From the NCBI GenBank assembly GCA_016207825.1, contig JACQZI010000007.1:124001-188000 (forward strand): a stretch of 64,000 bases of DNA. Reading direction: 5' to 3'. Position 1 is the first letter of the stretch. Each line of letters begins with the position of its first letter. The position numbers and the translations under genes are program-made. The stretch comes from Planctomycetota bacterium. Lineage in GTDB: Bacteria; Planctomycetota; MHYJ01; JACQXL01; JACQZI01. This document shows, piece after piece, positions 1-64,000 of this stretch. The notes below the pieces were generated by a model. It ran no database searches, was not told the origin of the DNA, and saw only the letters and a list, made by a program, of their open reading frames with translations.

Positions 1-452
1 GAGGACCCAATTATCTCCTCCGAAGGGGTTTTTACTACCTTGAAGGGGGTTTTTACCCGCCCATAAGGGCGATATTTCCCTGAATATAACCCATATTCAC
101 TGGAATATGACTCATATTCACCGGAATATAACCTGTATTCACTGGAATATAACTTATATTCACCTAAATATAGCTTATATTCACTCCCCTTCGGCTTATA
201 TTTACTTCCCTACAACTCGTAGGTATGCCCCCAGACTTTGGGGATAGATACCTTTTCTTTTGGGATGAATACCTTTCGCTTTGGTATAAATACCCTTTCA
301 GTTGGTATCTATACCATTCCTATCGGTATGAATACCTTTTCCGTTGGGATGAATACCTTTCACTCTGGTATGTATACCTTTTCGGTTGGTATCGATACCT
401 TTTCAATAGGTATGAACACCTTTTTCGTTGGTATGTATCCCGATACTGCCGC
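1..452. repeat. Array A: 21-bp tandem repeats in three sequence blocks
   Basis: The whole stretch has an exact 21-bp period. Block 1 has GAAGGGG/TAAGGG-type starts at 20, 41 and 62. Block 2 has TATTC or TATTT at 73, 94, 115, 136, 157, 178 and 199, next to GGAATATAAC-type sequence. Block 3 has GGTAT or GGGAT at 241, 262, 283, 304, 325, 346, 367, 388, 409 and 430. Most units of block 3 contain a palindrome of the form GGTAT-NN-ATACC. Since 21 bp is two helical turns, the cores lie on one DNA face. Two overlapping frames stay open across block 3, but that is expected of a repeat whose length is a multiple of three and I do not call a gene. The array continues to the left edge, so its full length and partner genes are not visible. 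Confidence 0.93.
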
Positions 453-478
453 CTCGCTCCCCGCTTGGTTCAGGGAGC

Positions 479-964
479 TTAGTCTATCCGGGCGAAAAGG
501 ACCACGTAATTCTTACCATACGCCTTGGCGCATTTCGGGCAGGTGGTGTAAGAGAAATACATTTTCTTAAGCGTCTTGCCCTTGGACTTGACATACTCCG
601 CCATCTCTTTCGCCCACTTGCCGGCATGGTGATACGGGCCTTCAAATACCTTTGTCATAAACGTCCCGGAGAGCTTCGCCATCTCGGCACCCGGAACATC
701 CCCGGCAACATCAATATAGATATCCGCTCCCCAAAGCGATTTCTCATCCGTCAGCATCAATTGATGCGGCGCCTGCGCCTTGGCTTTCTCAATCAGTTCC
801 AGATTCTTAACTATCTTTTTGCCCATGTTCAAAGGGATATGCAGGAAGCTCGTGACATGGTCTTTGACGAAGGCCTTGTCGCGCCAGCTGATTTCTTTAT
901 CCTGCCACGGTTCGGGATTAAACGGTTCGCAGCACCCGGTTGGTTTTATTGTTTGCGTTTCCAT
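479..964 (-). CDS. conserved hypothetical protein (CPKC C-terminal motif)
   Basis: A 161-residue soluble protein that starts at an ATG preceded by a good GGGAGG site. The N-terminus has a GCCEPFNPEPW motif (residues 10-20) and the C-terminus has TTCPKCAKAYGKNYVVLF (about 140-157), so a CxxC pair sits near the end. The overall pattern matches a family of about 160 residues that I remember from diverse bacteria, often labelled 'hydrolase' without experimental support. I see no hydrolase catalytic motif and assign no function. It lies immediately downstream of array A, convergent with the window edge and codirectional with the next two genes, with a 16-bp gap to the nuclease-like gene. Confidence 0.8.
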   Translation of the reverse strand: METQTIKPTGCCEPFNPEPWQDKEISWRDKAFVKDHVTSFLHIPLNMGKKIVKNLELIEKAKAQAPHQLMLTDEKSLWGADIYIDVAGDVPGAEMAKLSGTFMTKVFEGPYHHAGKWAKEMAEYVKSKGKTLKKMYFSYTTCPKCAKAYGKNYVVLFARID

Positions 965-980
965 CTTTTATCCTCCCGCC

Positions 981-1712
981 TTACTTAATGTTTAACAGCG
1001 ACTTATGATACTGGCAGAAATCACAGTCTTCCGTGTAATCCGGAATCTTATCTCCGTCCAGGCACTCCTTCGCCTTAATAAGCTCCTTTTCCACCCAGCC
1101 GTCATCGCCTTTATATGAGTGTATCTCTATCACGAATTCCAGACGGCAGTTGAACGCCTCTTTTTCCTTCTGTCCGTTGCAATAGACAAAGTATCCGGTA
1201 TCCGCCACCTTAAAGCCGTTCTTCCGGAAAAGCCACTGGTAAATTTCCATCTGCCGCTTCCAGCCCGCGTGCCATTCCTCATTCAAGGAAAGCTCTCCCT
1301 TTTTCGCGGTTGATTTGTAATCGACGATGCTTAACTCGCCGCCGTCATTCGCCCAGACATCGTCAATAGCGCCGAAGACCAGGAAGTTTGTCTTGGCGTG
1401 GTGGTGCTGGATGCCCTTGAAATTATTGCGCCAGTCGTCCATATCTTCGTGGCGGAAGGGAATCGCCTTTATGCCGTATTTTTCCATCAGGGGATGGGCT
1501 TTCGCATCTTTGCGGTAGATATCGAACTCGTTTTTCAGGAGCCCGTCCACCGCCGTATTTAATGTAAAGGGGGGCCCGTCGGGCTGTTTTACCCCCAGCC
1601 GCCGGTCCAGATAAAAACACCGCGGGCAGGACATGAAGTTTTCCAGCTTGGTCCGGCTGAATTTAAACGGTTCCTTTGATTTCGGGTCGTAGAGACTTGA
1701 TTTCCTCGGCAT
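981..1712 (-). CDS. PD-(D/E)XK nuclease superfamily protein, Cas4/AddB-like
   Basis: The 243-residue protein has the ordered elements of the PD-(D/E)XK fold: GAIDDVW (114-120), then a beta strand with IVDYKST (129-135) giving the acidic-x-Lys pair, then a Q in the following helix (KRQMEIYQW, 152-160). Cysteines at 29 and 32 and a C-terminal CDFC (230-233) could bind an iron-sulfur cluster as in Cas4 and AddB, although the spacing (CxxC at both ends) is not the exact Cas4 pattern. No CRISPR array, cas1 or cas2 is present, so a DNA repair or replication role is more likely than spacer acquisition. A second, sequence-divergent family member lies at 3047-4024 on the other side of pfk. Confidence 0.75.
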   Translation of the reverse strand: MPRKSSLYDPKSKEPFKFSRTKLENFMSCPRCFYLDRRLGVKQPDGPPFTLNTAVDGLLKNEFDIYRKDAKAHPLMEKYGIKAIPFRHEDMDDWRNNFKGIQHHHAKTNFLVFGAIDDVWANDGGELSIVDYKSTAKKGELSLNEEWHAGWKRQMEIYQWLFRKNGFKVADTGYFVYCNGQKEKEAFNCRLEFVIEIHSYKGDDGWVEKELIKAKECLDGDKIPDYTEDCDFCQYHKSLLNIK

Positions 1713-1741
1713 ATTATTTCCTTCTATTTTATTTAATTCGC

Positions 1742-2830
1742 TTAATCACCAAAGCAGATGCCCAGTTCCCTGCCGGACTGTATCACGTCGGAGTCCAGAG
1801 GCACGGTATTAAGCGCCTTGACCGCTTCTTCCAGCGGGACCGAGGTGATATTGGGCGGACGCAGGCAGACCATCTGCCCGAATTTGCCTTCGGCAATTAA
1901 TCTCACCGCGGCAGTGCCGAAACGGGTTCCAACTAATCTATCAAAGGTAGTCGGGTTTCCGCCCCTTTGCAAATGGCCCAAGACCATTGAGCGTGTTTCA
2001 CGTTTGGTGCGCTTGGCGATTTCTTCCGCGACATAATTGCCCATGCCGCCTAATAATTCAACGCGCTCTGCTGAGGCACCGGCTTTGACAATCCGCTGCC
2101 CGCCGGTCGGCTTGGCGCCTTCGGCAACGACCACGATGCAGAAATTGCGCTTGGAGGCGTAACGCCGTTCGACCTTCTCGCAGACTTTATCAAAGCTGAA
2201 CGGTATTTCCGGTATGAGTATGATATCCGCCCCGCCGGCAACTCCCGCGTTTAAGGCTATCCAGCCGGCATATCGGCCCATCAGCTCCACGACCATCACC
2301 CGTTTATGGCTCTGGGCGGTGGAATGGAGTTTATCCAGCGCATCGGTCGCCGTGGAAACGGCCGTATCGTATCCGAACGTGATGACGGTGGCTTTTAAAT
2401 CGTTATCAATGGTCTTCGGGACGCCGACAATCGGGAGACCTTTGTCTTTAAGCTGTTTGGCAATACTCAAAGAGCCGTCACCGCCGATAGCCACCAGCGC
2501 ATCCAGCTTTAATTTATGGAAATTCTTAATGATTCTGTTGGAGACGTCTTTGACGACGTATTTATTACCGACTTTTACTTTATGCTGGAAAGGGTTGCCG
2601 CGGTTGGTCGTGCCCAGAATGGTGCCGCCCATATTCAATATGCCCATGATATCCCGGTCCGTAATCTTTTTCGCCTTTGAGGTATGCAAGAGCCCTTCAA
2701 AACCTTCCTGTATGCCGATAACTTCCCATTTGCGGTTAAAGGCGCTTTTCACCACGGCGCGGATAACGGCATTAAGCCCGGGGGCGTCTCCGCCGCCGGT
2801 CAGAACCCCGATACGTCTTATCTTTTTCAT
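1742..2830 (-). CDS. pfkA: 6-phosphofructokinase (PfkA family)
   Basis: The protein phosphorylates fructose 6-phosphate at C1 in glycolysis. I start at the ATG at 2830 (MKKIRRIGVL), preceded by AGGGAG; a longer frame reaching 2965 adds 45 unconserved residues. From this start it has 362 residues. Motifs: TGGGDAPGLNA (11-21), GGDGS (116-120), PKTIDND (138-144), MGRYAGW (184-190). The Gly in GGDGS (E. coli position 104) is typical of ATP users, whereas the Lys in PKTIDND (E. coli position 124) is typical of pyrophosphate-type enzymes, so the phosphoryl donor cannot be decided by inspection. The gene is monocistronic-looking and lies between two PD-(D/E)XK genes. Confidence 0.93.
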   Translation of the reverse strand: MKKIRRIGVLTGGGDAPGLNAVIRAVVKSAFNRKWEVIGIQEGFEGLLHTSKAKKITDRDIMGILNMGGTILGTTNRGNPFQHKVKVGNKYVVKDVSNRIIKNFHKLKLDALVAIGGDGSLSIAKQLKDKGLPIVGVPKTIDNDLKATVITFGYDTAVSTATDALDKLHSTAQSHKRVMVVELMGRYAGWIALNAGVAGGADIILIPEIPFSFDKVCEKVERRYASKRNFCIVVVAEGAKPTGGQRIVKAGASAERVELLGGMGNYVAEEIAKRTKRETRSMVLGHLQRGGNPTTFDRLVGTRFGTAAVRLIAEGKFGQMVCLRPPNITSVPLEEAVKALNTVPLDSDVIQSGRELGICFGD

Positions 2831-3046
2831 AAAGACTCCCTTTGTAATGTTATAATGTTGCAGTGTTTTAATGGTACTATCGCTGAATATCTTTGGCAAG
2901 AAAATTAGGATTGGTCTATTTAAAATATCCCTCATATAAACGTCGGGAGATTTCGCCGGCCCCATAAATATCTTGACCCTTTGCCGGTAAATGTTTAAAT
3001 AACATCTATTGAACTATTGAATCCTTGAACGATTGAACTTTTATTT

Positions 3047-4024
3047 ATGGAATCTTTATCCAAGATACTGATTAATTACGGCTACCAGGAATTGGCCAAG
3101 CCGAAATATCCGCGCGTCCGGCACTGGCCCAGCGACGCCGGCAAATGCCTGCGCGCGCTCGTCTACCAATGGCGCGGGGAGAAAATCAAGTCGCCCAACG
3201 GCAGACTCTTCTTTATCTTCGCGGACGGCAATCTCCACCACGAGTTAATCGTCAAACAACTCGAAGAAGCCGGCGTAACCGTAACCATGAAAGAAGCGCC
3301 CCTGCGGGATACGGAGCGTAATATCTCCGGAAAACTCGACGCCCTTATAAAAATGGACAATAATTACTACGTCCTGGAAATAAAAAGCATCAGCCGCCGG
3401 GGATTTGACGAAGTCATGCGCTTGGGGGCAAAGGAAGAACACGTCCTCCAACTCCAGCTCTACCTTTATTACGTCCAGAATATTTTCAAGATAAACGCCA
3501 AGCAGGGAATTATCCTTTATAAAAACAAGGATACCAGCCACTTTGCCGATTTCCCGATTGATTACGACGAAACTTACGTCCAGGGATTTTTCAACCAGTT
3601 AAAGGTCCTGGAAACACATGTTAAAGAACAGTCTCTGCCGGACCGTCCTTATGAACGTGATGACTGGCACTGCAGTTATTGCGATTACCGGGAAACCTGC
3701 TGGGCGGGTATTCCGGCCAGACAAATCGAGGAAATCAAGGATGAAGAATTGGTCACGCTTTTGGGAGAGCTCCTATTTGCCAAGGAACAGAGGAAAGATT
3801 TCGAGGAAAAGGAAGAACTCCTTAACGAAAGGGTGAAACAGATATTGAAAGACCGCGGATTTACCGAAGGCAACCTGGGAAGCTACCGGGTGAAGTTCGA
3901 AGAAATGGTCATGCGCAGATTAAACCAAAAGAAACTGGCCGAGCAGCTTGGGGAAGATAAACTGCGCGAGTTTTATGAAGAGAAATCTTATCCCAAACTG
4001 ACTATAAAAGAACTGGAGTATTAA
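3047..4024 (+). CDS. PD-(D/E)XK nuclease, Cas4-like with four cysteines
   Basis: The 325-residue protein carries a complete Cas4/AddB-type layout: Cys34, a His pair in GNLHHE (61-66), Asp98 in SGKLDALI, Glu111-x-Lys113 in VLEIKS, a Gln helix (LQLQLYLYY, 134-142), and the C-terminal cluster CSYCDYRETC (Cys209, Cys212, Cys218). One early and three late cysteines is the classical 4Fe-4S arrangement of this group. A charged, helical, probably coiled-coil tail follows (225-290). Standalone proteins of this kind are annotated as RecB-family exonucleases; no helicase or Cas partner is adjacent. It is followed after 3 bp by a small membrane protein gene. Confidence 0.8.
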   Translation: MESLSKILINYGYQELAKPKYPRVRHWPSDAGKCLRALVYQWRGEKIKSPNGRLFFIFADGNLHHELIVKQLEEAGVTVTMKEAPLRDTERNISGKLDALIKMDNNYYVLEIKSISRRGFDEVMRLGAKEEHVLQLQLYLYYVQNIFKINAKQGIILYKNKDTSHFADFPIDYDETYVQGFFNQLKVLETHVKEQSLPDRPYERDDWHCSYCDYRETCWAGIPARQIEEIKDEELVTLLGELLFAKEQRKDFEEKEELLNERVKQILKDRGFTEGNLGSYRVKFEEMVMRRLNQKKLAEQLGEDKLREFYEEKSYPKLTIKELEY

Positions 4025-4027
4025 AAT

Positions 4028-4291
4028 ATGCGCGCACTAAATATTACCATGTGGGTTATTCGGTTAGGGGCAATCCTGATAATCCTTTTCTGCCTTTTCG
4101 CCTTACTGACAGATAGAACGGAACTTTTAAAAAAGATGGCGGATTATTTTGTCCCGTTCATTCTTGTTTACTTCGTGGGGAGCATCTTCCAGATGTACCT
4201 GCGTTACCGGAACGCCGGTAGGTATCCCCCGCCTGCCGGTGAGGTAGGCCCGGAATTAAATCCGGACGACGAAAAAGGGTGTCCGAAATAA
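4028..4291 (+). CDS. small two-helix membrane protein
   Basis: An 87-residue protein with two hydrophobic segments (about 8-26 and 40-58) and a short hydrophilic, Pro/Gly-rich tail. It starts 3 bp after the upstream nuclease stop and ends 10 bp before mlaE, so it is probably cotranscribed with one or both. The family is not recognised. A DNA stretch coding for the tail (near 4217-4250) resembles the GC-rich short hairpins found elsewhere in the window, so the C-terminus may have been extended by repeat sequence. Confidence 0.65.
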   Translation: MRALNITMWVIRLGAILIILFCLFALLTDRTELLKKMADYFVPFILVYFVGSIFQMYLRYRNAGRYPPPAGEVGPELNPDDEKGCPK

Positions 4292-4301
4292 AACAGGAAA
4301 C

Positions 4302-5102
4302 ATGAGCGCGATAATCCGAACAATCAGGTATTTTACACTCTCCCCCCTGGAATACTTATTCCTGATGCTGCTAAACACTTACACTGTTCTCAAATCGGTT
4401 CTGGTGGAAGGGCATCACGGCAAAAGATTAATATTCCAGAATATAGCCCTGCAGATATATTTTACGGCAATCCAGGCGATGTCCATCATCATCATCACCG
4501 GCGTAATAATCGGCACGGCCGTCCTGGTAGAGCTGGCAATCATCCTACCGCGTTTCGGAGCGGAATCACACATGGAACGGATGTTTGTCATCGTAGTGGT
4601 GCGAGAACTTATCCCGATTATGACCGCACTTATCGTCATCGGGCGCTCCGGGACAGCCATGGCAACCGAGTTGGGAAACATGAAACTCAACAGGGAACTG
4701 GAATTAATGGACAGCGTGGGAATCAACACGGATTATTTCCTGGTCCTGCCCAGGCTTATCGGCATAATAGTTTCCATAATGTGCCTTACGATAATTTTCA
4801 ACGTAAGCGCCCTGGTCGGCGGATTCCTTTTTGCCGGGATTTTCAAGCCGACCGCTATCGGTATTGTTTTCAAAGACCTGCTTCTGACCGTAGATTACCG
4901 GGATATTATTATTTCCATGCTAAAGGCGTTTTTGTTCGGATGGGTAATTGCGATTGTAAACTGCTCGCATGGCCTTTCGGTCAAAAGGTCTTTTACCGAG
5001 ATTCCACAGGTAACTACAACTGGAGTGGTAAATTCAATTATATTTTGCTTTGTCATCAATATATTTATTTCGTTATACGTTTATTCCTCGTTTAATATAT
5101 GA
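4302..5102 (+). CDS. mlaE: MlaE-family ABC transporter permease
   Basis: A 266-residue integral membrane protein with the MlaE/YrbE family layout: an N-terminal amphipathic helix, then about five membrane segments, and the conserved loop VVVRELIPIMTALIVIGRSG (about 98-117) followed by ATELGNMKLNRELEL. MlaE is the inner-membrane permease of the MCE lipid transport system, which exchanges phospholipids between the two membranes of diderms. The stop overlaps the start of the ATPase gene by 4 bp, and an MCE substrate-binding gene follows, giving the standard E-F-D order. Confidence 0.92.
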   Translation: MSAIIRTIRYFTLSPLEYLFLMLLNTYTVLKSVLVEGHHGKRLIFQNIALQIYFTAIQAMSIIIITGVIIGTAVLVELAIILPRFGAESHMERMFVIVVVRELIPIMTALIVIGRSGTAMATELGNMKLNRELELMDSVGINTDYFLVLPRLIGIIVSIMCLTIIFNVSALVGGFLFAGIFKPTAIGIVFKDLLLTVDYRDIIISMLKAFLFGWVIAIVNCSHGLSVKRSFTEIPQVTTTGVVNSIIFCFVINIFISLYVYSSFNI

Positions 5103-5839
5103 CGCAACAAACAGAATGTTTCCTGGAATTTGAAAGAGTCTTTTTCCGGAGGGATATGGCCGTTATCCTAGATGATTTTTCCTTTAAAGCGAATGAGGGC
5201 GAATTCCTGGTGATTGTCGGCCGGGAAATCAGCGGTAAGACCACGCTCCTCAAATTATGCGCCGGCCTTTTTAATCCTGGTAAAGGGAAAATCAAGATAA
5301 GGAATAAACCGCTATCCGATTCTTCCTACCAGGAAATGCAGCGGTTCAGGCAGAAAACAGGTTTTGTATTCGAAGGCGGGGTTATGGTTAGCAATCTCAG
5401 CGTCAGGGAAAACATGGAATTACCATTACGGTACCATTCGTCTTTGAACGATAAAGCAATAAATAAAGAGGTAGAGAAATATCTTGAATGGTTAAAAATA
5501 ACAATGTATGCTGATGAACGTCCGGCTGGCTTGCCGGAAGAAATAAAACTGCTGGCAAGCCTGGCGCGGGCGCTGGTAACGGAACCGGACCTACTCCTGA
5601 TGGATGATGTTTTCAATTCGTTGAGCAACGTCAATGTCCAGAACGTTATTGATGTCCTTGAAGAAATACGCAATAAAAAACGTATGACCTGTTTATCCAC
5701 AACAGGCCTGGTAAACCTTATGTCCGCATTTTTGGAAGAACCGCTGGCTGATTCGCTGATGTTGATAGAATCCGGGAAAATCACCCATCACGCCGGTGCT
5801 AAAGAAGTCTACGAAACTCTTAAAAAAGGAAACTGGTAA
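5099..5839 (+). CDS. mlaF: MlaF-like ABC ATPase with degenerate catalytic motifs
   Basis: At 246 residues this is the size of MlaF and it sits between mlaE and mlaD-like genes. Walker A is intact (GREISGKTTLLKL, about 41-53). Other motifs are not: the Q-loop position reads FVFEGGV (Glu for Gln), the LSGGQ signature is replaced by LPEEIKLL, Walker B ends LLLMDDVF with Asp in place of the catalytic Glu, and the switch-His segment reads CLSTTGL. The reading frame is uninterrupted and overlaps mlaE by 4 bp, so the gene is not an obvious pseudogene. It may be a slow or regulatory ATPase, or be complemented by another MlaF elsewhere. Confidence 0.85.
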   Translation: MTQQTECFLEFERVFFRRDMAVILDDFSFKANEGEFLVIVGREISGKTTLLKLCAGLFNPGKGKIKIRNKPLSDSSYQEMQRFRQKTGFVFEGGVMVSNLSVRENMELPLRYHSSLNDKAINKEVEKYLEWLKITMYADERPAGLPEEIKLLASLARALVTEPDLLLMDDVFNSLSNVNVQNVIDVLEEIRNKKRMTCLSTTGLVNLMSAFLEEPLADSLMLIESGKITHHAGAKEVYETLKKGNW

Positions 5840-5844
5840 CGAAG

Positions 5845-7041
5845 ATGCAATATAAAGTCTCCAACGTAGAAAAAATGATAGGGGTTTTTGTCTTCATCTG
5901 CCTATTATTTATAGGCGGCTTTGTGGTCTTAAATATCAAGGAAGGCAAACTCTTTTCCAAAAGGATAAAACTTATCACCATTGTGGACAAAGGCTATGGT
6001 TTTACCGAAGGTTCGGTAGTAAAAGTCAACGGCATTAATGCCGGAACGGTGGAAGATATCAGGCTGGATGATTACAACAAGGTCTGGATTACCATGAGCC
6101 TTCCTAGAGAATTTGCTTATAATATCCATAACGACGCGGTAGTGGAAATAATCGAACCACTCGCCTTGGGAAGCCCGGAAATAAATATCCTGCCCGGCTC
6201 AAAAGATAAACCGCTCGTGCAAAACAAGGAAATACTCCCGGTCCATACCTCTGACGGCCTGGCGGCAAAGGTGGAAAAAAGCTTTACCAAGATAGAAAAA
6301 GTTATAGAGGATATCCACCAATCAATGGGCCCGCTCAAAGAAACCATAGAAAATATCAATAAGATTACGAAAAATATAGAATCAATCACCGCGAAAATAG
6401 ATAAAGGCGACGGGAGTTTAGGACAAATGGTCAATGACAAACAATTATATAACAGCGCCAAAGACGCGGTGGATTCCACACGAACCATTGTGGAAGGCAT
6501 TAAATCCACCAAAATCTATGTGGGCGGCGATTCCGATTATTATATCGGCCAGGACGTGGCGATAAGTAAATTACACTTAAGGGTAGTGCCCAGGGAAACC
6601 AGGTATTTCTGGCTGGGCGGCGCCATATTCAACCCAACCAGCGACAGCAAAATCACCATAAAAAGAGGCGACCTGAACTATAAAATTGTCCCGGAAGCCA
6701 TTATCGCCCAGAAAATATTTGACCAGCGTCTGATCATCAGGGGCGGCCTCATGGAAGGGAAATTCGGCGGAGCATTAGATTATGTCCCCATCCCGGAAAT
6801 AGGCGAAAGCCTGCTTTTAAGCATAGAGGTGCGCGATACATTTGACGATGATGATTTTAACGAGAATATAGATACTTTCCTGGTAAGGGTAAAGGCAAAG
6901 GTAAAACTGCTTAAATATTTCAGCCTGGAAGTGGGCGGAGACAACCTGATGGACGATGCCGGATTCTTTGCAGGCATCGGCTTTGAATATATGGATGAGG
7001 ATATTTCCAAGATAGTCGGTCTTATCGGCGCGGGGAAATAG
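5845..7041 (+). CDS. mlaD: MCE-domain protein (MlaD-like) with C-terminal beta-rich domain
   Basis: A 398-residue protein with one N-terminal membrane helix (about 11-30), an MCE domain (about 37-120; GFTEGSVVKVNGINAGTVE is the diagnostic stretch), a helical segment with IxxIT-type heptads (about 145-200), and a C-terminal third made of alternating hydrophobic strands (LHLRVVPRETRYFWLGG through LEVGGDNLM) that resembles a membrane beta-barrel. E. coli MlaD is only about 183 residues. The lipid-binding MCE domain should lie in the periplasm; the C-terminal part could reach the outer membrane. It begins 5 bp after the ATPase gene and its end abuts a convergent gene. Confidence 0.87.
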   Translation: MQYKVSNVEKMIGVFVFICLLFIGGFVVLNIKEGKLFSKRIKLITIVDKGYGFTEGSVVKVNGINAGTVEDIRLDDYNKVWITMSLPREFAYNIHNDAVVEIIEPLALGSPEINILPGSKDKPLVQNKEILPVHTSDGLAAKVEKSFTKIEKVIEDIHQSMGPLKETIENINKITKNIESITAKIDKGDGSLGQMVNDKQLYNSAKDAVDSTRTIVEGIKSTKIYVGGDSDYYIGQDVAISKLHLRVVPRETRYFWLGGAIFNPTSDSKITIKRGDLNYKIVPEAIIAQKIFDQRLIIRGGLMEGKFGGALDYVPIPEIGESLLLSIEVRDTFDDDDFNENIDTFLVRVKAKVKLLKYFSLEVGGDNLMDDAGFFAGIGFEYMDEDISKIVGLIGAGK

Positions 7042-8691
7042 TTACTTGTCTTTTTTCTCCTCCAATTCAATCACCTCGGCTTTCTGGTTATAATAAGGAA
7101 TTTCCCGGCGGATGAATTTGCCGTCTATCACAAAAGACGATTCCACCCCTCCGGCAACGGTTCTTACCCAACGCATTGTATATCCGCCGCCTTTAAAATT
7201 ATCAGGAAATGTTTGCGAAACTTCTTCGACAAAAGCGCTCATCGGACCGCTTAAACAATCACGGAGAATAATTTTCCCGTTATCCGCAAAAGCGTTTACC
7301 CAATGGCCGCCTGAAAGATTTACACCATAGGCATTTCCGTAACCGGCATTAGCAAGCAAATATGCGCAGATATTGGTCACATTACAGCAATCGGCTTTTT
7401 TATCCTTAAAAACATCCGCGACTGTAGGTCTGTTTTTATCATAAGACATTTTGCCATACCAGGCTCTTGTTATTTCCATGGCGTTTTTGAATGCTTCAGC
7501 TGGCGACATTCCATCAAACCTAGGAATTTGTTCCATAAAATGCGGATCAAACTGATCTTTGGCTGACTCGCTGGTTATCGGCGTTCCCTGGCGGTAATTA
7601 AGAACCTCCAACAAAGAAACTATATCCTGAAAACTTCCGTCCTCTTCTTTTGATTCAGGATTAACTTTCGACCAGTTCTTCATTACTTCAACTAAAAAGT
7701 CACCAGCCTTTTCACGGCCATATCTATCCAAAAGGCAATTAAGATAAGTCAAGTTGTAAGGGGTTTCCAATGATTTCCGCAGAGTATTAATAATACGGGA
7801 AAATTCTTTCAGTTTATCTTCAAGTGAAATATAAAACTTCCGCTGGGATGGCGCGGCAAGGTAAACGGATTCGGACAAGCAAGGTTTTCCTAAAACGCCT
7901 TTTTCGGCATCGGTAAGGCATAAAATATCTTCTATTTGTCTTTGGAATTCAACCCAATCTTTATGAAACCACTCTATGCTTGCCACGCAAGGCAATCCCC
8001 CGGCACCAAACCGGTGCTCTTTGATTGCTTCCGGGTGTTTATTGATATAATCCAAGGAAGTATTTATATTCTCTTTTAACCAGGCAAGCTCTAATTTGAC
8101 CCAGCCATTAACATCATTAATTCGTTTTAGAATGCTTTTTAATTCCACTAAAAACAAAGATGCGGATTTTTTATCAGGGCTCTTTTCTATCAGGCTTTTT
8201 AGAATATAGGAAATTTCATCAGGCGTCCTGCCTAATTGTTTCAATAGGCCGTTTTTATTGGGAATCGTAAATTTATCATCCTGGTTCAGCGCCGATTGGA
8301 TGCCTTCCAATTGTTTCTGGCAATTATCCAGCTGGGCGAACAACGGTTCAATCTTCTTGGATTGCTCACCTATCCATTTTTCATATCCGGCGCAGGTTTT
8401 AATAAACTTATCGTTATCTTTAGAAACAAGGCACTGTTGCAAAGGGATTATAATTTTATCCAGATACTGCCAGAAAATCTCCCCCTGATTTATACCCTTG
8501 ACACCTTCGTTGGTAATCCTAATGGAAGAGTTTTGCGAAGGGCTTCTTTTGCCCAGGTAGTATTCCTGGTGGAGCGCAGCCAGCTTTTGCCACTGCGCGA
8601 GGTCAATAGTAATTTCCCCTTCGGCCAATCCATACGGCGATAAAACAAGCATACTTAATAACAGAATTGCTGTAATAAATAATCTGCTCAT
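7042..8691 (-). CDS. secreted transglutaminase-like protein
   Basis: A 549-residue protein with a Sec signal peptide (about 1-23, cleaving near GLAEG). Most of the protein is helical and unassigned. In the last quarter DKKADCCNVTNICAYLL is followed by GGHWVNAF and then IILRDCLSG; this Cys...His...Asp order is that of the transglutaminase-like (papain-fold) core, though I cannot confirm the fold. Its start codon overlaps the stop of the upstream toroid-repeat gene by one base, so the two are translationally coupled at the end of an eight-gene minus-strand cluster. Expected location is the periplasm. Confidence 0.72.
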   Translation of the reverse strand: MSRLFITAILLLSMLVLSPYGLAEGEITIDLAQWQKLAALHQEYYLGKRSPSQNSSIRITNEGVKGINQGEIFWQYLDKIIIPLQQCLVSKDNDKFIKTCAGYEKWIGEQSKKIEPLFAQLDNCQKQLEGIQSALNQDDKFTIPNKNGLLKQLGRTPDEISYILKSLIEKSPDKKSASLFLVELKSILKRINDVNGWVKLELAWLKENINTSLDYINKHPEAIKEHRFGAGGLPCVASIEWFHKDWVEFQRQIEDILCLTDAEKGVLGKPCLSESVYLAAPSQRKFYISLEDKLKEFSRIINTLRKSLETPYNLTYLNCLLDRYGREKAGDFLVEVMKNWSKVNPESKEEDGSFQDIVSLLEVLNYRQGTPITSESAKDQFDPHFMEQIPRFDGMSPAEAFKNAMEITRAWYGKMSYDKNRPTVADVFKDKKADCCNVTNICAYLLANAGYGNAYGVNLSGGHWVNAFADNGKIILRDCLSGPMSAFVEEVSQTFPDNFKGGGYTMRWVRTVAGGVESSFVIDGKFIRREIPYYNQKAEVIELEEKKDK

Positions 8692-10106
8692 TATTTCACC
8701 TCGCGATATTCGATGGAAAATAAGTTTCCTATTTCTATTGTTTTTATACCATCATCGGTCACCAGCAAAAAATCACCCTTGTGGTAATTAAGATAACTGC
8801 CTTTGACAACGGAATTATTTTTCAGGGTAATAATGATATAATTCCTTGTCTGCACGAACGGCTGAACATTTTCGGTAAGGGGGTTTTCTTCTACGGCAGG
8901 GATGTTTTCCACAGCACGAGCATTCGGTTGCGCGGCAGGCGAGTTTTGAACAAAATCTTCCGGCTTATCATTTTTAGGTTCGACAGGCGTTTCCATTGGT
9001 TTCATCTTTTTAACCGGGGTAATCTCTGCCCGGAGCGCTTTAGTTGCCCTCTTCAAAAACAATACGGCAAAACAAGCGTTAACCACATCGCCGCTGGCCC
9101 CACTCCAACTGCCGGATGCATTTTGGGAATTGACCAGTCTTTTCGCACCTTCCAGATACCAATCATACCTGCCGAATTTATCGACTTCGGCTAAAATCCC
9201 CGCCCGCTCAAAAGAATAATACGTGTATAAAGCCCAGCCAACCCGCAGGTCCAGGGTGGTGGTAAAACTATTTTCCATCCATCTAACCGCCCTTTTTATC
9301 CGCTGACAATCTTTATATTTTTCCTTCATATAATATTCCAATATAGCCAGGCTGCTGATGCCGCCGGCTGTCATAGAAGCATAACTTGCTTGTGTCCGCA
9401 ATGACCCATAATTCCACCCGCCATCCGGATTTTGAGCACTTTCCCACCATTTTTTCGTAAGGGTAATAGTATCTTTAGGCAAAGCTATTCCGGCATCCAT
9501 GCAAGCACGCAATCCCAATACCGCATATTGAGTATTTGAGTTGTCTCCACTGGGGACACCAACTATGGTTTTTCTTTTTATGATAATATCCGCTTTTATT
9601 CCGTTGCCAGTAATATACTCATCTTTTTGGGTTGTAGAAGGGGTAACCTGCGGTTTATTGCGGGGTGTTGTCTGGGCGGCAAGCTGGTTATTACCCACGT
9701 AACTCCATTGCCCGTTCTTACACTGGGCATCCACCAGCCATTGGGCACATTCGGCAATCCGTTCCTGGTACTTCTTAGCATCCAGTTTTTCCAAAGCCAT
9801 CGCCTGGAGAGCTACATTATACGTGCGGTCAAGCGGGCTTTCAAGCATATTATTCAAAAGCCCCTTAAAAATATCATTAAAAGGAGATACTTCGCCGTGT
9901 ATTAAGGTTAATAATATCAATTCGCGTGTGTTCGGCGGAAGAGGCGAAGTCAATAAATACCCGGTCCCTTTCGCAATCGCCTCGTCAATCTTCTTCTGGA
10001 GTTCTTTATCCGCCCCGCTCCCTTTATCCGCCGGGTAAACAAATGACGCATTAGTCAAAATCAAACCCAAGGCAATAAATGCAAAAACAATCCTCAAATA
10101 CCGCAT
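8691..10106 (-). CDS. secreted squalene-cyclase/prenyltransferase-type repeat protein
   Basis: A 471-residue protein with an N-terminal signal sequence (1-25). The central region has QW-type motifs typical of alpha/alpha toroids: CKNGQWSYVG, QNPDGGWNYGS and QNASGSWSG, spaced by helical pairs. Such proteins are common in planctomycetes and usually lack the cyclase acid motif; I do not see a DxDD motif, so a binding or scaffold role is as likely as catalysis. After a Pro-rich linker comes a short beta-rich module (about 425-468: LKNNSVVKGSYLNYHKGDF) that resembles the C-terminal end of the neighbouring FHA protein. It lies inside the envelope cluster. Confidence 0.78.
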   Translation of the reverse strand: MRYLRIVFAFIALGLILTNASFVYPADKGSGADKELQKKIDEAIAKGTGYLLTSPLPPNTRELILLTLIHGEVSPFNDIFKGLLNNMLESPLDRTYNVALQAMALEKLDAKKYQERIAECAQWLVDAQCKNGQWSYVGNNQLAAQTTPRNKPQVTPSTTQKDEYITGNGIKADIIIKRKTIVGVPSGDNSNTQYAVLGLRACMDAGIALPKDTITLTKKWWESAQNPDGGWNYGSLRTQASYASMTAGGISSLAILEYYMKEKYKDCQRIKRAVRWMENSFTTTLDLRVGWALYTYYSFERAGILAEVDKFGRYDWYLEGAKRLVNSQNASGSWSGASGDVVNACFAVLFLKRATKALRAEITPVKKMKPMETPVEPKNDKPEDFVQNSPAAQPNARAVENIPAVEENPLTENVQPFVQTRNYIIITLKNNSVVKGSYLNYHKGDFLLVTDDGIKTIEIGNLFSIEYREVK

Positions 10107-10121
10107 AAATTCACTTCGTTA

Positions 10122-11111
10122 TTATTTATTAAAAGATACCTTCTTTATATCCTCATCAAGAATCAGGCTCGGCCCGGATTCACCTTCTATTTGTATAATA
10201 TAACGATGGTCCTGGTAGCCCAGGAATCCAGCTTTTATTTCCGATCCGTCTTTCATATATATCGTTATTTCAGGCGAAACGTTATTTTCCGGAGTCTCCG
10301 GGTCATGTTTATCAGTTTGGCTCATCGCCGGTTCCAAAACTGCTGTCGCATTATTTTCAACCGGTTGCTCGGGAGTTTTTTCGCCCTCAGGACGCAAATA
10401 ATTAGGCCCAAGCAAATAATTATCCTCCTCCAGTAAAGGAAAAAGCGACCATTGATTTTGTTTTGTCATGTCGTTCTGCCGGGGCGGATTATTAGCTCTG
10501 TTAACGGGGTTAGTCACAAGTATCCGATTAGTGGCTGATGCTTCCTGATCCAACTCAGGATAGATGATAAAAACCGCTGTCACACTGAGGATGATAATCC
10601 CGATAAGCACCCACAAAAACGATGTGAAAATAGCCTTGTCGTATGGTGGGGTTTTACGGGGCAATAATGTCGCTGGATTAATATAGGATAATTTACTGTA
10701 AAACCCGGAAAATATCTGTTTCGGGAATGATTTTTTGGTTAAAAGTTCGCCGGCCGGATTACCTGCAGAAACACCCGCAACAACCGGCTCCAGTTCTTTT
10801 GCTTCCTGACCATCCGGAATGAAACTGAATTCAATTACCGAATCGCCCACTTTTATCTTGGACTTATCATCCAAGCAAATTGTCTCGCCCGGTGTCATTT
10901 CCTGCCCGTTAAGGATGGTTTTATTACGCGTGCCCAGGTCTGTCAGGTAATACCGCCCGCCGCTTTTTTCTATCATGAAATGCTTACGAGAAATAAAACG
11001 GTCTTTTACTTTAAGGGTATTGGATGAAGAACGCCCCACGGTAATTTTGCCCTTATCAATTACCGAAACGGAAATACCCTCTTTTGTCAATACCAATAAT
11101 TGGGCTTTCAT
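10122..11111 (-). CDS. FHA-domain single-pass membrane protein
   Basis: From the ATG at 11111 the protein has 329 residues; a GTG three codons upstream is an alternative start. FHA domain at 1-97 with GRSS (26-29), SRKH (41-44) and NKTILNG (63-69), the phosphothreonine-binding positions. A membrane helix follows (about 161-184), then a low-complexity stretch and a C-terminal module (IYMKDGSEIKAGFLGYQDH, about 284-302) resembling that of the adjacent toroid protein. Topology by family knowledge: FHA in the cytoplasm, module outside. It probably connects Ser/Thr phosphorylation to an envelope complex; a Ser/Thr kinase occurs at 43392-44369. Confidence 0.85.
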   Translation of the reverse strand: MKAQLLVLTKEGISVSVIDKGKITVGRSSSNTLKVKDRFISRKHFMIEKSGGRYYLTDLGTRNKTILNGQEMTPGETICLDDKSKIKVGDSVIEFSFIPDGQEAKELEPVVAGVSAGNPAGELLTKKSFPKQIFSGFYSKLSYINPATLLPRKTPPYDKAIFTSFLWVLIGIIILSVTAVFIIYPELDQEASATNRILVTNPVNRANNPPRQNDMTKQNQWSLFPLLEEDNYLLGPNYLRPEGEKTPEQPVENNATAVLEPAMSQTDKHDPETPENNVSPEITIYMKDGSEIKAGFLGYQDHRYIIQIEGESGPSLILDEDIKKVSFNK

Positions 11112-11113
11112 AA

Positions 11114-11200
11114 TTAACACGGAACCACGAAAGAGAATAAGGCACGAAAGTTTTTATATATTCCGTGTTTTCCTTTTCCATTTTCGTGATTTCGCGTTAA
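11114..11200. repeat. dispersed imperfect inverted repeat (CACGAAA type)
   Basis: The intergenic segment reads TTAACACGG...ACGAAAGAG at its left and TTTTCGTGATTTCGCGTTAA at its right, so the two halves can pair over about 30 bases. Close relatives occur at 12787-12873, 24599-24664 and 44379-44437 in this window. It looks like a small non-autonomous hairpin repeat; it may also serve as an RNA stem between cotranscribed genes. Confidence 0.7.
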
Positions 11201-11436
11201 TACCTCGCCGGGTCGTTTTCATCAAAGTTCAGGAGATACCGGTCAATAAACCGATGGATATCCGACATATCCTGCCATAGCGCCCTGAGGTGCCGTTTTT
11301 CATGGTCGTATTTATTGGTCCATGAAGGTTCCCAATTCGTGCTATAACCGATGCAACCTACTACGCTTGACAAAACGAACGTCAGCATGATAAAAACCCC
11401 TCCATAACGGCTTGTTTTACTATTCTTCATTTTCAT
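11197..11436 (-). CDS. small lipoprotein
   Basis: A 79-residue protein with a signal peptide ending in a good lipobox (SSVVGC, Cys near residue 28). The mature part is about 50 residues, charged and rich in aromatic residues (HEKRHLRALWQDM). The start ATG is preceded by AGAGGAG. It lies in the middle of the FHA envelope cluster and is probably cotranscribed. The family is not recognised. Confidence 0.75.
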   Translation of the reverse strand: MKMKNSKTSRYGGVFIMLTFVLSSVVGCIGYSTNWEPSWTNKYDHEKRHLRALWQDMSDIHRFIDRYLLNFDENDPARY

Positions 11437-11452
11437 CCACTCCTCTTTAAAT

Positions 11453-12286
11453 TTATCTCTTAACCGCCCTTAAGGTGTTCAATACCTCTATCACTTTTTT
11501 ATGCACGGATTTTGTGTGGGTAACCACCAAAAATTGGCTGGTCATGGTAAGCGAAACCTTCTTGTTATCTTCCCATAGTTTGGCTCCGGTTTGCGATTTT
11601 ATAGCCTCTTCAATCTCCTCCTTGGTAACATTTTTCTGCTCTTTCGGAGGCATTGCCGGAGGAATCGGGAATGCGGCGCCTCCAGCACCTTGTAAGTTTG
11701 AATCCACATCCGGCCCTTCAAAATCCTCAGGAGGAGGTGCCAAAAGGTCGTCAATCCGGTAAATGACCGTCACATATTCTCCGGCAACCGTTTCATCCGG
11801 AGCCATTATAACCAACCCGCCGTCATCATAAAGGCATTTCAAATCATACATACTTATAGCCAAACGCAAAGCCATTTTCGCCTGAAGATTCTTAAGGGAA
11901 ACAGAAACGATTTTTGTTTTGTAATCGCTGTAAACCTTGGAAGTCAGGCGGAAACGGATGAGCAAAGAATCCTGGAAATATTCCACAGCTTCGAAGATGG
12001 TTTTATCTTTAAATTCAAAGTTCATCTTAACGGATTCCAGGCGGTTTTTTATTTCCTGGTATGTTTCCGCCCATACCCTGTTAGTCTCTTTCGCATCTTC
12101 CTTTGGCTCCTCCTTTTTAACCTCATCCTTAACCTCGTCTTCACCCTTGTCCTTTCCCTCAATCTTTTCCTTCTTAACCTCATCCTTGCCCTTGTTTTTC
12201 TCTTTCTCAGTCTCTTCTGCAACTCCTAAGATACCGGTAAACAGGAAAATAAAAACAATCAACCAATTGACTTTAAATATTTTCAT
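11453..12286 (-). CDS. secreted protein with STN (secretin/TonB N-terminus)-like domain
   Basis: I start at the ATG at 12286, which has GGAG at the right distance; an upstream extension of 17 residues is unlikely. The 277-residue product has a signal peptide (1-24), a Lys/Glu-rich low-complexity stretch (about 25-70), then a segment (about 85-160; FEFKDKTIFEAVEYFQDSL and VSLKNLQAKMALRLAISMYD) with the pattern of an STN domain, the small periplasmic fold found at the N-terminus of secretins and TonB receptors. The tail repeats a beta/alpha unit (LTMTSQFLVVTHTKSVHKKV). It may bind a partner in the periplasm. No secretin gene is present in this window. Confidence 0.75.
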   Translation of the reverse strand: MKIFKVNWLIVFIFLFTGILGVAEETEKEKNKGKDEVKKEKIEGKDKGEDEVKDEVKKEEPKEDAKETNRVWAETYQEIKNRLESVKMNFEFKDKTIFEAVEYFQDSLLIRFRLTSKVYSDYKTKIVSVSLKNLQAKMALRLAISMYDLKCLYDDGGLVIMAPDETVAGEYVTVIYRIDDLLAPPPEDFEGPDVDSNLQGAGGAAFPIPPAMPPKEQKNVTKEEIEEAIKSQTGAKLWEDNKKVSLTMTSQFLVVTHTKSVHKKVIEVLNTLRAVKR

Positions 12287-12347
12287 ATCTATTTCTCCTT
12301 CGTAGCAGAAACGAAGTCCCCTAGCAGGATCTCGCATCCTACTGTTT

Positions 12348-12773
12348 TCACTTCTCCTTTTCCCTCTCCTTCTTTTCCCTATCTATTGACTTAATCCAAT
12401 TCTCAAACCATTTTTTTATATCCAATCCGGGAAGCCCTAGATTCTTGTTATCTAACGGTTCTGTTACTATTCCAGCACCTCCGTCGGGGAATGTCAAATC
12501 ATATTGCATATCCCGAAATGCCTTAAAAACGATACGACGGCTTTTGTCGTATTCATAAACGAGCACTTTTTTCTCTGCCGTATCAAGCACCCATAGGATA
12601 GTTTCCTGTAACGGAGTGCCAATAGTCTGCGCGACCATCCCGTTTGCGCATCCCAGATTTACGCCGCCGCTTTCGGCAATGGTGTATTGAACCGGCGCAC
12701 GGCTCAAAAGCAAAAAGAGAATCGCCCCGCCCATAAATCCCATTATCGTGTACACCCATTTCTCTTTCCCCAT
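12348..12773 (-). CDS. membrane-anchored hypothetical protein
   Basis: The ATG at 12773 follows a strong GGAGGT site and gives 141 residues; a nine-residue upstream extension is rejected. One hydrophobic segment (about 8-25) anchors the protein, leaving a soluble domain outside. The domain has strands with ILWVLDTAEKKVLVYEYDK, the sort of pattern seen in short propeller-blade fragments, and ends in a Lys/Glu-rich tail. It belongs to the FHA envelope cluster between the FHA-propeller and STN-like genes. Family not recognised. Confidence 0.7.
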   Translation of the reverse strand: MGKEKWVYTIMGFMGGAILFLLLSRAPVQYTIAESGGVNLGCANGMVAQTIGTPLQETILWVLDTAEKKVLVYEYDKSRRIVFKAFRDMQYDLTFPDGGAGIVTEPLDNKNLGLPGLDIKKWFENWIKSIDREKKEREKEK

Positions 12774-12786
12774 AATCCACCTCCTG

Positions 12787-12873
12787 TAACACGAAAGCAC
12801 AAAAGGGACGAAAAGACGAAAACACGAGAAAGTTTCGTGTCTTCGTGCCTCGTTTTCCGCGTTTTCGCGTTTA
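12787..12873. repeat. dispersed imperfect inverted repeat (CACGAAA type)
   Basis: The left half (TAACACGAAAGCACAAAAGG) and the right half (CGTTTTCGCGTTTA) are roughly inverse copies, with AGTTTCGTGTCTTCGTGCC between. The right end reaches the stop codon of the FHA-propeller gene, so the last bases of that gene are repeat-derived. Same family as 11114-11200. Confidence 0.7.
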
Positions 12874-15225
12874 TTTTCGGTTATCCATTACACAAACCAT
12901 TTTATCCACTAAAGTAAATAGAATATCCAATTTCCGGTCGCCATCAATATCCGCCACGATAGGAGAAGATACAAACTTAAGAGGGCCGTGATTACTGCCG
13001 GCAACAGTCAGGTTAGAAAATTTAATTTCAATACGATCAACGCAAATACCCTCTTTGCCGTCTAACGCGTATAACGAACCGTCATCTGAGCCTATAAATA
13101 CATCCAGCCCGCTTTCTGATTTCTTATCATAATAACCTGTCCGGCCGGAAGAATTCCTGAACATCGCCCACTCCGACTGATATGACCCCACGCGATCCTT
13201 GGTCGCCAGTGCCGGCGAGGAATAAACCCGCCCTTTAGTTTGGAATACCCACTTCGCATTGCCGTTACGGCTGTCCAGACAGTATATCTTCCCGTCCAGC
13301 GAACCGAAAATCACCTCCATGATATTATCCCCGTCGCAATCGCCGACTGCCGGACTGGAATAAATGAACCCGCTCGTTTCAGCTGTCCAGAGGACTTTCC
13401 CGTTGCGCCCGTTGAAGGCATATAATTTATCGCCGATGCCGATTACGATTATGGGGTTGACATTATGCGGAATAACCGCAGGAGACGAAACCTGGACGAA
13501 TCCCCATCCGGACTGCTTTGTATCCCGCAGAATATTCCCCTCCCATTCGGTGTTTCCCGTCTTGCCATCCAGGCATTGTATCAGCGAATTATTCTTATTA
13601 TTACCCGCGGTGATTATTTCCAGGTCGCCGTCGTTATCGACATCATAAGCCAACGGAGTGGCAATAGCCGGAGGCGCGGAAACGTATTTTGACCAGATTT
13701 TATTTCCCTTATGTGAAATGCAGTAAAGGTTCCCGCTAAGGTCAAGCGCGATAATTTCCGGCCCCTCAATCGCATCGTTCGTATCCACCGCCACAGGCGA
13801 AGCAATAAAGTTAGCCTTGCTTTCGCTTTCAAATCGCCAGATTCTCTGCCCGTTATCCTTAAAAAGATGGACCATCCATCCGGAAGTGGAACCGCCCACG
13901 ATTTCTGTTGCCCCGTTGTAATTTATAATATTTGCGGAAGCCCGACCGGCATTATTATTTGTCTCGTATTGCCATTTATGCTTTCCGTTTTTCGTAACGC
14001 AGACATACCGGCCGGCGCTTGAAGTATTAGCATTGCCGCGGCTGAATTCGCCGGAGCCTTCTTCGGTTCCGCTGACGATATCCATCAAACCTTTGCCGGC
14101 AATCACGGCTGGAGATGAAATAAGCCACGGCGCAGTCTGGACGGATTGGTCTCCATGGCCCCAACCAGAAGGCTTATACAACTGGACCCCGTGTGTCGCT
14201 AGGAACCGGTATTCCCATTTAATCTTTAATACTTTCTGTCCGTTGGTAAGCGCACGCTTACCCGTTAATAAAACGCTTGAAACCAGCGGTGAACTCTTTC
14301 CTTTGGCGCCGGGGAGCTTTTTATTCAACCCCACAAGCGGAAGGAACGAGTTAAATTCTTTAACATATTCGGTCCGCTCCATATCAAGAGAATTAGCAAC
14401 ATCGCCAAGTGATTCTTCTTCGCCATCCTGATCGGCTTCAAGGGATTTTGATTCGGTTTCTTGGAGGATCGAATCATTTGCGGTGATTTTGGTCTCGTTA
14501 AGCAGGCTCTGGAGCAAGGATTCCATATTTGAGGAAGCCTCCAATGCCTGAGGAGCTTCCACCCGGTCGGATACAAACCGGATTCCCACAGGGCCCGCAT
14601 GAAGTTCCGGCTTTGGCATGGTATGGAAAAATATCAAAAGCCCTATGGCAAAAACATGGATAACCAGGGAAGCTATCCAGAATAAGAAGCTTGAAAGCAT
14701 ACGCCTTATCAATTGTTTTATCTCTTTATGGATATCCGGGAAATAAGAAGGATGCACCATGACCAGCGCGCCAGCAGCGGAAACGCCCTCGCCTATGCCG
14801 TAATAGGATTTGAAAAATACCGGATTAGGCGCCAACGCTTCAAAAGTAATCTTCGGCACGGATAGCTCTTTAGGCGCGGCGATTTCTTTGGCAGGCGCTT
14901 CGGCTTCCGGCTCCTCTTTTGCCTCATCGGAAGATGGCGCAAACGCCAGGATAATTTCACCCAGCTTTATCTTGTCGCCTTCTTTAAGGGGATATGGACA
15001 ATTGGATTTAACCGGGTCGCCGTTTAAAAGCGTCTGGTTTTTCCTGCTCAGGCTAACCAGGGAGCAAAAACCATTGGAGCACTCGATAATAAGCTGCTTG
15101 CGGGAGATAAAGCGGTCTTTTATCTGCAAATCAGCCTTGGAAGAGCGCCCGACTATGACGCGCTCCTTTTCTATCGGATATACGCTCAATCCCTCTTTAC
15201 CAATAACAGTCAGTTGGTATTTCAT
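12871..15225 (-). CDS. FHA - transmembrane - PQQ-like beta-propeller protein
   Basis: A 784-residue protein with three parts. FHA domain at 1-96: GRSS (26-29), but SRKQ (41-44) where most FHA domains have SRxH, and NQTLLNG (63-69). A single membrane helix at about 178-200. The C-terminal 450 residues are a repeat of blades of the form 'SSPAVGDCDGDNIMEVIFGS' and 'DGKIYCLDSRNGNAKWVF', typical of PQQ/FG-GAP-type beta-propellers (about 7-8 blades). The propeller should be periplasmic and the FHA cytoplasmic, so the protein could transmit phosphorylation state across the membrane or anchor a complex. It follows the FN3 protein gene by 9 bp. Confidence 0.87.
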   Translation of the reverse strand: MKYQLTVIGKEGLSVYPIEKERVIVGRSSKADLQIKDRFISRKQLIIECSNGFCSLVSLSRKNQTLLNGDPVKSNCPYPLKEGDKIKLGEIILAFAPSSDEAKEEPEAEAPAKEIAAPKELSVPKITFEALAPNPVFFKSYYGIGEGVSAAGALVMVHPSYFPDIHKEIKQLIRRMLSSFLFWIASLVIHVFAIGLLIFFHTMPKPELHAGPVGIRFVSDRVEAPQALEASSNMESLLQSLLNETKITANDSILQETESKSLEADQDGEEESLGDVANSLDMERTEYVKEFNSFLPLVGLNKKLPGAKGKSSPLVSSVLLTGKRALTNGQKVLKIKWEYRFLATHGVQLYKPSGWGHGDQSVQTAPWLISSPAVIAGKGLMDIVSGTEEGSGEFSRGNANTSSAGRYVCVTKNGKHKWQYETNNNAGRASANIINYNGATEIVGGSTSGWMVHLFKDNGQRIWRFESESKANFIASPVAVDTNDAIEGPEIIALDLSGNLYCISHKGNKIWSKYVSAPPAIATPLAYDVDNDGDLEIITAGNNKNNSLIQCLDGKTGNTEWEGNILRDTKQSGWGFVQVSSPAVIPHNVNPIIVIGIGDKLYAFNGRNGKVLWTAETSGFIYSSPAVGDCDGDNIMEVIFGSLDGKIYCLDSRNGNAKWVFQTKGRVYSSPALATKDRVGSYQSEWAMFRNSSGRTGYYDKKSESGLDVFIGSDDGSLYALDGKEGICVDRIEIKFSNLTVAGSNHGPLKFVSSPIVADIDGDRKLDILFTLVDKMVCVMDNRK

Positions 15226-15234
15226 AGTATTATT

Positions 15235-16146
15235 TTATTTATAGGCTCGGACTTTTGCTTCCCTTGGCTTATTGGTCCGGTTGTTCGTAAAGGTCAATAT
15301 CTTATATTCCTTGGGAAAGCCCGCGCTGGTATCTATAAAGCCTTCCACTTTGCTTAAGGTATAATTGGTGCCTTCAATTTTATCGCCTTCCTGGACATTG
15401 AATTGCTTGGAGAAAACTATCTTGCCGTTCGCGGCGTATTTCTTAATCCGGACGGTGAATTTACCGGTCATGTTATTGTAATTAACGCCGCTCTCGTTAT
15501 CTTTGCCGCCATCGCAATCGGGATAAGCGATTTCCGGGGTTAGGACGGAGAGCTTTCCGGAAGGGGCGCTTTCCGGATTGCCGCCTTCAGCCTTATCTTT
15601 GGTTAGAGAAGTCAGGTAATATTCATAAGTTGTTTCAGGCTGAATCGCGGCATCCGTATAATTTTCGGCATCAGCCGAAAGCTCGGCTAAAAACTTATAA
15701 ACTTGCTCATCCTGCGCCTTACGGTAGAGTTTATAGCCAATTACCGTAGCCGTAGACTTGCTTGGCCCCCAAAAAATAACCACCGTATCCGGCTGATTGG
15801 AATTGACTTTAAGCGCCTCTATCGCGGGGGGCAGGATAATTGGGAGCGGCTCCTTGGGCGCTTCCTGATAAGTTACGGTATGGATGGTGTTTTTGTACAT
15901 GAGGCTATTGCTCATTTCCGGGGCTGGGGGCAGGGTCATCCAGGCCTTTTGGAGGCGTTCCAAGTAATCGATTTTTGGGAGTTCGATTTTACTATCTGAA
16001 CTAAGCACTGCTTCCATTTCCTGCAATTTGGCATCAAAGGCAATCTTTTCAGCCGGTTCGGCGGAATTAACCGCCTTTAAGGTTATGAGGCACAAAAGAA
16101 TAACGGCTATTGCCAAGGCGCCTTTTTCCAGCCACATCTTTTTCAT
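15235..16146 (-). CDS. exported FN3-domain protein, first gene of the envelope cluster
   Basis: A 303-residue protein with an N-terminal hydrophobic signal or anchor (about 7-28). A fibronectin type III-like domain is visible at about 105-200 (VVIFWGPSKSTATVIGYKLY, then TTYEYYLTSLT). The C-terminus is a beta domain (FTVRIKKYAANGKIVFSKQF, GDKIEGTNYTL) similar in feel to secretin-associated pilotin or pilus-assembly accessory domains, but I cannot name it. The start ATG follows AAAGGAGG. It heads the minus-strand cluster running down to 7042 with gaps of mostly under 100 bp. Confidence 0.75.
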   Translation of the reverse strand: MKKMWLEKGALAIAVILLCLITLKAVNSAEPAEKIAFDAKLQEMEAVLSSDSKIELPKIDYLERLQKAWMTLPPAPEMSNSLMYKNTIHTVTYQEAPKEPLPIILPPAIEALKVNSNQPDTVVIFWGPSKSTATVIGYKLYRKAQDEQVYKFLAELSADAENYTDAAIQPETTYEYYLTSLTKDKAEGGNPESAPSGKLSVLTPEIAYPDCDGGKDNESGVNYNNMTGKFTVRIKKYAANGKIVFSKQFNVQEGDKIEGTNYTLSKVEGFIDTSAGFPKEYKILTFTNNRTNKPREAKVRAYK

Positions 16147-16733
16147 ACTGCACCTCCTTTATTTATTAGTACACGGATTTAGAGGATTAATCTGTTTCAT
16201 CCGCTTAATCAACCCCATTCTGTTTACAATCTCTATCAGTCGGGTGTCTCCGAATCTCGTCCCGCAAGGCGGGATGGGATGAGTGGAGCATATAAACGAT
16301 CCCCCTATCGAATATTAAGCAAATACTATGCCAAGAAGCTTAAAAATAAGGAGTTAGGGCTAAAAAGCGTTTAAATCTATTTTAAAGCGGTTTTATTTCA
16401 TTTTTGTTATAAAACTCAATATAAATGGGTTTTGGGAGTAAACAAACTTTGCGACATGTCAACAATCTTTACATTATAATACGGTAGGCAGAATCAAGGG
16501 TTATTGCCATCAGGAAAAACAGAGAAAACGCGGAGCAAAGCGACGTCCCCGCAGAGAGGATATACCGAATTATCAAACTGCTAAAACACAATCTCTGTCT
16601 TTACGTTGGAATGGCTAAAACTCATATATTGATTTGAAAGGATTCCCTTTTCTCTTTTCCACATCCAACGAGTAACAAAACAATCAGGCAAATAAATAAT
16701 CCGATTGCTTTACCACAGTTTCTATTAATTGAT
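16147..16733. other. gene-free stretch between two minus-strand units
   Basis: No open frame with coding character is visible. It must hold the promoter of the eight-gene cluster (start 16146), but no convincing -35/-10 pair is evident on the minus strand. A short GC hairpin (CCCGCAAGGCGGG, near 16260-16272) and a dispersed motif (CGGAGCAAAGCGACGTCCCC, near 16530) also found at 43290 are present. An AT-rich TTATAATAC occurs near 16480 without a suitable -35 box. Confidence 0.6.
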
Positions 16734-17825
16734 TCATTCCGAAATGCGGTATAAATAAAGATAGATATCGTCCTTCAGAGATTCCGCCATCTGACGCTCG
16801 GAAAGCGCGCTTAAATCGCCCATCACCCAGATAAACGCCAAGTGGCTAAACGCATCCAGAAAATAATCCATTTGCACCGTCTTGCCTGTCAGCATTTCTT
16901 CATACGCCGTGTTTATCTTTATCCGGGCTTCCTGCAAATGATAGCTTCCATTAAATATCACATAATTGGGTTGCTGCATCTGGCCCAGGATATCCTTTTC
17001 ACCCGATTCCGTTCCGGCATCCATTGTTTTAAGATACTTGATGGTTTCAATATACTGGTTATATTTATCCAGGAAATATTTACGGAAAAACTCGTTCCTT
17101 TCCATGTAGCCCAAGGCACGGGTCGCTGAAGCCAAAGACCACAGGTTTTCATCCAGCCGCTCTTTAGCCAGTTCCACCAGCCAACTGATATCAGCCCTTG
17201 GATAATCCTTCATGAACTTTACCGTTTTACTCCGGGCTTCCAGGTAGAATATTTTCGCCGATTCGTAAAAAGCAAACTGCTTGATATTATTAACAAAAGG
17301 CTCGGAGGTTAAAGAGATGATTTTCCCTGTCTTTTCAGATTTATCCGGAACGCCCGCCTGGTATGACATGATATCGCCCATGATAAGATCGCGGACGATA
17401 AGAAGCCAGCGCTCGGTTTCCGGCACGGTATTATTCTTTGATGCGGTTTCCGAATCAAGCGCTTTCCGGACAGCCAAGGCAAGTAAATCCGGTTTATCCG
17501 TAGCGTTTTCCTCCGGAATAAGCTTTTTTATATGGGATAATCTTTCTATCACGGAATATTCTATCTGCCGGCGGAGCACCGAAGGTCCTATCGAATAAAG
17601 CCTGTGGTAAACGGCCGCCTGCATGAACTGGTGTAACGCGTAAGGAGGGGCTTCATCCAAAGCGTTTAAGACGGCATCATATTCGCCCAGCGCTTTGCCC
17701 CACCTTCCTTCATCATAAGCATCATTGCCGGCATGGAAATGCTTCCTGGCGAGCTTATAATGCGTGGCGCAGTTTAATGAAAAGAGAAGGGTACACGCGA
17801 TGAAAACCCATATTTTTCTATTCAT
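16734..17825 (-). CDS. TPR-like exported protein, possible lipoprotein
   Basis: From the ATG at 17825 the product is 363 residues; a GTG one codon upstream is possible. The N-terminus is a signal peptide with Cys19 in FSLNC, a weak lipobox. Residues 22-75 (ARKHFHAGNDAYDEGRWGKA and following) have a tetratricopeptide-like pattern; the rest is mostly helical. GGAG lies just upstream of the start, which overlaps the end of pcm by 8 bp, so the two are probably coupled. Function unknown. Confidence 0.75.
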   Translation of the reverse strand: MNRKIWVFIACTLLFSLNCATHYKLARKHFHAGNDAYDEGRWGKALGEYDAVLNALDEAPPYALHQFMQAAVYHRLYSIGPSVLRRQIEYSVIERLSHIKKLIPEENATDKPDLLALAVRKALDSETASKNNTVPETERWLLIVRDLIMGDIMSYQAGVPDKSEKTGKIISLTSEPFVNNIKQFAFYESAKIFYLEARSKTVKFMKDYPRADISWLVELAKERLDENLWSLASATRALGYMERNEFFRKYFLDKYNQYIETIKYLKTMDAGTESGEKDILGQMQQPNYVIFNGSYHLQEARIKINTAYEEMLTGKTVQMDYFLDAFSHLAFIWVMGDLSALSERQMAESLKDDIYLYLYRISE

Positions 17826-18468
17826 CACTCCATCCTTCCTTCCCTATAAGCTTGACAAACACACATCCGGTAAGATTTTCGGCCCTTATTTCCGAACCGT
17901 TTTTGTTTACCCTGAAAAGTTTCTGGGAAAACTCATCTCCCACAGGCACCACCATTATACCTTTATCCGCTAATTGGTCAATAAGTGAATGAGGAATATC
18001 CGGAGCCCCGGCGGATACGATAATCCTGTCAAAGGGAGATTTTTCTTTCCAGCCGATTGAACCGTCAGATATTTTAAAGGTAATATTACTAAATCCAAAT
18101 GTCTTTAAGATTCTTTCGGCGCCTACAGCCAATCCGGAAAGGCGTTCTATGGTATAAACTTCGCGGACTAATTCCGCGAGCAAAGCCGTTTGGTAACCGG
18201 AGCCGGTGCCTATCTCAAGGACTTTCTCTTTACCCTTTAGGAATAATTCCTGCAGCATATAAGCAACCATATACGGCTGTGAAATGGTTTGCCCGCAACC
18301 TATCGGCAGGGGACGGTCGTCATAAGCAGAATCCAAATGCTTTTCAGTAATGAATAAATGCCTGGGCACGTGCCGGAACGCGTCGATGACCCGTTGGTCG
18401 GTAATATCGCGTGAAACGAGCTGTTCCTCTACCATCCTGTGCCGAAGCTGAGTGTAATCGTGTGGCAA
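17818..18468 (-). CDS. pcm: protein-L-isoaspartate O-methyltransferase
   Basis: The enzyme methylates isoaspartyl residues with S-adenosylmethionine to start their repair. The 216-residue length is normal. Motifs: GQTISQPYMVAYML (about 59-72, substrate side), VLEIGTGSGYQTALLAEL (about 83-100, SAM-binding motif I), and RIIVSAGAPDIPHSL (about 147-161). The family-conserved N-terminus (RHRMVEEQL) requires the TTG start at 18468, which has AGGAGG 12 bases upstream; the next ATG is at 18435. It lies between a double-FHA gene and a TPR-like gene. Confidence 0.94.
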   Translation of the reverse strand: MPHDYTQLRHRMVEEQLVSRDITDQRVIDAFRHVPRHLFITEKHLDSAYDDRPLPIGCGQTISQPYMVAYMLQELFLKGKEKVLEIGTGSGYQTALLAELVREVYTIERLSGLAVGAERILKTFGFSNITFKISDGSIGWKEKSPFDRIIVSAGAPDIPHSLIDQLADKGIMVVPVGDEFSQKLFRVNKNGSEIRAENLTGCVFVKLIGKEGWSDE

Positions 18469-18495
18469 TTATAAAAACTACCTCCTGGGAAAGCT

Positions 18496-19272
18496 TTATT
18501 TAATGGCAGGCAATCCGTTGAAGTATTTGTAAGTCATCCCGCCTATTTCAATAACATCGCCGTCTTTAAGGCGCTGGTCTTTGATATCGCTATTGTTTAC
18601 CGTGCCGCGCGCATGGCTGGCGAAATTAACGAACCTGAACCCGCTTTCATCCCTCAGGATACAGGCGTGTTTGGGCATCATGGCTTTTAGGAAAGAACCT
18701 TTCAGGTGGAAATCGCAATCTTCATCAGCGCCGAAAAAGGTGGCGGTTTTTAAAAGCGAGAAATTACGGGTGCCGCGTTTGGCATCTTGAAAGACCAGAT
18801 AACCCCGGATAGTGCTGCTTCTTTCCTTTTGCTTCAAATCGAGCTGGCGGCTGTCGATGGCAATAGTCATATCCATATCAAGTTTTTTGGGAGGCGGAGG
18901 CGGTGCGGCCGGTTTCTCTTTTGCCTCGGTAGGCGGAGTGCACGGTTGCGGAACACATTGCTGGGGGGCGCATGCCGGGACTTCATCCATTATTTTAAAT
19001 AATATGGAATAATTCCACAAGCCTATTTCATCGCCGTCATTAAGGTTATACTGATTAACTCTTTTCCCGTTTACGTAAGTGCCGTTGCCGCTGGCCAGGT
19101 CTAAAACCACATAAGCTGGTCCGCGCTTTTCTATCCGCGCGTGGTGGCGTGAAACGCCCACGTTATCAATCTGGACATCGCAGGTCGGATCGCGCCCCAA
19201 GAGAACCGTATCTTTATTGAGCTTAAAGGTCTTGATGGGCTTGCGCTCAAAAGAAAGAGTTAATTCGATCAT
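18496..19272 (-). CDS. double-FHA domain protein
   Basis: A 258-residue soluble protein. The first FHA (1-97) has all ligand residues: GRDPTCDV (26-33), SRHHARIE (41-48), SGNGTYVNGKRV (61-72). A Pro-rich linker follows (PPPPPKK). The second FHA (about 160-256) is degenerate: GADEDCDFHL, MPKHACI and RGTVNNSDI replace the canonical GR, SRxH and NGT elements. The second domain may therefore mediate oligomerisation or be inactive for phosphopeptides. GGGAGG precedes the start. It is upstream of pcm by 27 bp. Confidence 0.87.
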   Translation of the reverse strand: MIELTLSFERKPIKTFKLNKDTVLLGRDPTCDVQIDNVGVSRHHARIEKRGPAYVVLDLASGNGTYVNGKRVNQYNLNDGDEIGLWNYSILFKIMDEVPACAPQQCVPQPCTPPTEAKEKPAAPPPPPKKLDMDMTIAIDSRQLDLKQKERSSTIRGYLVFQDAKRGTRNFSLLKTATFFGADEDCDFHLKGSFLKAMMPKHACILRDESGFRFVNFASHARGTVNNSDIKDQRLKDGDVIEIGGMTYKYFNGLPAIK

Positions 19273-19308
19273 AGCTCCCTCCCTAATATAAACGGGGTTA
19301 AATTTTAT

Positions 19309-19551
19309 TTATACGGGATAAACGCTTACGCGCCTACCGCCTTCAAATTTGACCTTGCCGTTAATCATCGCGAAAATGGTGTTATCGCGCCCGATTCCGA
19401 CATTGCGACCGGGTTTATAGAGGGTCCCGCACTGGCGCACGATAATCGAACCGCTATTAACCGCTTCCCCTTCGAACCTTTTTATCCCGCGCCGCTGCGA
19501 CTGGCTGTCGCGGCCATTCCGGGAAACACCACCGCCTTTTTTATGTGCCAT
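19309..19551 (-). CDS. rpmA: 50S ribosomal protein L27
   Basis: An 80-residue protein with the full L27 sequence: [19 protein letters not shown] at the N-terminus, then [15 protein letters not shown] and [12 protein letters not shown]27 sits near the peptidyl transferase centre. Its start begins directly at AHKKGGG, without the cleaved extension found in Firmicutes. AAGGAG precedes the ATG. The usual partner rplU (L21) is not adjacent, and downstream lies the double-FHA gene. Confidence 0.97.
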
Positions 19552-19596
19552 AATTTCAGTCTCCTTAAGTTAAGTTCCCTGTTTGGGTTGCATATA

Positions 19597-19625
19597 AATT
19601 TATGATAAAATGGCGAAATTGTCAA
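19597..19625 (-). promoter_or_regulatory. sigma70-type promoter for rpmA
   Basis: On the minus strand TTGACA (19620-19625) is followed after 17 bp by TAAATT (19597-19602), about 45 bp before the rpmA start. Confidence 0.65.
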
Positions 19626-19759
19626 CTAAAATTCGGAATATTTCTCCGATTTTATTTTTATCACGGCCGGCGCATGCCCAGAGCGGAAAACACCCCTGCC
19701 TGAAGGAAAAAGGCTTCCGGCTAAATATGCCTCTTATTTTATATTTTTTATTTATTTAT

Positions 19760-19787
19760 TTGACAAATCCGGCTAAAATAGTATAAA
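19760..19787 (+). promoter_or_regulatory. sigma70-type promoter for zinc-ribbon/rpsU unit
   Basis: TTGACA (19760-19765), 16-bp spacer, TATAAA (19782-19787). The predicted transcript has a leader of roughly 120 bases before the first gene. Confidence 0.75.
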
Positions 19788-19916
19788 GTAAAAGATTACG
19801 TTATGAAGGGAGGAGTTTAAAGAAAGGAGGTAAAACAATTACTATTTAAACCGGCTTCCTTTATAAAAGGTTACTTACCAAAAACAGGAGAACAACTATA
19901 AAAAGGAGAAGGTTAC

Positions 19917-20231
19917 ATGGAACTTGCAGACAAAACATTGAAATGCGGTCTTTGTGGAAACGACTTTGTTTTCACGGCGGATGAACAGAAGTTTTTCCAG
20001 GAAAAAGGATTTCAGAATGAGCCGAAACGTTGCCTGGCTTGCCGTAAGGTAAAGAGACAGGAAAGGCGCAGGAGTTTCGGCGGCCGTGAAGGAAAATTCA
20101 CGAAAACCGAAGTAACATGCGCGACATGCGGTAAAACGACAGAAGTCCCTTTTAAACCTGTACAAAATAGACCCGTTTATTGCAACGAATGCTTTGCCAA
20201 GATGAAAGCCGAAGGCACAGGCAATCAATAA
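19917..20231 (+). CDS. zinc-ribbon protein (two CxxC pairs per half)
   Basis: A 104-residue basic protein with two zinc ribbons. The first (about 10-42) has CGLCGNDF and CLACRKVK; the second (about 67-92) has CATCGKT and CNECFAK. The first half matches the small 'probable zinc-ribbon' domain family that often occurs near translation or cold-shock genes. It probably binds nucleic acid or a protein; no specific function is known to me. AAAGGAG precedes the ATG. rpsU follows after 25 bp in what looks like a two-gene operon ending in a terminator at 20498. Confidence 0.85.
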   Translation: MELADKTLKCGLCGNDFVFTADEQKFFQEKGFQNEPKRCLACRKVKRQERRRSFGGREGKFTKTEVTCATCGKTTEVPFKPVQNRPVYCNECFAKMKAEGTGNQ

Positions 20232-20256
20232 ATAAACGGCATTAAAAATAAAAACT

Positions 20257-20490
20257 ATGGCTGGTATCAGAGTAAAAGTTGAAGGATCAATAGATAGGGC
20301 ACTCAGGCAGTTTAAGAAAAAGTGCATCGATTCCGGGCTGTTGATGGAGCTTAAACGGCGCGCCTATTACGAAAAGCCAAGCGAAGAGCGCCGGAGGCTG
20401 CAGAAGAAAAAAGAACGGACTATCAAAGGGCCGAAGCTCTTTCTGAAGAATAAATTTTCTTTTGACCGCCCCAAAAGTTTTAGCAGGTAA
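20257..20490 (+). CDS. rpsU: 30S ribosomal protein S21
   Basis: A 77-residue, highly basic protein with the S21 signature IDRALRQFKKKCIDSGLL and RRAYYEKPSEERRR. S21 contacts the anti-Shine-Dalgarno end of 16S rRNA and aids initiation. The C-terminus is slightly extended. It is followed after 7 bp by a strong hairpin. Confidence 0.96.
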   Translation: MAGIRVKVEGSIDRALRQFKKKCIDSGLLMELKRRAYYEKPSEERRRLQKKKERTIKGPKLFLKNKFSFDRPKSFSR

Positions 20491-20497
20491 AACAAAA

Positions 20498-20526
20498 CCG
20501 CGTCCCGGTGTCATGTTGGGACGCGG
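20498..20526 (+). terminator. rho-independent-type hairpin after rpsU
   Basis: A perfect 9-bp stem, CCGCGTCCC (20498-20506) with GGGACGCGG (20518-20526), loop of 11 bases. It is preceded by AAAA and followed by TTAAAA, so it could work for both rpsU and the convergent lipoprotein gene. Confidence 0.85.
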
Positions 20527-20532
20527 TTAAAA

Positions 20533-21087
20533 CTACTCGGATTCCGGTCTTTTTACACTGTCACCAATCTGAAACAAGCTGATGTCTTGGGCGGGAATAC
20601 TCTGTGCGGTGGACCAGTCTTCCTCCACCCCATCCACTTCTATTTTCCCTATTGACTTTCTACCGCGGTAGATTTCCAGTTTCATTCCCTGATAAACCAT
20701 ATCTTTCCGCCCTATGGAAATGATTACTATGTTATTCTCCTTATTAACGGACCTGATTTCCCCTGAAATGCTTTTAATGGACGATGGCGATTCCTTGGGT
20801 TTTACTTTTAAAGGTTCGTTTTCCAGGTTATTTAATTCGGTTTCCAGCTCTTTGAGTTTTCCGCCTAATTCCTCCAACTCTGTTTTGATTTCGGCGTTTA
20901 TCCGCAACTCTTCCTTTAGTTGAAGTTTTAGCCTGTCGCGTTCGTCAGTAAGCGCTTTTATCTCTTCCTCGTAATTCCCTTTAATGCGCTTTTCAGTCCT
21001 ATTTAAATCCTGGCTCGAATTACGGCACCCGATAACCAAGCAGCAAACCGTTAAAAGAATCAAATCCAGTAAATTCATTTTCAACAT
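20533..21087 (-). CDS. coiled-coil lipoprotein
   Basis: The ATG at 21087 gives 184 residues with a lipoprotein signal ending in VIGC. Residues about 35-90 form a heptad-rich coiled coil (EEEIKALTDERDRLKLQLKE). The C-terminal 70 residues are a beta domain (ISGEIRSVNKENNIVIISIG, MKLEIYRG) of the SH3-like type often seen after coiled coils in planctomycete proteins. A TTG seven codons upstream is a less likely start. It is 10 bp downstream of another small exported protein gene and probably cotranscribed with it. Confidence 0.8.
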   Translation of the reverse strand: MLKMNLLDLILLTVCCLVIGCRNSSQDLNRTEKRIKGNYEEEIKALTDERDRLKLQLKEELRINAEIKTELEELGGKLKELETELNNLENEPLKVKPKESPSSIKSISGEIRSVNKENNIVIISIGRKDMVYQGMKLEIYRGRKSIGKIEVDGVEEDWSTAQSIPAQDISLFQIGDSVKRPESE

Positions 21088-21097
21088 ACCCAGCCTT

Positions 21098-21514
21098 TTA
21101 TCTATCAATAAACAATTCCGACTCGAAGTTCTGGAAATAAAAAGCGCCCTGAAATCCCAAGATATTTCTTATCGCGTTTTCCAGGGTGAATTCACCTTTC
21201 TTTACAGGATTACCCTTGAAATCATACTGGTAAGTGGAGCCGTTCTCCATAAAAAATCCGGACAGGCGCAGCGAAGCATCCATGATATAACATATCTTTT
21301 TAGGGGTTGGGTTGCCGGAAAAAACTATCGTGCTTTCTTCCAGGTAGCCGATAATTTCATGCTGCTTGGAATCAGCCAAGCGGATTTCCTTGCAAACCAC
21401 ATCGCGCTCCTCGTGCTTAATTTCCTTTTTCGAATAAGTCCTTTGCGGCTGGGTAATACAGGAAATATTTGCCAGTAAAACCATGGTAACAAACGCTAAT
21501 AATATATTTTTCAT
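21098..21514 (-). CDS. small exported protein, possible lipoprotein
   Basis: A 138-residue protein with a signal peptide; Cys19 in LANISC makes a weak lipobox. The mature domain is predicted mixed alpha/beta, with the stretch FTLENAIRNILGFQGAFYF near the end. The pattern resembles STN-like domains but is not decisive. It lies 2 bp downstream of the DUF362 ferredoxin gene. Function unknown. Confidence 0.75.
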   Translation of the reverse strand: MKNILLAFVTMVLLANISCITQPQRTYSKKEIKHEERDVVCKEIRLADSKQHEIIGYLEESTIVFSGNPTPKKICYIMDASLRLSGFFMENGSTYQYDFKGNPVKKGEFTLENAIRNILGFQGAFYFQNFESELFIDR

Positions 21515-21516
21515 GG

Positions 21517-22584
21517 TTATAATTCCTTTATCTCGTAAGCCCTTGAACCCACCCCTTTTCCTTCACCGTATTCCAGTTGGACATTGTAATCAAGATTCGG
21601 CCAGTGTTTCTTGAACACATCCTCGCCGGCATCCTTATTAACCAAATCTATGGTCGCCTGGTCTATGGCAATCGGGTCAAGTGACGCCAAAAGTCCCAAA
21701 TCCTTGGCCATCGGCTCCCCGGTATTCGCCCCCATGCAATCGCATTGCTTGGTTATATAGAGAGCCGCATTCATGAATCCGGATTTTTTGCCTTTTAAAA
21801 TCTCCGCCACGTAATCGACCATTTTCTTCTGGACATTTATGGATGATTCATCCCATGATATTTTAATCGCCCCTTCGGGGCAAACGCTGAAGCATTCGCC
21901 GCAGCCGACGCATTTGGCCGAATCTATTTTCATTTTGTCGTTCTTCATAAGTATGGCATCCGAAGGGCACCACCCGGCGCAGGTCCCGCAGCCGGAGCAT
22001 TTTTCTGTAATAGTCTGCGGCTGCATCCCGGAATGCTGGGCGAGTTTTCCCCCGCGGCTGGCAAAGCCCATGCCTAAATTCTTCAAGGCGCCTCCGTAAC
22101 CGGTTAAAAGATGCCCGGTCGGGTGCCCCATCCCGATAATCACGTCGAGGAAAGGAACGAGCCCGGCCAGATGGACATAGGTCAAAAACAAGCTCTTTGC
22201 CTTTACCGATACCTGATGCTCTCCCTTTAAGCCATCGGCCATGATTATCGGGCATCCGGTATTTTCCGGAGTGAAGCCGTGCTCGTATGCCATCTGGAAA
22301 TGATCGACCGCGTTATTACGTCTCCCAGCATACAAAGTGGAAGTATCGGTAAGGAACGGTTTCCCTTTTTTCCCCTTAATTGCTTCGGTAACGGGCTTGA
22401 CAAAATAAGGCTTGATATACCCTTTCCCGCCTTCTTCCCCGAAATGTATTTTTATGGCGGTAAAATCATCTTTCTTGATTAGCTTGCCGAAGCCTGCTTT
22501 ATCCCACAGGAGACTGGTTTTCTTGGCAAGAGTTTCCCTGGGTTCGTTTTCCCTTGCCCGCACGAAATAAACAATGCTTCGCAT
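21517..22584 (-). CDS. DUF362 iron-sulfur protein with two 4Fe-4S motifs
   Basis: I start at the ATG at 22584 (MRSIVYFVRA), giving 355 residues; the longer frame overlaps the preceding gene. The N-terminal 190 residues match DUF362 (FTAIKIHFGEEGGKGYI, GMGHPTGHLLTGYGGALKNL). A bacterial two-cluster ferredoxin insert follows: CSGCGTCAGWCPSDA and CVGCGECFSVCPEGA. The C-terminal part has KQCDCMGANTGEPM. Such proteins are assumed to be electron carriers or redox enzymes, but substrates are unknown. The gene follows the nucleotidyltransferase gene by 5 bp. Confidence 0.88.
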   Translation of the reverse strand: MRSIVYFVRARENEPRETLAKKTSLLWDKAGFGKLIKKDDFTAIKIHFGEEGGKGYIKPYFVKPVTEAIKGKKGKPFLTDTSTLYAGRRNNAVDHFQMAYEHGFTPENTGCPIIMADGLKGEHQVSVKAKSLFLTYVHLAGLVPFLDVIIGMGHPTGHLLTGYGGALKNLGMGFASRGGKLAQHSGMQPQTITEKCSGCGTCAGWCPSDAILMKNDKMKIDSAKCVGCGECFSVCPEGAIKISWDESSINVQKKMVDYVAEILKGKKSGFMNAALYITKQCDCMGANTGEPMAKDLGLLASLDPIAIDQATIDLVNKDAGEDVFKKHWPNLDYNVQLEYGEGKGVGSRAYEIKEL

Positions 22585-22589
22585 CCTGC

Positions 22590-23312
22590 TTAACCCCCTG
22601 CGTTTTTTGCTACCAGGTTGCTTGCCCGGATAAGCGAATCGAACGTGCCCGCATCCGTCCACCAGCCGTCGAGGATATCATACCGCAGTTCTCCGCGTTT
22701 TAGATACGCGTTATTGACATCGCTTATTTCCAGTTCTCCGCGGCCTGAAGGTTTTAACGTTTTTACAATATCAAAAACCCGTTCGTCATACATATAAATG
22801 CCGATGACCGCGTAATTGGATTTAGGCGATTTGGGTTTTTCTTCTATTTTAATTATTTTCTTGTTCTTAAAAACAGGCACCCCGAACCGTTGCGGATCAG
22901 GCACTTCCTTAAGTATGATACGCGCTCCTTTTTTCTGGTGCTTAAAGCTCGTGACAAAAGGCTTGATGGACGATTCTATCAGGTTATCGCCTAATATAAC
23001 CACGATTTTACCACAATCCGCGAAATGTTCCGCCAATGCCAATGCCGCGGCGATTCCGCCTTCGCCTTTCTGGTAAGCGTAATTTAAGCCTTTAAGCCCG
23101 AATTCCTTCCCGTTTTCCAGGAGCTTCAGGAAATCCCCGGCATTATTTCCTCCCGTAACTATCATAATATCTTTTATCCCGGCTTCCACCAGTGTTTTTA
23201 TCGGGTAATATATCATCGGTTGCTTGTAAACGGGAAGCAGGTGCTTATTGGTAACCTTGGTCAAGGGGTAAAGCCTGGTACCTAATCCGCCTGCCAGAAT
23301 GATGCCTTTCAT
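22590..23312 (-). CDS. sugar-1-phosphate nucleotidyltransferase (RmlA family)
   Basis: A 240-residue enzyme of the glucose-1-phosphate thymidylyltransferase group, which makes NDP-sugars for surface polysaccharides. Motifs: MKGIILAGGLGTRLYPLT (1-18, nucleotide loop), KQPMIYYPIKTL (30-41), VVILGDNLI (about 104-112), and KIEEKPKSPKSNYAVIGIYMY. It is about 50 residues shorter than RmlA, lacking the C-terminal tail, as in archaeal-type short members. Sugar and nucleotide specificity cannot be told. No other rml genes are adjacent. Confidence 0.9.
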   Translation of the reverse strand: MKGIILAGGLGTRLYPLTKVTNKHLLPVYKQPMIYYPIKTLVEAGIKDIMIVTGGNNAGDFLKLLENGKEFGLKGLNYAYQKGEGGIAAALALAEHFADCGKIVVILGDNLIESSIKPFVTSFKHQKKGARIILKEVPDPQRFGVPVFKNKKIIKIEEKPKSPKSNYAVIGIYMYDERVFDIVKTLKPSGRGELEISDVNNAYLKRGELRYDILDGWWTDAGTFDSLIRASNLVAKNAGG

Positions 23313-23315
23313 AAA

Positions 23316-23711
23316 TCACCTTTCTAAAATATTTATATAGACGTTTCTGCTGCGCGGGCCGTCAAACTCGCAGAAGAAAATCCCCTGCCAGGTTCCCAGA
23401 GCCAGTCGCCCCTCCTCAACCGGGATAAACTGCGAAGTTCCCGTCAAACTCGATTTAACATGGGCATCAGAATTGCCTTCCGAATGGCGGTAATTGCCGG
23501 ATTCCGGGATTAACCGGTTCAGTGTGTTTATAATATCTTCCCGGACGCTCGGGTCGGCGTTTTCGTTAATCGTCACGCCAGCCGTTGTATGCGGAATATA
23601 TACATGTGCCAATCCGTTTTTTATCTTGGTTTTAGCCAGCGCCTTTTGGATTTCTCCGGTAATATCAATCATTTCTGTCCGCGCCCTGCTTTTAACACTT
23701 ATCGTTTCCAT
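23316..23711 (-). CDS. yjbQ: YjbQ/UPF0047 family protein
   Basis: The ATG at 23711 gives 131 residues, close to the family norm of about 138; a TTG 12 codons upstream is unlikely. Conserved stretches: GLAHVYIPHTTAGVTINE (His/Thr cluster), HSEGNSDAHVKSSL, and LALGTWQGIFFCEFDGPRSR. Family members from E. coli have been reported to have weak thiamine-phosphate synthase activity, and thiG is the upstream neighbour (57-bp gap), which fits a thiamine link. It is followed after 3 bp by the nucleotidyltransferase gene. Confidence 0.92.
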   Translation of the reverse strand: METISVKSRARTEMIDITGEIQKALAKTKIKNGLAHVYIPHTTAGVTINENADPSVREDIINTLNRLIPESGNYRHSEGNSDAHVKSSLTGTSQFIPVEEGRLALGTWQGIFFCEFDGPRSRNVYINILER

Positions 23712-23768
23712 TTTATCAGCCACAGATTTCTCAGATTTATCTGACAACTATAAACTAAAAACTAACAA

Positions 23769-24548
23769 CTACTCTATTTCCCCTTCGGTCGGGCTGCTTG
23801 CGCTTGCCGTTAAATACTTCTTTTCTATCCGGCCGGCGGAATATGCCAGATGCCCTGCCTCGCAGGCGAGTTTCATGGCGCGCGCCATCCTGACCGGATC
23901 TTTGGCTAAGGCGATTCCGGTATTAAGGAGCACCCCGTCCGCGCCCAGTTCCATGGCAACCGCGACATCGGAGGCCGTCCCGACCCCGGCATCCACAATC
24001 ACCGGCACTTTCAGGCGGTTAATAATAATCCGGATATTATGTGGATTAACGATGCCAAGCCCCGAACCGATGGGAGCCCCTAAAGGCATGACGCACGATG
24101 CACCGGCATCCTCAAGCCTTAAGGCAGTAATCAAATCATCCGAGCTGTAAGGCAGGACGGTAAATCCTTCCTTGACAAGTATCTTGGTCGCTTCTATCAA
24201 CCCCGATAAATCGGGATAAAGCGTCTGCTGGTCGCCGATGACCTCGAGCTTGACCATATCGGAAAGCCCCACCTCGCGCCCCAGCCGCGCAGTCCTGACC
24301 GCCTCATCAACCGTATAACAACCGGCGGTATTCGGCAGAATAACGTATTTCTTTTTATCTATGTAATCAAGCAGGGATTCTTTGGATTTATCATTAAGGT
24401 TAACGCGCCTGACGGCAACAGTAACACATTCAGTTCCGGATGCCTCAAGCGCCTCGGCCATCAACTTGAACGTGGCGTATTTCCCGGTGCCGACAAACAG
24501 GCGGTTCTTGAATTCGTATTTGCCTATCTTTAAAATATTGTGTTTCAT
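23769..24548 (-). CDS. thiG: thiazole synthase ThiG
   Basis: ThiG builds the thiazole phosphate ring of thiamine from deoxyxylulose phosphate, dehydroglycine and the ThiS thiocarboxylate. The 259-residue TIM-barrel protein has [16 protein letters not shown], the Schiff-base lysine region [21 protein letters not shown] and [18 protein letters not shown]. Its partner thiS is not adjacent but lies at 48612 in this window. The leader contains no recognisable TPP riboswitch. Confidence 0.96.
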
Positions 24549-24598
24549 ATAAAATCTATTCTATGAGTGATAATCTCTTGCGTCAAGAAAATTTCGTT

Positions 24599-24664
24599 GC
24601 CACTAAGACACGAAGACACTAAGAATATATTTTTCTCCTATTTGTGCCTTAGCGCCTTTGTGGC
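24599..24664. repeat. dispersed inverted repeat (CACTAAGACACGAAG type)
   Basis: GCCACTAAGACACGAAGACA at the left pairs imperfectly with CTTAGCGCCTTTGTGGC at the right. It fills most of the thiG-miaA gap. Very similar sequences (CCACAGAGACACAGAG types) are known as dispersed repeats in several bacterial genomes. Confidence 0.75.
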
Positions 24665-24670
24665 TATTTA

Positions 24671-25663
24671 TCAACATAAAAAGTATTTAATAACCCTATC
24701 AACTATTTCACCCTTATCAACACCCTCCGAAATATCTATCCATTCGACATCCTTAAACGACCTGAACCAGGTCATCTGTTTCTTAGCGAGCGCGTGCGTG
24801 CGTTTCTTGGTCAGCTCTTTTGTTTCCTCCAGAGAGATTTCGCCCTTAAGATGTTGCACAACTTCCTGATAAGCAATTCCCTGGATGGACTGTTCTCCGA
24901 GCATCTTTTTAGTCCATAATTCCTTAACCTCTTCTATCAATCCGTCTTTAAACATCTTATCCACTCTTTGGTCAATCCGCTTAAGGAGTGTTTGTTTTTC
25001 CCATCTCAAACCGACCAAGATTGCCGGATACTGCTCTTTTTTATCCTGCCCGGGTGCCCAGTGCGTCTGGAACGAGGACATGGGTTTTCCGGTTATTTCA
25101 TATACCTCCAGGGCGCGGACGATTCGCTTGCGGTCGTTTTCGTGGACACTTTTCACGCGTTTCGGGTCAACTTTCTTAAGGCACTCGTAAAGAAAAGTCA
25201 AGCCTTTGTTATTGGCCTCTTCTTCCAGTTTTAGCCGTATCGCTTTATCTGCCGGAGGGCCCTCGAATATTCCGTATAAAAGGCATTGCAGGTATAACGG
25301 CGTTCCCACAACCAGAATAGGTTGTTTATCCTTTTTCCTTATATCCTTAATGGCTCCCTGGCAATCCATTAAAAACCGTGCTGTATCGTAGGAGTCTTGG
25401 GGAGAAACAATATCCACGAGGTGATAATGATATTTCTTTATCTCAAGCTGTGTCGGTTTAGCCGTGCCGATATCCATCCCTCGGTAGATTTTCATCGAAT
25501 CCAGCGAGACGATTTCTGCACCGACGTAGGTCGGGGCATCCCCGCAGATTCGGGTGGAGGGGGCGCGTTGCTCCGAATTAATCTTATCGGCAATTACTTG
25601 GGTGATTTCCTTCTTGCCGGAAGCCGTCGGCGCTAAGATGCAAAAAAGCCTGTTCTTCTTCAT
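24671..25663 (-). CDS. miaA: tRNA dimethylallyltransferase MiaA with a 19-residue insert
   Basis: MiaA transfers dimethylallyl to A37 of tRNAs reading UNN codons. The 330-residue protein has the P-loop LAPTASGKKE (10-19), SLDSMKIYRGMDIGTAKPT (about 53-71), VGTPLYLQCLLYG and LAKKQMTWFR. Between ADKIN (25-29) and AEIVSLDSM (49-57) lie about 19 extra residues (SEQRAPSTRICGDAPTYVG) that other MiaA proteins lack. The corresponding DNA (about 25520-25576) contains two palindromes and resembles the dispersed repeat just outside the gene. The frame is intact and all core motifs are present. Confidence 0.94.
   Translation of the reverse strand: MKKNRLFCILAPTASGKKEITQVIADKINSEQRAPSTRICGDAPTYVGAEIVSLDSMKIYRGMDIGTAKPTQLEIKKYHYHLVDIVSPQDSYDTARFLMDCQGAIKDIRKKDKQPILVVGTPLYLQCLLYGIFEGPPADKAIRLKLEEEANNKGLTFLYECLKKVDPKRVKSVHENDRKRIVRALEVYEITGKPMSSFQTHWAPGQDKKEQYPAILVGLRWEKQTLLKRIDQRVDKMFKDGLIEEVKELWTKKMLGEQSIQGIAYQEVVQHLKGEISLEETKELTKKRTHALAKKQMTWFRSFKDVEWIDISEGVDKGEIVDRVIKYFLC
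25520..25576. repeat. palindromic repeat inserted in frame within miaA
   Basis: The segment contains CCGACGTAGGTCGG and CGGGGCATCCCCG. A related element CCCCGACGTTACGTCGGGG lies 160 bp away at 25738, and CCCGACGTTACGTCGGG occurs near 54780. It codes for the MiaA insert without disrupting the frame. Confidence 0.75.
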
Positions 25664-25990
25664 AAGGGAAAGATTATAACATCAATCCCCTGCGGAGTCA
25701 ATCTATGGAAACAAAAACACCCCGTTCCATTTTATTCCCCGACGTTACGTCGGGGTTAATAGGGAGTCCCTGCCGGTAGGCAGGGGGCGAATCACACCAA
25801 TGAAACGAATAGGACGAATAAATCTAAGGTGTAGTTTCTTATTCGTGTGATTTGTTTTATTAGTGGCATTCGTGATTAAAAACCCTTAATTAACTAATTA
25901 ACTGATAAACTGAGGTTTTTAATCATTGACTATTTATAAGGAAAAAGTAGAATAAAGTTGGTTAAGGAGTTTTTCTAAGTCTCGCATATT
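25664..25990. other. intergenic region miaA / HEAT protein
   Basis: It contains a GC-rich hairpin (CCCCGACGTTACGTCGGGG at about 25738), a second short palindrome (CCCTGCCGGTAGGCAGGG, about 25769), and a longer ATTCGTGTGATTT-type inverted repeat at about 25790-25879. The promoter of the HEAT-repeat gene is at 25926-25953. Confidence 0.65.
25926..25953 (+). promoter_or_regulatory. promoter for the HEAT-repeat gene
   Basis: TTGACT (25926-25931), 16-bp spacer, TAGAAT (25948-25953), 37 bp before the ATG. Confidence 0.6.
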
Positions 25991-27937
25991 ATGATAAAAT
26001 CAAATATTTTATTATTTTTAACGGTGTTCATAGTATTTCTTATCCCCGGTAATTATTGTGTCACCGAAGAAAAGGCGGATAAAGAACAACAGGCGGAAAT
26101 CGAAAAGCTGATTAGCCAGCTTGGGAATGACGATTATAACACACGGGAAGAGGCGCAAAAGAAACTGGAAGATATCGGAATACCTGCCGAACCGGCGGTA
26201 AAAGAAGCGACTAAAAATTGGGATAAAGAAGTCAGCATCCGTGCTAAACACATTCTTGAAGTAATCGAGATCAAGAAACGGTGGAAATTTTCGCAAACGT
26301 TCCTGAAAGAATACCCTAAAATTTACGGGGATTTATTAAGATTTAATACCGATGAGAAGTTTGATTTTATTATGAGGATAAGGAAAAGCGATGATAAGGG
26401 GGAATGGAAGGGGAAAGATATTATAACGACTCAGGATTTAGCTTATTTGATTGGTGAAGTTTTATCTCAGCCGGAAAAACTAGATTCTAATCAAAAAGAA
26501 AAGCTGGTTGATATATGTATGGGAGCAGTAGGCAATGAAATGTTTTATAAATATCCTGTTTATGAATCTGTTCCGTATATTGCCGTTTTGCTCAAGGATA
26601 AAGACGTGTCCATCAGGAAACGGGTGATTTCTTTTTTTGAACAAGCGGCCTTTGAATTACCAGAGCAGGATCGATTAAAAGAGATACTCCCTGTGTTATT
26701 GGATGCAACAAAAGATGAAAATATTGATGTTTGCCTTGGTTCTATTAAGCTTATTGATGACCTTTGCATTACAGAAGCAACACTAGAAACAATAAAGTTG
26801 CTGGACAGTAAAAATCCTGATGTACGGGCAAACGCTGCCATCGCCATTAGTGATTTTAGTGCGAAAGAAGCAATTCCCAAGCTTATAGAATTATTAAACA
26901 ATGAGAATGATTCGGTTCGAAACTCCGCGGCTGAAGCGCTAGGTAAACTTAACGCCAAAGAATCCATTCCGAAATTAATAGGTCTATTGAATAATAAAGT
27001 GACATGTAAAAGTGCCGCTATTGCACTTGGTAAGCTAGGCGCAAAGGAAGCAATTCCTGAATTAATTAAACTATTAAGCTCAAAAAATGATTCTATCCGT
27101 GAATCTGCAGCGATAGCGCTTGGAGAACTTGGCGTAAAAGAAGCCATTCCCGAATTGATTAAACTATTAGATGAACAAGACGACTTTGTGCGAGGTTCTG
27201 CGGCTGAATTACTTGGAAATCTTGAGGCTAAAGATGCAATCCTCAAGTTAATTAAATTATTAGATGCTTCCGAACCTTTTGTGCAAGGTCGTGCCGCCGA
27301 ATCACTTGGTAATCTGGGGGCAAAAGAAGCAACTCCTAAACTAATTAAATTACTAAGAGAACAGAATTATTTAGCATGCGCTTCAGCCATAGAGGCCCTT
27401 GGTAAGATGGGAGCAAAAGAAGCTATCCCAGAATTAATTAAACTATTAGATTCAAAAGACGGTTCAATACGCCCTTTAGCAATAATTGCACTTGGAAATC
27501 TTGAGGCAAAAGAAACGACTCCTAAACTACTCAAATTGTTAACTGACAAAGACTATTGGGTATGCGCATCAGCCGCGGAAGCCCTTGGTAAGATGGGAGC
27601 AAAAGAAGCTGTCCCGGAATTAATTAAACTATTAAGTTCAAAAGATGACTCAGCACGAAAATCCGCGATAATTGCTCTAGCTGATATTGGAGCAAAAGAA
27701 ACTTTATCAGAATTAATCCTATTATTAAACGATGGAAACACAGAAATTCGCGGTATTGCAGCAATCGCAGTAGTTTCACTAGGGGGGAAAGAGAAAATAT
27801 CAAAAGAAATAATAGAAGACATAAAACCGATTTTAAAATGGCGCGAGGATTACGCTAAACGTGCGTTAGTTGCATTAAAGAAATTAGGTGTATCTGAAGA
27901 AGATTATAAAGACTTAATTGAACCCTCCTCAAAGTAA
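25991..27937 (+). CDS. secreted HEAT-repeat protein
   Basis: A 648-residue protein with an N-terminal signal peptide (1-23). Residues 30-90 form one alpha-helical unit; from about 270 to 600 there are about eleven HEAT-like (PBS lyase-type) repeats of roughly 31 residues with the consensus 'LGxxxAKEAIPELIKLL...D..VR..AA.AL'. Tandem repeats of this regularity at the DNA level imply recent internal duplication. Such proteins are binding scaffolds; no catalytic motif is visible. It is a single gene with its own promoter, next to array B. Confidence 0.88.
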   Translation: MIKSNILLFLTVFIVFLIPGNYCVTEEKADKEQQAEIEKLISQLGNDDYNTREEAQKKLEDIGIPAEPAVKEATKNWDKEVSIRAKHILEVIEIKKRWKFSQTFLKEYPKIYGDLLRFNTDEKFDFIMRIRKSDDKGEWKGKDIITTQDLAYLIGEVLSQPEKLDSNQKEKLVDICMGAVGNEMFYKYPVYESVPYIAVLLKDKDVSIRKRVISFFEQAAFELPEQDRLKEILPVLLDATKDENIDVCLGSIKLIDDLCITEATLETIKLLDSKNPDVRANAAIAISDFSAKEAIPKLIELLNNENDSVRNSAAEALGKLNAKESIPKLIGLLNNKVTCKSAAIALGKLGAKEAIPELIKLLSSKNDSIRESAAIALGELGVKEAIPELIKLLDEQDDFVRGSAAELLGNLEAKDAILKLIKLLDASEPFVQGRAAESLGNLGAKEATPKLIKLLREQNYLACASAIEALGKMGAKEAIPELIKLLDSKDGSIRPLAIIALGNLEAKETTPKLLKLLTDKDYWVCASAAEALGKMGAKEAVPELIKLLSSKDDSARKSAIIALADIGAKETLSELILLLNDGNTEIRGIAAIAVVSLGGKEKISKEIIEDIKPILKWREDYAKRALVALKKLGVSEEDYKDLIEPSSK

Positions 27938-28130
27938 AATTTTACCCATCTTTAAATTACGGGACACTACTGAATTCAAAATTTCCTTATCAGGCAAGTA
28001 AATACGAAATCTGGATTAATTTAGCCTTGTGCATTCCCTGCTTTTTACCGGGTGCATTTTAAAATTCATACCCGATTTTTCAGTTTTTCGATGGGGGTAG
28101 ATAAATTTCTGGGAGGAGGCATATTATATT
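27938..28130. other. spacer between the HEAT gene and array B
   Basis: No gene. TGCATTCCCTG...CGGGTGCATTTT (about 28031-28061) can form a weak hairpin with an AT-rich tail and may terminate the HEAT-gene transcript. Confidence 0.5.
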
Positions 28131-28392
28131 AATATAGGAATCCTACTACGTCTATATAGGAGCCCTATTACACCGGTATAGGAGTCCTATTACTTCAATG
28201 TAGGAGCCCTACTACTTCGATATAGGAGCCCTATTACTTCGATATGGGAGTCCTACTGCTTCGATATGGGAGTCCTACTGCTTCGATATAGGAGTCCTAC
28301 TACGATTTTATAGGAGTCCTATTACGATTACATAGGAATCCTATTCCGTTTATGTAGGACTCCTATTACGGTGATATAGGACTCCTATAATA
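28131..28392. repeat. Array B: twelve 22-bp palindromic tandem repeats
   Basis: The GG of the core TAGGAGTCCTA recurs at 28137, 28159, 28181, 28203, 28225, 28247, 28269, 28291, 28313, 28335, 28357 and 28379, an exact 22-bp period over twelve units. The 11-bp core is an odd-centred palindrome (TAGGA-N-TCCTA, N = G, A or C). The remaining 11 bp are more variable (TTACTTCGATA is the commonest form, others TTACGATTACA, TTCCGTTTATG). Because 22 is not divisible by three and stops occur, the array is not coding. It lies about 360 bp upstream of a winged-helix gene on the same strand. Confidence 0.97.
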
Positions 28393-28458
28393 ACTTAATA
28401 TAAGGGATGATAATAATTTAATTCGGGAGGATAAGTTCTTATAGTAGGCAGGGGATAG

Positions 28459-28543
28459 GGTATCTATACCCCCCTCCGGTTATTTTGGCCGGATTTCCTG
28501 ATAATTTAAACCAGCGTGATTAACCGGCTATTTTCCCCGAAAC
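28459..28543 (+). promoter_or_regulatory. array-boundary motif set shared with the second locus
   Basis: After array B come GGTATCTATACC (28459-28470), TTTAAACCA (28505-28513), CTATTTT (28528-28534) and CGAAAC (28538-28543). The second locus has GGTATGGTACC, TTTAAATCA, CTATTTT and CGAAAT in the same order at 52416-52515. Confidence 0.65.
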
Positions 28544-28673
28544 GCATTTAAACATAGATTCATTTCACTATATAGATATTTGGCTTTTTTTAGTTGCATC
28601 ACCTCATATCCTGATTATAATAACTGCGATAAGTAATATTAACAGGTTTCCGGTAATAAATGGAAGTTCCGGA

Positions 28674-28750
28674 TTGTGAAATCAGAATGTCTATGTTGCG
28701 AAAATAGAATGCCTGATTTGTGATTACCGGAAGATTAAAGTTGTGATGTT
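28674..28750 (+). repeat. mini-array of 22-bp TTG-repeats before the wHTH gene
   Basis: Repeats starting TTGTGAAATCAGAATG, TTGCGAAAATAGAATG and TTGTGATTACC lie at 28674, 28696 and 28718 (22-bp steps), with a fourth TTGTGATG at 28741 (23-bp step) running into the start codon. The placement suggests an operator for the downstream gene. A comparable mini-array precedes the second wHTH copy (52710). Confidence 0.75.
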
Positions 28751-29191
28751 ATGGCAAGGCGAAATGTTTTTATCGTATTAGACCGCTCTGAAATAACCAC
28801 TCTTGAGCATTTTATGAAAAAGGCGGATTTCCGAACGCGCAAGCGCGCCCAGGCAGTCTGGCTTTCCCATAATATGAAAACCGTTGAACAAATCTCAAAG
28901 GAATTAAACTGCTCGGAAAAAGCGGTTTATACCTGGCTTATGAAATACAAAAAATACGGGATAAAAAGCCTGTCTGCCCGGGACAGGAAAAAGAAACTGG
29001 CTCCCGAACAGCTTGATGAATTGATAAGCTTAAGCGGATGGTCATTCATCCACAGCAAGGGCAAATCCAAGCAATGGGAAGCCCGGTGGAGTTTTAAAAA
29101 GATGTCTTTGTGGATAAAAGATAAATGGGGTATCACCCTTTCCCCCGAACGCGTCAGGCAGATAATTCACAAGAAGCTGGCGGGAATATAA
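28751..29191 (+). CDS. standalone winged helix-turn-helix protein (IS630-N-terminal-like)
   Basis: A 146-residue basic protein with two DNA-binding units: an HTH at about 43-66 (VEQISKELNCSEKAVYTWL) and a winged-helix segment at about 112-144 (WSFKKMSLWIKDKWGITLSP and ERVRQIIHKKL). These resemble the N-terminal DNA-binding part of IS630/Tc1-type transposases, but the DDE catalytic domain is absent and the ORF ends cleanly. A paralogue with about half identical residues lies at 52929. Both are preceded by phased 22-bp arrays. It most probably binds one of the repeats; whether it acts as regulator, centromere-binding protein or mobile-element remnant is unknown. Confidence 0.88.
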   Translation: MARRNVFIVLDRSEITTLEHFMKKADFRTRKRAQAVWLSHNMKTVEQISKELNCSEKAVYTWLMKYKKYGIKSLSARDRKKKLAPEQLDELISLSGWSFIHSKGKSKQWEARWSFKKMSLWIKDKWGITLSPERVRQIIHKKLAGI

Positions 29192-29234
29192 TTTCAATTC
29201 GTCCTTATTCGTCTTATTCGTGTTCATCTTTTTC

Positions 29235-29264
29235 TTGACACCGACCGCTTGTTTTTGATATAGT
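29235..29264 (+). promoter_or_regulatory. promoter for rplM-rpsI
   Basis: TTGACA (29235-29240), 18-bp spacer, TATAGT (29259-29264). The expected leader is only about 13 bases before the ATG at 29284, with no Shine-Dalgarno. Confidence 0.7.
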
Positions 29265-29283
29265 CTGTGGTTTTGGATTATAT

Positions 29284-29775
29284 ATGAAAACCACTTTAGC
29301 GAGAAACGAAACCGTTAAGCGGGATTGGTATATCGTTGACGCCGCGGATAAAATCCTGGGGCGTTTAGCCAGCCCCTTGGCCATGATTCTGATGGGCAAG
29401 CATAAGCCTATCTACACCCCGCACGTTGATACCGGTGATTTTGTCATCGTGGTCAACGCGGATAAAGTCAAGGTGACCGGCAAGAAATTCAACCAGAAAA
29501 CCTATAAACATTATACCGGTTACGGCGGCGGTTTAAAAGAAGTGCCCATGACCAAGATGATGGCGAAAAGGCCGGAAGAAATAATTTTCCAGGCGGTCAA
29601 AAGAATGGTGCCTTCCACCAAGCTGGGAAAAAGCATGATTATGAAACTTAAGGTTTTTAAGGGACCCAAGCATAACCATCAGGCGCAAATGCCCAAGCCG
29701 ATTGAAGAATGCGCGTGGTGGAAAGGCATGCAAACCTTGAAAACCGCTAAACATAAAACAACACAAATAGGATAA
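29284..29775 (+). CDS. rplM: 50S ribosomal protein L13
   Basis: The 163-residue protein has WYIVDAADKILGRLAS, GDFVIVVNADKVKVTGKK and KMVPSTKLGK-like stretches (RMVPSTKLGKSMI) of L13, an early assembly protein of the large subunit. It is about 20 residues longer than E. coli L13 (142), with an extra N-terminal ten and C-terminal tail. The rplM-rpsI pair is the universal arrangement; the gap to rpsI is 3 bp. Confidence 0.97.
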   Translation: MKTTLARNETVKRDWYIVDAADKILGRLASPLAMILMGKHKPIYTPHVDTGDFVIVVNADKVKVTGKKFNQKTYKHYTGYGGGLKEVPMTKMMAKRPEEIIFQAVKRMVPSTKLGKSMIMKLKVFKGPKHNHQAQMPKPIEECAWWKGMQTLKTAKHKTTQIG

Positions 29776-29778
29776 AAT

Positions 29779-30174
29779 ATGACAGAAGCATTTACATTTC
29801 ACGGGACAGGACGCCGCAAATCAGCCAAGGCACAGGTAGTCCTTAAAAAGGGCACCGGTAAAATAATGGTTAACCAGATGGACTACAACAAATATTTTAC
29901 CACCATGCAGGAACAGGCAAACGTCCTGAAACCGTTGCAATTGCTTGACCTGGTAAACCGCTACGACGTAATTGCCAAGGTGAACGGCGGCGGCAAACAC
30001 GGGCAGGCAGGCGCTATCGTCCTGGGTTTGGCACGCGCCCTGAAAAAGGCGGATGTAACTCTTGAACAAAAGCTTAGGCATGAAGGGCTTCTGACACGCG
30101 ACCCGAGGATGAAAGAACGCCGCAAATACGGCCTGCGCAAGGCGCGCCGGGCTCCTCAGTGGACTAAACGCTAA
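29779..30174 (+). CDS. rpsI: 30S ribosomal protein S9
   Basis: The 131-residue protein has the S9 hallmarks: GTGRRKSAKAQVVLKKGTGK near the start, KVNGGGKHGQAGAIVLGLAR in the middle and the basic tail ERRKYGLRKARRAPQWTKR that reaches the P-site tRNA. Its last 11 bp overlap the convergent PfkB-family gene. Confidence 0.98.
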   Translation: MTEAFTFHGTGRRKSAKAQVVLKKGTGKIMVNQMDYNKYFTTMQEQANVLKPLQLLDLVNRYDVIAKVNGGGKHGQAGAIVLGLARALKKADVTLEQKLRHEGLLTRDPRMKERRKYGLRKARRAPQWTKR

Positions 30175-31063
30175 TCATCGCTTTCATATCATTGTAGCGT
30201 TTTTGCAATTGGGCGTAGCTTAATCTCTTCAATCTTTCCAGCCCGAAATCTTCTATGGTGAATGAAGCGACCGAATTGCCGTAGAGAAGAGATTTCTTTA
30301 TGTTGCGGATGGAAATATCATCAGTCTTAGCCAGGTAGCCCATCATCCCGCCGGCAAAAGAATCCCCCGCGCCGGTCGGGTCGCAGACCGTTTCCACTGG
30401 ATAGCCCGGTATGGCGAAGAAATCTTTCTTAGTGATAAGGAGAGCGCCGTGCTCGCCCTTCTTGATAATCAAGAGTTTCGGCCCCCATTTCAATATCTCG
30501 CGCGAGGCGGCAACCACATGATACATTCCGGTAAGTTGTTTCAACTCGTCGTTATTCAATATTAAGCCGTCTATTTTCTGAATCAGCTTGAGCAATGCTT
30601 TTTTCTCGCGCTCTATCCAGAGGTTCATGGTGTCCGCGATGACCAGTTTCTGGCGTTTCATCTGCGACATAACTTTCATCTGCAGGACCGGACTGCCGTT
30701 TGCCAGGAATAAGTATTTGGAATCCTGGTAGGATTTCGGTATGACCGGATTGAATGTGCCGAAGGTGTTAAGGTCAACGGAAATAGTTTCCGCCGCGCAC
30801 ATATCGCCGACATACCGCCCGTGCCAGCAAAAGGTCTTGCCTTTTTCCACCTGCAAGCCTTCAAGATTGATTTTACGTGCCTTAAGGAACTCCAGCTCCT
30901 GCTCAGGAAAATCATTCCCGATAACGCCGACTAACCTGACCGGACAAAAGAGGCTGGCGCTGTAGGAAAAGTAAACAGCCGAACCTCCCGCGATATCGCG
31001 CTTCTTGCCTAACGGGGTCTCCAAAGTATCCAGGGCTATCGAACCGACAACTAATAATGACAT
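30164..31063 (-). CDS. PfkB-family sugar kinase
   Basis: A 299-residue ribokinase-fold protein. It begins VVGSIALDTLETPLG and has IAGGSAVYFSYSASLF (the N-terminal GG substrate loop), and CDPTGAGDSFAGGMMGYL near 230 (PfkB signature 2 with the catalytic Asp in GAGD). Substrate is not evident; close homologues in many bacteria are annotated as sugar or nucleoside kinases. GAAGG precedes the ATG. The gene overlaps rpsI at its 3' end. Confidence 0.9.
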   Translation of the reverse strand: MSLLVVGSIALDTLETPLGKKRDIAGGSAVYFSYSASLFCPVRLVGVIGNDFPEQELEFLKARKINLEGLQVEKGKTFCWHGRYVGDMCAAETISVDLNTFGTFNPVIPKSYQDSKYLFLANGSPVLQMKVMSQMKRQKLVIADTMNLWIEREKKALLKLIQKIDGLILNNDELKQLTGMYHVVAASREILKWGPKLLIIKKGEHGALLITKKDFFAIPGYPVETVCDPTGAGDSFAGGMMGYLAKTDDISIRNIKKSLLYGNSVASFTIEDFGLERLKRLSYAQLQKRYNDMKAMISV

Positions 31064-31148
31064 TTTTATATCCTTCTTTTATTACTCGATTCACATACTC
31101 TGCCTCATCACACCGCTATTGTCAATAATTTTAAATAGATTTCATTAT

Positions 31149-31176
31149 TTGACCTTATTTATAATCATTGTATACT
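31149..31176 (+). promoter_or_regulatory. promoter for the alpha/beta hydrolase gene
   Basis: TTGACC (31149-31154), 16-bp spacer, TATACT (31171-31176), only 9 bp before the ATG at 31186. The transcript would be leaderless or nearly so. Confidence 0.65.
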
Positions 31177-31185
31177 TGAATCAAT

Positions 31186-31785
31186 ATGATATTTTTACTT
31201 CCCGGAATGGGCGCCAACCATAAAATGTATACCGAATCCGAAGGCTGGAAAGAACTTAAGGATGCTGTCTTCCCTGATTGGCCCAAATATAACGGCGAAA
31301 CTAATTTCGCCGCAGTGGCGCAAAGGCTTATTAAAGAGCATAAAATTACATCTTCCGATTATGTGGGAGGTTCTTCATTGGGAGGCATGATTGCCATTGA
31401 AATCGAAAAGATATTAAATAACCCGAAAATCATTTTATTGGGAAGCGCCTTAAATAAATCAGAGGTGAATTCGCTGTTGATAAAATTATCCCCTATAGCG
31501 GAAATCACGCCGTTAAAACTCCTTCAGTTATTTACGGATAATATCAGGAACAAATTAGTGGAGATGTTCACGGGAATAGATACGGAGTTTATCAAAGCCA
31601 TGTGTCTGGCGATAAATAAATGGGAAGGGTATTCCGGCCCGCTGGAAAAGCTTGTGAGGATTCATGGCAAAAGGGATATGATTATCAGATGCCCTGAAAA
31701 GTGTTTCGCTATCCCTGACGGCGGGCATCTGATTGCCATGACGCATCCAAGGGAATGCATCAGGTTTATAAAAGAAAATCTTTAA
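31186..31785 (+). CDS. alpha/beta hydrolase
   Basis: A 199-residue protein with a small alpha/beta-hydrolase layout: MIFLLPGMGANHKMY (oxyanion loop), GGSSLGGMIAIEIE (nucleophile elbow G-x-S-x-G, Ser about 64), GKRDMIIRC (acid Asp) and GGHLIAMTHP (catalytic His). It lacks a large cap. Substrate unknown. It stands alone between pfkB and lpxB with its own promoter. Confidence 0.85.
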   Translation: MIFLLPGMGANHKMYTESEGWKELKDAVFPDWPKYNGETNFAAVAQRLIKEHKITSSDYVGGSSLGGMIAIEIEKILNNPKIILLGSALNKSEVNSLLIKLSPIAEITPLKLLQLFTDNIRNKLVEMFTGIDTEFIKAMCLAINKWEGYSGPLEKLVRIHGKRDMIIRCPEKCFAIPDGGHLIAMTHPRECIRFIKENL

Positions 31786-31828
31786 TCATCCAGATTCTCC
31801 AACAATAACACTTGGAAGCAGACAATAT

Positions 31829-31857
31829 TTGACCTTGCTATGTTTTTTCCTTATAAT
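31829..31857 (+). promoter_or_regulatory. promoter for lpxB
   Basis: TTGACC (31829-31834), 17-bp spacer, TATAAT (31852-31857). The ATG at 31866 is 8 bp downstream of the -10 box, which predicts a leaderless mRNA. Confidence 0.75.
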
Positions 31858-31865
31858 CTAAGTTA

Positions 31866-33011
31866 ATGAAAAAGATATTGATGATAGCCGGCGAGGCTTC
31901 GGGCGATTTATACGGCTCCCGCCTGATTGACGCGTTAAAGGCGCAATCAAAAGAGAGCCTGCATATCTTCGGAGTGGGCGGGGCCAAGATGGTTTCCGCC
32001 GGGATGAAGCCGATAGCCGATTTATCAGGCGATTCCGGCACCGGGCTGGACCCTTTAAAGAAGTTTTCCCTTTTCGCCCGGGTCTTCCGCAGGGTTGTCA
32101 TCATGGCAAAGAACGAGAAACCGGATATCGCAGTATTGATTGATTTGCCGGATTTCAACCTGCGGCTGGCGAAAGAGCTTAAGAGGCTGAATATCAAAGT
32201 GGTTTATTATATCAGCCCGCAAATTTGGGCGTGGCGTGCAGGCAGAATCAAAACCATTGTCAAATACGTTGATAAGATGCTGGTGATTTTCGGGTTTGAA
32301 GAGAATATATACAAAAAAGCAAAGATACCCGTTACCTTTGTCGGTCACCCGCTCCTGGATATACTGGAAGATGCTAAAACTGATAAAAAAGACGCGAAAG
32401 GTAAATTGGGATTTAAGATAGATGAACTTATCATCAGCCTTTTACCGGGAAGCCGCAAGAACGAGGTGAAACGCCACCTGCCTATCATGCTTAAAGCTGC
32501 CGGTTCAGTAAAGAAAGAGTTCCCCGATGCCAAATTCATCATCGGATGTGCGCCGGACATTACCGGGACGATGATTGAGAAACATACTAATAAGGCGGAG
32601 GACAAGTTTGAAGTGAAACCGGTTTTCAACCGGACGTATGAAGTAATGCAGGCAAGCGATTTGCTGATTACGGCATCCGGCACGGCAACGGTGGAGGCGG
32701 CTATTTTCGGAACTCCCATGATAGTTATTTATAAAGTATCGTTAATCACCGCGTCAATATTCGGGCCGCTTATCAAAACGCCTTATTACGCCATGGTCAA
32801 CCTGATTGGGGGCAAACGGTTGGTGCCGGAACTGATGCAATCTAAAGCTAACCCCGATAATCTTGCCAAAGAGGCAATAAGACTATTAAAGAATAACAAC
32901 CTTAAAGAAATGTCACAGGAGCTTTCGGCTATCCGCGGAAAACTTGGGATGCAAGGCGCAAGCAAGAAAGCGGCTGAAGAAATACTCAAATTATTCCCAG
33001 ATGCCGGGTAA
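31866..33011 (+). CDS. lpxB: lipid-A-disaccharide synthase
   Basis: LpxB condenses UDP-diacylglucosamine with lipid X to form the lipid A disaccharide, so the cell has or had lipopolysaccharide. The 381-residue length is normal. Motifs: MIAGEASGDLYGSRLIDAL (6-24), ISPQIWAWRAGRIKTI (about 118-133), VGHPLLD, LLPGSRKNEVKRHLP (about 194-208), SGTATVEAAIFGTPMIVIYK (about 272-291). No other lpx gene is adjacent. The last 21 bp overlap the convergent amrS gene. Confidence 0.96.
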   Translation: MKKILMIAGEASGDLYGSRLIDALKAQSKESLHIFGVGGAKMVSAGMKPIADLSGDSGTGLDPLKKFSLFARVFRRVVIMAKNEKPDIAVLIDLPDFNLRLAKELKRLNIKVVYYISPQIWAWRAGRIKTIVKYVDKMLVIFGFEENIYKKAKIPVTFVGHPLLDILEDAKTDKKDAKGKLGFKIDELIISLLPGSRKNEVKRHLPIMLKAAGSVKKEFPDAKFIIGCAPDITGTMIEKHTNKAEDKFEVKPVFNRTYEVMQASDLLITASGTATVEAAIFGTPMIVIYKVSLITASIFGPLIKTPYYAMVNLIGGKRLVPELMQSKANPDNLAKEAIRLLKNNNLKEMSQELSAIRGKLGMQGASKKAAEEILKLFPDAG

Positions 33012-34127
33012 TTGGTAACCGCACGGGCACTTGCCCTTCTTTGTTTCATTCTTAAGAATCTTGAATGCCAGGCGTTCAATCACCAGCTTTTTGCATTTAG
33101 GGCAATAAGTGTTATTGCCGTCATGCGGGGCAACATTGAACGTGTAGACATATTTTAAACCGGCATCCTGCCCAATTTTACGCGCATCGTCTATGGTTTG
33201 TAAAGGAGTCGGCGGAAGGTCTTTCAGCTTGTATTGCGGGACAAACCTGCCGAAATGGATGGGCGTATCTTCACCGAGCGTCTTTTTTATCCATTCGCAC
33301 ATCTCTTTTATTACCTTCATGTCATCGTTGTAGCCGGGAACGACCAAATTCACTATTTCCAGCCAGCGCTTCTCGAACTTTATGGTTTCCATGGTATTAA
33401 GCACCGGCTTCAGGGTCTGCCCGCAAATCTTTTGGTAGAATTTATCATTGAATGCCTTGAGCGTAACGGTGAAACCCTGAACATTCTTGCAAATATCTTT
33501 CAAAGGCTGGGTATTGATAAAGCCGGAAGTGCAGACGAGATTAAGGATTTTCTTTTCGGCAGTATAGGCGGTGACTTCCTTGACGTATTCCGGATAAACT
33601 GATGGTTCGGTAAAAGTAAAAACGATTGTTTTGCATTCTTTATCCTTAGCCGCATCCAGTATTTTCTCCTTTGGCATATCAAGATTATCCAGACGGTCCG
33701 GACGTTCCATTGCCATATTCCAATTCTGGCAATAAAGGCATCTTAGATTGCATCCGCCCACACCGAGCGCCACGGTATTGGTACCGGGACGGATATGGAA
33801 GAAAGGCCCTTTTTCTATCGGGTCTATATTCAAGACGCACGGATTATTATACGCCAGCGTATATAGAGTGCCTTTTTTATTTATCCGTGTATTGCATACC
33901 TGTATTCCGCCGTCCTTTAGGATATGCATGTTAGGGCATAAGGTGCATTGGACTTTTCCTCCGTCCAGTTTTGTATAATATTCAGCTTCTTTAAACGAAG
34001 ACGTTTGGGCCCAGAGGTTCTCATGAAAATCAAACAACGCCTTCAAAGCAGGCGGCAAAACAGCCATGCCTATGCCGAGTTTGGCAAGGCTTTTGAAAAA
34101 CTCCCGTCTTGAAATTGGCTCTGTCAT
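32991..34127 (-). CDS. amrS: AmmeMemoRadiSam-system radical SAM enzyme with Tat-like leader
   Basis: A 378-residue protein with the radical SAM cluster CNLRCLYCQ (about 126-134) and, before it, a Cys-rich CTLCPNMHIL region, plus a C-terminal CPKC...CPC pair. This combination is that of AmrS, formerly PFL-activating-like. The N-terminus SRREFFKSLAKLGIGMAVLP is a twin-arginine-type leader, also seen in other planctomycete-type members. The AmmeMemo partners (AMMECR1 and Memo) are not in this window. It follows the upstream coiled-coil gene by 6 bp. Function of the system is not settled. Confidence 0.85.
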   Translation of the reverse strand: MTEPISRREFFKSLAKLGIGMAVLPPALKALFDFHENLWAQTSSFKEAEYYTKLDGGKVQCTLCPNMHILKDGGIQVCNTRINKKGTLYTLAYNNPCVLNIDPIEKGPFFHIRPGTNTVALGVGGCNLRCLYCQNWNMAMERPDRLDNLDMPKEKILDAAKDKECKTIVFTFTEPSVYPEYVKEVTAYTAEKKILNLVCTSGFINTQPLKDICKNVQGFTVTLKAFNDKFYQKICGQTLKPVLNTMETIKFEKRWLEIVNLVVPGYNDDMKVIKEMCEWIKKTLGEDTPIHFGRFVPQYKLKDLPPTPLQTIDDARKIGQDAGLKYVYTFNVAPHDGNNTYCPKCKKLVIERLAFKILKNETKKGKCPCGYQLPGIWE

Positions 34128-34133
34128 GATAGC

Positions 34134-35123
34134 TTATTTTTTCTTGCGGTTCTTGGCGTTCGAATCGTCCTGACCACCCAAACCCGGATCATCCAGGTCT
34201 TTTGCCGGAGGCGGGGTAAAATTCTTAACCACTATCAACTTGGCTTCCAGTATGCCGAGCATTTTGGGATTAAGGAAAAACCGCCCTATCCTATCCAGTT
34301 TGGGCTTCCCTTGATTGCGGTATTCGGTAATTTCCTTAAGTTGTTCAGAAAGCTCCTCGGCTTTATTCTTTATCAGGAACTGGGAAGCCAATTCGTCCTT
34401 GTTCAGCTCGAACTCCTCGTCGCTCATGCCGCGCGCTTCGTCAACCAGCCCGAAAAGGCGCGCTTCTTCCTTGGCCTTTTCTTCATCGGTCAGCTTGCCG
34501 TGTTTTTCCTCGAATTTCTTGAACTGTTCCTCTAAAATCTTCTTGCGCTTTTCCTCATAAACGGCGGCGCGGACGGAACGGATTTTTCTCAATATGGCTA
34601 TTTCCCTTTCATTGGACGATGCCTGCCCGGCCCTGACCGGATTCTTCTGGCTTTTGGGAGGCAACAAGCACGGTTTAAAGGTGTTGATTACTTCCTTTTG
34701 GGCTTCAGTCAGGATTTCTTCTATCTTGCTTTGATACGCGGCCTGTTTTACCTTGAATTCTTCTTGGAGCTCTTCAGCTTTATCCACCGTGGCATTCGCC
34801 TTACTACCCGTTTCCGGCGAGATATTAGACCCATGGGTGATTAAATCTTTCTTAAGCTCATCCAGCGACTTTTCCAAATCAGCCGCGACAATTTCCCCTT
34901 TTTCCTTATATGATTCCCTCAACTCATCCAATTCCTTTAACACGTTGATTATTTTACCAAACTGTTCCTCGGTAAGGTTAAGCCCGTTAATAAGATTGGT
35001 CAGGCTTATTTCCTCTCTTAAGGATTTGGATTTCTCCTGAATATCTTTCTCTTCTCCACGGACAATCCCGGCAAAAGCCAAAAGGCAACCAAACACGGCT
35101 ATAATTAGCATTCTTTTTCCCAT
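34134..35123 (-). CDS. exported coiled-coil protein, LTxxQ/Spy-like
   Basis: The ATG at 35123 has AAGGAG and gives 329 residues; 14 further upstream residues are rejected. A signal peptide (1-23) is followed by an almost entirely helical, charged protein. Two repeats of an LTxEQ-type motif (LTEEQFGKIINVLKE about 55, LTEAQKEVINTFKP about 148) recall the Spy/CpxP periplasmic family, but the protein is twice as long. A Lys-rich tail ends it. It probably has a structural or chaperone role in the periplasm. It is upstream of amrS. Confidence 0.75.
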   Translation of the reverse strand: MGKRMLIIAVFGCLLAFAGIVRGEEKDIQEKSKSLREEISLTNLINGLNLTEEQFGKIINVLKELDELRESYKEKGEIVAADLEKSLDELKKDLITHGSNISPETGSKANATVDKAEELQEEFKVKQAAYQSKIEEILTEAQKEVINTFKPCLLPPKSQKNPVRAGQASSNEREIAILRKIRSVRAAVYEEKRKKILEEQFKKFEEKHGKLTDEEKAKEEARLFGLVDEARGMSDEEFELNKDELASQFLIKNKAEELSEQLKEITEYRNQGKPKLDRIGRFFLNPKMLGILEAKLIVVKNFTPPPAKDLDDPGLGGQDDSNAKNRKKK

Positions 35124-35226
35124 AAAAACTCCTTTCTTCACATAATTCGCTATATAATAAAACACTCATTCCGCCAAAATGTTTCTTTCAAAATATTATA
35201 TATACGAAAATATCCAAAAGATTATC

Positions 35227-35255
35227 TTGACGCCGTAAACCGGGGTATGTAGAAT
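35227..35255 (+). promoter_or_regulatory. promoter for the beta-barrel gene
   Basis: TTGACG (35227-35232), 17-bp spacer, TAGAAT (35250-35255), then AAAGGAG before the ATG at 35289. Confidence 0.65.
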
Positions 35256-35288
35256 ATCCTGCATAATCGTATCAGGAAAGGAGAAACA

Positions 35289-36020
35289 ATGCATAAAATA
35301 CTATTGGCAAGCTCATTAGTTATCATAGCGCTTTTAATCGGAAGCGTCAATCTGTCTGCAGAAGAACCTTCCAGGGCATTTGACGTAAAATACCTCTTTG
35401 AAACTACAGGCACGGACTGGGAAAAAAGCCAGGGGCTGGAACTGACCGCCAGGTGGCCCGTATCCAAAAAAATGCATTACCCGAAGCATGGCATCAGGCA
35501 CGGGTATGTTTACGCGGAAGGTTTTCTTGACATACTGCCTTCGGAACTAAAAAGCGGCATAACCATCGACGGTAACCCGGTTAATATCGAAGGTGATTGC
35601 GCCACAAAGGTTTTAGGAGGTTCCGCATTTATCACCAGCCGGAGCGAAGTTAAAAAAGTAACTTGGTATCTGGGAGGCGGAATCGCTTATTATATGCACG
35701 ATTTTTCCGCTTCGACCCGCACTAAAAATAATCTTTCCAGCACTGTTTCAAAAATACTCACCCAGCGCGGAGTAACCCTTTTAAGCTACAGTTCAAATAT
35801 CGAAATCGAGAATACCTTTGGTTTTCATATTAACATAGGAATGAACATAGAGTTAAACACTAAGACATCTTTGGATTTGAGCTACAGATTAAATTCCGCT
35901 TCCGCGGACATGAAAATCACTTCATCTATGAATACATCCGCCGGTTCTGCGGCAAGTTCGGAAACATTTACCATAAACAGGGAAGGCATGCTGGGGATAG
36001 GATTGACTATCCGTTTCTAA
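35289..36020 (+). CDS. outer-membrane beta-barrel protein
   Basis: A 243-residue protein with a signal peptide cleaved near LSAEE. The mature part consists of alternating polar/hydrophobic strands (VTWYLGGGIAYYMHDF, FGFHINIGMNIELNTKTSLD, MLGIGLTIRF) and ends in Phe, the usual signal for BAM-dependent insertion. Predicted as an eight-stranded type barrel such as OmpW/OmpX-like proteins. Function unknown. Its 3' end overlaps the convergent GNAT gene by 14 bp. Confidence 0.83.
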   Translation: MHKILLASSLVIIALLIGSVNLSAEEPSRAFDVKYLFETTGTDWEKSQGLELTARWPVSKKMHYPKHGIRHGYVYAEGFLDILPSELKSGITIDGNPVNIEGDCATKVLGGSAFITSRSEVKKVTWYLGGGIAYYMHDFSASTRTKNNLSSTVSKILTQRGVTLLSYSSNIEIENTFGFHINIGMNIELNTKTSLDLSYRLNSASADMKITSSMNTSAGSAASSETFTINREGMLGIGLTIRF

Positions 36021-36906
36021 CTGCTGTTTTGGTTAATACGTAAAAACTCCCCCGCTCAATTTCTGTGCGCGAGCGATTAATCGGGGATTTCTTGACGGGC
36101 GTCAAGGAATGCTTCCGCATCCTGATAAACCCGCTCACCATATAACCTTTACTGAAATACGCTGTGAAAATGGCGCGTGTTTTTGCCCTCCAGTCTTTTG
36201 CCAGAGAAAGATTCTTATTCTGTATTGACTTTATTTCCGGAGGTATTTCCGCAAAAAGTAATTTTCCTTTCAGATTCAAACGCGGCTTGCCGCAAACCAG
36301 TAATCCTTTTTTATTAAATCCGGTATGGTTAATAACTGCATCTTCACTCAGTCTTCCAATCTTTTGAACATTTAAACACTTGAACTCTTTATTAAGCCAC
36401 CACTCGGCAAGGAAACGGTCCGTTTCTAACCCTTTATTAAGAACACTTGAACTGGTACCGTAGAGATTAATATAATACTCCCTGGCGATAATACCCAGCT
36501 TATTGATATTAAAATGGGCGTTCAGACTTTGCAATGGGTCGAATGTCCAGGCCATAAGTTTTATCCCCTGTTTCATTGCGGCGGCGCGCTGGGCAAGCTT
36601 TAAGCGGTAGCCTATATCGCTGTTACGATATTGCGGTAAAACCGCCAGCATCCGTGAAGAATGGATTAACTGGTTTTTCCCTCCCTTTGGCTTTCTGATG
36701 CCGGCAAACCCGAAGACAAAACCTATCATCCTGCCTAATTCGGTAAATGCGCCCAGGACGATTCCCCCGTTACGGCTTATGGTAATAAGCTCGTTTACCG
36801 GGATGATTTCCCTGTCCTCAAACCGCCAGACGGTTTTCTGGATTTGCTCACATTCGTGGAATTCCTTGACTACTTTTAAAGGATGGATGTAATAATTACG
36901 TTTCAC
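36007..36906 (-). CDS. GNAT-superfamily acetyltransferase (COG3375-like)
   Basis: A 299-residue protein resembling the predicted GNAT family typified by COG3375: FHECEQIQKTVWRFEDREII near the start, GGIVLGAFTELGRMIGFVFG as strand pair, and SSRMLAVLPQYRNSDIGYRLK as the acetyl-CoA loop. LMAWTFDPLQSLNAHFNINK is also typical. It starts with GTG at 36906, overlapping the cobO stop by one base (TAGTG), so translation is coupled. Its partner is therefore cobO, although a role in cobalamin metabolism is not established. Confidence 0.83.
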   Translation of the reverse strand: MKRNYYIHPLKVVKEFHECEQIQKTVWRFEDREIIPVNELITISRNGGIVLGAFTELGRMIGFVFGFAGIRKPKGGKNQLIHSSRMLAVLPQYRNSDIGYRLKLAQRAAAMKQGIKLMAWTFDPLQSLNAHFNINKLGIIAREYYINLYGTSSSVLNKGLETDRFLAEWWLNKEFKCLNVQKIGRLSEDAVINHTGFNKKGLLVCGKPRLNLKGKLLFAEIPPEIKSIQNKNLSLAKDWRAKTRAIFTAYFSKGYMVSGFIRMRKHSLTPVKKSPINRSRTEIERGSFYVLTKTAVRNG

Positions 36907-37487
36907 TATAACTCTATTCCCTTAACCGATTTAATTCCCTTTTGGAACGGGTGTTTGATATTCAATATCTCACTTACCAAATCAGCCATTTTGCATACCT
37001 GTGGGGTCGCGTTTCTGCCTGTTAAAACGAGGTGCATCTTATCCGGCTTTCCTTTGATAAGCTTTAACACATCATCAACGCTTATCAGTCCATAATCAAT
37101 CGCGTAGTTTATCTCGTCAAGAATGACCATGCCGTAGTTTCCGGATTTAATCCGCTCTTCGGCAATCTTCAACGCCTCTTCGGCGGCTTTACGGTGCGCG
37201 GGGTCGGGATTCTTCGGGTCGATGTGGCATAGGAATTCGCATTCCGGGCAGTTGTAACGGCTCTTATCGTTTTCCGGGTAAACGCAATCCTTTCCGGATT
37301 GTATTATTTCAAAGTCAGGAGAAAGCCTTTTGGCGGATTTTATTTCCCCGTAAGCACGCGAGCTTTTAAGGAACTGAATCATCAAAACTTTAAGCCCGCC
37401 GCCTAAAGCGCGCAGGGCCATGCCCAAAGAGGCGGTGGTCTTGCCTTTCCCGTCGCCAGTGATGACTACCACTAAACCTTTTTCCAT
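36906..37487 (-). CDS. cobO: cob(I)alamin adenosyltransferase (CobO/BtuR type)
   Basis: The enzyme adenosylates corrinoids using ATP. The 193-residue protein has the P-loop VVITGDGKGKTTASLGMA (7-24), KVLMIQFLKSSRAYGE, and VILDEINYAIDYGLI (about 120-134), which are diagnostic. Between them is a Cys-bearing stretch (YNCPECEFLCHIDP, about 78-91) that is not in the E. coli protein and could bind metal. No other cobalamin genes are adjacent. A promoter with two overlapping -10 boxes ends directly before the ATG. Confidence 0.93.
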   Translation of the reverse strand: MEKGLVVVITGDGKGKTTASLGMALRALGGGLKVLMIQFLKSSRAYGEIKSAKRLSPDFEIIQSGKDCVYPENDKSRYNCPECEFLCHIDPKNPDPAHRKAAEEALKIAEERIKSGNYGMVILDEINYAIDYGLISVDDVLKLIKGKPDKMHLVLTGRNATPQVCKMADLVSEILNIKHPFQKGIKSVKGIEL

Positions 37488-37489
37488 GG

Positions 37490-37523
37490 ATTATAATTAT
37501 AATAATTCAGCGCCTTATGTAAA
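37490..37523 (-). promoter_or_regulatory. promoter for cobO-GNAT
   Basis: On the minus strand TTTACA (37518-37523), 16-bp spacer and TATAAT (37496-37501), followed at once by a second TATAAT (37490-37495). The ATG at 37487 begins 8 bp after the first -10 box, again predicting a leaderless message. Confidence 0.65.
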
Positions 37524-37599
37524 CAAAATGCGGACGTCAACTGGCTGAAGTGAAAACGAAAGCCGGGAATAATTCGCTCAATCCGATTGCCTTACCACA

Positions 37600-38727
37600 T
37601 CATTTTATCGGCATACGCGGCATCTTGGGCTGGTCCGGGTTAGTGGATATCGGAGTAAACGCAAGGAAATCGCCTATGCCGCTTGAGAGCAGTTTTTCAA
37701 AATCCACCTGCCCCTGCTTATTGAGCTCTATCGGGATAATGGTTTTGAATGTGAGTTTATCGTAACGCTTTAAAGCGCGGTTGGGCGTATTGAATTTATA
37801 TTCCGCATGGGCACGGCCCAGAATAATTACTATCTGCGCCTCAAGATCATTTACTTCCTTCAGATAATTGGCAATGGATTCGCCGAAGGTCTCGTCCCAT
37901 ACGCATTGTCCCCAATACAACCGTTCTATTTTATCAGGAGTCATTATGCCGCTCTTAATCATACCACCGAATTGGGCAAGAACATATTCGCGGTGCTCGA
38001 CATTGGATGTATCGATATCTTTTGCAACGAGCTTCTTTTCATCGTCGCTAAGGCCGTCCCAGCCTTTCTGGTAATATTTTTCTTTAAGCGCATTATCCAC
38101 GTTCATAGCTACCGCTTTAATGCCATTTTTACCGATGAATTTCCAAATCGGCTGGTAATGGCGATACCAATTGCCGAATGTTTTGGAAATCGTTTTAAAC
38201 AATTCTTCCTCGGTTATTTTGCCTGCCGAAAACTTATCCGCTTCCGGTTGCATCGGGCGCTGGAGGAATTCAAAACCCACTGCGACCTTCTTGTTATTCT
38301 TATAAAGCGCGGAAATGACATCCAGCTGGAGTTTATGCTGTTCGGTGCTGGTATGGCTTTCCCCGGTATAGATCGCCTGGATGCCTTTCAGCCGCTGAAT
38401 CATCGTATCGAAATCTATTATTTCTTTTGCGGAAACATCCACAAACTTGGTGTAAAGCTCTTCAATGCTAAGGTTTCTTAAGTTTGCCGCGGTTGCTTCC
38501 GGGAATACGGCTTTGGGTTCCGGTTCAACCGGCTTGACCGGTTCGGGTTTTACGACCGGTTCCTGAACCGGTTTTTCTACTGGCTTGGAATCGACTTGGG
38601 AAGAAGGCTTGTCTTCATCGCCTGGAGAAACGCTTTCCTTATTTGAGCCGTTAGAACATTGGCTTATAAAGGGAAGAATAACCATTAATCCTACCATCAG
38701 CAGTATCCACATATTCATGTTCTTCAT
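37600..38727 (-). CDS. ChaN-family (DUF399) exported protein
   Basis: A 375-residue protein with a signal peptide; Cys24 in FISQC may be lipidated. A Pro/Lys/Glu-rich spacer (about 45-75) leads to a ChaN domain: IYTGESHTSTEQHKLQLDVI (about 118-137), VAVGFEFLQRPMQP, and QIVIILGRAHAEY near 320. The GES-H and Glu motifs are those of the TIKI/ChaN superfamily, whose members include haem-binding lipoproteins (Campylobacter ChaN) and metalloproteases. Function here is uncertain. The gene stands alone. Confidence 0.85.
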   Translation of the reverse strand: MKNMNMWILLMVGLMVILPFISQCSNGSNKESVSPGDEDKPSSQVDSKPVEKPVQEPVVKPEPVKPVEPEPKAVFPEATAANLRNLSIEELYTKFVDVSAKEIIDFDTMIQRLKGIQAIYTGESHTSTEQHKLQLDVISALYKNNKKVAVGFEFLQRPMQPEADKFSAGKITEEELFKTISKTFGNWYRHYQPIWKFIGKNGIKAVAMNVDNALKEKYYQKGWDGLSDDEKKLVAKDIDTSNVEHREYVLAQFGGMIKSGIMTPDKIERLYWGQCVWDETFGESIANYLKEVNDLEAQIVIILGRAHAEYKFNTPNRALKRYDKLTFKTIIPIELNKQGQVDFEKLLSSGIGDFLAFTPISTNPDQPKMPRMPIK

Positions 38728-38817
38728 TTTTCTCTCCTTTTCTATTTGTTAAATCACTACTATTTACTTTTCCCGCCTAAAAGTCAATAAAAATGAATGA
38801 GTTTCTGCAATATTTTG

Positions 38818-38847
38818 TTGACAATATTTTTCTTTTCGCTATATTAT
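38818..38847 (+). promoter_or_regulatory. promoter for carAB
   Basis: TTGACA (38818-38823), 18-bp spacer, TATTAT (38842-38847). The ATG of carA is 15 bp further on, so the leader is at most about 9 bases. No room for a leader-based pyrimidine attenuator. Confidence 0.75.
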
Positions 38848-38862
38848 GACGAAAAATCCAAG

Positions 38863-39990
38863 ATGAAATCATCCCTTAAGGCTGTTCTGGTTTTAGAAGA
38901 CGGTTCAATCATCCACGGGCTCGGTTTCGGCGCGGAAAAAACCGTTAAAGGGGAGCTTGTTTTCAATACCGGAATGACCGGCTATGAAGCCGCCCTGACC
39001 GACCCTTCCTACAACGGCCAGATCCTGATGATGACCTATCCCTTAATCGGCAACTATGGCGTCATGCCCGAGACCGATTGGGAATCTGAAAAGATTCAGA
39101 CTGAAGGATTTGTCGTCCGGGAAATCTGCACGCAACCCTCCCACCGCTTTTCTGAAAAGACCATTGACGCCTTTCTTAAAGCGCATGATATCCCCGGCAT
39201 CTACGGAATAGACACGCGAGCACTCACCATAAAAACAAGGCAGTCCGGCACCTTAAGGGCAATCCTTAAAACATACGAGGGCGATTTGCCTGATTCGGAA
39301 AAGGAAATCCTTTGCTACGAGGCACGCGTGATGCCCGCCCCGGAGCGCTATAACCTGGTCGCCGAGGTCTCCTGCAAGGAACCGAAGTGGTTTGCACCTG
39401 AATCCGGGCATACAAAAAAAAGAGTAGCTCTGATAGATTGCGGGGCGAAAAGGAATATCATCCGCGAGCTCACTGCGCGCGGCTGTGAAGTGGCCTTATT
39501 GCCTTACGATATATCCCCGGAAGAAATAGATAAACTAAATCCTGATGGAATCCTGGTATCCAACGGCCCCGGCGATCCGGCGCACCCGGAAATAATCGCC
39601 CGCACGGTAAAGGCCATCCGCGCCGTCTGCGAAAAATATCCGATAATGGGCATCTGCCTGGGCCACCAGATTCTGTCGCTGGTTTTCGGCGCGCGCACCT
39701 ATAAGCTGAAATTCGGCCACCGCGGCGCCAACCAGCCGGTAAAAAATCGACAGGATAACCGCGTTTATATAACTTCCCAAAACCACGGATTCGCCGTTGA
39801 CCCGGCTTCCTGCCCTAAAGAACTGGAAATTATCGGGATAAATGTCAGCGACGGCACGGTTGAAGCGATGGAACACAAAAAGCTCCCGATTTTCTCCGTG
39901 CAATACCACCCGGAAGCCTCTCCCGGCCCATGGGATAGTAAATATTTATTTGACCGTTTTATAAAACTATGCCAAAGCGCAAAGACCTAA
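38863..39990 (+). CDS. carA: carbamoyl-phosphate synthase small subunit
   Basis: CarA hydrolyses glutamine and feeds ammonia to CarB for pyrimidine and arginine synthesis. I start at the ATG at 38863 (MKSSLKAVLVLEDG); the upstream extension to 38797 would lie inside the promoter. The 375-residue product has LVFNTGMTGYEAALTDPSY, the class I amidotransferase nucleophile region GICLGHQILSL, and SQNHGFAVD plus VQYHPEASPGP with catalytic His and Glu. It overlaps carB by 22 bp. Confidence 0.97.
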   Translation: MKSSLKAVLVLEDGSIIHGLGFGAEKTVKGELVFNTGMTGYEAALTDPSYNGQILMMTYPLIGNYGVMPETDWESEKIQTEGFVVREICTQPSHRFSEKTIDAFLKAHDIPGIYGIDTRALTIKTRQSGTLRAILKTYEGDLPDSEKEILCYEARVMPAPERYNLVAEVSCKEPKWFAPESGHTKKRVALIDCGAKRNIIRELTARGCEVALLPYDISPEEIDKLNPDGILVSNGPGDPAHPEIIARTVKAIRAVCEKYPIMGICLGHQILSLVFGARTYKLKFGHRGANQPVKNRQDNRVYITSQNHGFAVDPASCPKELEIIGINVSDGTVEAMEHKKLPIFSVQYHPEASPGPWDSKYLFDRFIKLCQSAKT

Positions 39991-42900
39991 AAAAGCTGAT
40001 GCTTATCGGCTCGGGGCCCATTGTCATCGGGCAGGCGGCCGAATTCGATTTCTCCGGCTCGCAGGCCTGCCGCTCGCTTAAGGAGGAAGGCTTTGAGGTA
40101 ATCCTGGTCAATTCCAACCCGGCAACCATTCAGACTGATATTGATTTGGCGAATAAAGTTTATATGGAACCCCTGACCGCAGAAGTCTTGGCAAAAATCC
40201 TGGCAAAGGAAAAGCCGCAGGGGATTCTTTCCGGTATGGGAGGCCAGACCGCGCTTAACCTCTGCTCAGAATTATCGGAAAAAAGCGTCCTGAAAAAATA
40301 CGGGACGGAATTACTGGGCAGTTCCGCCGAATCAATCGCCGCCTCCGAAGACCGCGACTTATTCCGCAAATTAATGAACGATATCAACGAGCCCATCCCG
40401 CGCAGTTTCGCCTGCAATTCCCTGGCGCAGGTTCTGGAAACGGTCCCCAAAGTCGGCGGCTACCCGGTCATCGTCCGCGCCGCTTATACGCTCGGCGGCA
40501 CCGGCAGCGGCGTCGCGGAAAACCGACAGCACCTTGAGGGAATCGTGACTATGGGGCTGGCTTATTCGCGCATCAAGCAGGTCTTGATCGAGGAATGCGT
40601 CTTGGGCTGGGCGGAATATGAATACGAAATCATGCGCGACGGTGCCGATAACTGCATTATTATATGTAATATGGAAAACTTGGACCCAATGGGCATCCAT
40701 ACGGGCGAAAGCATCGTGGTTGCCCCCTCGCAAACCCTTTCCGACCGCGACCACCAGATTTTCAGGAACGCCTCGCTTAAAATTATCCGCGCGCTGGGCA
40801 TTAAAGGCGGTTGCAATATTCAGTTCGCTTTTAACCAGCTGACCGGCCAATACCGCGTGATTGAGGTTAATCCGCGCGTCTCACGTTCAAGCGCACTGGC
40901 ATCCAAGGCGACCGGCTACCCGATTGCCCGCGTCGCAGCCAAAATCGCCGTAGGGCTTAACCTGGATGAAATTCCTAATCCCGTCACCGGGAAAACCTAC
41001 GCCGCGTTCGAACCGGCGCTGGATTACGTCGTCATGAAAATCCCGCGCTGGCCGTTTGATAAATTCCGCACCGTCGAGCGCCGCATTGGGACGCAGATGA
41101 AATCCACCGGCGAAGTCATGGCCATCGGCCGGACGATTGAGGAATCCATCCTTAAAGCCATCCGCAGCCTGGAAACGGATAAAATCGGGCTCGAGGCCGA
41201 AGCCTGGTCGGAAGCGACGCTGGTAAGCGAACTGGTCGAGCCGACCGACAAGCGCCTCTTCGCCATTGCCGAAGCATTGCGCCGCGGCTATAAGCCCAGC
41301 ACCATTTCCGACCTGACCAAATGGGATATCTTCTTCATCCATAAGATAGAAAATATGGTCCGTGCGGAAAGAAAGCTCAAAGCCGCAGGCATTAAAGGAT
41401 TGACCAAGGATTTCCTGTTGGAACTCAAGCGCACCGGCTTCTCCGATGAATACATCGCCTCTGTCATTGGCAAGGAAGAAAAAGATATCCGCGACAAACG
41501 GCACGAACTCGGTATTTCCCCTACATATAATATGGTCGATACCTGCGCCGCGGAGTTCGAGGCCGCCACCCCGTATTTTTATTCAACATACGAGAACGGA
41601 GAATTCAACCGCAGAGACGCAAAGGACGCAGAGAATAAATCAGAAATCCAAAAAATCCTGATTGTCGGCGGCGGACCCATCAGAATCGGACAGGGAATCG
41701 AATTCGATTACTGCTGTGTCCATGGCGTCCAGACTATCCGGGAAGAAGGCATAAAAGCAATCATCGTCAACAATAATCCGGAAACCGTCTCGACCGATTT
41801 CGATATATCGGATAAACTCTATTTCGAGCCGCTCACACTGGAAGACGTTTTAAACGTCATCGAGGAAGAAAAACCCTATGGCGTCATCCTCCAGTTCGGC
41901 GGTCAGACCTCGGTAAACCTGGCAATGCCTTTGCAGGAAATATTATCCAAGCGCCCGGATTTAAAGACGCGGATTCTTGGGACGCCGCCGGATTCAATCG
42001 ATATGGCTGAAGACCGTAGCCGCTTTGAAGCGCTCATGAAAAAGATGGGTATCAACCAGCCGCCGGCCGGCACGGGTTACTCTTTCGAGGAAGTAAGGAA
42101 ACTCGCCGAACAAATCACTTACCCTGTTCTCGTCCGCCCCAGTTACGTCCTGGGCGGACGCGGGATGGAAATAGTCCATAACGAAAAAGAGCTTGAATTC
42201 TATATGGCATCTGCCGTCCGGGTTTCCAAGAAACACCCGGTCCTGGTGGATAAATACCTCTCGAACGCCATAGAAATAGATGTCGATGCGGTATCGGACG
42301 GCAAAGATGTTTTTATCGGCGCCATCATGGAACATATCGAGGAAGCCGGCGTCCATTCGGGTGATGCCACCTGCGTCATCCCGCCCCAGACGCTCTCTAA
42401 AGACATCATCAATGAAATCAACCGCGTCACCCGCGAAGTCACCCTCGCCCTGAAGACCGTCGGTCTTATAAATATCCAACTGGCAATTAAGGATAATCTT
42501 GTTTACATGATAGAAGCCAATCCGCGCGCCAGCCGGACCGTTCCATATGTCTCCAAAACCATCGGAATCCCGCTGGCGAAAATCGCCACTAAACTGATGT
42601 TGAATAAAACGCTTAAAGAACTCGGCTTGACCGAAACTCCCACTCAGAATTACGTCTCTGTCAAGGCGCCGGTCTTCCCCTTTATGAAACTGCCGGGTGT
42701 CGATTCCATCCTCGGCCCGGAAATGAAATCCACCGGCGAGGTCATGGGAATAGATAACTCCTTCGGGCTGGCCTATTACAAGGCGTTCCTGGCAAGCGGC
42801 AACCTTTTACCTTTGAGCGGGCAGGTATATCTCACGGTCTGCGACAGCGATAAGGAAAAAATAGTCCCGGTCGTCCGGAAACTGGTTGATAATGGCTTGA

Positions 42901-43268
42901 ATATCATTGCAACCAAAGGCACGGCCGAGTTTTTAAGGAGCCATAATGTCCCGGCAACCACGGTCTGGAGAATCAGCGAGCGGCAGACCCCCAACGCGCT
43001 TTCCCTGATGCGCGAAGGAAAGGTGCAATTGATTATTAACACCCCCACCGAAGGAAGCGGACCCAAGCGCGACGGATATAGGATGCGCAGATTGGCGGTG
43101 GAATCCGGGATTCCCTTTATCACCACGGTCACCGCGGCACGCGCCGTTGCCAATGCCATCGAGCTCATGAAAAAGGGAGAGCTCAAAGTAAATTCCCTTA
43201 ATGAATACCTGAGTAAACACTCCAATAAAATAACCGCTCCAACCGAACAGGCTTCGCAAACACTTTAG
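39969..43268 (+). CDS. carB: carbamoyl-phosphate synthase large subunit, with repeat-derived linker
   Basis: The 1099-residue protein has both ATP-grasp halves: IGSGPIVIGQAAEFDFSG at the start and VGGGPIRIGQGIEFDYCC at about 560, with EVNPRVSRSSALASKATGYP and EANPRASRTVPYVSKTIG. The C-terminal MGS-like regulatory domain is present (about 945-1085). Before the second half, at about 546-557, the residues NRRDAKDAENKSE are encoded by DNA resembling the CCGCAGAGACGCAAAGGACG dispersed repeat; most CarB proteins have a shorter linker there. The frame is intact. Overlap with carA suggests coupling. Confidence 0.97.
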   Translation: MPKRKDLKKLMLIGSGPIVIGQAAEFDFSGSQACRSLKEEGFEVILVNSNPATIQTDIDLANKVYMEPLTAEVLAKILAKEKPQGILSGMGGQTALNLCSELSEKSVLKKYGTELLGSSAESIAASEDRDLFRKLMNDINEPIPRSFACNSLAQVLETVPKVGGYPVIVRAAYTLGGTGSGVAENRQHLEGIVTMGLAYSRIKQVLIEECVLGWAEYEYEIMRDGADNCIIICNMENLDPMGIHTGESIVVAPSQTLSDRDHQIFRNASLKIIRALGIKGGCNIQFAFNQLTGQYRVIEVNPRVSRSSALASKATGYPIARVAAKIAVGLNLDEIPNPVTGKTYAAFEPALDYVVMKIPRWPFDKFRTVERRIGTQMKSTGEVMAIGRTIEESILKAIRSLETDKIGLEAEAWSEATLVSELVEPTDKRLFAIAEALRRGYKPSTISDLTKWDIFFIHKIENMVRAERKLKAAGIKGLTKDFLLELKRTGFSDEYIASVIGKEEKDIRDKRHELGISPTYNMVDTCAAEFEAATPYFYSTYENGEFNRRDAKDAENKSEIQKILIVGGGPIRIGQGIEFDYCCVHGVQTIREEGIKAIIVNNNPETVSTDFDISDKLYFEPLTLEDVLNVIEEEKPYGVILQFGGQTSVNLAMPLQEILSKRPDLKTRILGTPPDSIDMAEDRSRFEALMKKMGINQPPAGTGYSFEEVRKLAEQITYPVLVRPSYVLGGRGMEIVHNEKELEFYMASAVRVSKKHPVLVDKYLSNAIEIDVDAVSDGKDVFIGAIMEHIEEAGVHSGDATCVIPPQTLSKDIINEINRVTREVTLALKTVGLINIQLAIKDNLVYMIEANPRASRTVPYVSKTIGIPLAKIATKLMLNKTLKELGLTETPTQNYVSVKAPVFPFMKLPGVDSILGPEMKSTGEVMGIDNSFGLAYYKAFLASGNLLPLSGQVYLTVCDSDKEKIVPVVRKLVDNGLNIIATKGTAEFLRSHNVPATTVWRISERQTPNALSLMREGKVQLIINTPTEGSGPKRDGYRMRRLAVESGIPFITTVTAARAVANAIELMKKGELKVNSLNEYLSKHSNKITAPTEQASQTL
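41607..41639. repeat. dispersed repeat fragment inside carB
   Basis: AACCGCAGAGACGCAAAGGA and the following CGCAGAGAATAAA match the one arm of the CCACAGAGA/CACTAAGAC family of hairpins (compare AACCACAGAGAAAGACCGAG at 44379). Only one arm is present and it is translated. Confidence 0.65.
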
Positions 43269-43391
43269 GTTTGCTAATCCATTGTAAAAATACGGAGCGT
43301 AGCGACGTCCCGATAAATTTTATCGGGATATACCTTAATGTTAATCTAAAAGACTTTACTTAATCCGTGTTTTTTGCTATCGTAATTAATT
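43269..43391. other. carB - kinase intergenic with dispersed palindrome and promoter
   Basis: CGGAGCGTAGCGACGTCCCG and CCCGATAAATTTTATCGGG (about 43310-43328) form a palindromic repeat related to those near 47250 and 47320. TTTACT (43355-43360), 17-bp spacer and TATCGT (43378-43383) may be the kinase promoter, 8 bp before the ATG. Confidence 0.6.
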
Positions 43392-44369
43392 ATGGCGGAA
43401 AATAATAACGCTTCTCAGTCGCAATCCGGCGGCGCTTCCATACCCGGTTACCAGATTCAGGGCAAGCTCGGCTCGGGCGGGATGGGCATCGTCTTTAAGG
43501 CGCTTGACATCAAAAACAACCGAACGGTCGCTTTGAAACTCCTTTACCCAAAGACGGTCCAGAATAAAACCTTCCTCGACCGCTTCGCCCGCGAGGCAAA
43601 ACTCCTTATGAAGTTCGACCACCCCAATATCGTCAAGGGCTACCAGGTGGCGAATTACAAAGGGCTTTACTTCCTCGCCATGGAATATATCGAGGGTAAA
43701 TCCGCCCAGCAGCTACTTGATGAAAAAGGCCCTTTCAAGGAAGACTTCGCCACCTACACCATCCTCCAGGCCGCCAAGGCACTGGAGTATATGCAGAAAG
43801 AGGGTATTATCCACCGTGATGTCAAGCCGGATAACCTCCTGATTACGCCGGATAATAAAGTAAAACTCTGCGACCTCGGCTTTGCTCAGCCGATTGGCTG
43901 CGCGACGACAGAGACATCCACAGATACAACCTGCGGGACTCCGCAATATATGTCGCCGGAACAGGCAAAGGGAAAAGCGGATATCGATATCAGGAGCGAT
44001 ATTTACTCGCTCGGCGCGACTTTTTATCATCTCGTCATCGGCAAGACCCCGTTCCAAGGGACCGATAATATGGAAATCATGGCAAAGCAGGTTTTGGACA
44101 GCCTGCAATCAGACGAGGTAAAAAACAGGCGTTTATCCCCCTTAACGCTTTATTTCATAGAAAAGATGATGGCAAAGGAAAAGGAAATCCGCTACCAGAA
44201 CCCGACCGAGGTCATCGAGGATATCGAGGCGCAGACCGCCGGCTTCAAAAGCCTGTTTTACGAGAAACCCGCCACGCCGACTCAACCGAAAACAACGGAA
44301 ACGGAACCGAAACAACCGACCCGCATGAGCCGTCTGGAAGAAATACGCAAGAAATACGGGAAGAAGTAA
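43392..44369 (+). CDS. Ser/Thr protein kinase (Hanks type)
   Basis: A 325-residue soluble kinase without a membrane helix. Subdomains: GKLGSGGMGIVF (24-35), VALKLL with catalytic Lys49, HRDVKPDNLL (141-150), DLG (161-163, instead of DFG), CGTPQYMSPEQAKGK (181-195). The C-terminal 40 residues are a Thr/Pro/Lys-rich tail with possible phosphosites. It is a plausible writer for the four FHA proteins encoded at 10122-19272, although the genes are far apart. No cognate phosphatase is in the window. Confidence 0.94.
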   Translation: MAENNNASQSQSGGASIPGYQIQGKLGSGGMGIVFKALDIKNNRTVALKLLYPKTVQNKTFLDRFAREAKLLMKFDHPNIVKGYQVANYKGLYFLAMEYIEGKSAQQLLDEKGPFKEDFATYTILQAAKALEYMQKEGIIHRDVKPDNLLITPDNKVKLCDLGFAQPIGCATTETSTDTTCGTPQYMSPEQAKGKADIDIRSDIYSLGATFYHLVIGKTPFQGTDNMEIMAKQVLDSLQSDEVKNRRLSPLTLYFIEKMMAKEKEIRYQNPTEVIEDIEAQTAGFKSLFYEKPATPTQPKTTETEPKQPTRMSRLEEIRKKYGKK

Positions 44370-44378
44370 TTTAAAACT

Positions 44379-44437
44379 AACCACAGAGAAAGACCGAGAA
44401 TAAAAACCCTTTTGTCTACTCTGTGCCCTCTGTGGTT
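44379..44437. repeat. dispersed inverted repeat (CCACAGAGA type)
   Basis: AACCACAGAGAAAGACCGAG at the left and CTCTGTGCCCTCTGTGGTT at the right form an imperfect hairpin between the kinase gene and the alaS promoter; it could terminate transcription. Confidence 0.8.
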
Positions 44438-44448
44438 ATCTCTTTTAT

Positions 44449-44478
44449 TTGACCTCCCCTCCCTATTTTTGATATAAA
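44449..44478 (+). promoter_or_regulatory. promoter for alaS
   Basis: TTGACC (44449-44454), 18-bp spacer, TATAAA (44473-44478), 34 bp before the start codon. Confidence 0.7.
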
Positions 44479-44512
44479 TCTAACCTTAATAACTTATCCG
44501 GATAGATTACCT

Positions 44513-47155
44513 ATGAAAACCGATATATTACGCAGGAAATTCCTCTCATTCTTCGAGAGTAAAGGGCATACCGTAATGCCTTCGGCGCCCTTAATCCCGG
44601 AAAACGACCAGACGCTCCTTTTCACCGGAGCCGGGATGAATCCCTTCAAGGAATTCTACCTCGGCAAAACCAAACCCCCTTTCCCGCGCATCACCACCGT
44701 CCAAAAATGCATGCGCACCGTGGATATCGAAAGGGTCGGCCGGACCGCCGCGCACCATACCTTCTTTGAAATGCTCGGCAATTTCTCCTTCGGCGATTAT
44801 TTCAAGCGGGAGACCATCGCCTGGGCATGGGAATTCCTGCTCAAAGAACTGAAAATACCGGAAAGCCGTCTCCTCGTTTCCGTTTATAAAGACGACCAGG
44901 AATCCTACGATATCTGGCTAAAGGAAATAATGCTCCCGCCGGAAAAGATATATAAACTGGGTGCCAAGGATAACTTCTGGCCCTCGAACGCACCCCTTGA
45001 CGGTCCCAACGGACCCTGCGGCCCCTGCTCGGAAATATTCTACGACTTCGGCAAAGAACACGGCTGCGGACTGCCGACCTGCAGTATCGAATGCGATTGC
45101 AACCGCTTTGTCGAGATATGGAATCTTGTCTTTACCCAATTCGACCGGCAGGAAGACGGCTCTTTGAATCCGCTCCCCCAGAAAAATATCGATACCGGAA
45201 TGGGTTTGGAACGCCTCGCCGCCGTGATGCAGAACGTCATCAGTAATTTTGAGATAGATATCTTTAAGCCCCTGATAAAAGAAACCGCTGCCATCCTGAA
45301 GGTCGAATACGATACAGACCGCGAGGAAGGCGCCCGGATAAAAAGGATTGTTGACCACGCGCGGGCTCTCGTCTTTACCTCTTCAGAAGGATTATTGCCA
45401 TCCAACGAAGGCCGCGGATATGTCGTGCGCCGGATTCTGCGCCGCGCCGCGCGCGACGGCCGGACGCTCGGAATGAAAGAGCCTTTCATTTATAAGCTTG
45501 TTCCGGCGGTCATCAATGTGATGAAAGAAGGCTACCCGGAATTACCCGATAAGGAAAACCACATCGTCCGCATCATCAAGGCGGAGGAATCCAAGTTCCT
45601 GGAAACCGTCGAACAGGGCATGGCATTGCTGGATGAAATCATAAACACCCTCGCGCCCAAGGGGATAAAACTCTTCCCGGGCGATGAGGCGTTCAAACTC
45701 TACGATACCTACGGATTCCCCATGGACCTGACCGAATCAATCCTGCGCGAACGGGGCTTCAAGCTGGATTTGCAGGGCTACGAAAACGCCATGAAAAACC
45801 AGCGCACGCGCTCGCGCGCCTCTTCCCAGATAGCCCAGAAGATATTCGCGGAAACACCCATATCGGAGGTGAAAAGCTTCCTTAAGGAAACCAAGTTCGT
45901 CGGCTATGAAGTGACCGAATCCCCCGTCAAAATCGTCGCCATCCTCTCCGGCGGCAAGCTGGTTCCAGATGCAACGAAGGGAACGGAAGTCTCCGTAATT
46001 ACGGAAAAGACGCCCTTTTACGGCGAAAGCGGCGGGCAGGTCGGTGATACCGGAATCATAAAAAGCGATGCGGTGGAAATATCCATAACCGATACCCAGC
46101 ATATAGAGGATTACATCATCCATATCGGCAAGGTCAAGAAAGGCTCGGTTAAATCGGGCGAAGTGCTGACCGCTCTGGTGAACCTCGCGCGCCGTAAATC
46201 CATCGCGCGCAATCACACGGCAACCCATATTCTCCAAAACGCTTTGCGGAGCATTGCCGGAGAGCATATCGAGCAATCAGGGTCGCTGGTCGAACCGGAA
46301 CGCCTGCGCTTTGACTTCGCGCATTTTAATCCGCTCTCTCCCGACGAGCTTAAGCTCATCGAAGACCGCGTGAACGATAAAATATTGGAAGGCCTTTCGG
46401 TAAATACCCGGCTTCTCACTTTGGAGGAAGCCAAAAAGCAGGGAGCTCTGGCATTCTTCGGCGATAAATACGGGGAAAACGTCCGCATGGTCGAAATCTC
46501 CGGTTTAAGCCGCGAGCTCTGCGGCGGCACCCACGTTTCTAATACCGGCGAAATCGGCATGTTTAAAATCATAAGCGAGGCATCAATAGCCTCAGGCACG
46601 CGCCGTATAGAAGCGGTCACCGGCACCGGAGCCATCAAACTCTTCCGCGAGGAGGAACAGATTCTAAAAGATATTACGGGATTATTGGAAACCGTCCCGG
46701 CAAAGGCAATCGCTAAGACAAAGACGATGCTCGCGGAAATAAAGACCCTGCGCCAGGAAACGAGCAAGTATTGCCAGCAGAATAACCAGGAACTCGCCAA
46801 GGAATTTCTCGCCCGCGCGCAGGATTTGAAAGGCATAAAAATAGTCGCGGAACTGCTTCCGGATAAAACCGTAGATGATATGCGCCTGATGAGCGATTCT
46901 TTGATGAATAATCCAAGCCCCGTCATTGCGTTTATCGGGACGGAGGCAAATAAGCGCGCGACCATCATACTGGCAATCTCGCCGAAACTCGCGGAAAAGG
47001 GGCTGGACGCGGTCGGCATCATCAAGGAAGTGGCGGTAACGATAGGCGGCAGCGGCGGCGGGCGCAAGGACTTCGCGCAGGCAGGCGGCAAGGAACCGGG
47101 GAAACTGAAGGACGCCCGCGACCAGTTCCTGAAAATAATTGCTCAAAAGTTATAA
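44513..47155 (+). CDS. alaS: alanyl-tRNA synthetase
   Basis: The 880-residue length is typical. The class II catalytic part begins RRKFLSFFESKGH and has LLFTGAGMNPFKEFYLGKTK and RTAAHHTFFEMLGNFSFGDY. The editing domain has NHTATHILQNALR (HxxxH) and CGGTHVSNTGEIG (CxxxH zinc ligands). The C-Ala domain ends GGSGGGRKDFAQAGGKEP. It is a stand-alone essential gene, and the gene-poor accessory patch starts just after its stop. Confidence 0.98.
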   Translation: MKTDILRRKFLSFFESKGHTVMPSAPLIPENDQTLLFTGAGMNPFKEFYLGKTKPPFPRITTVQKCMRTVDIERVGRTAAHHTFFEMLGNFSFGDYFKRETIAWAWEFLLKELKIPESRLLVSVYKDDQESYDIWLKEIMLPPEKIYKLGAKDNFWPSNAPLDGPNGPCGPCSEIFYDFGKEHGCGLPTCSIECDCNRFVEIWNLVFTQFDRQEDGSLNPLPQKNIDTGMGLERLAAVMQNVISNFEIDIFKPLIKETAAILKVEYDTDREEGARIKRIVDHARALVFTSSEGLLPSNEGRGYVVRRILRRAARDGRTLGMKEPFIYKLVPAVINVMKEGYPELPDKENHIVRIIKAEESKFLETVEQGMALLDEIINTLAPKGIKLFPGDEAFKLYDTYGFPMDLTESILRERGFKLDLQGYENAMKNQRTRSRASSQIAQKIFAETPISEVKSFLKETKFVGYEVTESPVKIVAILSGGKLVPDATKGTEVSVITEKTPFYGESGGQVGDTGIIKSDAVEISITDTQHIEDYIIHIGKVKKGSVKSGEVLTALVNLARRKSIARNHTATHILQNALRSIAGEHIEQSGSLVEPERLRFDFAHFNPLSPDELKLIEDRVNDKILEGLSVNTRLLTLEEAKKQGALAFFGDKYGENVRMVEISGLSRELCGGTHVSNTGEIGMFKIISEASIASGTRRIEAVTGTGAIKLFREEEQILKDITGLLETVPAKAIAKTKTMLAEIKTLRQETSKYCQQNNQELAKEFLARAQDLKGIKIVAELLPDKTVDDMRLMSDSLMNNPSPVIAFIGTEANKRATIILAISPKLAEKGLDAVGIIKEVAVTIGGSGGGRKDFAQAGGKEPGKLKDARDQFLKIIAQKL

Positions 47156-47382
47156 GTTACAGGTTACAAGTTATTGTGCAGAAACAGGGCGTTCGCTCCG
47201 CTCCGCAAGCTAATGAACAATTGAACTATTTAACAAATGAACTCGGAGTCCCGATTTATCGGGACGGACGTCCCCGAAAGCTAATGAACTATTGAGCCGA
47301 TGAACAAATGAACCCGGAGTCCCGATTTATCGGGACGAACGTCCCCGAAGCCCGCCTAAGCGGGAGAGCGGGATAACTTCAT
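47156..47382. repeat. tandem 71-bp duplication with palindromic core, 5' of the broken thiS copy
   Basis: Two direct copies start at AAGCTAATGAAC (47207 and 47278, 71 bp apart). Each contains CCCGATTTATCGGG (about 47250 and 47321) flanked by GGAGT and ACGTCCCCG. A partial third copy, CGGAGTCTCGATATATCGGG, lies at about 48573 before the intact thiS. No gene in the stretch. Confidence 0.8.
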
Positions 47383-47520
47383 ATGAATTTAATCATCAAC
47401 GGTCAGCAAAAGGAAATGCCGAACAATCTCACCGTATCGGCGTTATTAACCGAACTCCGTATAAACCCGCTGGGCGTGGCGGTGGAACTGAATCTGAAGA
47501 TTATCAGCCGGAAGCTATAA
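47383..47520 (+). pseudogene. thiS: truncated thiS copy
   Basis: The 45-codon frame starts MNLIINGQQKEMPNNLT and matches the first 42 residues of the intact thiS at 48612 with few changes, then departs (IISRKL) and stops before the C-terminal Gly-Gly needed for adenylation and thiocarboxylation. It therefore cannot work as a sulfur carrier. The homology includes the upstream GGGATAACTTCATATG, so the copies are direct repeats of about 140 bp (47370-47510 and 48598-48738) flanking the MNT/HEPN pair. Confidence 0.88.
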
Positions 47521-47563
47521 TCTATTGCGTTAGCGTAATTCTCTTAATTAACCGAATAAATTG

Positions 47564-47604
47564 TTGACTCAAAAGGTGTAATTTACTACACTTATCGGTG
47601 TAAT
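47564..47604 (+). promoter_or_regulatory. promoter and likely operator of the MNT/HEPN pair
   Basis: TTGACT (47564-47569), 17-bp spacer, TACACT (47587-47592). GTGTA (47576-47580) and TACAC (47587-47591) are inverted, and GGTGTAAT occurs twice, at 47575 and 47597, exactly 22 bp apart and flanking the -10 box. This suggests autorepression by the HTH of the downstream protein. Confidence 0.65.
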
Positions 47605-47615
47605 AAGGAGAGCTC

Positions 47616-48161
47616 ATGATTCCTCTACGAAGCGGGATAACCATTAAACTGCTTGATTATTTCTTCCTTAATCCGCAGGAAAGCCTCTATGTCAACGAGT
47701 TAAGCCGGAAGCTGGACATGGATAAAAGGAATCTGGTAAAGAAAATAAGGCAATTGGAAAGCGAAGGTATCTTAAAAAGCCAAGCCAGGGGGAATTTAAA
47801 ATTATATTCCGTTAATAAAGCCTATCCTTTATACGAAGAGCTCAGAAAAATATTCCTTAAAACAATCGGGCTGGAAAGCAGGCTGAAAAAAGCCGCCAAG
47901 TCGGTAAAAGGCATCAGGGAAGCTTACATTTACGGCTCTTATGCCGGCAATAAAATGGAAGCTCACAGCGATATTGATTTATTGGTTATAGGCGTCCATA
48001 ACATCGCACAACTGCAGAAAGGGATTAACCTTTTGCAAAAGGAAACCGGCCGTGAAATAAACACGGTTAATATGGATGAAAACGAATACTGCAAGCGGAT
48101 TAAGAACAAAGACCCGTTTATTCGCGGCATCTTAAATAAAAAGCATGTCAGGATTATATGA
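47616..48161 (+). CDS. HTH-fused MNT-type nucleotidyltransferase (antitoxin-like)
   Basis: A 181-residue protein. Residues 8-65 form a winged HTH (LYVNELSRKLDMDKRNLVKK). The C-terminal half is a minimal nucleotidyltransferase with GSYAGNKMEAHSDIDL (107-122), an exact G-S-x10-D-x-D motif with all catalytic acids. MNT proteins of MntA type inactivate their HEPN partners by AMPylation; that activity is inference here. AAGGAG precedes the ATG, and the stop overlaps the HEPN gene by 4 bp. The pair has its own promoter and sits between a truncated and an intact thiS. Confidence 0.87.
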   Translation: MIPLRSGITIKLLDYFFLNPQESLYVNELSRKLDMDKRNLVKKIRQLESEGILKSQARGNLKLYSVNKAYPLYEELRKIFLKTIGLESRLKKAAKSVKGIREAYIYGSYAGNKMEAHSDIDLLVIGVHNIAQLQKGINLLQKETGREINTVNMDENEYCKRIKNKDPFIRGILNKKHVRII

Positions 48162-48568
48162 TAAAATTCGATGATAAATACTTCAGCCGGTTTAAATTTA
48201 CGGATGAACAGGTGCGGAAAAACATGGATAATGCCGAGAAGGATTTGGCAATCGCCCGGAAAGACCAAATACCCGAGGTGAAGTTTAATTATGCCTACAG
48301 CGCGTTTATTAAATCCGGCATCGCTCTCTTAAGTTATCATGGGGCAAAAGTTAAAAGCGTGCCCGGGCATCACATCAAAATAATTGAGACAACGGCGGAG
48401 CTGTTAAAAGATGAAACGATTAACGACCTGGGCAATGTAATGCGGTCTAAACGGAATCGGGATTTATACGACGGCGGGATAGAGGTTACCGGAAAAGAAT
48501 GCCGTGAATACATTGGCTTTGCGGAAAAAGTGATTGCGAAGATAAAACAACTACTCCTGAACGAATGA
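48158..48568 (+). CDS. HEPN-domain protein (toxin-like partner)
   Basis: A 136-residue all-helical protein. NMDNAEKDLAIARK (about 22-35) and FNYAYSAFIKSGIALLSYHG (43-62) are typical HEPN helices. The catalytic motif of HepT toxins, R-x4-H-x-Y, appears as RNRDLY (99-104), with Tyr in the His place. RNase activity is therefore doubtful, and the protein may belong to the UPF0332-like HEPN branch. The 4-bp overlap with the MNT gene and joint insertion near thiS mark the two as a unit. Confidence 0.83.
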   Translation: MIKFDDKYFSRFKFTDEQVRKNMDNAEKDLAIARKDQIPEVKFNYAYSAFIKSGIALLSYHGAKVKSVPGHHIKIIETTAELLKDETINDLGNVMRSKRNRDLYDGGIEVTGKECREYIGFAEKVIAKIKQLLLNE

Positions 48569-48611
48569 GCCCGGAGTCTCGATATATCGGGACGGAGTGG
48601 GATAACTTCAT

Positions 48612-48812
48612 ATGAATTTAATAATAAATGGCCAGCAAAAAGAAATGCCCGATAACCTGACGCTTTCGGCATTATTAACCGAACTCCGTATAAACCCGCT
48701 GGGCGTGGCGGTGGAACTGAACCTGAAAATCATCCCCAAGACCGATTACGCCAAGACGCAGTTAAAAGAAAATGACAAGCTGGAGATTATTTCGTTTGTC
48801 GGGGGAGGATAA
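48612..48812 (+). CDS. thiS: sulfur carrier protein ThiS
   Basis: The 66-residue ubiquitin-fold protein begins MNLIINGQQKEMPDNLT and ends FVGGG with the terminal Gly-Gly required for adenylation by ThiF and sulfur transfer to ThiG. One extra Gly after GG is tolerated in some species. ThiG is at 23769. It is preceded by the MNT/HEPN insertion and a truncated copy of itself. Confidence 0.93.
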   Translation: MNLIINGQQKEMPDNLTLSALLTELRINPLGVAVELNLKIIPKTDYAKTQLKENDKLEIISFVGGG

Positions 48813-48894
48813 AGGGAGTTACAGGTTAGAAGTTATATACTTAACTTAAGGCGTCCACAAACTTCATGTCCCATTACCAAAATCCTGCGGTTTA

Positions 48895-48923
48895 TTGACT
48901 TCACCTCTGCGTTAATGTATAAT
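48895..48923 (+). promoter_or_regulatory. promoter for the 48956 gene
   Basis: TTGACT (48895-48900), 17-bp spacer, TATAAT (48918-48923), then AAAGGAG before the ATG. Confidence 0.75.
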
Positions 48924-48955
48924 TATTAACACTCTAAATAAAAGAAAGGAGCCTT

Positions 48956-49459
48956 ATGGAAAACTTTTCAATGAAGAACGAGATATTCAAACTGTTGATA
49001 ACCAACAATGTCCCCTTTGAAGGGGCGGAAACAATTCTTTCCCAATGTCTTAACTTTATGAAAAATACCGGAAAACTGGGTGAAGTTGTGCATTCTTTGG
49101 GATTGGAACTCTCCAGGTTCAGGCAGAATGAAGCGCTGGAGTTCTATTACGATATAAAAAAGGACGGGGAAGACCTTGCCTATATTTCTAAAGGCTGGGA
49201 AGACCCCGGTTTTCGTTTGGGCGAATTGATAATCATCCCGTTTAAAGACCTGAATATATTCAGGCAAAACTCTGATAAAATACTTAATATCTGCTCCACG
49301 CAGGTGATTGCCTGCGGCGTTAACGCGACGCCTAAAAGCGAATTGCAGCTGGATTTGACAATCCCCATTTACCAGGACGGGCTGACCGCGAAAACGCTCA
49401 AAGACGCTCTGGACACGATGAAAACCTGCGTCACTAAAATCAAGGCGTTCTTCAGATAA
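48956..49459 (+). CDS. hypothetical protein with a duplicated C-terminal part
   Basis: A 167-residue soluble protein without signal peptide. An N-terminal helical part (LLITNNVPFEGAETILSQCL) is followed by a longer alpha/beta part ending NICSTQVIACGV, SELQLDLTIPIYQDGLT and TLKDALDTMKTCVTKIKAFF. The last 60 residues recur as a separate frame at 50038. The family is not recognised. It has its own promoter and a good ribosome site and precedes a lipoprotein gene by 16 bp. Confidence 0.75.
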   Translation: MENFSMKNEIFKLLITNNVPFEGAETILSQCLNFMKNTGKLGEVVHSLGLELSRFRQNEALEFYYDIKKDGEDLAYISKGWEDPGFRLGELIIIPFKDLNIFRQNSDKILNICSTQVIACGVNATPKSELQLDLTIPIYQDGLTAKTLKDALDTMKTCVTKIKAFFR

Positions 49460-49475
49460 TAAGAAAGGAGTGTTT

Positions 49476-50009
49476 ATGAGGTATTTAGTGATATTGTTTG
49501 TGCTTATGGCTATGCTGAGTGGATGTAGCAGAAAGCCTGCTGTGCCTGAGGCTTTTAAAGGGCAATTAATGAAGTTTTTAGATGCAGGAACCAAGATAAA
49601 TGTGATGCTGCATGGGCAATTGTCTTATACTGAGTTTAGACAGCAGCTCGCTGATACTAAGGCAGCTCACGATTTAATGGGTTCGATGTGGCCGGGTGCG
49701 CTATCGCAAAGCTTTGATGATGGATTTGCGAAGGCAATAGAAGGGTGGGATTTAGTTCTAAGTTTGTGGACGTTTAAAGTGGATGGTGAGTATCCTCCGT
49801 CCGAGGTGGGAAATAATGGCTACGATTTCTATGTTGCTTATGAGGGAGATAAAGTGTGGACGGAAGAGTTCAAGAGTGACTGTCCTGATATAAGCAAACG
49901 AGGCAAGTTGTTTATTCCTGTTAACGAGAATGTTCGTATAATAGGCGACATAGCTGGTGAAGCGTTTGAGGATGGAAGAAATAAAATATTAAAGGAGTTA
50001 GAAAAGTGA
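49476..50009 (+). CDS. lipoprotein of unknown function, likely inserted
   Basis: From the ATG at 49476 (with AAGGAG before it) there are 177 residues and a good lipobox, AMLSGC. The mature part (KINVMLHGQLSYTEFRQQ, WDLVLSLWTFKVDGEYPP) is not recognised. Its base use (many TG and AG dinucleotides, codons such as AGT, TTA, GTG, ATA) differs from the neighbours. It lies between a full gene and the C-terminal duplicate of that gene, which suggests it came in with the duplication. Confidence 0.75.
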   Translation: MRYLVILFVLMAMLSGCSRKPAVPEAFKGQLMKFLDAGTKINVMLHGQLSYTEFRQQLADTKAAHDLMGSMWPGALSQSFDDGFAKAIEGWDLVLSLWTFKVDGEYPPSEVGNNGYDFYVAYEGDKVWTEEFKSDCPDISKRGKLFIPVNENVRIIGDIAGEAFEDGRNKILKELEK

Positions 50010-50037
50010 AATAAGTGTGCTTTAGGACGTTATATTT

Positions 50038-50238
50038 ATGCAAAGAATAATTGAAAGATTTAATATCTGCGCTACTCAAGTGATTGCCTGCGGCGTTAAA
50101 TCAACGGATAGAAGCGAACTACAATTAAATTTGACAATTCCCATTTACCAGGGCGGTCTTACCGTAATCACGCTTAAAGATGCCTTGGATACGATGAAAA
50201 CCTGCGTCACACAAGTAAAAGCTTTTTTCCCGCGGTAA
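50038..50238 (+). pseudogene. C-terminal duplicate of the 48956 gene
   Basis: The 66-codon frame (MQRIIERFNICATQVIACGV and on) matches the last 60 residues of the upstream protein at about 80 percent of positions, including SELQLNLTIPIYQ and LKDALDTMKTCVT. The N-terminal 100 residues are missing. It could be expressed as a small protein, but no Shine-Dalgarno is visible, and I regard it as a partial duplication. Confidence 0.75.
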
Positions 50239-50256
50239 AATATAGGGAGTAAGTTA

Positions 50257-51438
50257 ATGGAAAAAGAAATATATCGGGCAGAGGAAATAACAAATAAGGA
50301 AAGGGCGATAATCTACGGAATAATCCGGAAAGACGGCACCGTATCCACCAGATACAGCAGTGAACCGATTTTCCCTGCCAAGTTGGCCGAAGAATTACGC
50401 CAAAACGATGACTTAAAACGAAAATGCCCCATAGACGAAAATGGAAACGTTAAAGTAAACGAAATAGATAAAAAAGAAATAACCCGATTAATGATTGATA
50501 ATAAGGAACAGGTTTTCAGCCGTCTTTGTAGCGAGCGGAGCGAGGATTTGGTAACTTTTACGGTGTTCGAAAGCCTTAATATAATCCATGGTCGGGACGA
50601 AAACAATACGCCGTTTGATATCACTCCTTTGCTCGGCGGGCAAAAAGTAAGGTATAGGAATAAAGTCAGGCTTTGGTTTGGAGCAAACGGTGACACCTTG
50701 TTTTGGAGGCCGTTAGATGATAAAGATATTCCACCGGATAAATACAATCCGGCTCTTCTGGATACCATAAAGAAAATAGAAATTCATCCCAGGGAAATAG
50801 GCGGTCATATACAAAGAACCGAATCGGATGCCGTTCATGTAAACAGCGATAAAAAGACCATGGTGTTTCTGGATGCCAAATTAACTGCCCAATCTTCCCC
50901 TTGTTATTCTGCCGAGCAAAAAGCCTGCCGACTTTATGTTAAATGTTCAAGGAGTGATGGGGGGCATCAGAAGGAAAACCATTGCGATTATTGGGGAAGC
51001 GATAATTTTGCAGAAAAAGATTTAATTCCCAAATACTTTAATTCCATAAAAAAACCGGAAAACATTTCAGGGGAAGTGGATAACCAAATTGCCTTCTGTA
51101 ATAAATATTACCAGCTTATGAGAAACTGGCTTTTCGGTAATATACTGGTGGATACAGTTGATGCTTTTAAAGGATGGGATTTCCACCTGGTTCACGTCGG
51201 TGATATAAATCACCTGCAAGATATGGAGTTTTACCTTGGGTTTAAAAAGCATTTGAAAGAAATTGATATAGAAGGGCAACCTTCCCGGACATTTGCCTTA
51301 ACCACTTGGCAGCATATCGCCTCGTCTGTCGGGCAAACATTCCCCGCCGATGAAAAAGCATTGTCTCTTTTGGGTTGGCTTTCCAATCACCCTGTAACAG
51401 GCTCTATTTACGGACAACATAATTGCTTATTTCGATAA
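50257..51438 (+). CDS. putative PD-(D/E)XK endonuclease-like protein
   Basis: A 393-residue soluble protein. The segment ESDAVHVNSDKKTMVFLDAK (about 189-208) has Glu/Asp, then a strand with D-x-K, the arrangement of a PD-(D/E)XK active site. It is followed by a Cys-rich section (SSPCYSAEQKACRLYVKC) and a Tyr/Asn-rich helix (FCNKYYQLMRNWLFGN). This order reminds me of the PGN_0703-type putative restriction endonucleases, but I could not check it. A short repeat-like stretch, GTAGCGAGCGGAGCGAG, lies in frame at about 50529. No methyltransferase is nearby. A zinc-ribbon gene follows after 11 bp. Confidence 0.6.
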   Translation: MEKEIYRAEEITNKERAIIYGIIRKDGTVSTRYSSEPIFPAKLAEELRQNDDLKRKCPIDENGNVKVNEIDKKEITRLMIDNKEQVFSRLCSERSEDLVTFTVFESLNIIHGRDENNTPFDITPLLGGQKVRYRNKVRLWFGANGDTLFWRPLDDKDIPPDKYNPALLDTIKKIEIHPREIGGHIQRTESDAVHVNSDKKTMVFLDAKLTAQSSPCYSAEQKACRLYVKCSRSDGGHQKENHCDYWGSDNFAEKDLIPKYFNSIKKPENISGEVDNQIAFCNKYYQLMRNWLFGNILVDTVDAFKGWDFHLVHVGDINHLQDMEFYLGFKKHLKEIDIEGQPSRTFALTTWQHIASSVGQTFPADEKALSLLGWLSNHPVTGSIYGQHNCLFR

Positions 51439-51449
51439 CTGATTAATAA

Positions 51450-51734
51450 ATGGGGACTTTAGCTGTATATAAGTGTAATAACTGCGGAAATCAATTTGAA
51501 GCTTCCAAGGGAGGGGGATTTAACTTTGTCGAATATAGGTGTGTTAAATGTGATTATATAAAAGGCGTGCCGAGCAAGAATAAAGGCGGCAAATATTATA
51601 AAAAGATTCCCACTAAACTAATAGGTGTATGCAATAAATGCGGAGGTGAACTGGACAATAAACTGCATCCCATGTGTCCGAAATGTAAAAAAAGAGATGT
51701 AACAGAAAAAGAAGTATTGTTGTATTATGATTAA
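51450..51734 (+). CDS. small zinc-ribbon protein
   Basis: A 94-residue protein with four CxxC pairs: CNNCGNQF (9-16), CVKCDY (31-36), CNKCGGEL (62-69) and CPKCKKRD (76-83). They can form two zinc ribbons. It starts 11 bp after the nuclease-like gene and is probably cotranscribed. The family is not recognised; it may be a nucleic-acid-binding partner. Confidence 0.75.
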   Translation: MGTLAVYKCNNCGNQFEASKGGGFNFVEYRCVKCDYIKGVPSKNKGGKYYKKIPTKLIGVCNKCGGELDNKLHPMCPKCKKRDVTEKEVLLYYD

Positions 51735-51851
51735 AAAACGGTTTAGAAAGAATGTTTTGCTTGGATAATTCAGGGCATCCATCCCGAATTTCAAATCCCC
51801 CTTGACACTTGAAGTTTGTAATACATCCCCACGGAAAAAACCTACCATTTC
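51735..51851. other. short spacer before array C
   Basis: No gene. Nothing notable apart from an AT-rich start and a TTGACACTTGAAG near 51803. Confidence 0.5.
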
Positions 51852-52080
51852 GCTGAGCCTCGGACACCATTATCCACTATGTCTGATAGCAAGGCGCAGA
51901 GGAACGGTCTTCATTATGCACAGGATTCCTTAGCATTCCGCACAGGATCGGTCAGCAAGGCGCACCAGACCAGTCACCATTATCCACCGGATTCCTCTCC
52001 ATTCCGCAATGTATAAGTCACCATGGCGCAGAGGATTCCTCAGCATGATGCAAAGGATTCCTCAGCATGGCGCAAAGAGA
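51852..52080. repeat. Array C: ten 22-bp tandem repeats
   Basis: Units start at 51852, 51874, 51896, 51918, 51940, 51962, 51984, 52006, 52028 and 52050, an exact 22-bp period. The commonest unit begins GCACAGGATTCCT; the core AGGATTCCT is an odd-centred palindrome. Units degenerate toward the left, and the second half alternates among CAGCATTCC, CAGCAAGGC and CACCATTAT forms, so higher-order pairing of units is possible. The right end fades into GCAAAGAGAGAGA. Confidence 0.92.
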
Positions 52081-52134
52081 GAGACATACTACTCCCGCTC
52101 ATCCGTTCCAATTCTCATCAGTATTAGCTTCTAT

Positions 52135-52426
52135 CCCTGAGTATGGCAGATTAAACGATTAGTAGTGCCAGTCTCTATGGTCAAGATGGGTACGATAAAT
52201 GATTAAGAGGGGTAGACTAAATGGCTTAGAGCGGTAGATTAAATGATTAGTAGTGCCGGATTAAATGATAAGGATGGGTAGGATAAATAGTTGAGAGGGG
52301 TAGTCTAAATGGTTATGACGGGTAGATTAAATGGCTGGGATGGGTAGACTAAATGGCTATAGTGGGTAGTCTAAATGGTAAAGAGTGGTAGATTAAGTGG
52401 TAGGGATGGGTAGGGGGTATGGTACC
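52135..52426. repeat. Array D: thirteen 22-bp tandem repeats
   Basis: The third base of GGT (or its equivalent) in GGGTAGATTAAATGG recurs at 52147, 52169, 52191, 52213, 52235, 52257, 52279, 52301, 52323, 52345, 52367, 52389 and 52411: exactly 22 bp each. The centre varies among TAGATTA, TAGACTA and TAGTCTA; the last two are an odd-centred palindrome in opposite polarity. It ends at GGTATGGTACC (52416-52426). The unit is unrelated in sequence to arrays B and C but has the same period. Confidence 0.95.
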
Positions 52427-52515
52427 ACCACCCCCAAAAAGTTAGAATACCACTTATTAGCAGGTTTAAATCAATATAAGCAGTAATCAGCCTATTTTAG
52501 GCTCTTTTTCGAAAT
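52416..52515 (+). promoter_or_regulatory. array-boundary motif set shared with the first locus
   Basis: GGTATGGTACC (52416), TTTAAATCA (52465), CTATTTT (52492) and CGAAAT (52510) occur in the same order as the corresponding motifs after array B, with similar spacing (49, 27 and 18 bp against 46, 23 and 10). Confidence 0.6.
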
Positions 52516-52687
52516 AACCACTACCAAAAAAACACTGTTTTTTGGGTAGACCTCTACCACTTTTTAGGTGTTTTGAAGGGGTTTTGTACACTGATTCAGC
52601 AGATTTTGCTGATTTATCCGTTAAATCTGTTTAATCCGCTTACAGAACTCAATATATTAAAAATGGCGTCAAATATACGCGTTTTCA
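52516..52687. other. spacer with a short inverted repeat
   Basis: No gene. CAGCAGATTTTGCTG (about 52598-52612) is an inverted repeat, and several GGGTAGACCTCTACCAC-type bits echo array D. Confidence 0.5.
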
Positions 52688-52775
52688 TGGAATAAACGGA
52701 AAGATTGGGTTGACAAAGTGGAAGAAAATGCTTGACAAAGTGGAATAAATAAGTTGACAAGAATGGATTAGAATG
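52688..52775 (+). repeat. mini-array E: TTGACA repeats every 22 bp
   Basis: TTGACAAAGTGGAA occurs at 52710 and 52732, and TTGACAAGAATGG at 52754. A weak fourth member (TGGAATAAACGG) lies at 52688. The repeat is again 22 bp and precedes the second wHTH gene, as the TTG-repeat at 28674 precedes the first. Confidence 0.82.
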
Positions 52776-52925
52776 TCAGAATATCAGGATACCAGATGAC
52801 CAGAAAAAAACAGACTATCAGAAAATCAGAATAACAGAATGCCTAAATCTGATGCTCCCGCCAAAGGCGAGGCTCGCCGAAAGCGGCTGATAATCTGATG
52901 CTCTGATACTCTGATAATCTTTAAG
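52770..52925. repeat. dispersed ATCAGA palindromic repeat
   Basis: AGAATATCAGGATACCAGAT at the left and CTGATGCTCTGATACTCTG at the right make a long imperfect hairpin around CCGCCAAAGGCGAGGCTCGCC. A close relative lies at 57563-57660. Confidence 0.7.
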
Positions 52926-52928
52926 CCT

Positions 52929-53375
52929 ATGCCAAGAAGATGTATTTTCATCCAGCTGGATAAATCCGAGATTGCCTCGCTCCAGCACTTTATGTCCCGG
53001 ATGTCGGTCGAAGGCAACCACCACGCGCGGAAACGCGCCCAGGCAGTCTGGTTTTCCCACGAATTCCATACCGTGGAACGAATCGCCGAAGAACTTTAAA
53101 CCTCTCCCCGCTCGGTTTACCAATGGCTCAAACTCTATAAAGAAAAAGGGCTGAACGGATTTATTTATCCGATACGCTCCAGGAAATTAACCGCCCAACA
53201 GATTGATGAGATTATGTCCGTCAGCGGATGGTCCGCTTATATGATAAAAAGAAGGGTATCCACCGAAGGCTGGTCATCACGCAAAATCGCCCAGTGGATA
53301 AAAGACAACTGGAATATAAATATCTCCCATGAACGCTTAAGGCAGATTATAAATAAGAAACTGCGCGGAGGTTAA
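52929..53375 (+). pseudogene. second wHTH gene, interrupted by one TAA
   Basis: The frame from ATG at 52929 to TAA at 53373 has 149 codons, of which codon 57 (53097-53099) is TAA. Apart from that, the product is colinear with the 28751 protein: PRRCIFIQLDKSEIASLQHF, KRAQAVWFSH, then the stop inside the HTH (IAEEL-stop-TSPRSVYQWL), then SGWS, WIKDNWNINISHERLRQII. The sequence after the stop has not decayed, so the lesion is recent, a sequencing error, or bypassed. Without bypass only 56 residues would be made. Confidence 0.85.
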
Positions 53376-53405
53376 ACATGTCCCCGAATTATACGCGCAA
53401 AGAGG

Positions 53406-54518
53406 TTATTCTTTTATAGGCAACTGGATTGTAATCCTCTCCGAGACGGTGCCTTTCTTGGTATCCATAATCCTGAAAGATAGGTTTACCTCGCCTGTTT
53501 TATCCGGCATCCTCAAAAAGAGCTGACGGTTTTTGGAATCGTATCTGAATGACTTCTCGTCCAGGTCAAGTATCTTAACTTCGCCATCCGGTATATTCGC
53601 GCCGATAAACGTGATGCCCGCTTCCGCGTTTCTCCTAAGGGTCATTTTAGGAAATTTTACCCCGATGACGCGGATAAAATCCTTCATATCCGCCAGCTTA
53701 AACCCGCCGGCGCCGGCCAGGATTGATTTATCGATTTCCCCGGCAAGCGCTTCTATTTTCCGGTAACTATAAGACCAATCCTGCCTCCCGTTTAATACCA
53801 CCAGGACATTTTTCCGTGTAAAGAAAATCGTTCCGCGGTCGGATTCAGCGGGCAGCCAATAGCAATTATCCCCGAATTTGCCGCCGGATTGGCTGCCTTC
53901 TTTGGCTTTTTCCGCGAGCAGTAACGATTCTTCCAGCGCATCAACCGCGCTTTCGGCGTCAGCGAAGACTTTTACTGTCATCTCAAATGAATCCTTGTTG
54001 GGTTCGGCAAGCGGCGTCTTCTCATCGTTTTTCCCCTCCTGTTTTTCCGGCCGGACGGTAAAACAGCCCGCCCCGCCTTCAAGCGCGCCTTTCGGGAAAA
54101 AGCGGGCCAGCCATTCGGCGCTGTTAAATTCAACTATCTGGTTGCCGTTCACCTCTTTGACAACCCGGAATTTGTATGAGCCAATATGTTTGCCTTTCCT
54201 GATTATTTCCTTGGGTTTTTCCCGGCCGGGAGTTTGCTCCTCGGGTTTACTTTTCATTTTGTAGTCGAGGTTTAAATAGATAGTATTATCTGTGGTAAGC
54301 TTGGAATCCATATCCGAAGATTCCAGTTCTTCGATTTTCCTCCTGATGGTTTCCTTAAGCAGTGATTTATAGAGTTCGTCAAGCTCGTTTTGGTCGGACG
54401 AGGTTTTATCGTCATCCGAAGCGCCGGTAACGATATCTTCTGCTTTAAGGTCTGGGCAAACCGCCGCTAAACACATTAGCGTAATAAGCAAGGTAAATAT
54501 TTTAATATGCTTTGGCAT
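53406..54518 (-). CDS. exported hypothetical protein
   Basis: A 370-residue protein with a signal peptide (1-26, cleaving after LKAED). A helical, acidic part (about 40-70) is followed by an alpha/beta domain (SYKFRVVKEVNGNQIVEF; SFEMTVKVFADAESAVDALE) and a C-terminal beta-sandwich-like part ending ISERITIQLPIKE-like strands. Family not recognised. It stands alone, and its end lies 31 bp from the end of the wHTH pseudogene. Confidence 0.78.
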   Translation of the reverse strand: MPKHIKIFTLLITLMCLAAVCPDLKAEDIVTGASDDDKTSSDQNELDELYKSLLKETIRRKIEELESSDMDSKLTTDNTIYLNLDYKMKSKPEEQTPGREKPKEIIRKGKHIGSYKFRVVKEVNGNQIVEFNSAEWLARFFPKGALEGGAGCFTVRPEKQEGKNDEKTPLAEPNKDSFEMTVKVFADAESAVDALEESLLLAEKAKEGSQSGGKFGDNCYWLPAESDRGTIFFTRKNVLVVLNGRQDWSYSYRKIEALAGEIDKSILAGAGGFKLADMKDFIRVIGVKFPKMTLRRNAEAGITFIGANIPDGEVKILDLDEKSFRYDSKNRQLFLRMPDKTGEVNLSFRIMDTKKGTVSERITIQLPIKE

Positions 54519-54851
54519 AAAGATAATCTCTTTCCTTAATGGGTAGTGTAAGATATTTTGGACGGGGTGTCAAGCGAAATTATGCCTGCCGTATCCCCAT
54601 TCTCAATCTTCTTGACAAATCAGGCGTTTTGGATATAATATGCGGGTTTGAAGTATAGGTTTAACCGGATTAATGAATATATCCCGCTTAACTACGTTGC
54701 GGGACGCCCGATTATATGATTAGGTGGAACGGGCGCTGATAAAGCTGATGATATTTTTGAACTGTCCCACTCCGTCCCCCGACGTTACGTCGGGAGACTG
54801 CGGGGACGCTTGATTTATACTTGATTTTAGTAGAAGCGGAGGTTATTGTCT
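54519..54851. other. intergenic region before groEL1
   Basis: It has the groEL1 promoter at 54612, a leader of about 205 bases, and a palindrome CCCGACGTTACGTCGGG (about 54779-54795) of the dispersed type. The CIRCE operator (TTAGCACTC...GAGTGCTAA) is not present. Confidence 0.65.
54612..54639 (+). promoter_or_regulatory. sigma70-type promoter upstream of groEL1
   Basis: TTGACA (54612-54617), 16-bp spacer, TATAAT (54634-54639). A strong match, far from the gene. Confidence 0.75.
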
Positions 54852-56462
54852 ATGCCCAAAGAAATCAGATACGATGAGAATGCATGGAAATCCCTTAAAA
54901 CCGGTATTGAAAAATCAGCCCGGGCAATCAAATTCAGCCTGGGACCCAGAGGACGCAACGTCATGCTCGACCAGGGCTGGGGCAGTCCCAAGATAATCAA
55001 GGACGGCAACGACATCGCCGATGAAATCGAGCTTTCCGACCCTTACGAAAACCTCGCCGCCAATATGGTCAAGCAGGCCGCTTCCAAAACCAATGACATG
55101 ACCGGCGACGGCTCCACCACAACCGTGGTCCTGACCGAAGCCATCTTTATGGAAAGCTTAAAGCACGTCAATTCCGGCGCCAACCCAATGGCCGTCAGCC
55201 GCGGCATCGGCAAGGCCGCCGATTTCGTCATCAAGGAACTCAAGAAAGCCTCCAAGCCCGTAACTTCCAACGAACAGATTAAATATATCGCCACGGTCGC
55301 CGCGGGGAACTCTCCCGCCGTGGGCGAGATGCTCGCCAACGCCATGAAAAAGGTCTCCAAAGACGGCGTCATAACCATCGAGGAAGGCAAAGGCATAGAA
55401 ACCGAAACGAAAATAGTCGAAGGCATGCAGTTCGACCGCGGATATATCTCACCTTATTTCATCACCGACCAGGAAAACCTGAAGGTGGAGCTAAACGAGC
55501 CTTACATCCTGGTTTACGAAGAGAAACTTGCCAGCACCATAGACTTAATCCCGCTACTGGAAAAGATAGCCCAGACCAAAAAGCCGCTTTTGATTATCGC
55601 GGACGAGGTGGAAGGCGATGCGCTGGCAATGCTCGTGGTCAATAAGACCAAAGGCATCCTCCAATGCGCCGCGGTCAAGGCGCCCGGCTACGGCGACCGC
55701 AGGAAGGAAATGCTGGAAGATATCGCCATCATGACTGATGCCGAAGCGATTTATAAGGATTTGGGCATAGATTTAAAGACGCTCTCCCTTGATAAACTGG
55801 GGCGCGCCAAAAAGGTGGTCATAGATTCGGAAAACACGACCCTGATGGAAGGCGCCGGCGCAACTAAGAAAATAGAGGCGCGGATAGCATCCATCCGTAA
55901 GGAAATAGAAAGAAACGATTCGGATTACGATAAAGAAAAACTGCAGGAACGTTTAGCGCGCTTAGCGGGCGGAATCGCCCAGGTGAATGTCGGCGCGGCA
56001 ACGGAATCCGAACTTAAGGAAAAGAAATCGCGCGCGGAATCCGCCCTCCACGCAGTCAAGGCCGCTAATGAGGAAGGCTTTGTCACCGGTGGCGGAGTTA
56101 CACTCTTAAAGCTTGCGGAGAAACTCGACAGCCTGAAACTGTCGGGAGATGAACAGCTCGGAACGGAAATAATGAAAAAGGCCTTGGCCATGCCCATCAG
56201 GCACATCGCCGGCAATGCCGGGCAGGATGGGTCATTGGTTATCAGGAAGATGGAACAATCCAAGGATGTTAATTTCGGCTACGACGCGGATAAAGAGGAG
56301 TTTACGGATTTGGCAAAGCGCGGGATACTGGACCCGGCGAAGGTCGTCCGTTGCGCCATCCAGAACGCTTCCAGCGTCGCCCAGCTTATTTTGACGGCAG
56401 GGGCGGCGATTATTGAAGCGCCTGAGGAAGAAGAGAAAGACGAAGAAACGCGGGGAGAATAA
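54852..56462 (+). CDS. groEL1: chaperonin GroEL, copy 1 (divergent)
   Basis: I start at the ATG at 54852, with GGAGG about ten bases upstream; a TTG two codons earlier is possible. The 536-residue protein is colinear with GroEL: LGPRGRNVMLD, the ATP loop DMTGDGSTTTVVL, VAGNSPAVGEM-like region, and VEGMQFDRGYISPYF. Ser397 replaces the catalytic Asp of E. coli position 398 (AESALHAVKA against VEDALHATRA). The C-terminus is acidic (EEEEKDEETRGE), without the GGM tail. No groES is adjacent; groES-groEL2 follow 0.8 kb downstream. Confidence 0.95.
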   Translation: MPKEIRYDENAWKSLKTGIEKSARAIKFSLGPRGRNVMLDQGWGSPKIIKDGNDIADEIELSDPYENLAANMVKQAASKTNDMTGDGSTTTVVLTEAIFMESLKHVNSGANPMAVSRGIGKAADFVIKELKKASKPVTSNEQIKYIATVAAGNSPAVGEMLANAMKKVSKDGVITIEEGKGIETETKIVEGMQFDRGYISPYFITDQENLKVELNEPYILVYEEKLASTIDLIPLLEKIAQTKKPLLIIADEVEGDALAMLVVNKTKGILQCAAVKAPGYGDRRKEMLEDIAIMTDAEAIYKDLGIDLKTLSLDKLGRAKKVVIDSENTTLMEGAGATKKIEARIASIRKEIERNDSDYDKEKLQERLARLAGGIAQVNVGAATESELKEKKSRAESALHAVKAANEEGFVTGGGVTLLKLAEKLDSLKLSGDEQLGTEIMKKALAMPIRHIAGNAGQDGSLVIRKMEQSKDVNFGYDADKEEFTDLAKRGILDPAKVVRCAIQNASSVAQLILTAGAAIIEAPEEEEKDEETRGE

Positions 56463-56463
56463 C

Positions 56464-56536
56464 GACACACCCCTCACTCCCCTCTTATTAGAGGGGACTT
56501 AAATATCCCCTCTTGAGAGGGGGCAGGGGGTGTGTT
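56464..56536. repeat. dispersed inverted repeat (ACACCCCT..CTCCCCTC type)
   Basis: ACACACCCCTCACTCCCCTC pairs with GAGAGGGGGCAGGGGGTGTG-type sequence, with an inner CCCCTCTT..GAGAGGGG. It follows directly on the groEL1 stop and can act as a terminator. The sequence type is common as a mobile repeat in many bacterial genomes. Confidence 0.85.
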
Positions 56537-56574
56537 ACCGAAGGCTTTATTGTTTTAGAGTTACTAAATAGACT

Positions 56575-57126
56575 ATGTTAAACAAAGCTTTATTGGTGCT
56601 AATCGGTTTCGCTATCGCATTCAGCGGGGTTAATCCATCCTTCGCTAAGGAGGAAAAGGAAAAAGTTCCCAAGGGCTTGAAGACAAAGACGGAAATAAAC
56701 TATGAATTTAAAAAAGAATCAGGCAAATACAAAAAGACCTTATACGCTAAGAGTATTTACCAATACGATATTAAGGGTAAAGAAACTGATCGGAGCGTTT
56801 ATAATACAGATGGTAAGTTAGCATCTAAGATACTTTTAAAATATGATAACAATGGCAATAAGATTGAATGGGATTTGTATGATGCCAATGATAAGTTAAA
56901 AAGCAAAGACCGTTATGAATATGATAACAAAGGCAATTGTATTCAGCTGGCTCAATACGATGGTGATGCTAAATTAACATGGAAAGCTCTTGCCAAATAT
57001 GACGACAAAGGCAATATGATTGAGTTTGCTGTATATGCGATAAAGGAAGAATCCGGCAAGGAACAGGAAATCTTGGTATCCCAGACAAACTGGGAATATG
57101 AGTTTTATCCGGAGGAGAAGAAATAG
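56575..57126 (+). CDS. exported protein with YD-like repeats
   Basis: A 183-residue protein with a signal peptide (cleaving near PSFAK). The mature part consists of about four repeats of the type 'YDNNGNKIEWDLYDANDKLK', a short beta-hairpin repeat related to YD/RHS repeats and MORN-like sheets. Charged and lysine-rich. Function unknown; it lies between groEL1 and groES. Confidence 0.75.
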   Translation: MLNKALLVLIGFAIAFSGVNPSFAKEEKEKVPKGLKTKTEINYEFKKESGKYKKTLYAKSIYQYDIKGKETDRSVYNTDGKLASKILLKYDNNGNKIEWDLYDANDKLKSKDRYEYDNKGNCIQLAQYDGDAKLTWKALAKYDDKGNMIEFAVYAIKEESGKEQEILVSQTNWEYEFYPEEKK

Positions 57127-57162
57127 TTATTAGAGTATATGTTATAACCGTTACCCCCCTCT

Positions 57163-57228
57163 GTCATTCCCGTGGAAACGGGAATCCAGAAGAGGGAATA
57201 ACTGGATTCCTGCTTGCGCAGGAATGAC
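57163..57228. repeat. dispersed inverted repeat (GTCATTCCCG type)
   Basis: GTCATTCC (57163-57170) and GGAATGAC (57221-57228) are the ends, and GGAATCCAG and CTGGATTCC the inner arms. The element lies between the YD-repeat gene and groES. This type (GTCATTCCCGCGAAAGCGGG) is a widespread small MITE-like repeat. Confidence 0.88.
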
Positions 57229-57274
57229 CCCATTCAAAGATGTTAATTAATATTTAGTAAGAAGGAGTAAAACC

Positions 57275-57562
57275 ATGAAAATAAGGCCGTTGAGCGACAA
57301 GATTGTGGTAAAACCATTAGAAGGCGAAACAAAGACTAAGGGCGGAATCGTCCTGCCGGATAACGCCAAGGAAAAACCCCAGAAGGGCGAAGTCATCGCC
57401 GTGGGCGAAGGCAGAGTCCTTAAGAACGGATCACTTGCCAAGCCGGTCGTTAAAAAAGGCGATATGGTTATCTACGGAAAATATTCCGGCAACGAGATGA
57501 AACTCGATGAAACCACCTATGTTATTATGAAGGAAGACGAGGTGCTGGCCAAGATAGAATAG
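57275..57562 (+). CDS. groES: co-chaperonin GroES
   Basis: The 95-residue protein has KIRPLSDKIVVKPLEGETKT, the mobile loop KGGIVLPDNAKEKPQ and GDMVIYGKYSGNEMKLDE. GroES caps the GroEL ring. The hydrophobic tripeptide IVL of the mobile loop is intact. groEL2 follows after 111 bp that include a dispersed ATCAGA hairpin. Confidence 0.97.
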   Translation: MKIRPLSDKIVVKPLEGETKTKGGIVLPDNAKEKPQKGEVIAVGEGRVLKNGSLAKPVVKKGDMVIYGKYSGNEMKLDETTYVIMKEDEVLAKIE

Positions 57563-57660
57563 ATAACAGAATACCAGAAAACCAGATTATCAGATGAATA
57601 ATTCATCAGAGATTTAACCCTCTGATATTCTGATGATCTGATATACTGATGCTCATTTAT
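57563..57660. repeat. dispersed ATCAGA palindromic repeat
   Basis: AGAATACCAGAAAACCAGAT and ATATTCTGATGATCTGATAT are inverse arms around GAATAATTC. Same family as 52770-52925. It fills the groES-groEL2 gap. Confidence 0.7.
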
Positions 57661-57673
57661 AAAAGGAGGAACT

Positions 57674-59287
57674 ATGCCCAAACAAATAATGTTCGATGAT
57701 GCCGCCTGGCAAAAGGTGCGTACCGGAATCGCCAAAATCACGGATACCATGAAAGTGACTTTAGGACCGACCGGCAAGAACGTCATTATCCAGAAATCTT
57801 TCGGCAATCCGGAAACCGCCAACGACGGCAAGACGATTGCCAAGGAAGTGGAGCTTCCTGACCCATTCGAGAATATGGGCGCCAAGATGATTGCCGAAGC
57901 CGCCGAGAAAACCGCCGAGGTAGTCGGCGACGGCACAACGACAGCGGCGATACTCACCCAGTATATCTATGAAAACGGCTTAAGGTATGTCGTTTTCTGC
58001 GCGAATCCTTCCTACATTAAAAAGGGAATCGACCGGGCAGTCGCGCTCACTGTTGAAAAGCTTAAAGGGATGTCCGTTCCAATCAAGAATAAATCCGATT
58101 ACCAGAAAATCGCGACCATCTCGGCAAACCACGACGAAACCGCCGGCAAACTCATCGCGGACGCGATAGAGAAAGTCGGCAAGGAAGGCGTCATCACCGT
58201 GGAAGAAAGCAAAGGCCGCGAGACGACGCTTGAATTCGCTGAAGGAATGGATTTTGACAAGGGCTATATCTCGCCCTACTTCATAAATAAAGCGGATAAC
58301 TTCACCGCGGAGCTTTCCGACCCGTATATCCTTATCAGCGAAAAGAAAATAACCAACGCGCAGGAACTCCTGCCGATACTGCAGAAAATACTCCTGACCG
58401 GCAAGCCTCTCCTTATCATCGCCGAGGAATTGGAAGGCGACGCGATGACGCTTCTGGTAACCAATAAACTGCAGAATGTCCTCTCCGTCTGCGCGGTCAA
58501 GGCGCCGGCATTCGGAGACCGGAAGAAAGCGATGCTTGAAGATATCGCCGCGGTTACCGGAGGCGAGATGCTTTCAGAGGAAAGCGGGCGGAAGCTTGAA
58601 AATATCACGCTCGATGAGCTCGGCCGCGCCAAGATGGTCCGTGTGGAAAAGGAAAAGACCACCATCATCGAAGGCTACGGGGAAAAGAAAGCCATCAACG
58701 CGCGCATAGAACAGATAAGGAAACTCCTTAAAACGACCACCTCGGATTACGATAAAGAGAAATACGAGGAGCGGCTCGCCAAAATACAGGGCGGTGTGGC
58801 GCTGATTAAAGTCGGCGCGCCGACCGAACCGGCCATGAAGGAAAAGAAAGCCGCCGTGGAAAACAGCGTCCACGCGGTCAAGGCGGCCAGGGATGAGGGA
58901 ATTCTTCCGGGCGGCGGTATCGCATACTTAAGGATTATCCCTGACTTAAAGAAGCTGGAAAAATCCGTTGACGATGAAAACGAGAAAATAGGCGTACGTA
59001 TCGTGGCGGAAGCCTTAAAAACGCCTTTAAGACAGATTGCCATAAACTCCGGACACGACGGCTCGGCGATTGTCGAAGAAGCCGCGGAAGGTAAAGGCAA
59101 CACCGGCTTTAACGCGATGACCGGCAAATTCGTCGATATGCTCGATGAAGGAATAGTCGACCCGACCAAGACGATGCGCCTGGCATTACAGAACGCCGCG
59201 AGCATCGCCGGTATGATGCTGACTTCACGCACCATGATTACGGATTTGAAGGAAAAGAAGGAACAGATTGAAGGCAGCGTGAAATAG
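57674..59287 (+). CDS. groEL2: chaperonin GroEL, copy 2
   Basis: A 537-residue GroEL with [11 protein letters not shown], the ATP loop [33 protein letters not shown] and [20 protein letters not shown]. Asn397 replaces the catalytic Asp at E. coli 398 ([10 protein letters not shown]). The C-terminus is [11 protein letters not shown] with no GGM tail. It pairs with groES just upstream, and dnaJ follows after 8 bp, so it is the housekeeping candidate. GGAGG precedes the start. Confidence 0.96.
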
Positions 59288-59295
59288 CAATTGTT

Positions 59296-60411
59296 ATGTC
59301 TGAAAAGAAAGATTATTATGAAATTATCGGCGTCCACAAGGGCGCTTCGGAAGAAGAGATAAAGAAATCGTTCCGCCAGCTGGCGCTTAAATACCATCCG
59401 GACCGGCATCCGACCGATAAGGAAGAAGCGGAAAAGAAATTCAAGGAGATCGCCGAGGCATACGAGGTTTTAAGCGACCCGGAAAAGCGCGCCCAATACG
59501 ACCGTTTCGGACACGCCGGACTGGGCGGGTTCACCAGCCGCGGATTTTCATCTATCGAAGATATCTTTGACGTCTTCGGCAATGTCTTTGAAGGAGACAG
59601 CATATTTTCCAGTTTATTCGGGGGCGGTGGAAGGCGCCGCGCCAGGGGAACAAATCTCAGGGTCGAGGTGACCATACCTTTCCGCGAGGCGTATTCCGGA
59701 GTGGAAAAGACGATTAACTTAAAGCGCAACGAAATCTGCCCTGAATGCAAGGGACTGGGCGCCAAGAAGAACGATATTGTCACCTGCAACAAATGCGGCG
59801 GCCGGGGCGAAGTCACCCAGAGCCACGGATTTTTCTCCGTGCGAACGGCGTGCCCTTATTGCGGCGGGCAGGGCAAGATGATTAAAAAGGCGTGCTCCTA
59901 TTGCCAGGGCACCGGAATGGTGAAAAAGGAGCGCGAGATAAAACTGAAAATACTGGCCGGGATAGAGGATTCTTCCCGTATGCGCGTAGCAGGCGAAGGC
60001 GAGCCATCGCGCGAGGACGGTTCGGTCCGCGGGGATCTTTACTGCGATATCTTTGTCGCGCCGGACCCAATATTCGACCGCTATGAACTAGATATCGTCT
60101 GCGAAATGCCGATTACCTACAGCCAGGCGGCGCTGGGCGCGGAACTTGACGTGCCTACCTTGAAAGACGGGCCGGCTAAGCTTAAAATACCCGCCGGAAC
60201 AAAGAGCGGACATATCTTCAACCTAAAAAGCTTGGGATTCCCGGATTTGAGAGGCAAACACCGCGGAAGCCAGATAGTCCGTGTGACCATAGACCCTCCG
60301 GATAATATTTCCAAAGAGCAGGCGGAGCTGATAAAAAAACTGAGTCAGTTTGACGATATTAAGAATATCAATACAATCCGTAAAATCAGGACGCAGGAAA
60401 AAGTATCATGA
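59296..60411 (+). CDS. dnaJ: chaperone DnaJ
   Basis: The 371-residue Hsp40 has a J domain with HPD (34-36), a short Gly/Phe stretch (about 75-110), four CxxCxGxG zinc motifs between 148 and 207 ([32 protein letters not shown]) and the C-terminal substrate domains. It delivers clients to DnaK. dnaK itself is not in the window. The stop overlaps grpE by 4 bp. Confidence 0.97.
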
Positions 60412-61073
60412 TGAAAAAGAAGAATCAGGAAAAGCCTTCGGGACTGGTGATGCCGGACGGAACGCCTATTGTCTCCCAGCCTAAGCCCGAACCGCCCGCC
60501 CCGAAAAACCAGCCGGAGCCGGCAACGCCACTGGATAAAATCTGCCGGGCAATTTCCGATGACGCGGCGTTACTCAAGAAAGTGGAAACGGATATAGAGG
60601 CTTTAAGAAAAACGGTCAAGGAAAGGGAGGAATTCCTGGATTTACTCCAAAGGACGCAGGCGGATTTTTCCAATTACCAGAAACGCATCAAACGGGAAAA
60701 GGAATGCTGGGAAAAATACCAGGATGAATCTATTTTGAAGGAACTGATGCCGGCCTTTGATAACCTTAATAAGCCGCTTGAAATGAAATGCGAATCAGCG
60801 GACGCCAAATGCATACAGGAAGGCGTGGATTTAACCCGCCGGGAATTATTAAGAATCCTGGAAAAGCGCGGGATTACCGTGATGAAAACCATCGGGGAAA
60901 AGTTTAATCCCGCCCAGCACGAAGCCGTTGCCACTATAGAATCCGATAAGCACCCTGAAGGCATAATAATGGAAGAAGTCCGACCGGGCTTTATACTCCA
61001 CGACCGCGTTATCCGCCCGGCGCAGGTAAAGGTGAGCACGCCACCCAAACAAAACACGAACCTGCCCGAATGA
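60408..61073 (+). CDS. grpE: nucleotide exchange factor GrpE
   Basis: The 221-residue protein has an unordered Pro-rich N-terminus, a long coiled coil (about 45-95), and the GrpE head ([20 protein letters not shown]-type segment, [36 protein letters not shown]). It releases ADP from DnaK. It overlaps dnaJ and ends a groES-groEL2-dnaJ-grpE unit, an unusual order. Confidence 0.95.
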
Positions 61074-61152
61074 CTTTGGTCAGGCGGGTAACACGAATAC
61101 AACGAATCCCACGCAGAAGTAATTGCTTGATTCCGTTTATAAATCCTACCGA

Positions 61153-61158
61153 TATAAT
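61153..61158 (+). promoter_or_regulatory. -10 box before murJ
   Basis: TATAAT at 61153-61158, five bases before the ATG at 61164. A TTGATT at 61127 is at a long (20-bp) spacing. The start site would be at or in the ATG, so the message may be leaderless. Confidence 0.5.
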
Positions 61159-61163
61159 AGATT

Positions 61164-62828
61164 ATGCCGGAAAAACACTCTGACAAGGCAAAGGAAGCAA
61201 CCGTAGCCGGTTCCGCCAAAATCATCAGCGCCTGTATCATGCTTTCGCGCGTCTTAGGATTTATCCGCGATATGTTATTTACGACATTTTTCGGATGGAT
61301 TGGGGACGCCTTCTTTTTCGCCTTCATGATTCCCAATCTCTTCCGTAAGCTCTTCGGCGAAGGGGCGTTATCCAGCGCCTTTATCCCGACCTTCTCCGAT
61401 TACATCCATAATAAAGAGCGCACGGAGATGCAGAGATTCCTGAATATCATCATCACCACGCTGACGATATTCCTTATGGTGATTTCTGCGGTTATCGTCG
61501 CAATTTCATTTCTCATACCGGATATGGCGAATATGTTCCCATCGCAAAAGGACCCGGGGTTTTATCCGCTATTCGCCTCGCTTTTGAGGATAATGATTCC
61601 CTATATGCCTATTATCTGCCTGGTCGCCCTTTTGACGGCAATCTTAAACAGCCTTAAGCACTTTGCCATGCCGGCCTTGGCGTCGGTCGTATTAAATATC
61701 TCCTGGATAGCGGCGTTCCTAGTGGCGCCGTTATTTACGCCTGCCCCGGAAAAGCAGGTCGTCGTGATTGCCTGGGGCATTATTATCGGTGGGTTGCTGG
61801 AACTGGTTATGCAGATACCTTCGCTTATCAAACGGAAGATAGGCTATAAGCCGCAGGTAGATTTCAAGAATGAAGGCTTTAAGAAGATACTGAAACTGAT
61901 GGGTCCGGCGACCTTCGGGCTGGCCATCGTCCAGATAAACCTGATGGTGGATGTCATTATTGCGCGGGCGTTTGTCAGGGAAGACGGCGCGATTTCCGCC
62001 CTTTATTTCAGCAACCGCATCATGCAATTGCCGCTGGCGATTATCGGCATCTCCATGGCGATTGCCGTATTCCCGTTCCTTGCCGAATACATCAGCAAAA
62101 AGAATATTTGCGGGATGAAGCAAGATCTGGCGAAGTCTCTCAGGCTCACTATGTTCATCGCGATTCCGGCATCTATCGGCCTAGTTGTCTTGTGCGTGCC
62201 GGTTGTAGATTTGGTATATAATATTTTGCCTAAGTTCTTATTCCACGGCAAAGGACTTGATAACGCGGCGGTAACGCGCACGGCCGCGGCGCTTGCCTGT
62301 TACGCCATCGGCATCTGGGCATATGGTGGCTTGCAGATAATCAACCGCGCTTTTTACGCCTTTAACGACATGAAAACGCCGGTCAAGATTGGCGCCATGA
62401 TGGTTATGATGAATGTTGTCCTTAACCTTATCCTGGTCCAATACATGCAGGAAGCCGGGATTGCGCTGGCGACGGCGATAACGGCGCTGGCCAATTTCTT
62501 TACGCTGTTTTATCTACTTGAGAAAAAGACCTGCACTGGAGAGACTGAGGTGTTTGGCAAGTGGCAACGGGCAGAGTTTTCCAAGTCATTTATCTCCGGC
62601 TTTATTATCGCGCTTATTATGGGAGCCGGTTGCTATTTCATGCTCCTGGCGATGCCGGAACCGATTGATAAAATAGAAATACTCTGGGTCGGGCTGATGA
62701 AGGTGATAATCCCGGTAACCGGCGGCGTGATTTTATATATGCTCATTTCTCTGGTATTCGCACGCGAAAACTTCAAGGAATTCTGGGTTAATGCGGGCTT
62801 GAAACGCAAGGCAAGAAAGAATAAGTAA
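61164..62828 (+). CDS. murJ: lipid II flippase MurJ
   Basis: A 554-residue MOP-fold protein with about 14 membrane helices. Conserved: RVLGFIRDMLFTTFFGWIGD near residue 31, AFFFAFMIPNLFRKLFGEGA, SSAFIPTFSDY and the ARAF-type segment IARAFVREDGAISALYFSNR. MurJ flips lipid II for peptidoglycan synthesis, so the cell probably makes a wall. It follows grpE by 90 bp, with a short repeat between. Confidence 0.94.
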   Translation: MPEKHSDKAKEATVAGSAKIISACIMLSRVLGFIRDMLFTTFFGWIGDAFFFAFMIPNLFRKLFGEGALSSAFIPTFSDYIHNKERTEMQRFLNIIITTLTIFLMVISAVIVAISFLIPDMANMFPSQKDPGFYPLFASLLRIMIPYMPIICLVALLTAILNSLKHFAMPALASVVLNISWIAAFLVAPLFTPAPEKQVVVIAWGIIIGGLLELVMQIPSLIKRKIGYKPQVDFKNEGFKKILKLMGPATFGLAIVQINLMVDVIIARAFVREDGAISALYFSNRIMQLPLAIIGISMAIAVFPFLAEYISKKNICGMKQDLAKSLRLTMFIAIPASIGLVVLCVPVVDLVYNILPKFLFHGKGLDNAAVTRTAAALACYAIGIWAYGGLQIINRAFYAFNDMKTPVKIGAMMVMMNVVLNLILVQYMQEAGIALATAITALANFFTLFYLLEKKTCTGETEVFGKWQRAEFSKSFISGFIIALIMGAGCYFMLLAMPEPIDKIEILWVGLMKVIIPVTGGVILYMLISLVFARENFKEFWVNAGLKRKARKNK

Positions 62829-62845
62829 AAGCTGCGCTTCGTCTC

Positions 62846-63520
62846 TCATTCTTCCAAGGCTATATCATCGGAGGTATTGTCTTTGCCATCCGGGCCGAGT
62901 GATTTTAGATTATATTGATGCTCGTCAACGAGCTCGTAAATAATTTCATTACCCCATGGATCTTTAAGCATGTTTTTATCCATAAAAGATCCTTTATCAT
63001 CATGTTCCAGAGTTAGGAAAAGTAACCCTTCGTCCGTGGCCGGATACTTTGCGTAACAGCACTTGTATTTCTCCAGGGCATATTGGATTCCTCTAAGGCG
63101 GCTTTCCGCCGAGATAATCATGGCCTTGGCCCTTTCAGCGGACAGCTTTTCATAGTATTCAGGGGCGTATTTTTTTACGACTTCTTCTACAAGCGCGTTT
63201 TCCTTGCTCAGATCGCCGCCGGTCAGCTCGGCACTTAATGTCTCGCCTTCTTTCAACAAGCTTTGTTCCCTTTGCGCCAGTTTTTCGTCAACCCGCAATT
63301 CAGGCAATTTCTCCTTCTGCGCCTCGATATCCACCAACTCCTTTATGATTTCTGCCATCCGCATTTTCTTGGCTTCAACCGGGTTATCAGGTACCGTCTC
63401 AACGGGAGTTGTTGCCGAAGGATTGACTGCCTCCTTTGGTGATTCCTTTTTGCAGGCGCCTAACGGAATTATAAGAGCTACCAGCAAATTCAGGACAATA
63501 ATTCTTATGAATTTATTCAT
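62846..63520 (-). CDS. lipoprotein with a GspG-like pseudopilin domain
   Basis: A 224-residue protein with a lipobox (IIPLGAC, Cys23) and a helical charged middle. The C-terminal 90 residues have the type II secretion major-pseudopilin domain signature: YALEKYKCCYAKYPATDEGL, LKDPWGNEIIYEL, and SLGPDGKDNTSDDIAL, the last matching the calcium loop of GspG. The type IV prepilin leader and its hydrophobic helix are missing. It cannot polymerise as a normal pseudopilin and may have a new envelope role. Confidence 0.85.
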   Translation of the reverse strand: MNKFIRIIVLNLLVALIIPLGACKKESPKEAVNPSATTPVETVPDNPVEAKKMRMAEIIKELVDIEAQKEKLPELRVDEKLAQREQSLLKEGETLSAELTGGDLSKENALVEEVVKKYAPEYYEKLSAERAKAMIISAESRLRGIQYALEKYKCCYAKYPATDEGLLFLTLEHDDKGSFMDKNMLKDPWGNEIIYELVDEHQYNLKSLGPDGKDNTSDDIALEE

Positions 63521-63654
63521 ACTCGCCTCCTTATGTTAACACTTATTTATCGGAATTTGGTATGCTTAGAATTGACACTTTTCGATTATTATGGTATAGA
63601 CTTTTTATAAACAGATTAAATCCCGCTCCCTCCCGCTGGGGCGGGACCAGCCCT

Positions 63655-63676
63655 GACCCCGAATGCTTTCGGGGTC
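63655..63676 (+). repeat. GC-rich hairpin before the transporter gene
   Basis: GACCCCGA (63655-63662) and TCGGGGTC (63669-63676) form a perfect 8-bp stem with a six-base loop, 25 bp before the start codon. Probably a dispersed repeat; an RNA-level effect on the next gene is possible. Confidence 0.65.
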
Positions 63677-63700
63677 GGGGGTAATTGAAAGGAGCGAATC

Positions 63701-64000
63701 ATGGACACGAGAGCAATAATTTTCATCATAATCGCCATATTCGGATGGGGAATTGCCGCGGTCTTCGATAAGATGGCCCTTAAGACAGGCGATTCTTTCT
63801 CCGGGCTGACCATCCGGGCAGCGGTGGTTTTTGTCACCATGGCGCTTCTGGCGGTTTTCTCCGGCAAGAGCCAATCCATTATAACTCTCGTCCGGAGTGA
63901 TATGCGCTCAACATTGTATTTTGCCGCCAGTGGAATACTCGCCGGTTTTATCGCCATGGTCGCCTATTACGCGGCCTTGCGGCTGGCGCCGAGCTCGCAG
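63701..64000 (+). CDS. EamA/DMT-family transporter, 5' part
   Basis: The frame starts at the ATG at 63701, with AAAGGAG before it, and runs off the window after 100 codons. It has a first membrane helix (IIFIIIAIFGWGIAAVFDKM), a second (about 41-55) and a third (YFAASGILAGFIAMVAYYAA), ending in ALRLAPSS. The W-G-x-x-A pattern and the AL..AP motif are typical of drug/metabolite exporters of the EamA type. Substrate unknown. Confidence 0.85.
   Translation, partial: MDTRAIIFIIIAIFGWGIAAVFDKMALKTGDSFSGLTIRAAVVFVTMALLAVFSGKSQSIITLVRSDMRSTLYFAASGILAGFIAMVAYYAALRLAPSSQ

What the first reader, a model, noticed from the sequence alone, without database searches (positions are those of the whole stretch)
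51852..53375. Second locus of the same design with two large 22-bp arrays and a wHTH paralogue
Seen: array C (ten units, AGGATTCCT core), array D (thirteen units, TAG-N-CTA core), boundary motifs, mini-array E and a paralogous wHTH frame, all in the same order and orientation as locus 1. The unit sequences are unrelated to array B, but the 22-bp period is the same. Co-occurrence of a rare period with paralogous genes twice in 64 kb is hard to ascribe to chance. Inference: each protein may have co-diverged with its own repeat.
Basis: partly seen in the sequence, partly recalled or inferred. Interest (0 to 1): 0.93.

Follow-up and report, generated by a model that had tools for sequence, protein, structure and literature searches.

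The report
Mobile 22-bp arrays with DNA-binding gene
An uncultured bacterium and its relatives carry about a hundred short blocks of 22-letter repeats, each with its own sequence, some of which can be seen to have moved; some carry a gene for a DNA-binding protein that probably sticks to the block beside it, a bacterial counterpart of satellite DNA that could show how a binding protein and its site change together.

Summary
At 51.9-53.4 kb lie two 22-bp arrays (C, D), a G-rich/C-rich boundary motif, a three-unit promoter mini-array and a gene for a two-HTH protein (IS630-transposase DNA-binding half, no catalytic half). The gene has an in-frame TAA, and array C shares the AGGANTCCT core with array B, so it is not wholly unrelated. 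The design recurs: 10 of 14 wHTH hits in the genome have a 22-bp array upstream (p about 7e-10), and 12 of 13 full-length genes in three genomes do. The resolution is mobility. Arrays occur as dispersed copies with common ends in unrelated flanks, as array-only copies (334 bp, 90%) or as array plus gene (868 bp, 92%). In one copy the same gene start carries a different array, switched at the boundary motif. Units are shared only within genomes. The two closest wHTH pairs have the two most similar units. Best reading: mobile minisatellite elements, some carrying their own array-binding protein. Binding and the mobilising enzyme are untested.

The parts
51888..52086 (+). Array C: about 9 units of 22 bp, degenerate (AGCATNNCGCANAGGATTCCTC-like)
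52144..52430 (+). Array D: 13 units of 22 bp (GGGTAGATTAAATGGTTAAGAG-like); unit resembles that of the closest paralogous locus L003
52411..52435 (+). Boundary motif TAGGGGGTATGGTACCACCACCCCC at the gene-proximal end of array D
   Evidence: best-scoring instance of a motif at one end of 28 of 53 22-bp arrays (above the 99% null) and 0 of 11 21-bp arrays
52706..52772 (+). Mini-array E: three units of 22 bp with TTGAC(A) in the wHTH promoter region
   Evidence: 84% identical to the one of L003
52929..53375 (+). wHTH gene, locus 2 (148 codons), broken by TAA at 53097-53099
   Evidence: Pfam HTH_23/29/32
28132..28388 (+). Array B (locus 1), 12 units of 22 bp, palindromic core TAGGANTCCTA
28449..28478 (+). 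Boundary motif of locus 1, CAGGGGATAGGGTATCTATACCCCCCTCCG
28668..28733 (+). Promoter mini-array of locus 1, three TTGYGAAA-type units, lag 22
28751..29191 (+). Intact wHTH gene of locus 1 (146 aa): two helix-turn-helix domains, IS630 transposase DNA-binding half only

Best explanation
These are members of a large family of short mobile elements whose body is a tandem array of 21/22-bp units. Gene-carrying members hold array, G/C boundary motif, spacer with a 2-3-unit promoter mini-array, and a gene for a two-HTH protein equal to the DNA-binding half of an IS630-type transposase. Gene-less members are the array (often with boundary), about 0.2-0.45 kb. Shown: period, association, one-sided boundary motif, dispersed copies with common ends, exchange of the array at the boundary, unit families private to each genome. 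Inferred (about 0.6): one protein molecule spans one 22-bp unit (two turns, so all copies lie on one DNA face) and the proteins coat the array side by side. Inferred (about 0.45): it represses its own gene through the mini-array. Unknown: the enzyme that moves the element (none is encoded; presumably in trans) and whether the host gains anything. Units within an array stay alike by slippage and unequal exchange (inferred), so unit and protein can drift together until the unit is private to one protein. Locus 2 is such an element with a second array alongside and a now broken gene.
For: Period-22 arrays 3.6 and 3.0 per 100 kb in two genera, also in a same-genus genome, 0.02 for other periods in the own genome, none in phylum or order controls. 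10 of 14 wHTH hits have an array upstream (p about 7e-10), 12 of 13 full-length genes in three genomes; the exception, L006, starts at a boundary motif cut by an insertion sequence at the contig end. Mobility: 334 bp at 90% (array only) in unrelated flanks plus a third partial copy; 868 bp at 92% (array plus gene) plus array-only copies, all starting at the same left end. Array exchange: L214 has 91% identical boundary, spacer and gene start but other units. Orphan arrays share units with wHTH-linked arrays of the same genome; all 15 significant pairs are within one genome. Closest protein pairs have the most similar units. Promoter mini-array at lag 22: mean best match 14.7 of 22 against about 10.7 at other lags. 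Fold: two HTH domains, pLDDT 86; best, non-significant matches TnsB, Pax paired domain, CENP-B. IS630 model matched over 1-107 of 299 positions only.
Against: No binding data. Fold matches are not significant (best E 0.07). Unit-protein correlation vanishes below 50% identity and could be joint descent. Roughly three quarters of arrays in the sample have no wHTH nearby, and some lie before unrelated gene families, so the wHTH may be one cargo among several. No terminal inverted repeats or target duplications were seen, so the transposition mechanism is open. Some short wHTH genes have no array upstream.
Confidence: 0.6

Rival explanations
1. Not mobile elements but ordinary regulators with multi-copy operators: the wHTH represses its own gene from an upstream operator array, other arrays are operators of its regulon, and similar arrays arose by segmental duplication.
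For: Arrays always upstream of the full-length wHTH and of most linked genes, which point away from the array; promoter mini-arrays; orphan arrays share units with wHTH-linked arrays in the same genome.
Against: Copies have sharp common ends in unrelated flanks, include array-only derivatives and an array exchange; some arrays lie between convergent genes.
Confidence: 0.2
2. Minisatellites made by replication slippage without function; the period reflects a mutational preference and the gene association is hitch-hiking.
For: Unit differences are mostly transitions, as expected of ordinary mutation; units turn over completely between species.
Against: One period in at least 50 arrays with mostly unrelated sequences, a shared boundary motif at one end, and 10 of 14 association with one gene family.
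Confidence: 0.08
3. The arrays are transcribed and act as RNA (CRISPR-like or small-RNA arrays).
For: The boundary motif is hairpin-capable, and one array-only copy ends in a terminator-like hairpin and T-run (sequence shown).
Against: No unique spacers; no Rfam match; predicted RNA folding barely above shuffles (mean z -0.83 over 48 strands); the linked protein is a DNA-binding fold.
Confidence: 0.05
4. Chromosome-organising sites: arrays are landing pads of a nucleoid or segregation protein, like centromere satellites or parS clusters.
For: About one array per 25 kb along the chromosome, same-face spacing, CENP-B-like two-HTH architecture (weak).
Against: Units differ between arrays, so a single sequence-specific protein is unlikely to bind all; conservation of array positions could not be tested systematically.
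Confidence: 0.07

Closest known systems
BrickBuilt of Porphyromonas gingivalis (MITE containing a 23-nt minisatellite; PMC4596501)
   Same: Short intergenic dispersed element whose body is a head-to-tail array of about two helical turns per unit, with leader and tail segments, limited host range; a MITE, so without a transposase of its own.
   Different: BrickBuilt is described as one 23-nt unit with small inverted-repeat ends; here most arrays have their own 22-bp (or 21-bp) unit, no inverted ends were found, and some members carry a two-HTH protein gene.
IS630/Tc1-mariner transposases
   Same: The protein matches the N-terminal DNA-binding half of the IS630 model.
   Different: No DDE catalytic domain, no transposon ends of IS630 type, stand-alone gene of 145 aa or 80-90 aa.
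Tn7/Mu/IS21 end repeats (TnsB, MuA, IstA binding several repeats through two tandem HTH domains; PMC9527255, PMC10122671)
   Same: Two-HTH protein reading repeated sites in tandem within a mobile element; top structural (non-significant) match is TnsB.
   Different: Those elements have a few sites at each of two ends and a catalytic transposase; here about 8-16 sites in one block and no catalysis.
CENP-B and alpha satellite DNA (from general knowledge)
   Same: Transposase-derived two-HTH protein paired with a tandem repeat whose sequence diverges between species.
   Different: Eukaryotic, one protein per genome, 17-bp box in a 171-bp unit, not mobile with its gene.

Membership tests
IS630-family transposon | N-terminal HTH DNA-binding region | tested here: met
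   NCBIfam IS630 model E 1.5e-14 over positions 1-107 of 299, below its cut-off; Pfam HTH_29/32/33
IS630-family transposon | DDE catalytic domain in the protein | tested here: not met
   Frame ends after the second HTH in the full-length members; model positions 108-299 unmatched
IS630-family transposon | Terminal inverted repeats and TA target duplication | tested here: not met
   Ends of aligned copies show neither; only one gene-carrying element family could be examined at both ends
MITE with minisatellite (BrickBuilt type) | Multiple dispersed intergenic copies of a short array element | tested here: met
MITE with minisatellite (BrickBuilt type) | Terminal inverted repeats | tested here: not met
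MITE with minisatellite (BrickBuilt type) | Same repeat unit in all copies | tested here: not met
   Only 15 of 1486 array pairs share a unit beyond the shuffled maximum, all within a genome
CRISPR array | Identical repeats separated by unique spacers | tested here: not met
   Units are contiguous, 22 bp, no spacers
Iteron-type replication origin | Linked replication initiator, one array per replicon | tested here: not met
   About 100 arrays expected per chromosome (3.6 per 100 kb); none of the genes examined beside arrays matched a replication initiator as its best family
Two-HTH (paired/TnsB/CENP-B type) DNA-binding proteins | Two HTH domains joined by a linker | tested here: met
   AlphaFold model, helices 12-74 and 85-144, pLDDT 86
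Two-HTH (paired/TnsB/CENP-B type) DNA-binding proteins | Significant structural match | tested here: inconclusive
   Best hits TnsB E 0.07, Pax5 E 0.64, CENP-B E 1.4
Two-HTH (paired/TnsB/CENP-B type) DNA-binding proteins | Binding to the adjacent array | not testable with these tools
   needs EMSA, SELEX or ChIP

The most novel reading that the evidence does not exclude
A previously undescribed class of bacterial mobile satellite: each element is a protein-and-array pair that evolves a private DNA code. A catalytically dead transposase remnant coats its own array, arrays are swapped between elements at the G/C boundary motif, and unit and protein diverge together fast enough that even congeneric species share no units, as eukaryotic centromere satellites and their binding proteins do.
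Probability: 0.35. Interest if true: 0.9.

Novelty: new variant of a known kind. Interest (0 to 1): 0.75.

Why it matters
It would give a natural series of paralogous two-HTH proteins, each lying beside an array of putative binding sites, so protein-DNA specificity change could be read directly from genomes and tested in vitro. It would also be a bacterial counterpart of satellite DNA: a large family of mobile arrays held to one helical period while their sequence turns over between species. The array exchange at a boundary motif points to an unknown mobilising or recombining activity.

Tried and rejected
An alignment of eight paralogues was too diverse for a pattern scan. A 140-bp sequence at nine contig ends first looked like an attachment site for the arrays; it is the end of an insertion sequence with GG..CC-type target preference that also hits non-array sites, so it was dropped. 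An excess of G-C or A-T swaps between units (shape readout) was tested and not found; transitions dominate. RNA families and RNA folding gave nothing. A strict G4-N-C4 pattern found boundary sites at one end of 21 of 65 arrays; the fitted motif did better. Unit dyad symmetry is significant in only a few arrays, so a general palindromic operator was rejected. The orthologous locus 2 in the same-genus genome lies in an assembly gap. Literature searches found only BrickBuilt as a close precedent. A binomial value printed assumed 12 of 14 loci; the recount (10 of 14) replaces it.

Full report
What was checked. The window is G000:C7:124001-188000 of a 2.89-Mb draft genome (42 contigs, 97.6% complete). 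At 51888-53375 I find array C, array D, a G/C boundary motif, a three-unit mini-array and a wHTH frame, as reported. Locus 1 at 28132-29191 has the same plan. Three corrections: the quoted cores are exact in a minority of units; array C shares AGGANTCCT with array B (11 sites in 64 kb, 0.95 expected, 7 in B and 3 in C); and the locus-2 gene has an in-frame TAA at 53097-53099 where its 89%-identical paralogue reads Gln.

The gene family. The own genome has 14 hits; eight are full-length. They match HTH_23, HTH_29, HTH_32 and only the first 107 of 299 positions of the IS630 transposase model; the catalytic half is absent. The model predicts two HTH domains joined by a linker (pLDDT 86). Fold search puts TnsB first, with Pax paired domains and CENP-B among the hits, none significant. 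In a sample of 392 genomes of the phylum, strong hits (E up to 1e-16) are confined to one order.

Association with arrays. Ten of the 14 hits have a 22-bp array within 1.5 kb upstream and none downstream; by chance about 6% each would (p about 7e-10). Two of the four without an array are weak hits that look like other transposases, one is a fragment, and the fourth (L006) begins at a boundary motif interrupted by an insertion sequence at the contig end. In two other genera all five full-length genes have an array upstream.

The refuter is met. In 556 kb of contigs C7 and C10, period-22 arrays occur 20 times and period-21 arrays three times, against 0.02 per 100 kb for other periods. Most have no wHTH beside them. 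The same density is seen in G003 (another family); G001 (same genus) has arrays too; phylum and order controls have none, apart from one 21-bp repeat that looks like coding sequence. The genome thus holds roughly 100 arrays by extrapolation.

Why both are true: mobility. The array at L027 (334 bp) recurs at 90% identity in L033 with unrelated flanks and as a partial copy on C6. In G003 an 868-bp segment made of array, boundary, spacer and a 90-aa wHTH gene occurs twice at 92%, and array-only versions occur three more times, all beginning at the same left end GCTTTTTTGTTCTTGGCCCCAG (one copy differs slightly); no inverted ends or target duplications were visible. A further copy, L214, keeps the boundary, spacer and gene start (91% over 208 bp) but has a different array, the change falling at the boundary motif. 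Downstream of rlmN, G000 and the same-genus G001 both carry an array, with unrelated units; the left flank is homologous and short right-flank matches remain. This too fits replacement, although it could be independent insertion.

Unit families. Comparing unit profiles of 65 arrays, 15 of 1486 pairs exceed every shuffled comparison, and all 15 are within one genome (about 44% expected, my estimate from the numbers of arrays per genome); none joins the two congeneric genomes. Five orphan arrays share the unit of a wHTH-linked array of the same genome (L025 with locus 1, L022 with L007, L040 with L003, L090 with L050/L060, L074 with L063/L065).

Co-divergence. Over 66 pairs of full-length loci the two closest protein pairs (89% and 74% identity) have the two most similar units (Mantel r 0.58, p 6e-4), and there is no correlation below 50%. 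Common descent of the whole locus explains this as well as selection for recognition does.

Signature features. A motif near TAGGGGGTAGGATACCCCCNCCC lies at one end of 28 of 53 22-bp arrays above the 99% level of 600 random places and at none of 11 21-bp arrays (the motif was fitted on these arrays, so the count is optimistic). In wHTH loci it is usually the gene-proximal end. Between it and the gene, 16 loci show a preferred lag of 22 (mean best match 14.7 of 22 against about 10.7 for other lags), usually two or three TTGAC-like units.

Mechanism. Two HTH domains with a linker read the repeated end sites in known transposases (TnsB, MuA and IstA; PMC9527255, PMC10122671); that such a pair spans about two turns of DNA is from general knowledge. 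A 22-bp unit is that size, and head-to-tail units two turns apart put every molecule on one face. I therefore infer cooperative coating of the array and autoregulation through the mini-array. I do not know the mobilising enzyme; because the element encodes none, it must act in trans or movement is by recombination. In L050 and L060 a second gene encodes three HTH_17 domains, again DNA-binding.

Compared with what is known. The nearest described element I found is BrickBuilt of P. gingivalis, a MITE with a 23-nt minisatellite (PMC4596501). The differences are the private units of the arrays, the linked two-HTH gene, the absence of inverted ends, and array exchange at a boundary motif. I call it a new variant of a known kind, with a real chance that it deserves its own class.

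Noticed in passing
window 41-456 (L021:4009-4483): Two adjacent 21-bp arrays (GAATATAAC.. and ATACC..GGTAT units), no wHTH nearby; a second array class with its own period.
   Followed up: partly
L030:13195-14112, L081, L085, L104, L109, L143: 21-bp arrays lie next to, usually 0-38 bp before the start of, a family of about 220-aa proteins of unknown function (YLPRKESNFAGWEKQY..), several followed by phage-tail-fibre-like genes. Array period goes with gene family (21 bp here, 22 bp for wHTH).
   Followed up: partly
L027:4860-5645, L035:9587-10378, L036:7307-8170, L089:4491-5354: 22-bp arrays next to another unknown family (260-287 aa, VFIPEEPPxEYLEKW..) with no confident Pfam, PHROG or NCBIfam match; in most cases the array lies before the gene.
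   Followed up: partly
L050:600-1604, L060:435-1334: Protein with three tandem HTH_17 (excisionase/MerR-like) domains directly downstream of the wHTH in two elements.
   Followed up: partly
Ends of G000 contigs C8, C10, C11, C17, C24, C31, C32, C35, C42 (L176-L184): Identical 140-bp end of an unassembled insertion sequence (..TTATTCAACARAGCAG) with GG..CC target preference; a second subtype shares the last 24 bp. It breaks the assembly, at one wHTH locus inside the boundary motif.
   Followed up: yes
L061, L073 (G007), L072 (G003): Short wHTH genes with an array of period 44 just downstream instead of 22 upstream.
   Followed up: no
L108:1077-1132 and about 30 places in G000: A dispersed REP-like 55-bp repeat, sometimes inside or beside arrays.
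   Followed up: no
window 54846-56462 and 57674-59287: Two different groEL genes in one cluster with a groES-like gene, dnaJ and a grpE-like gene.
   Followed up: no
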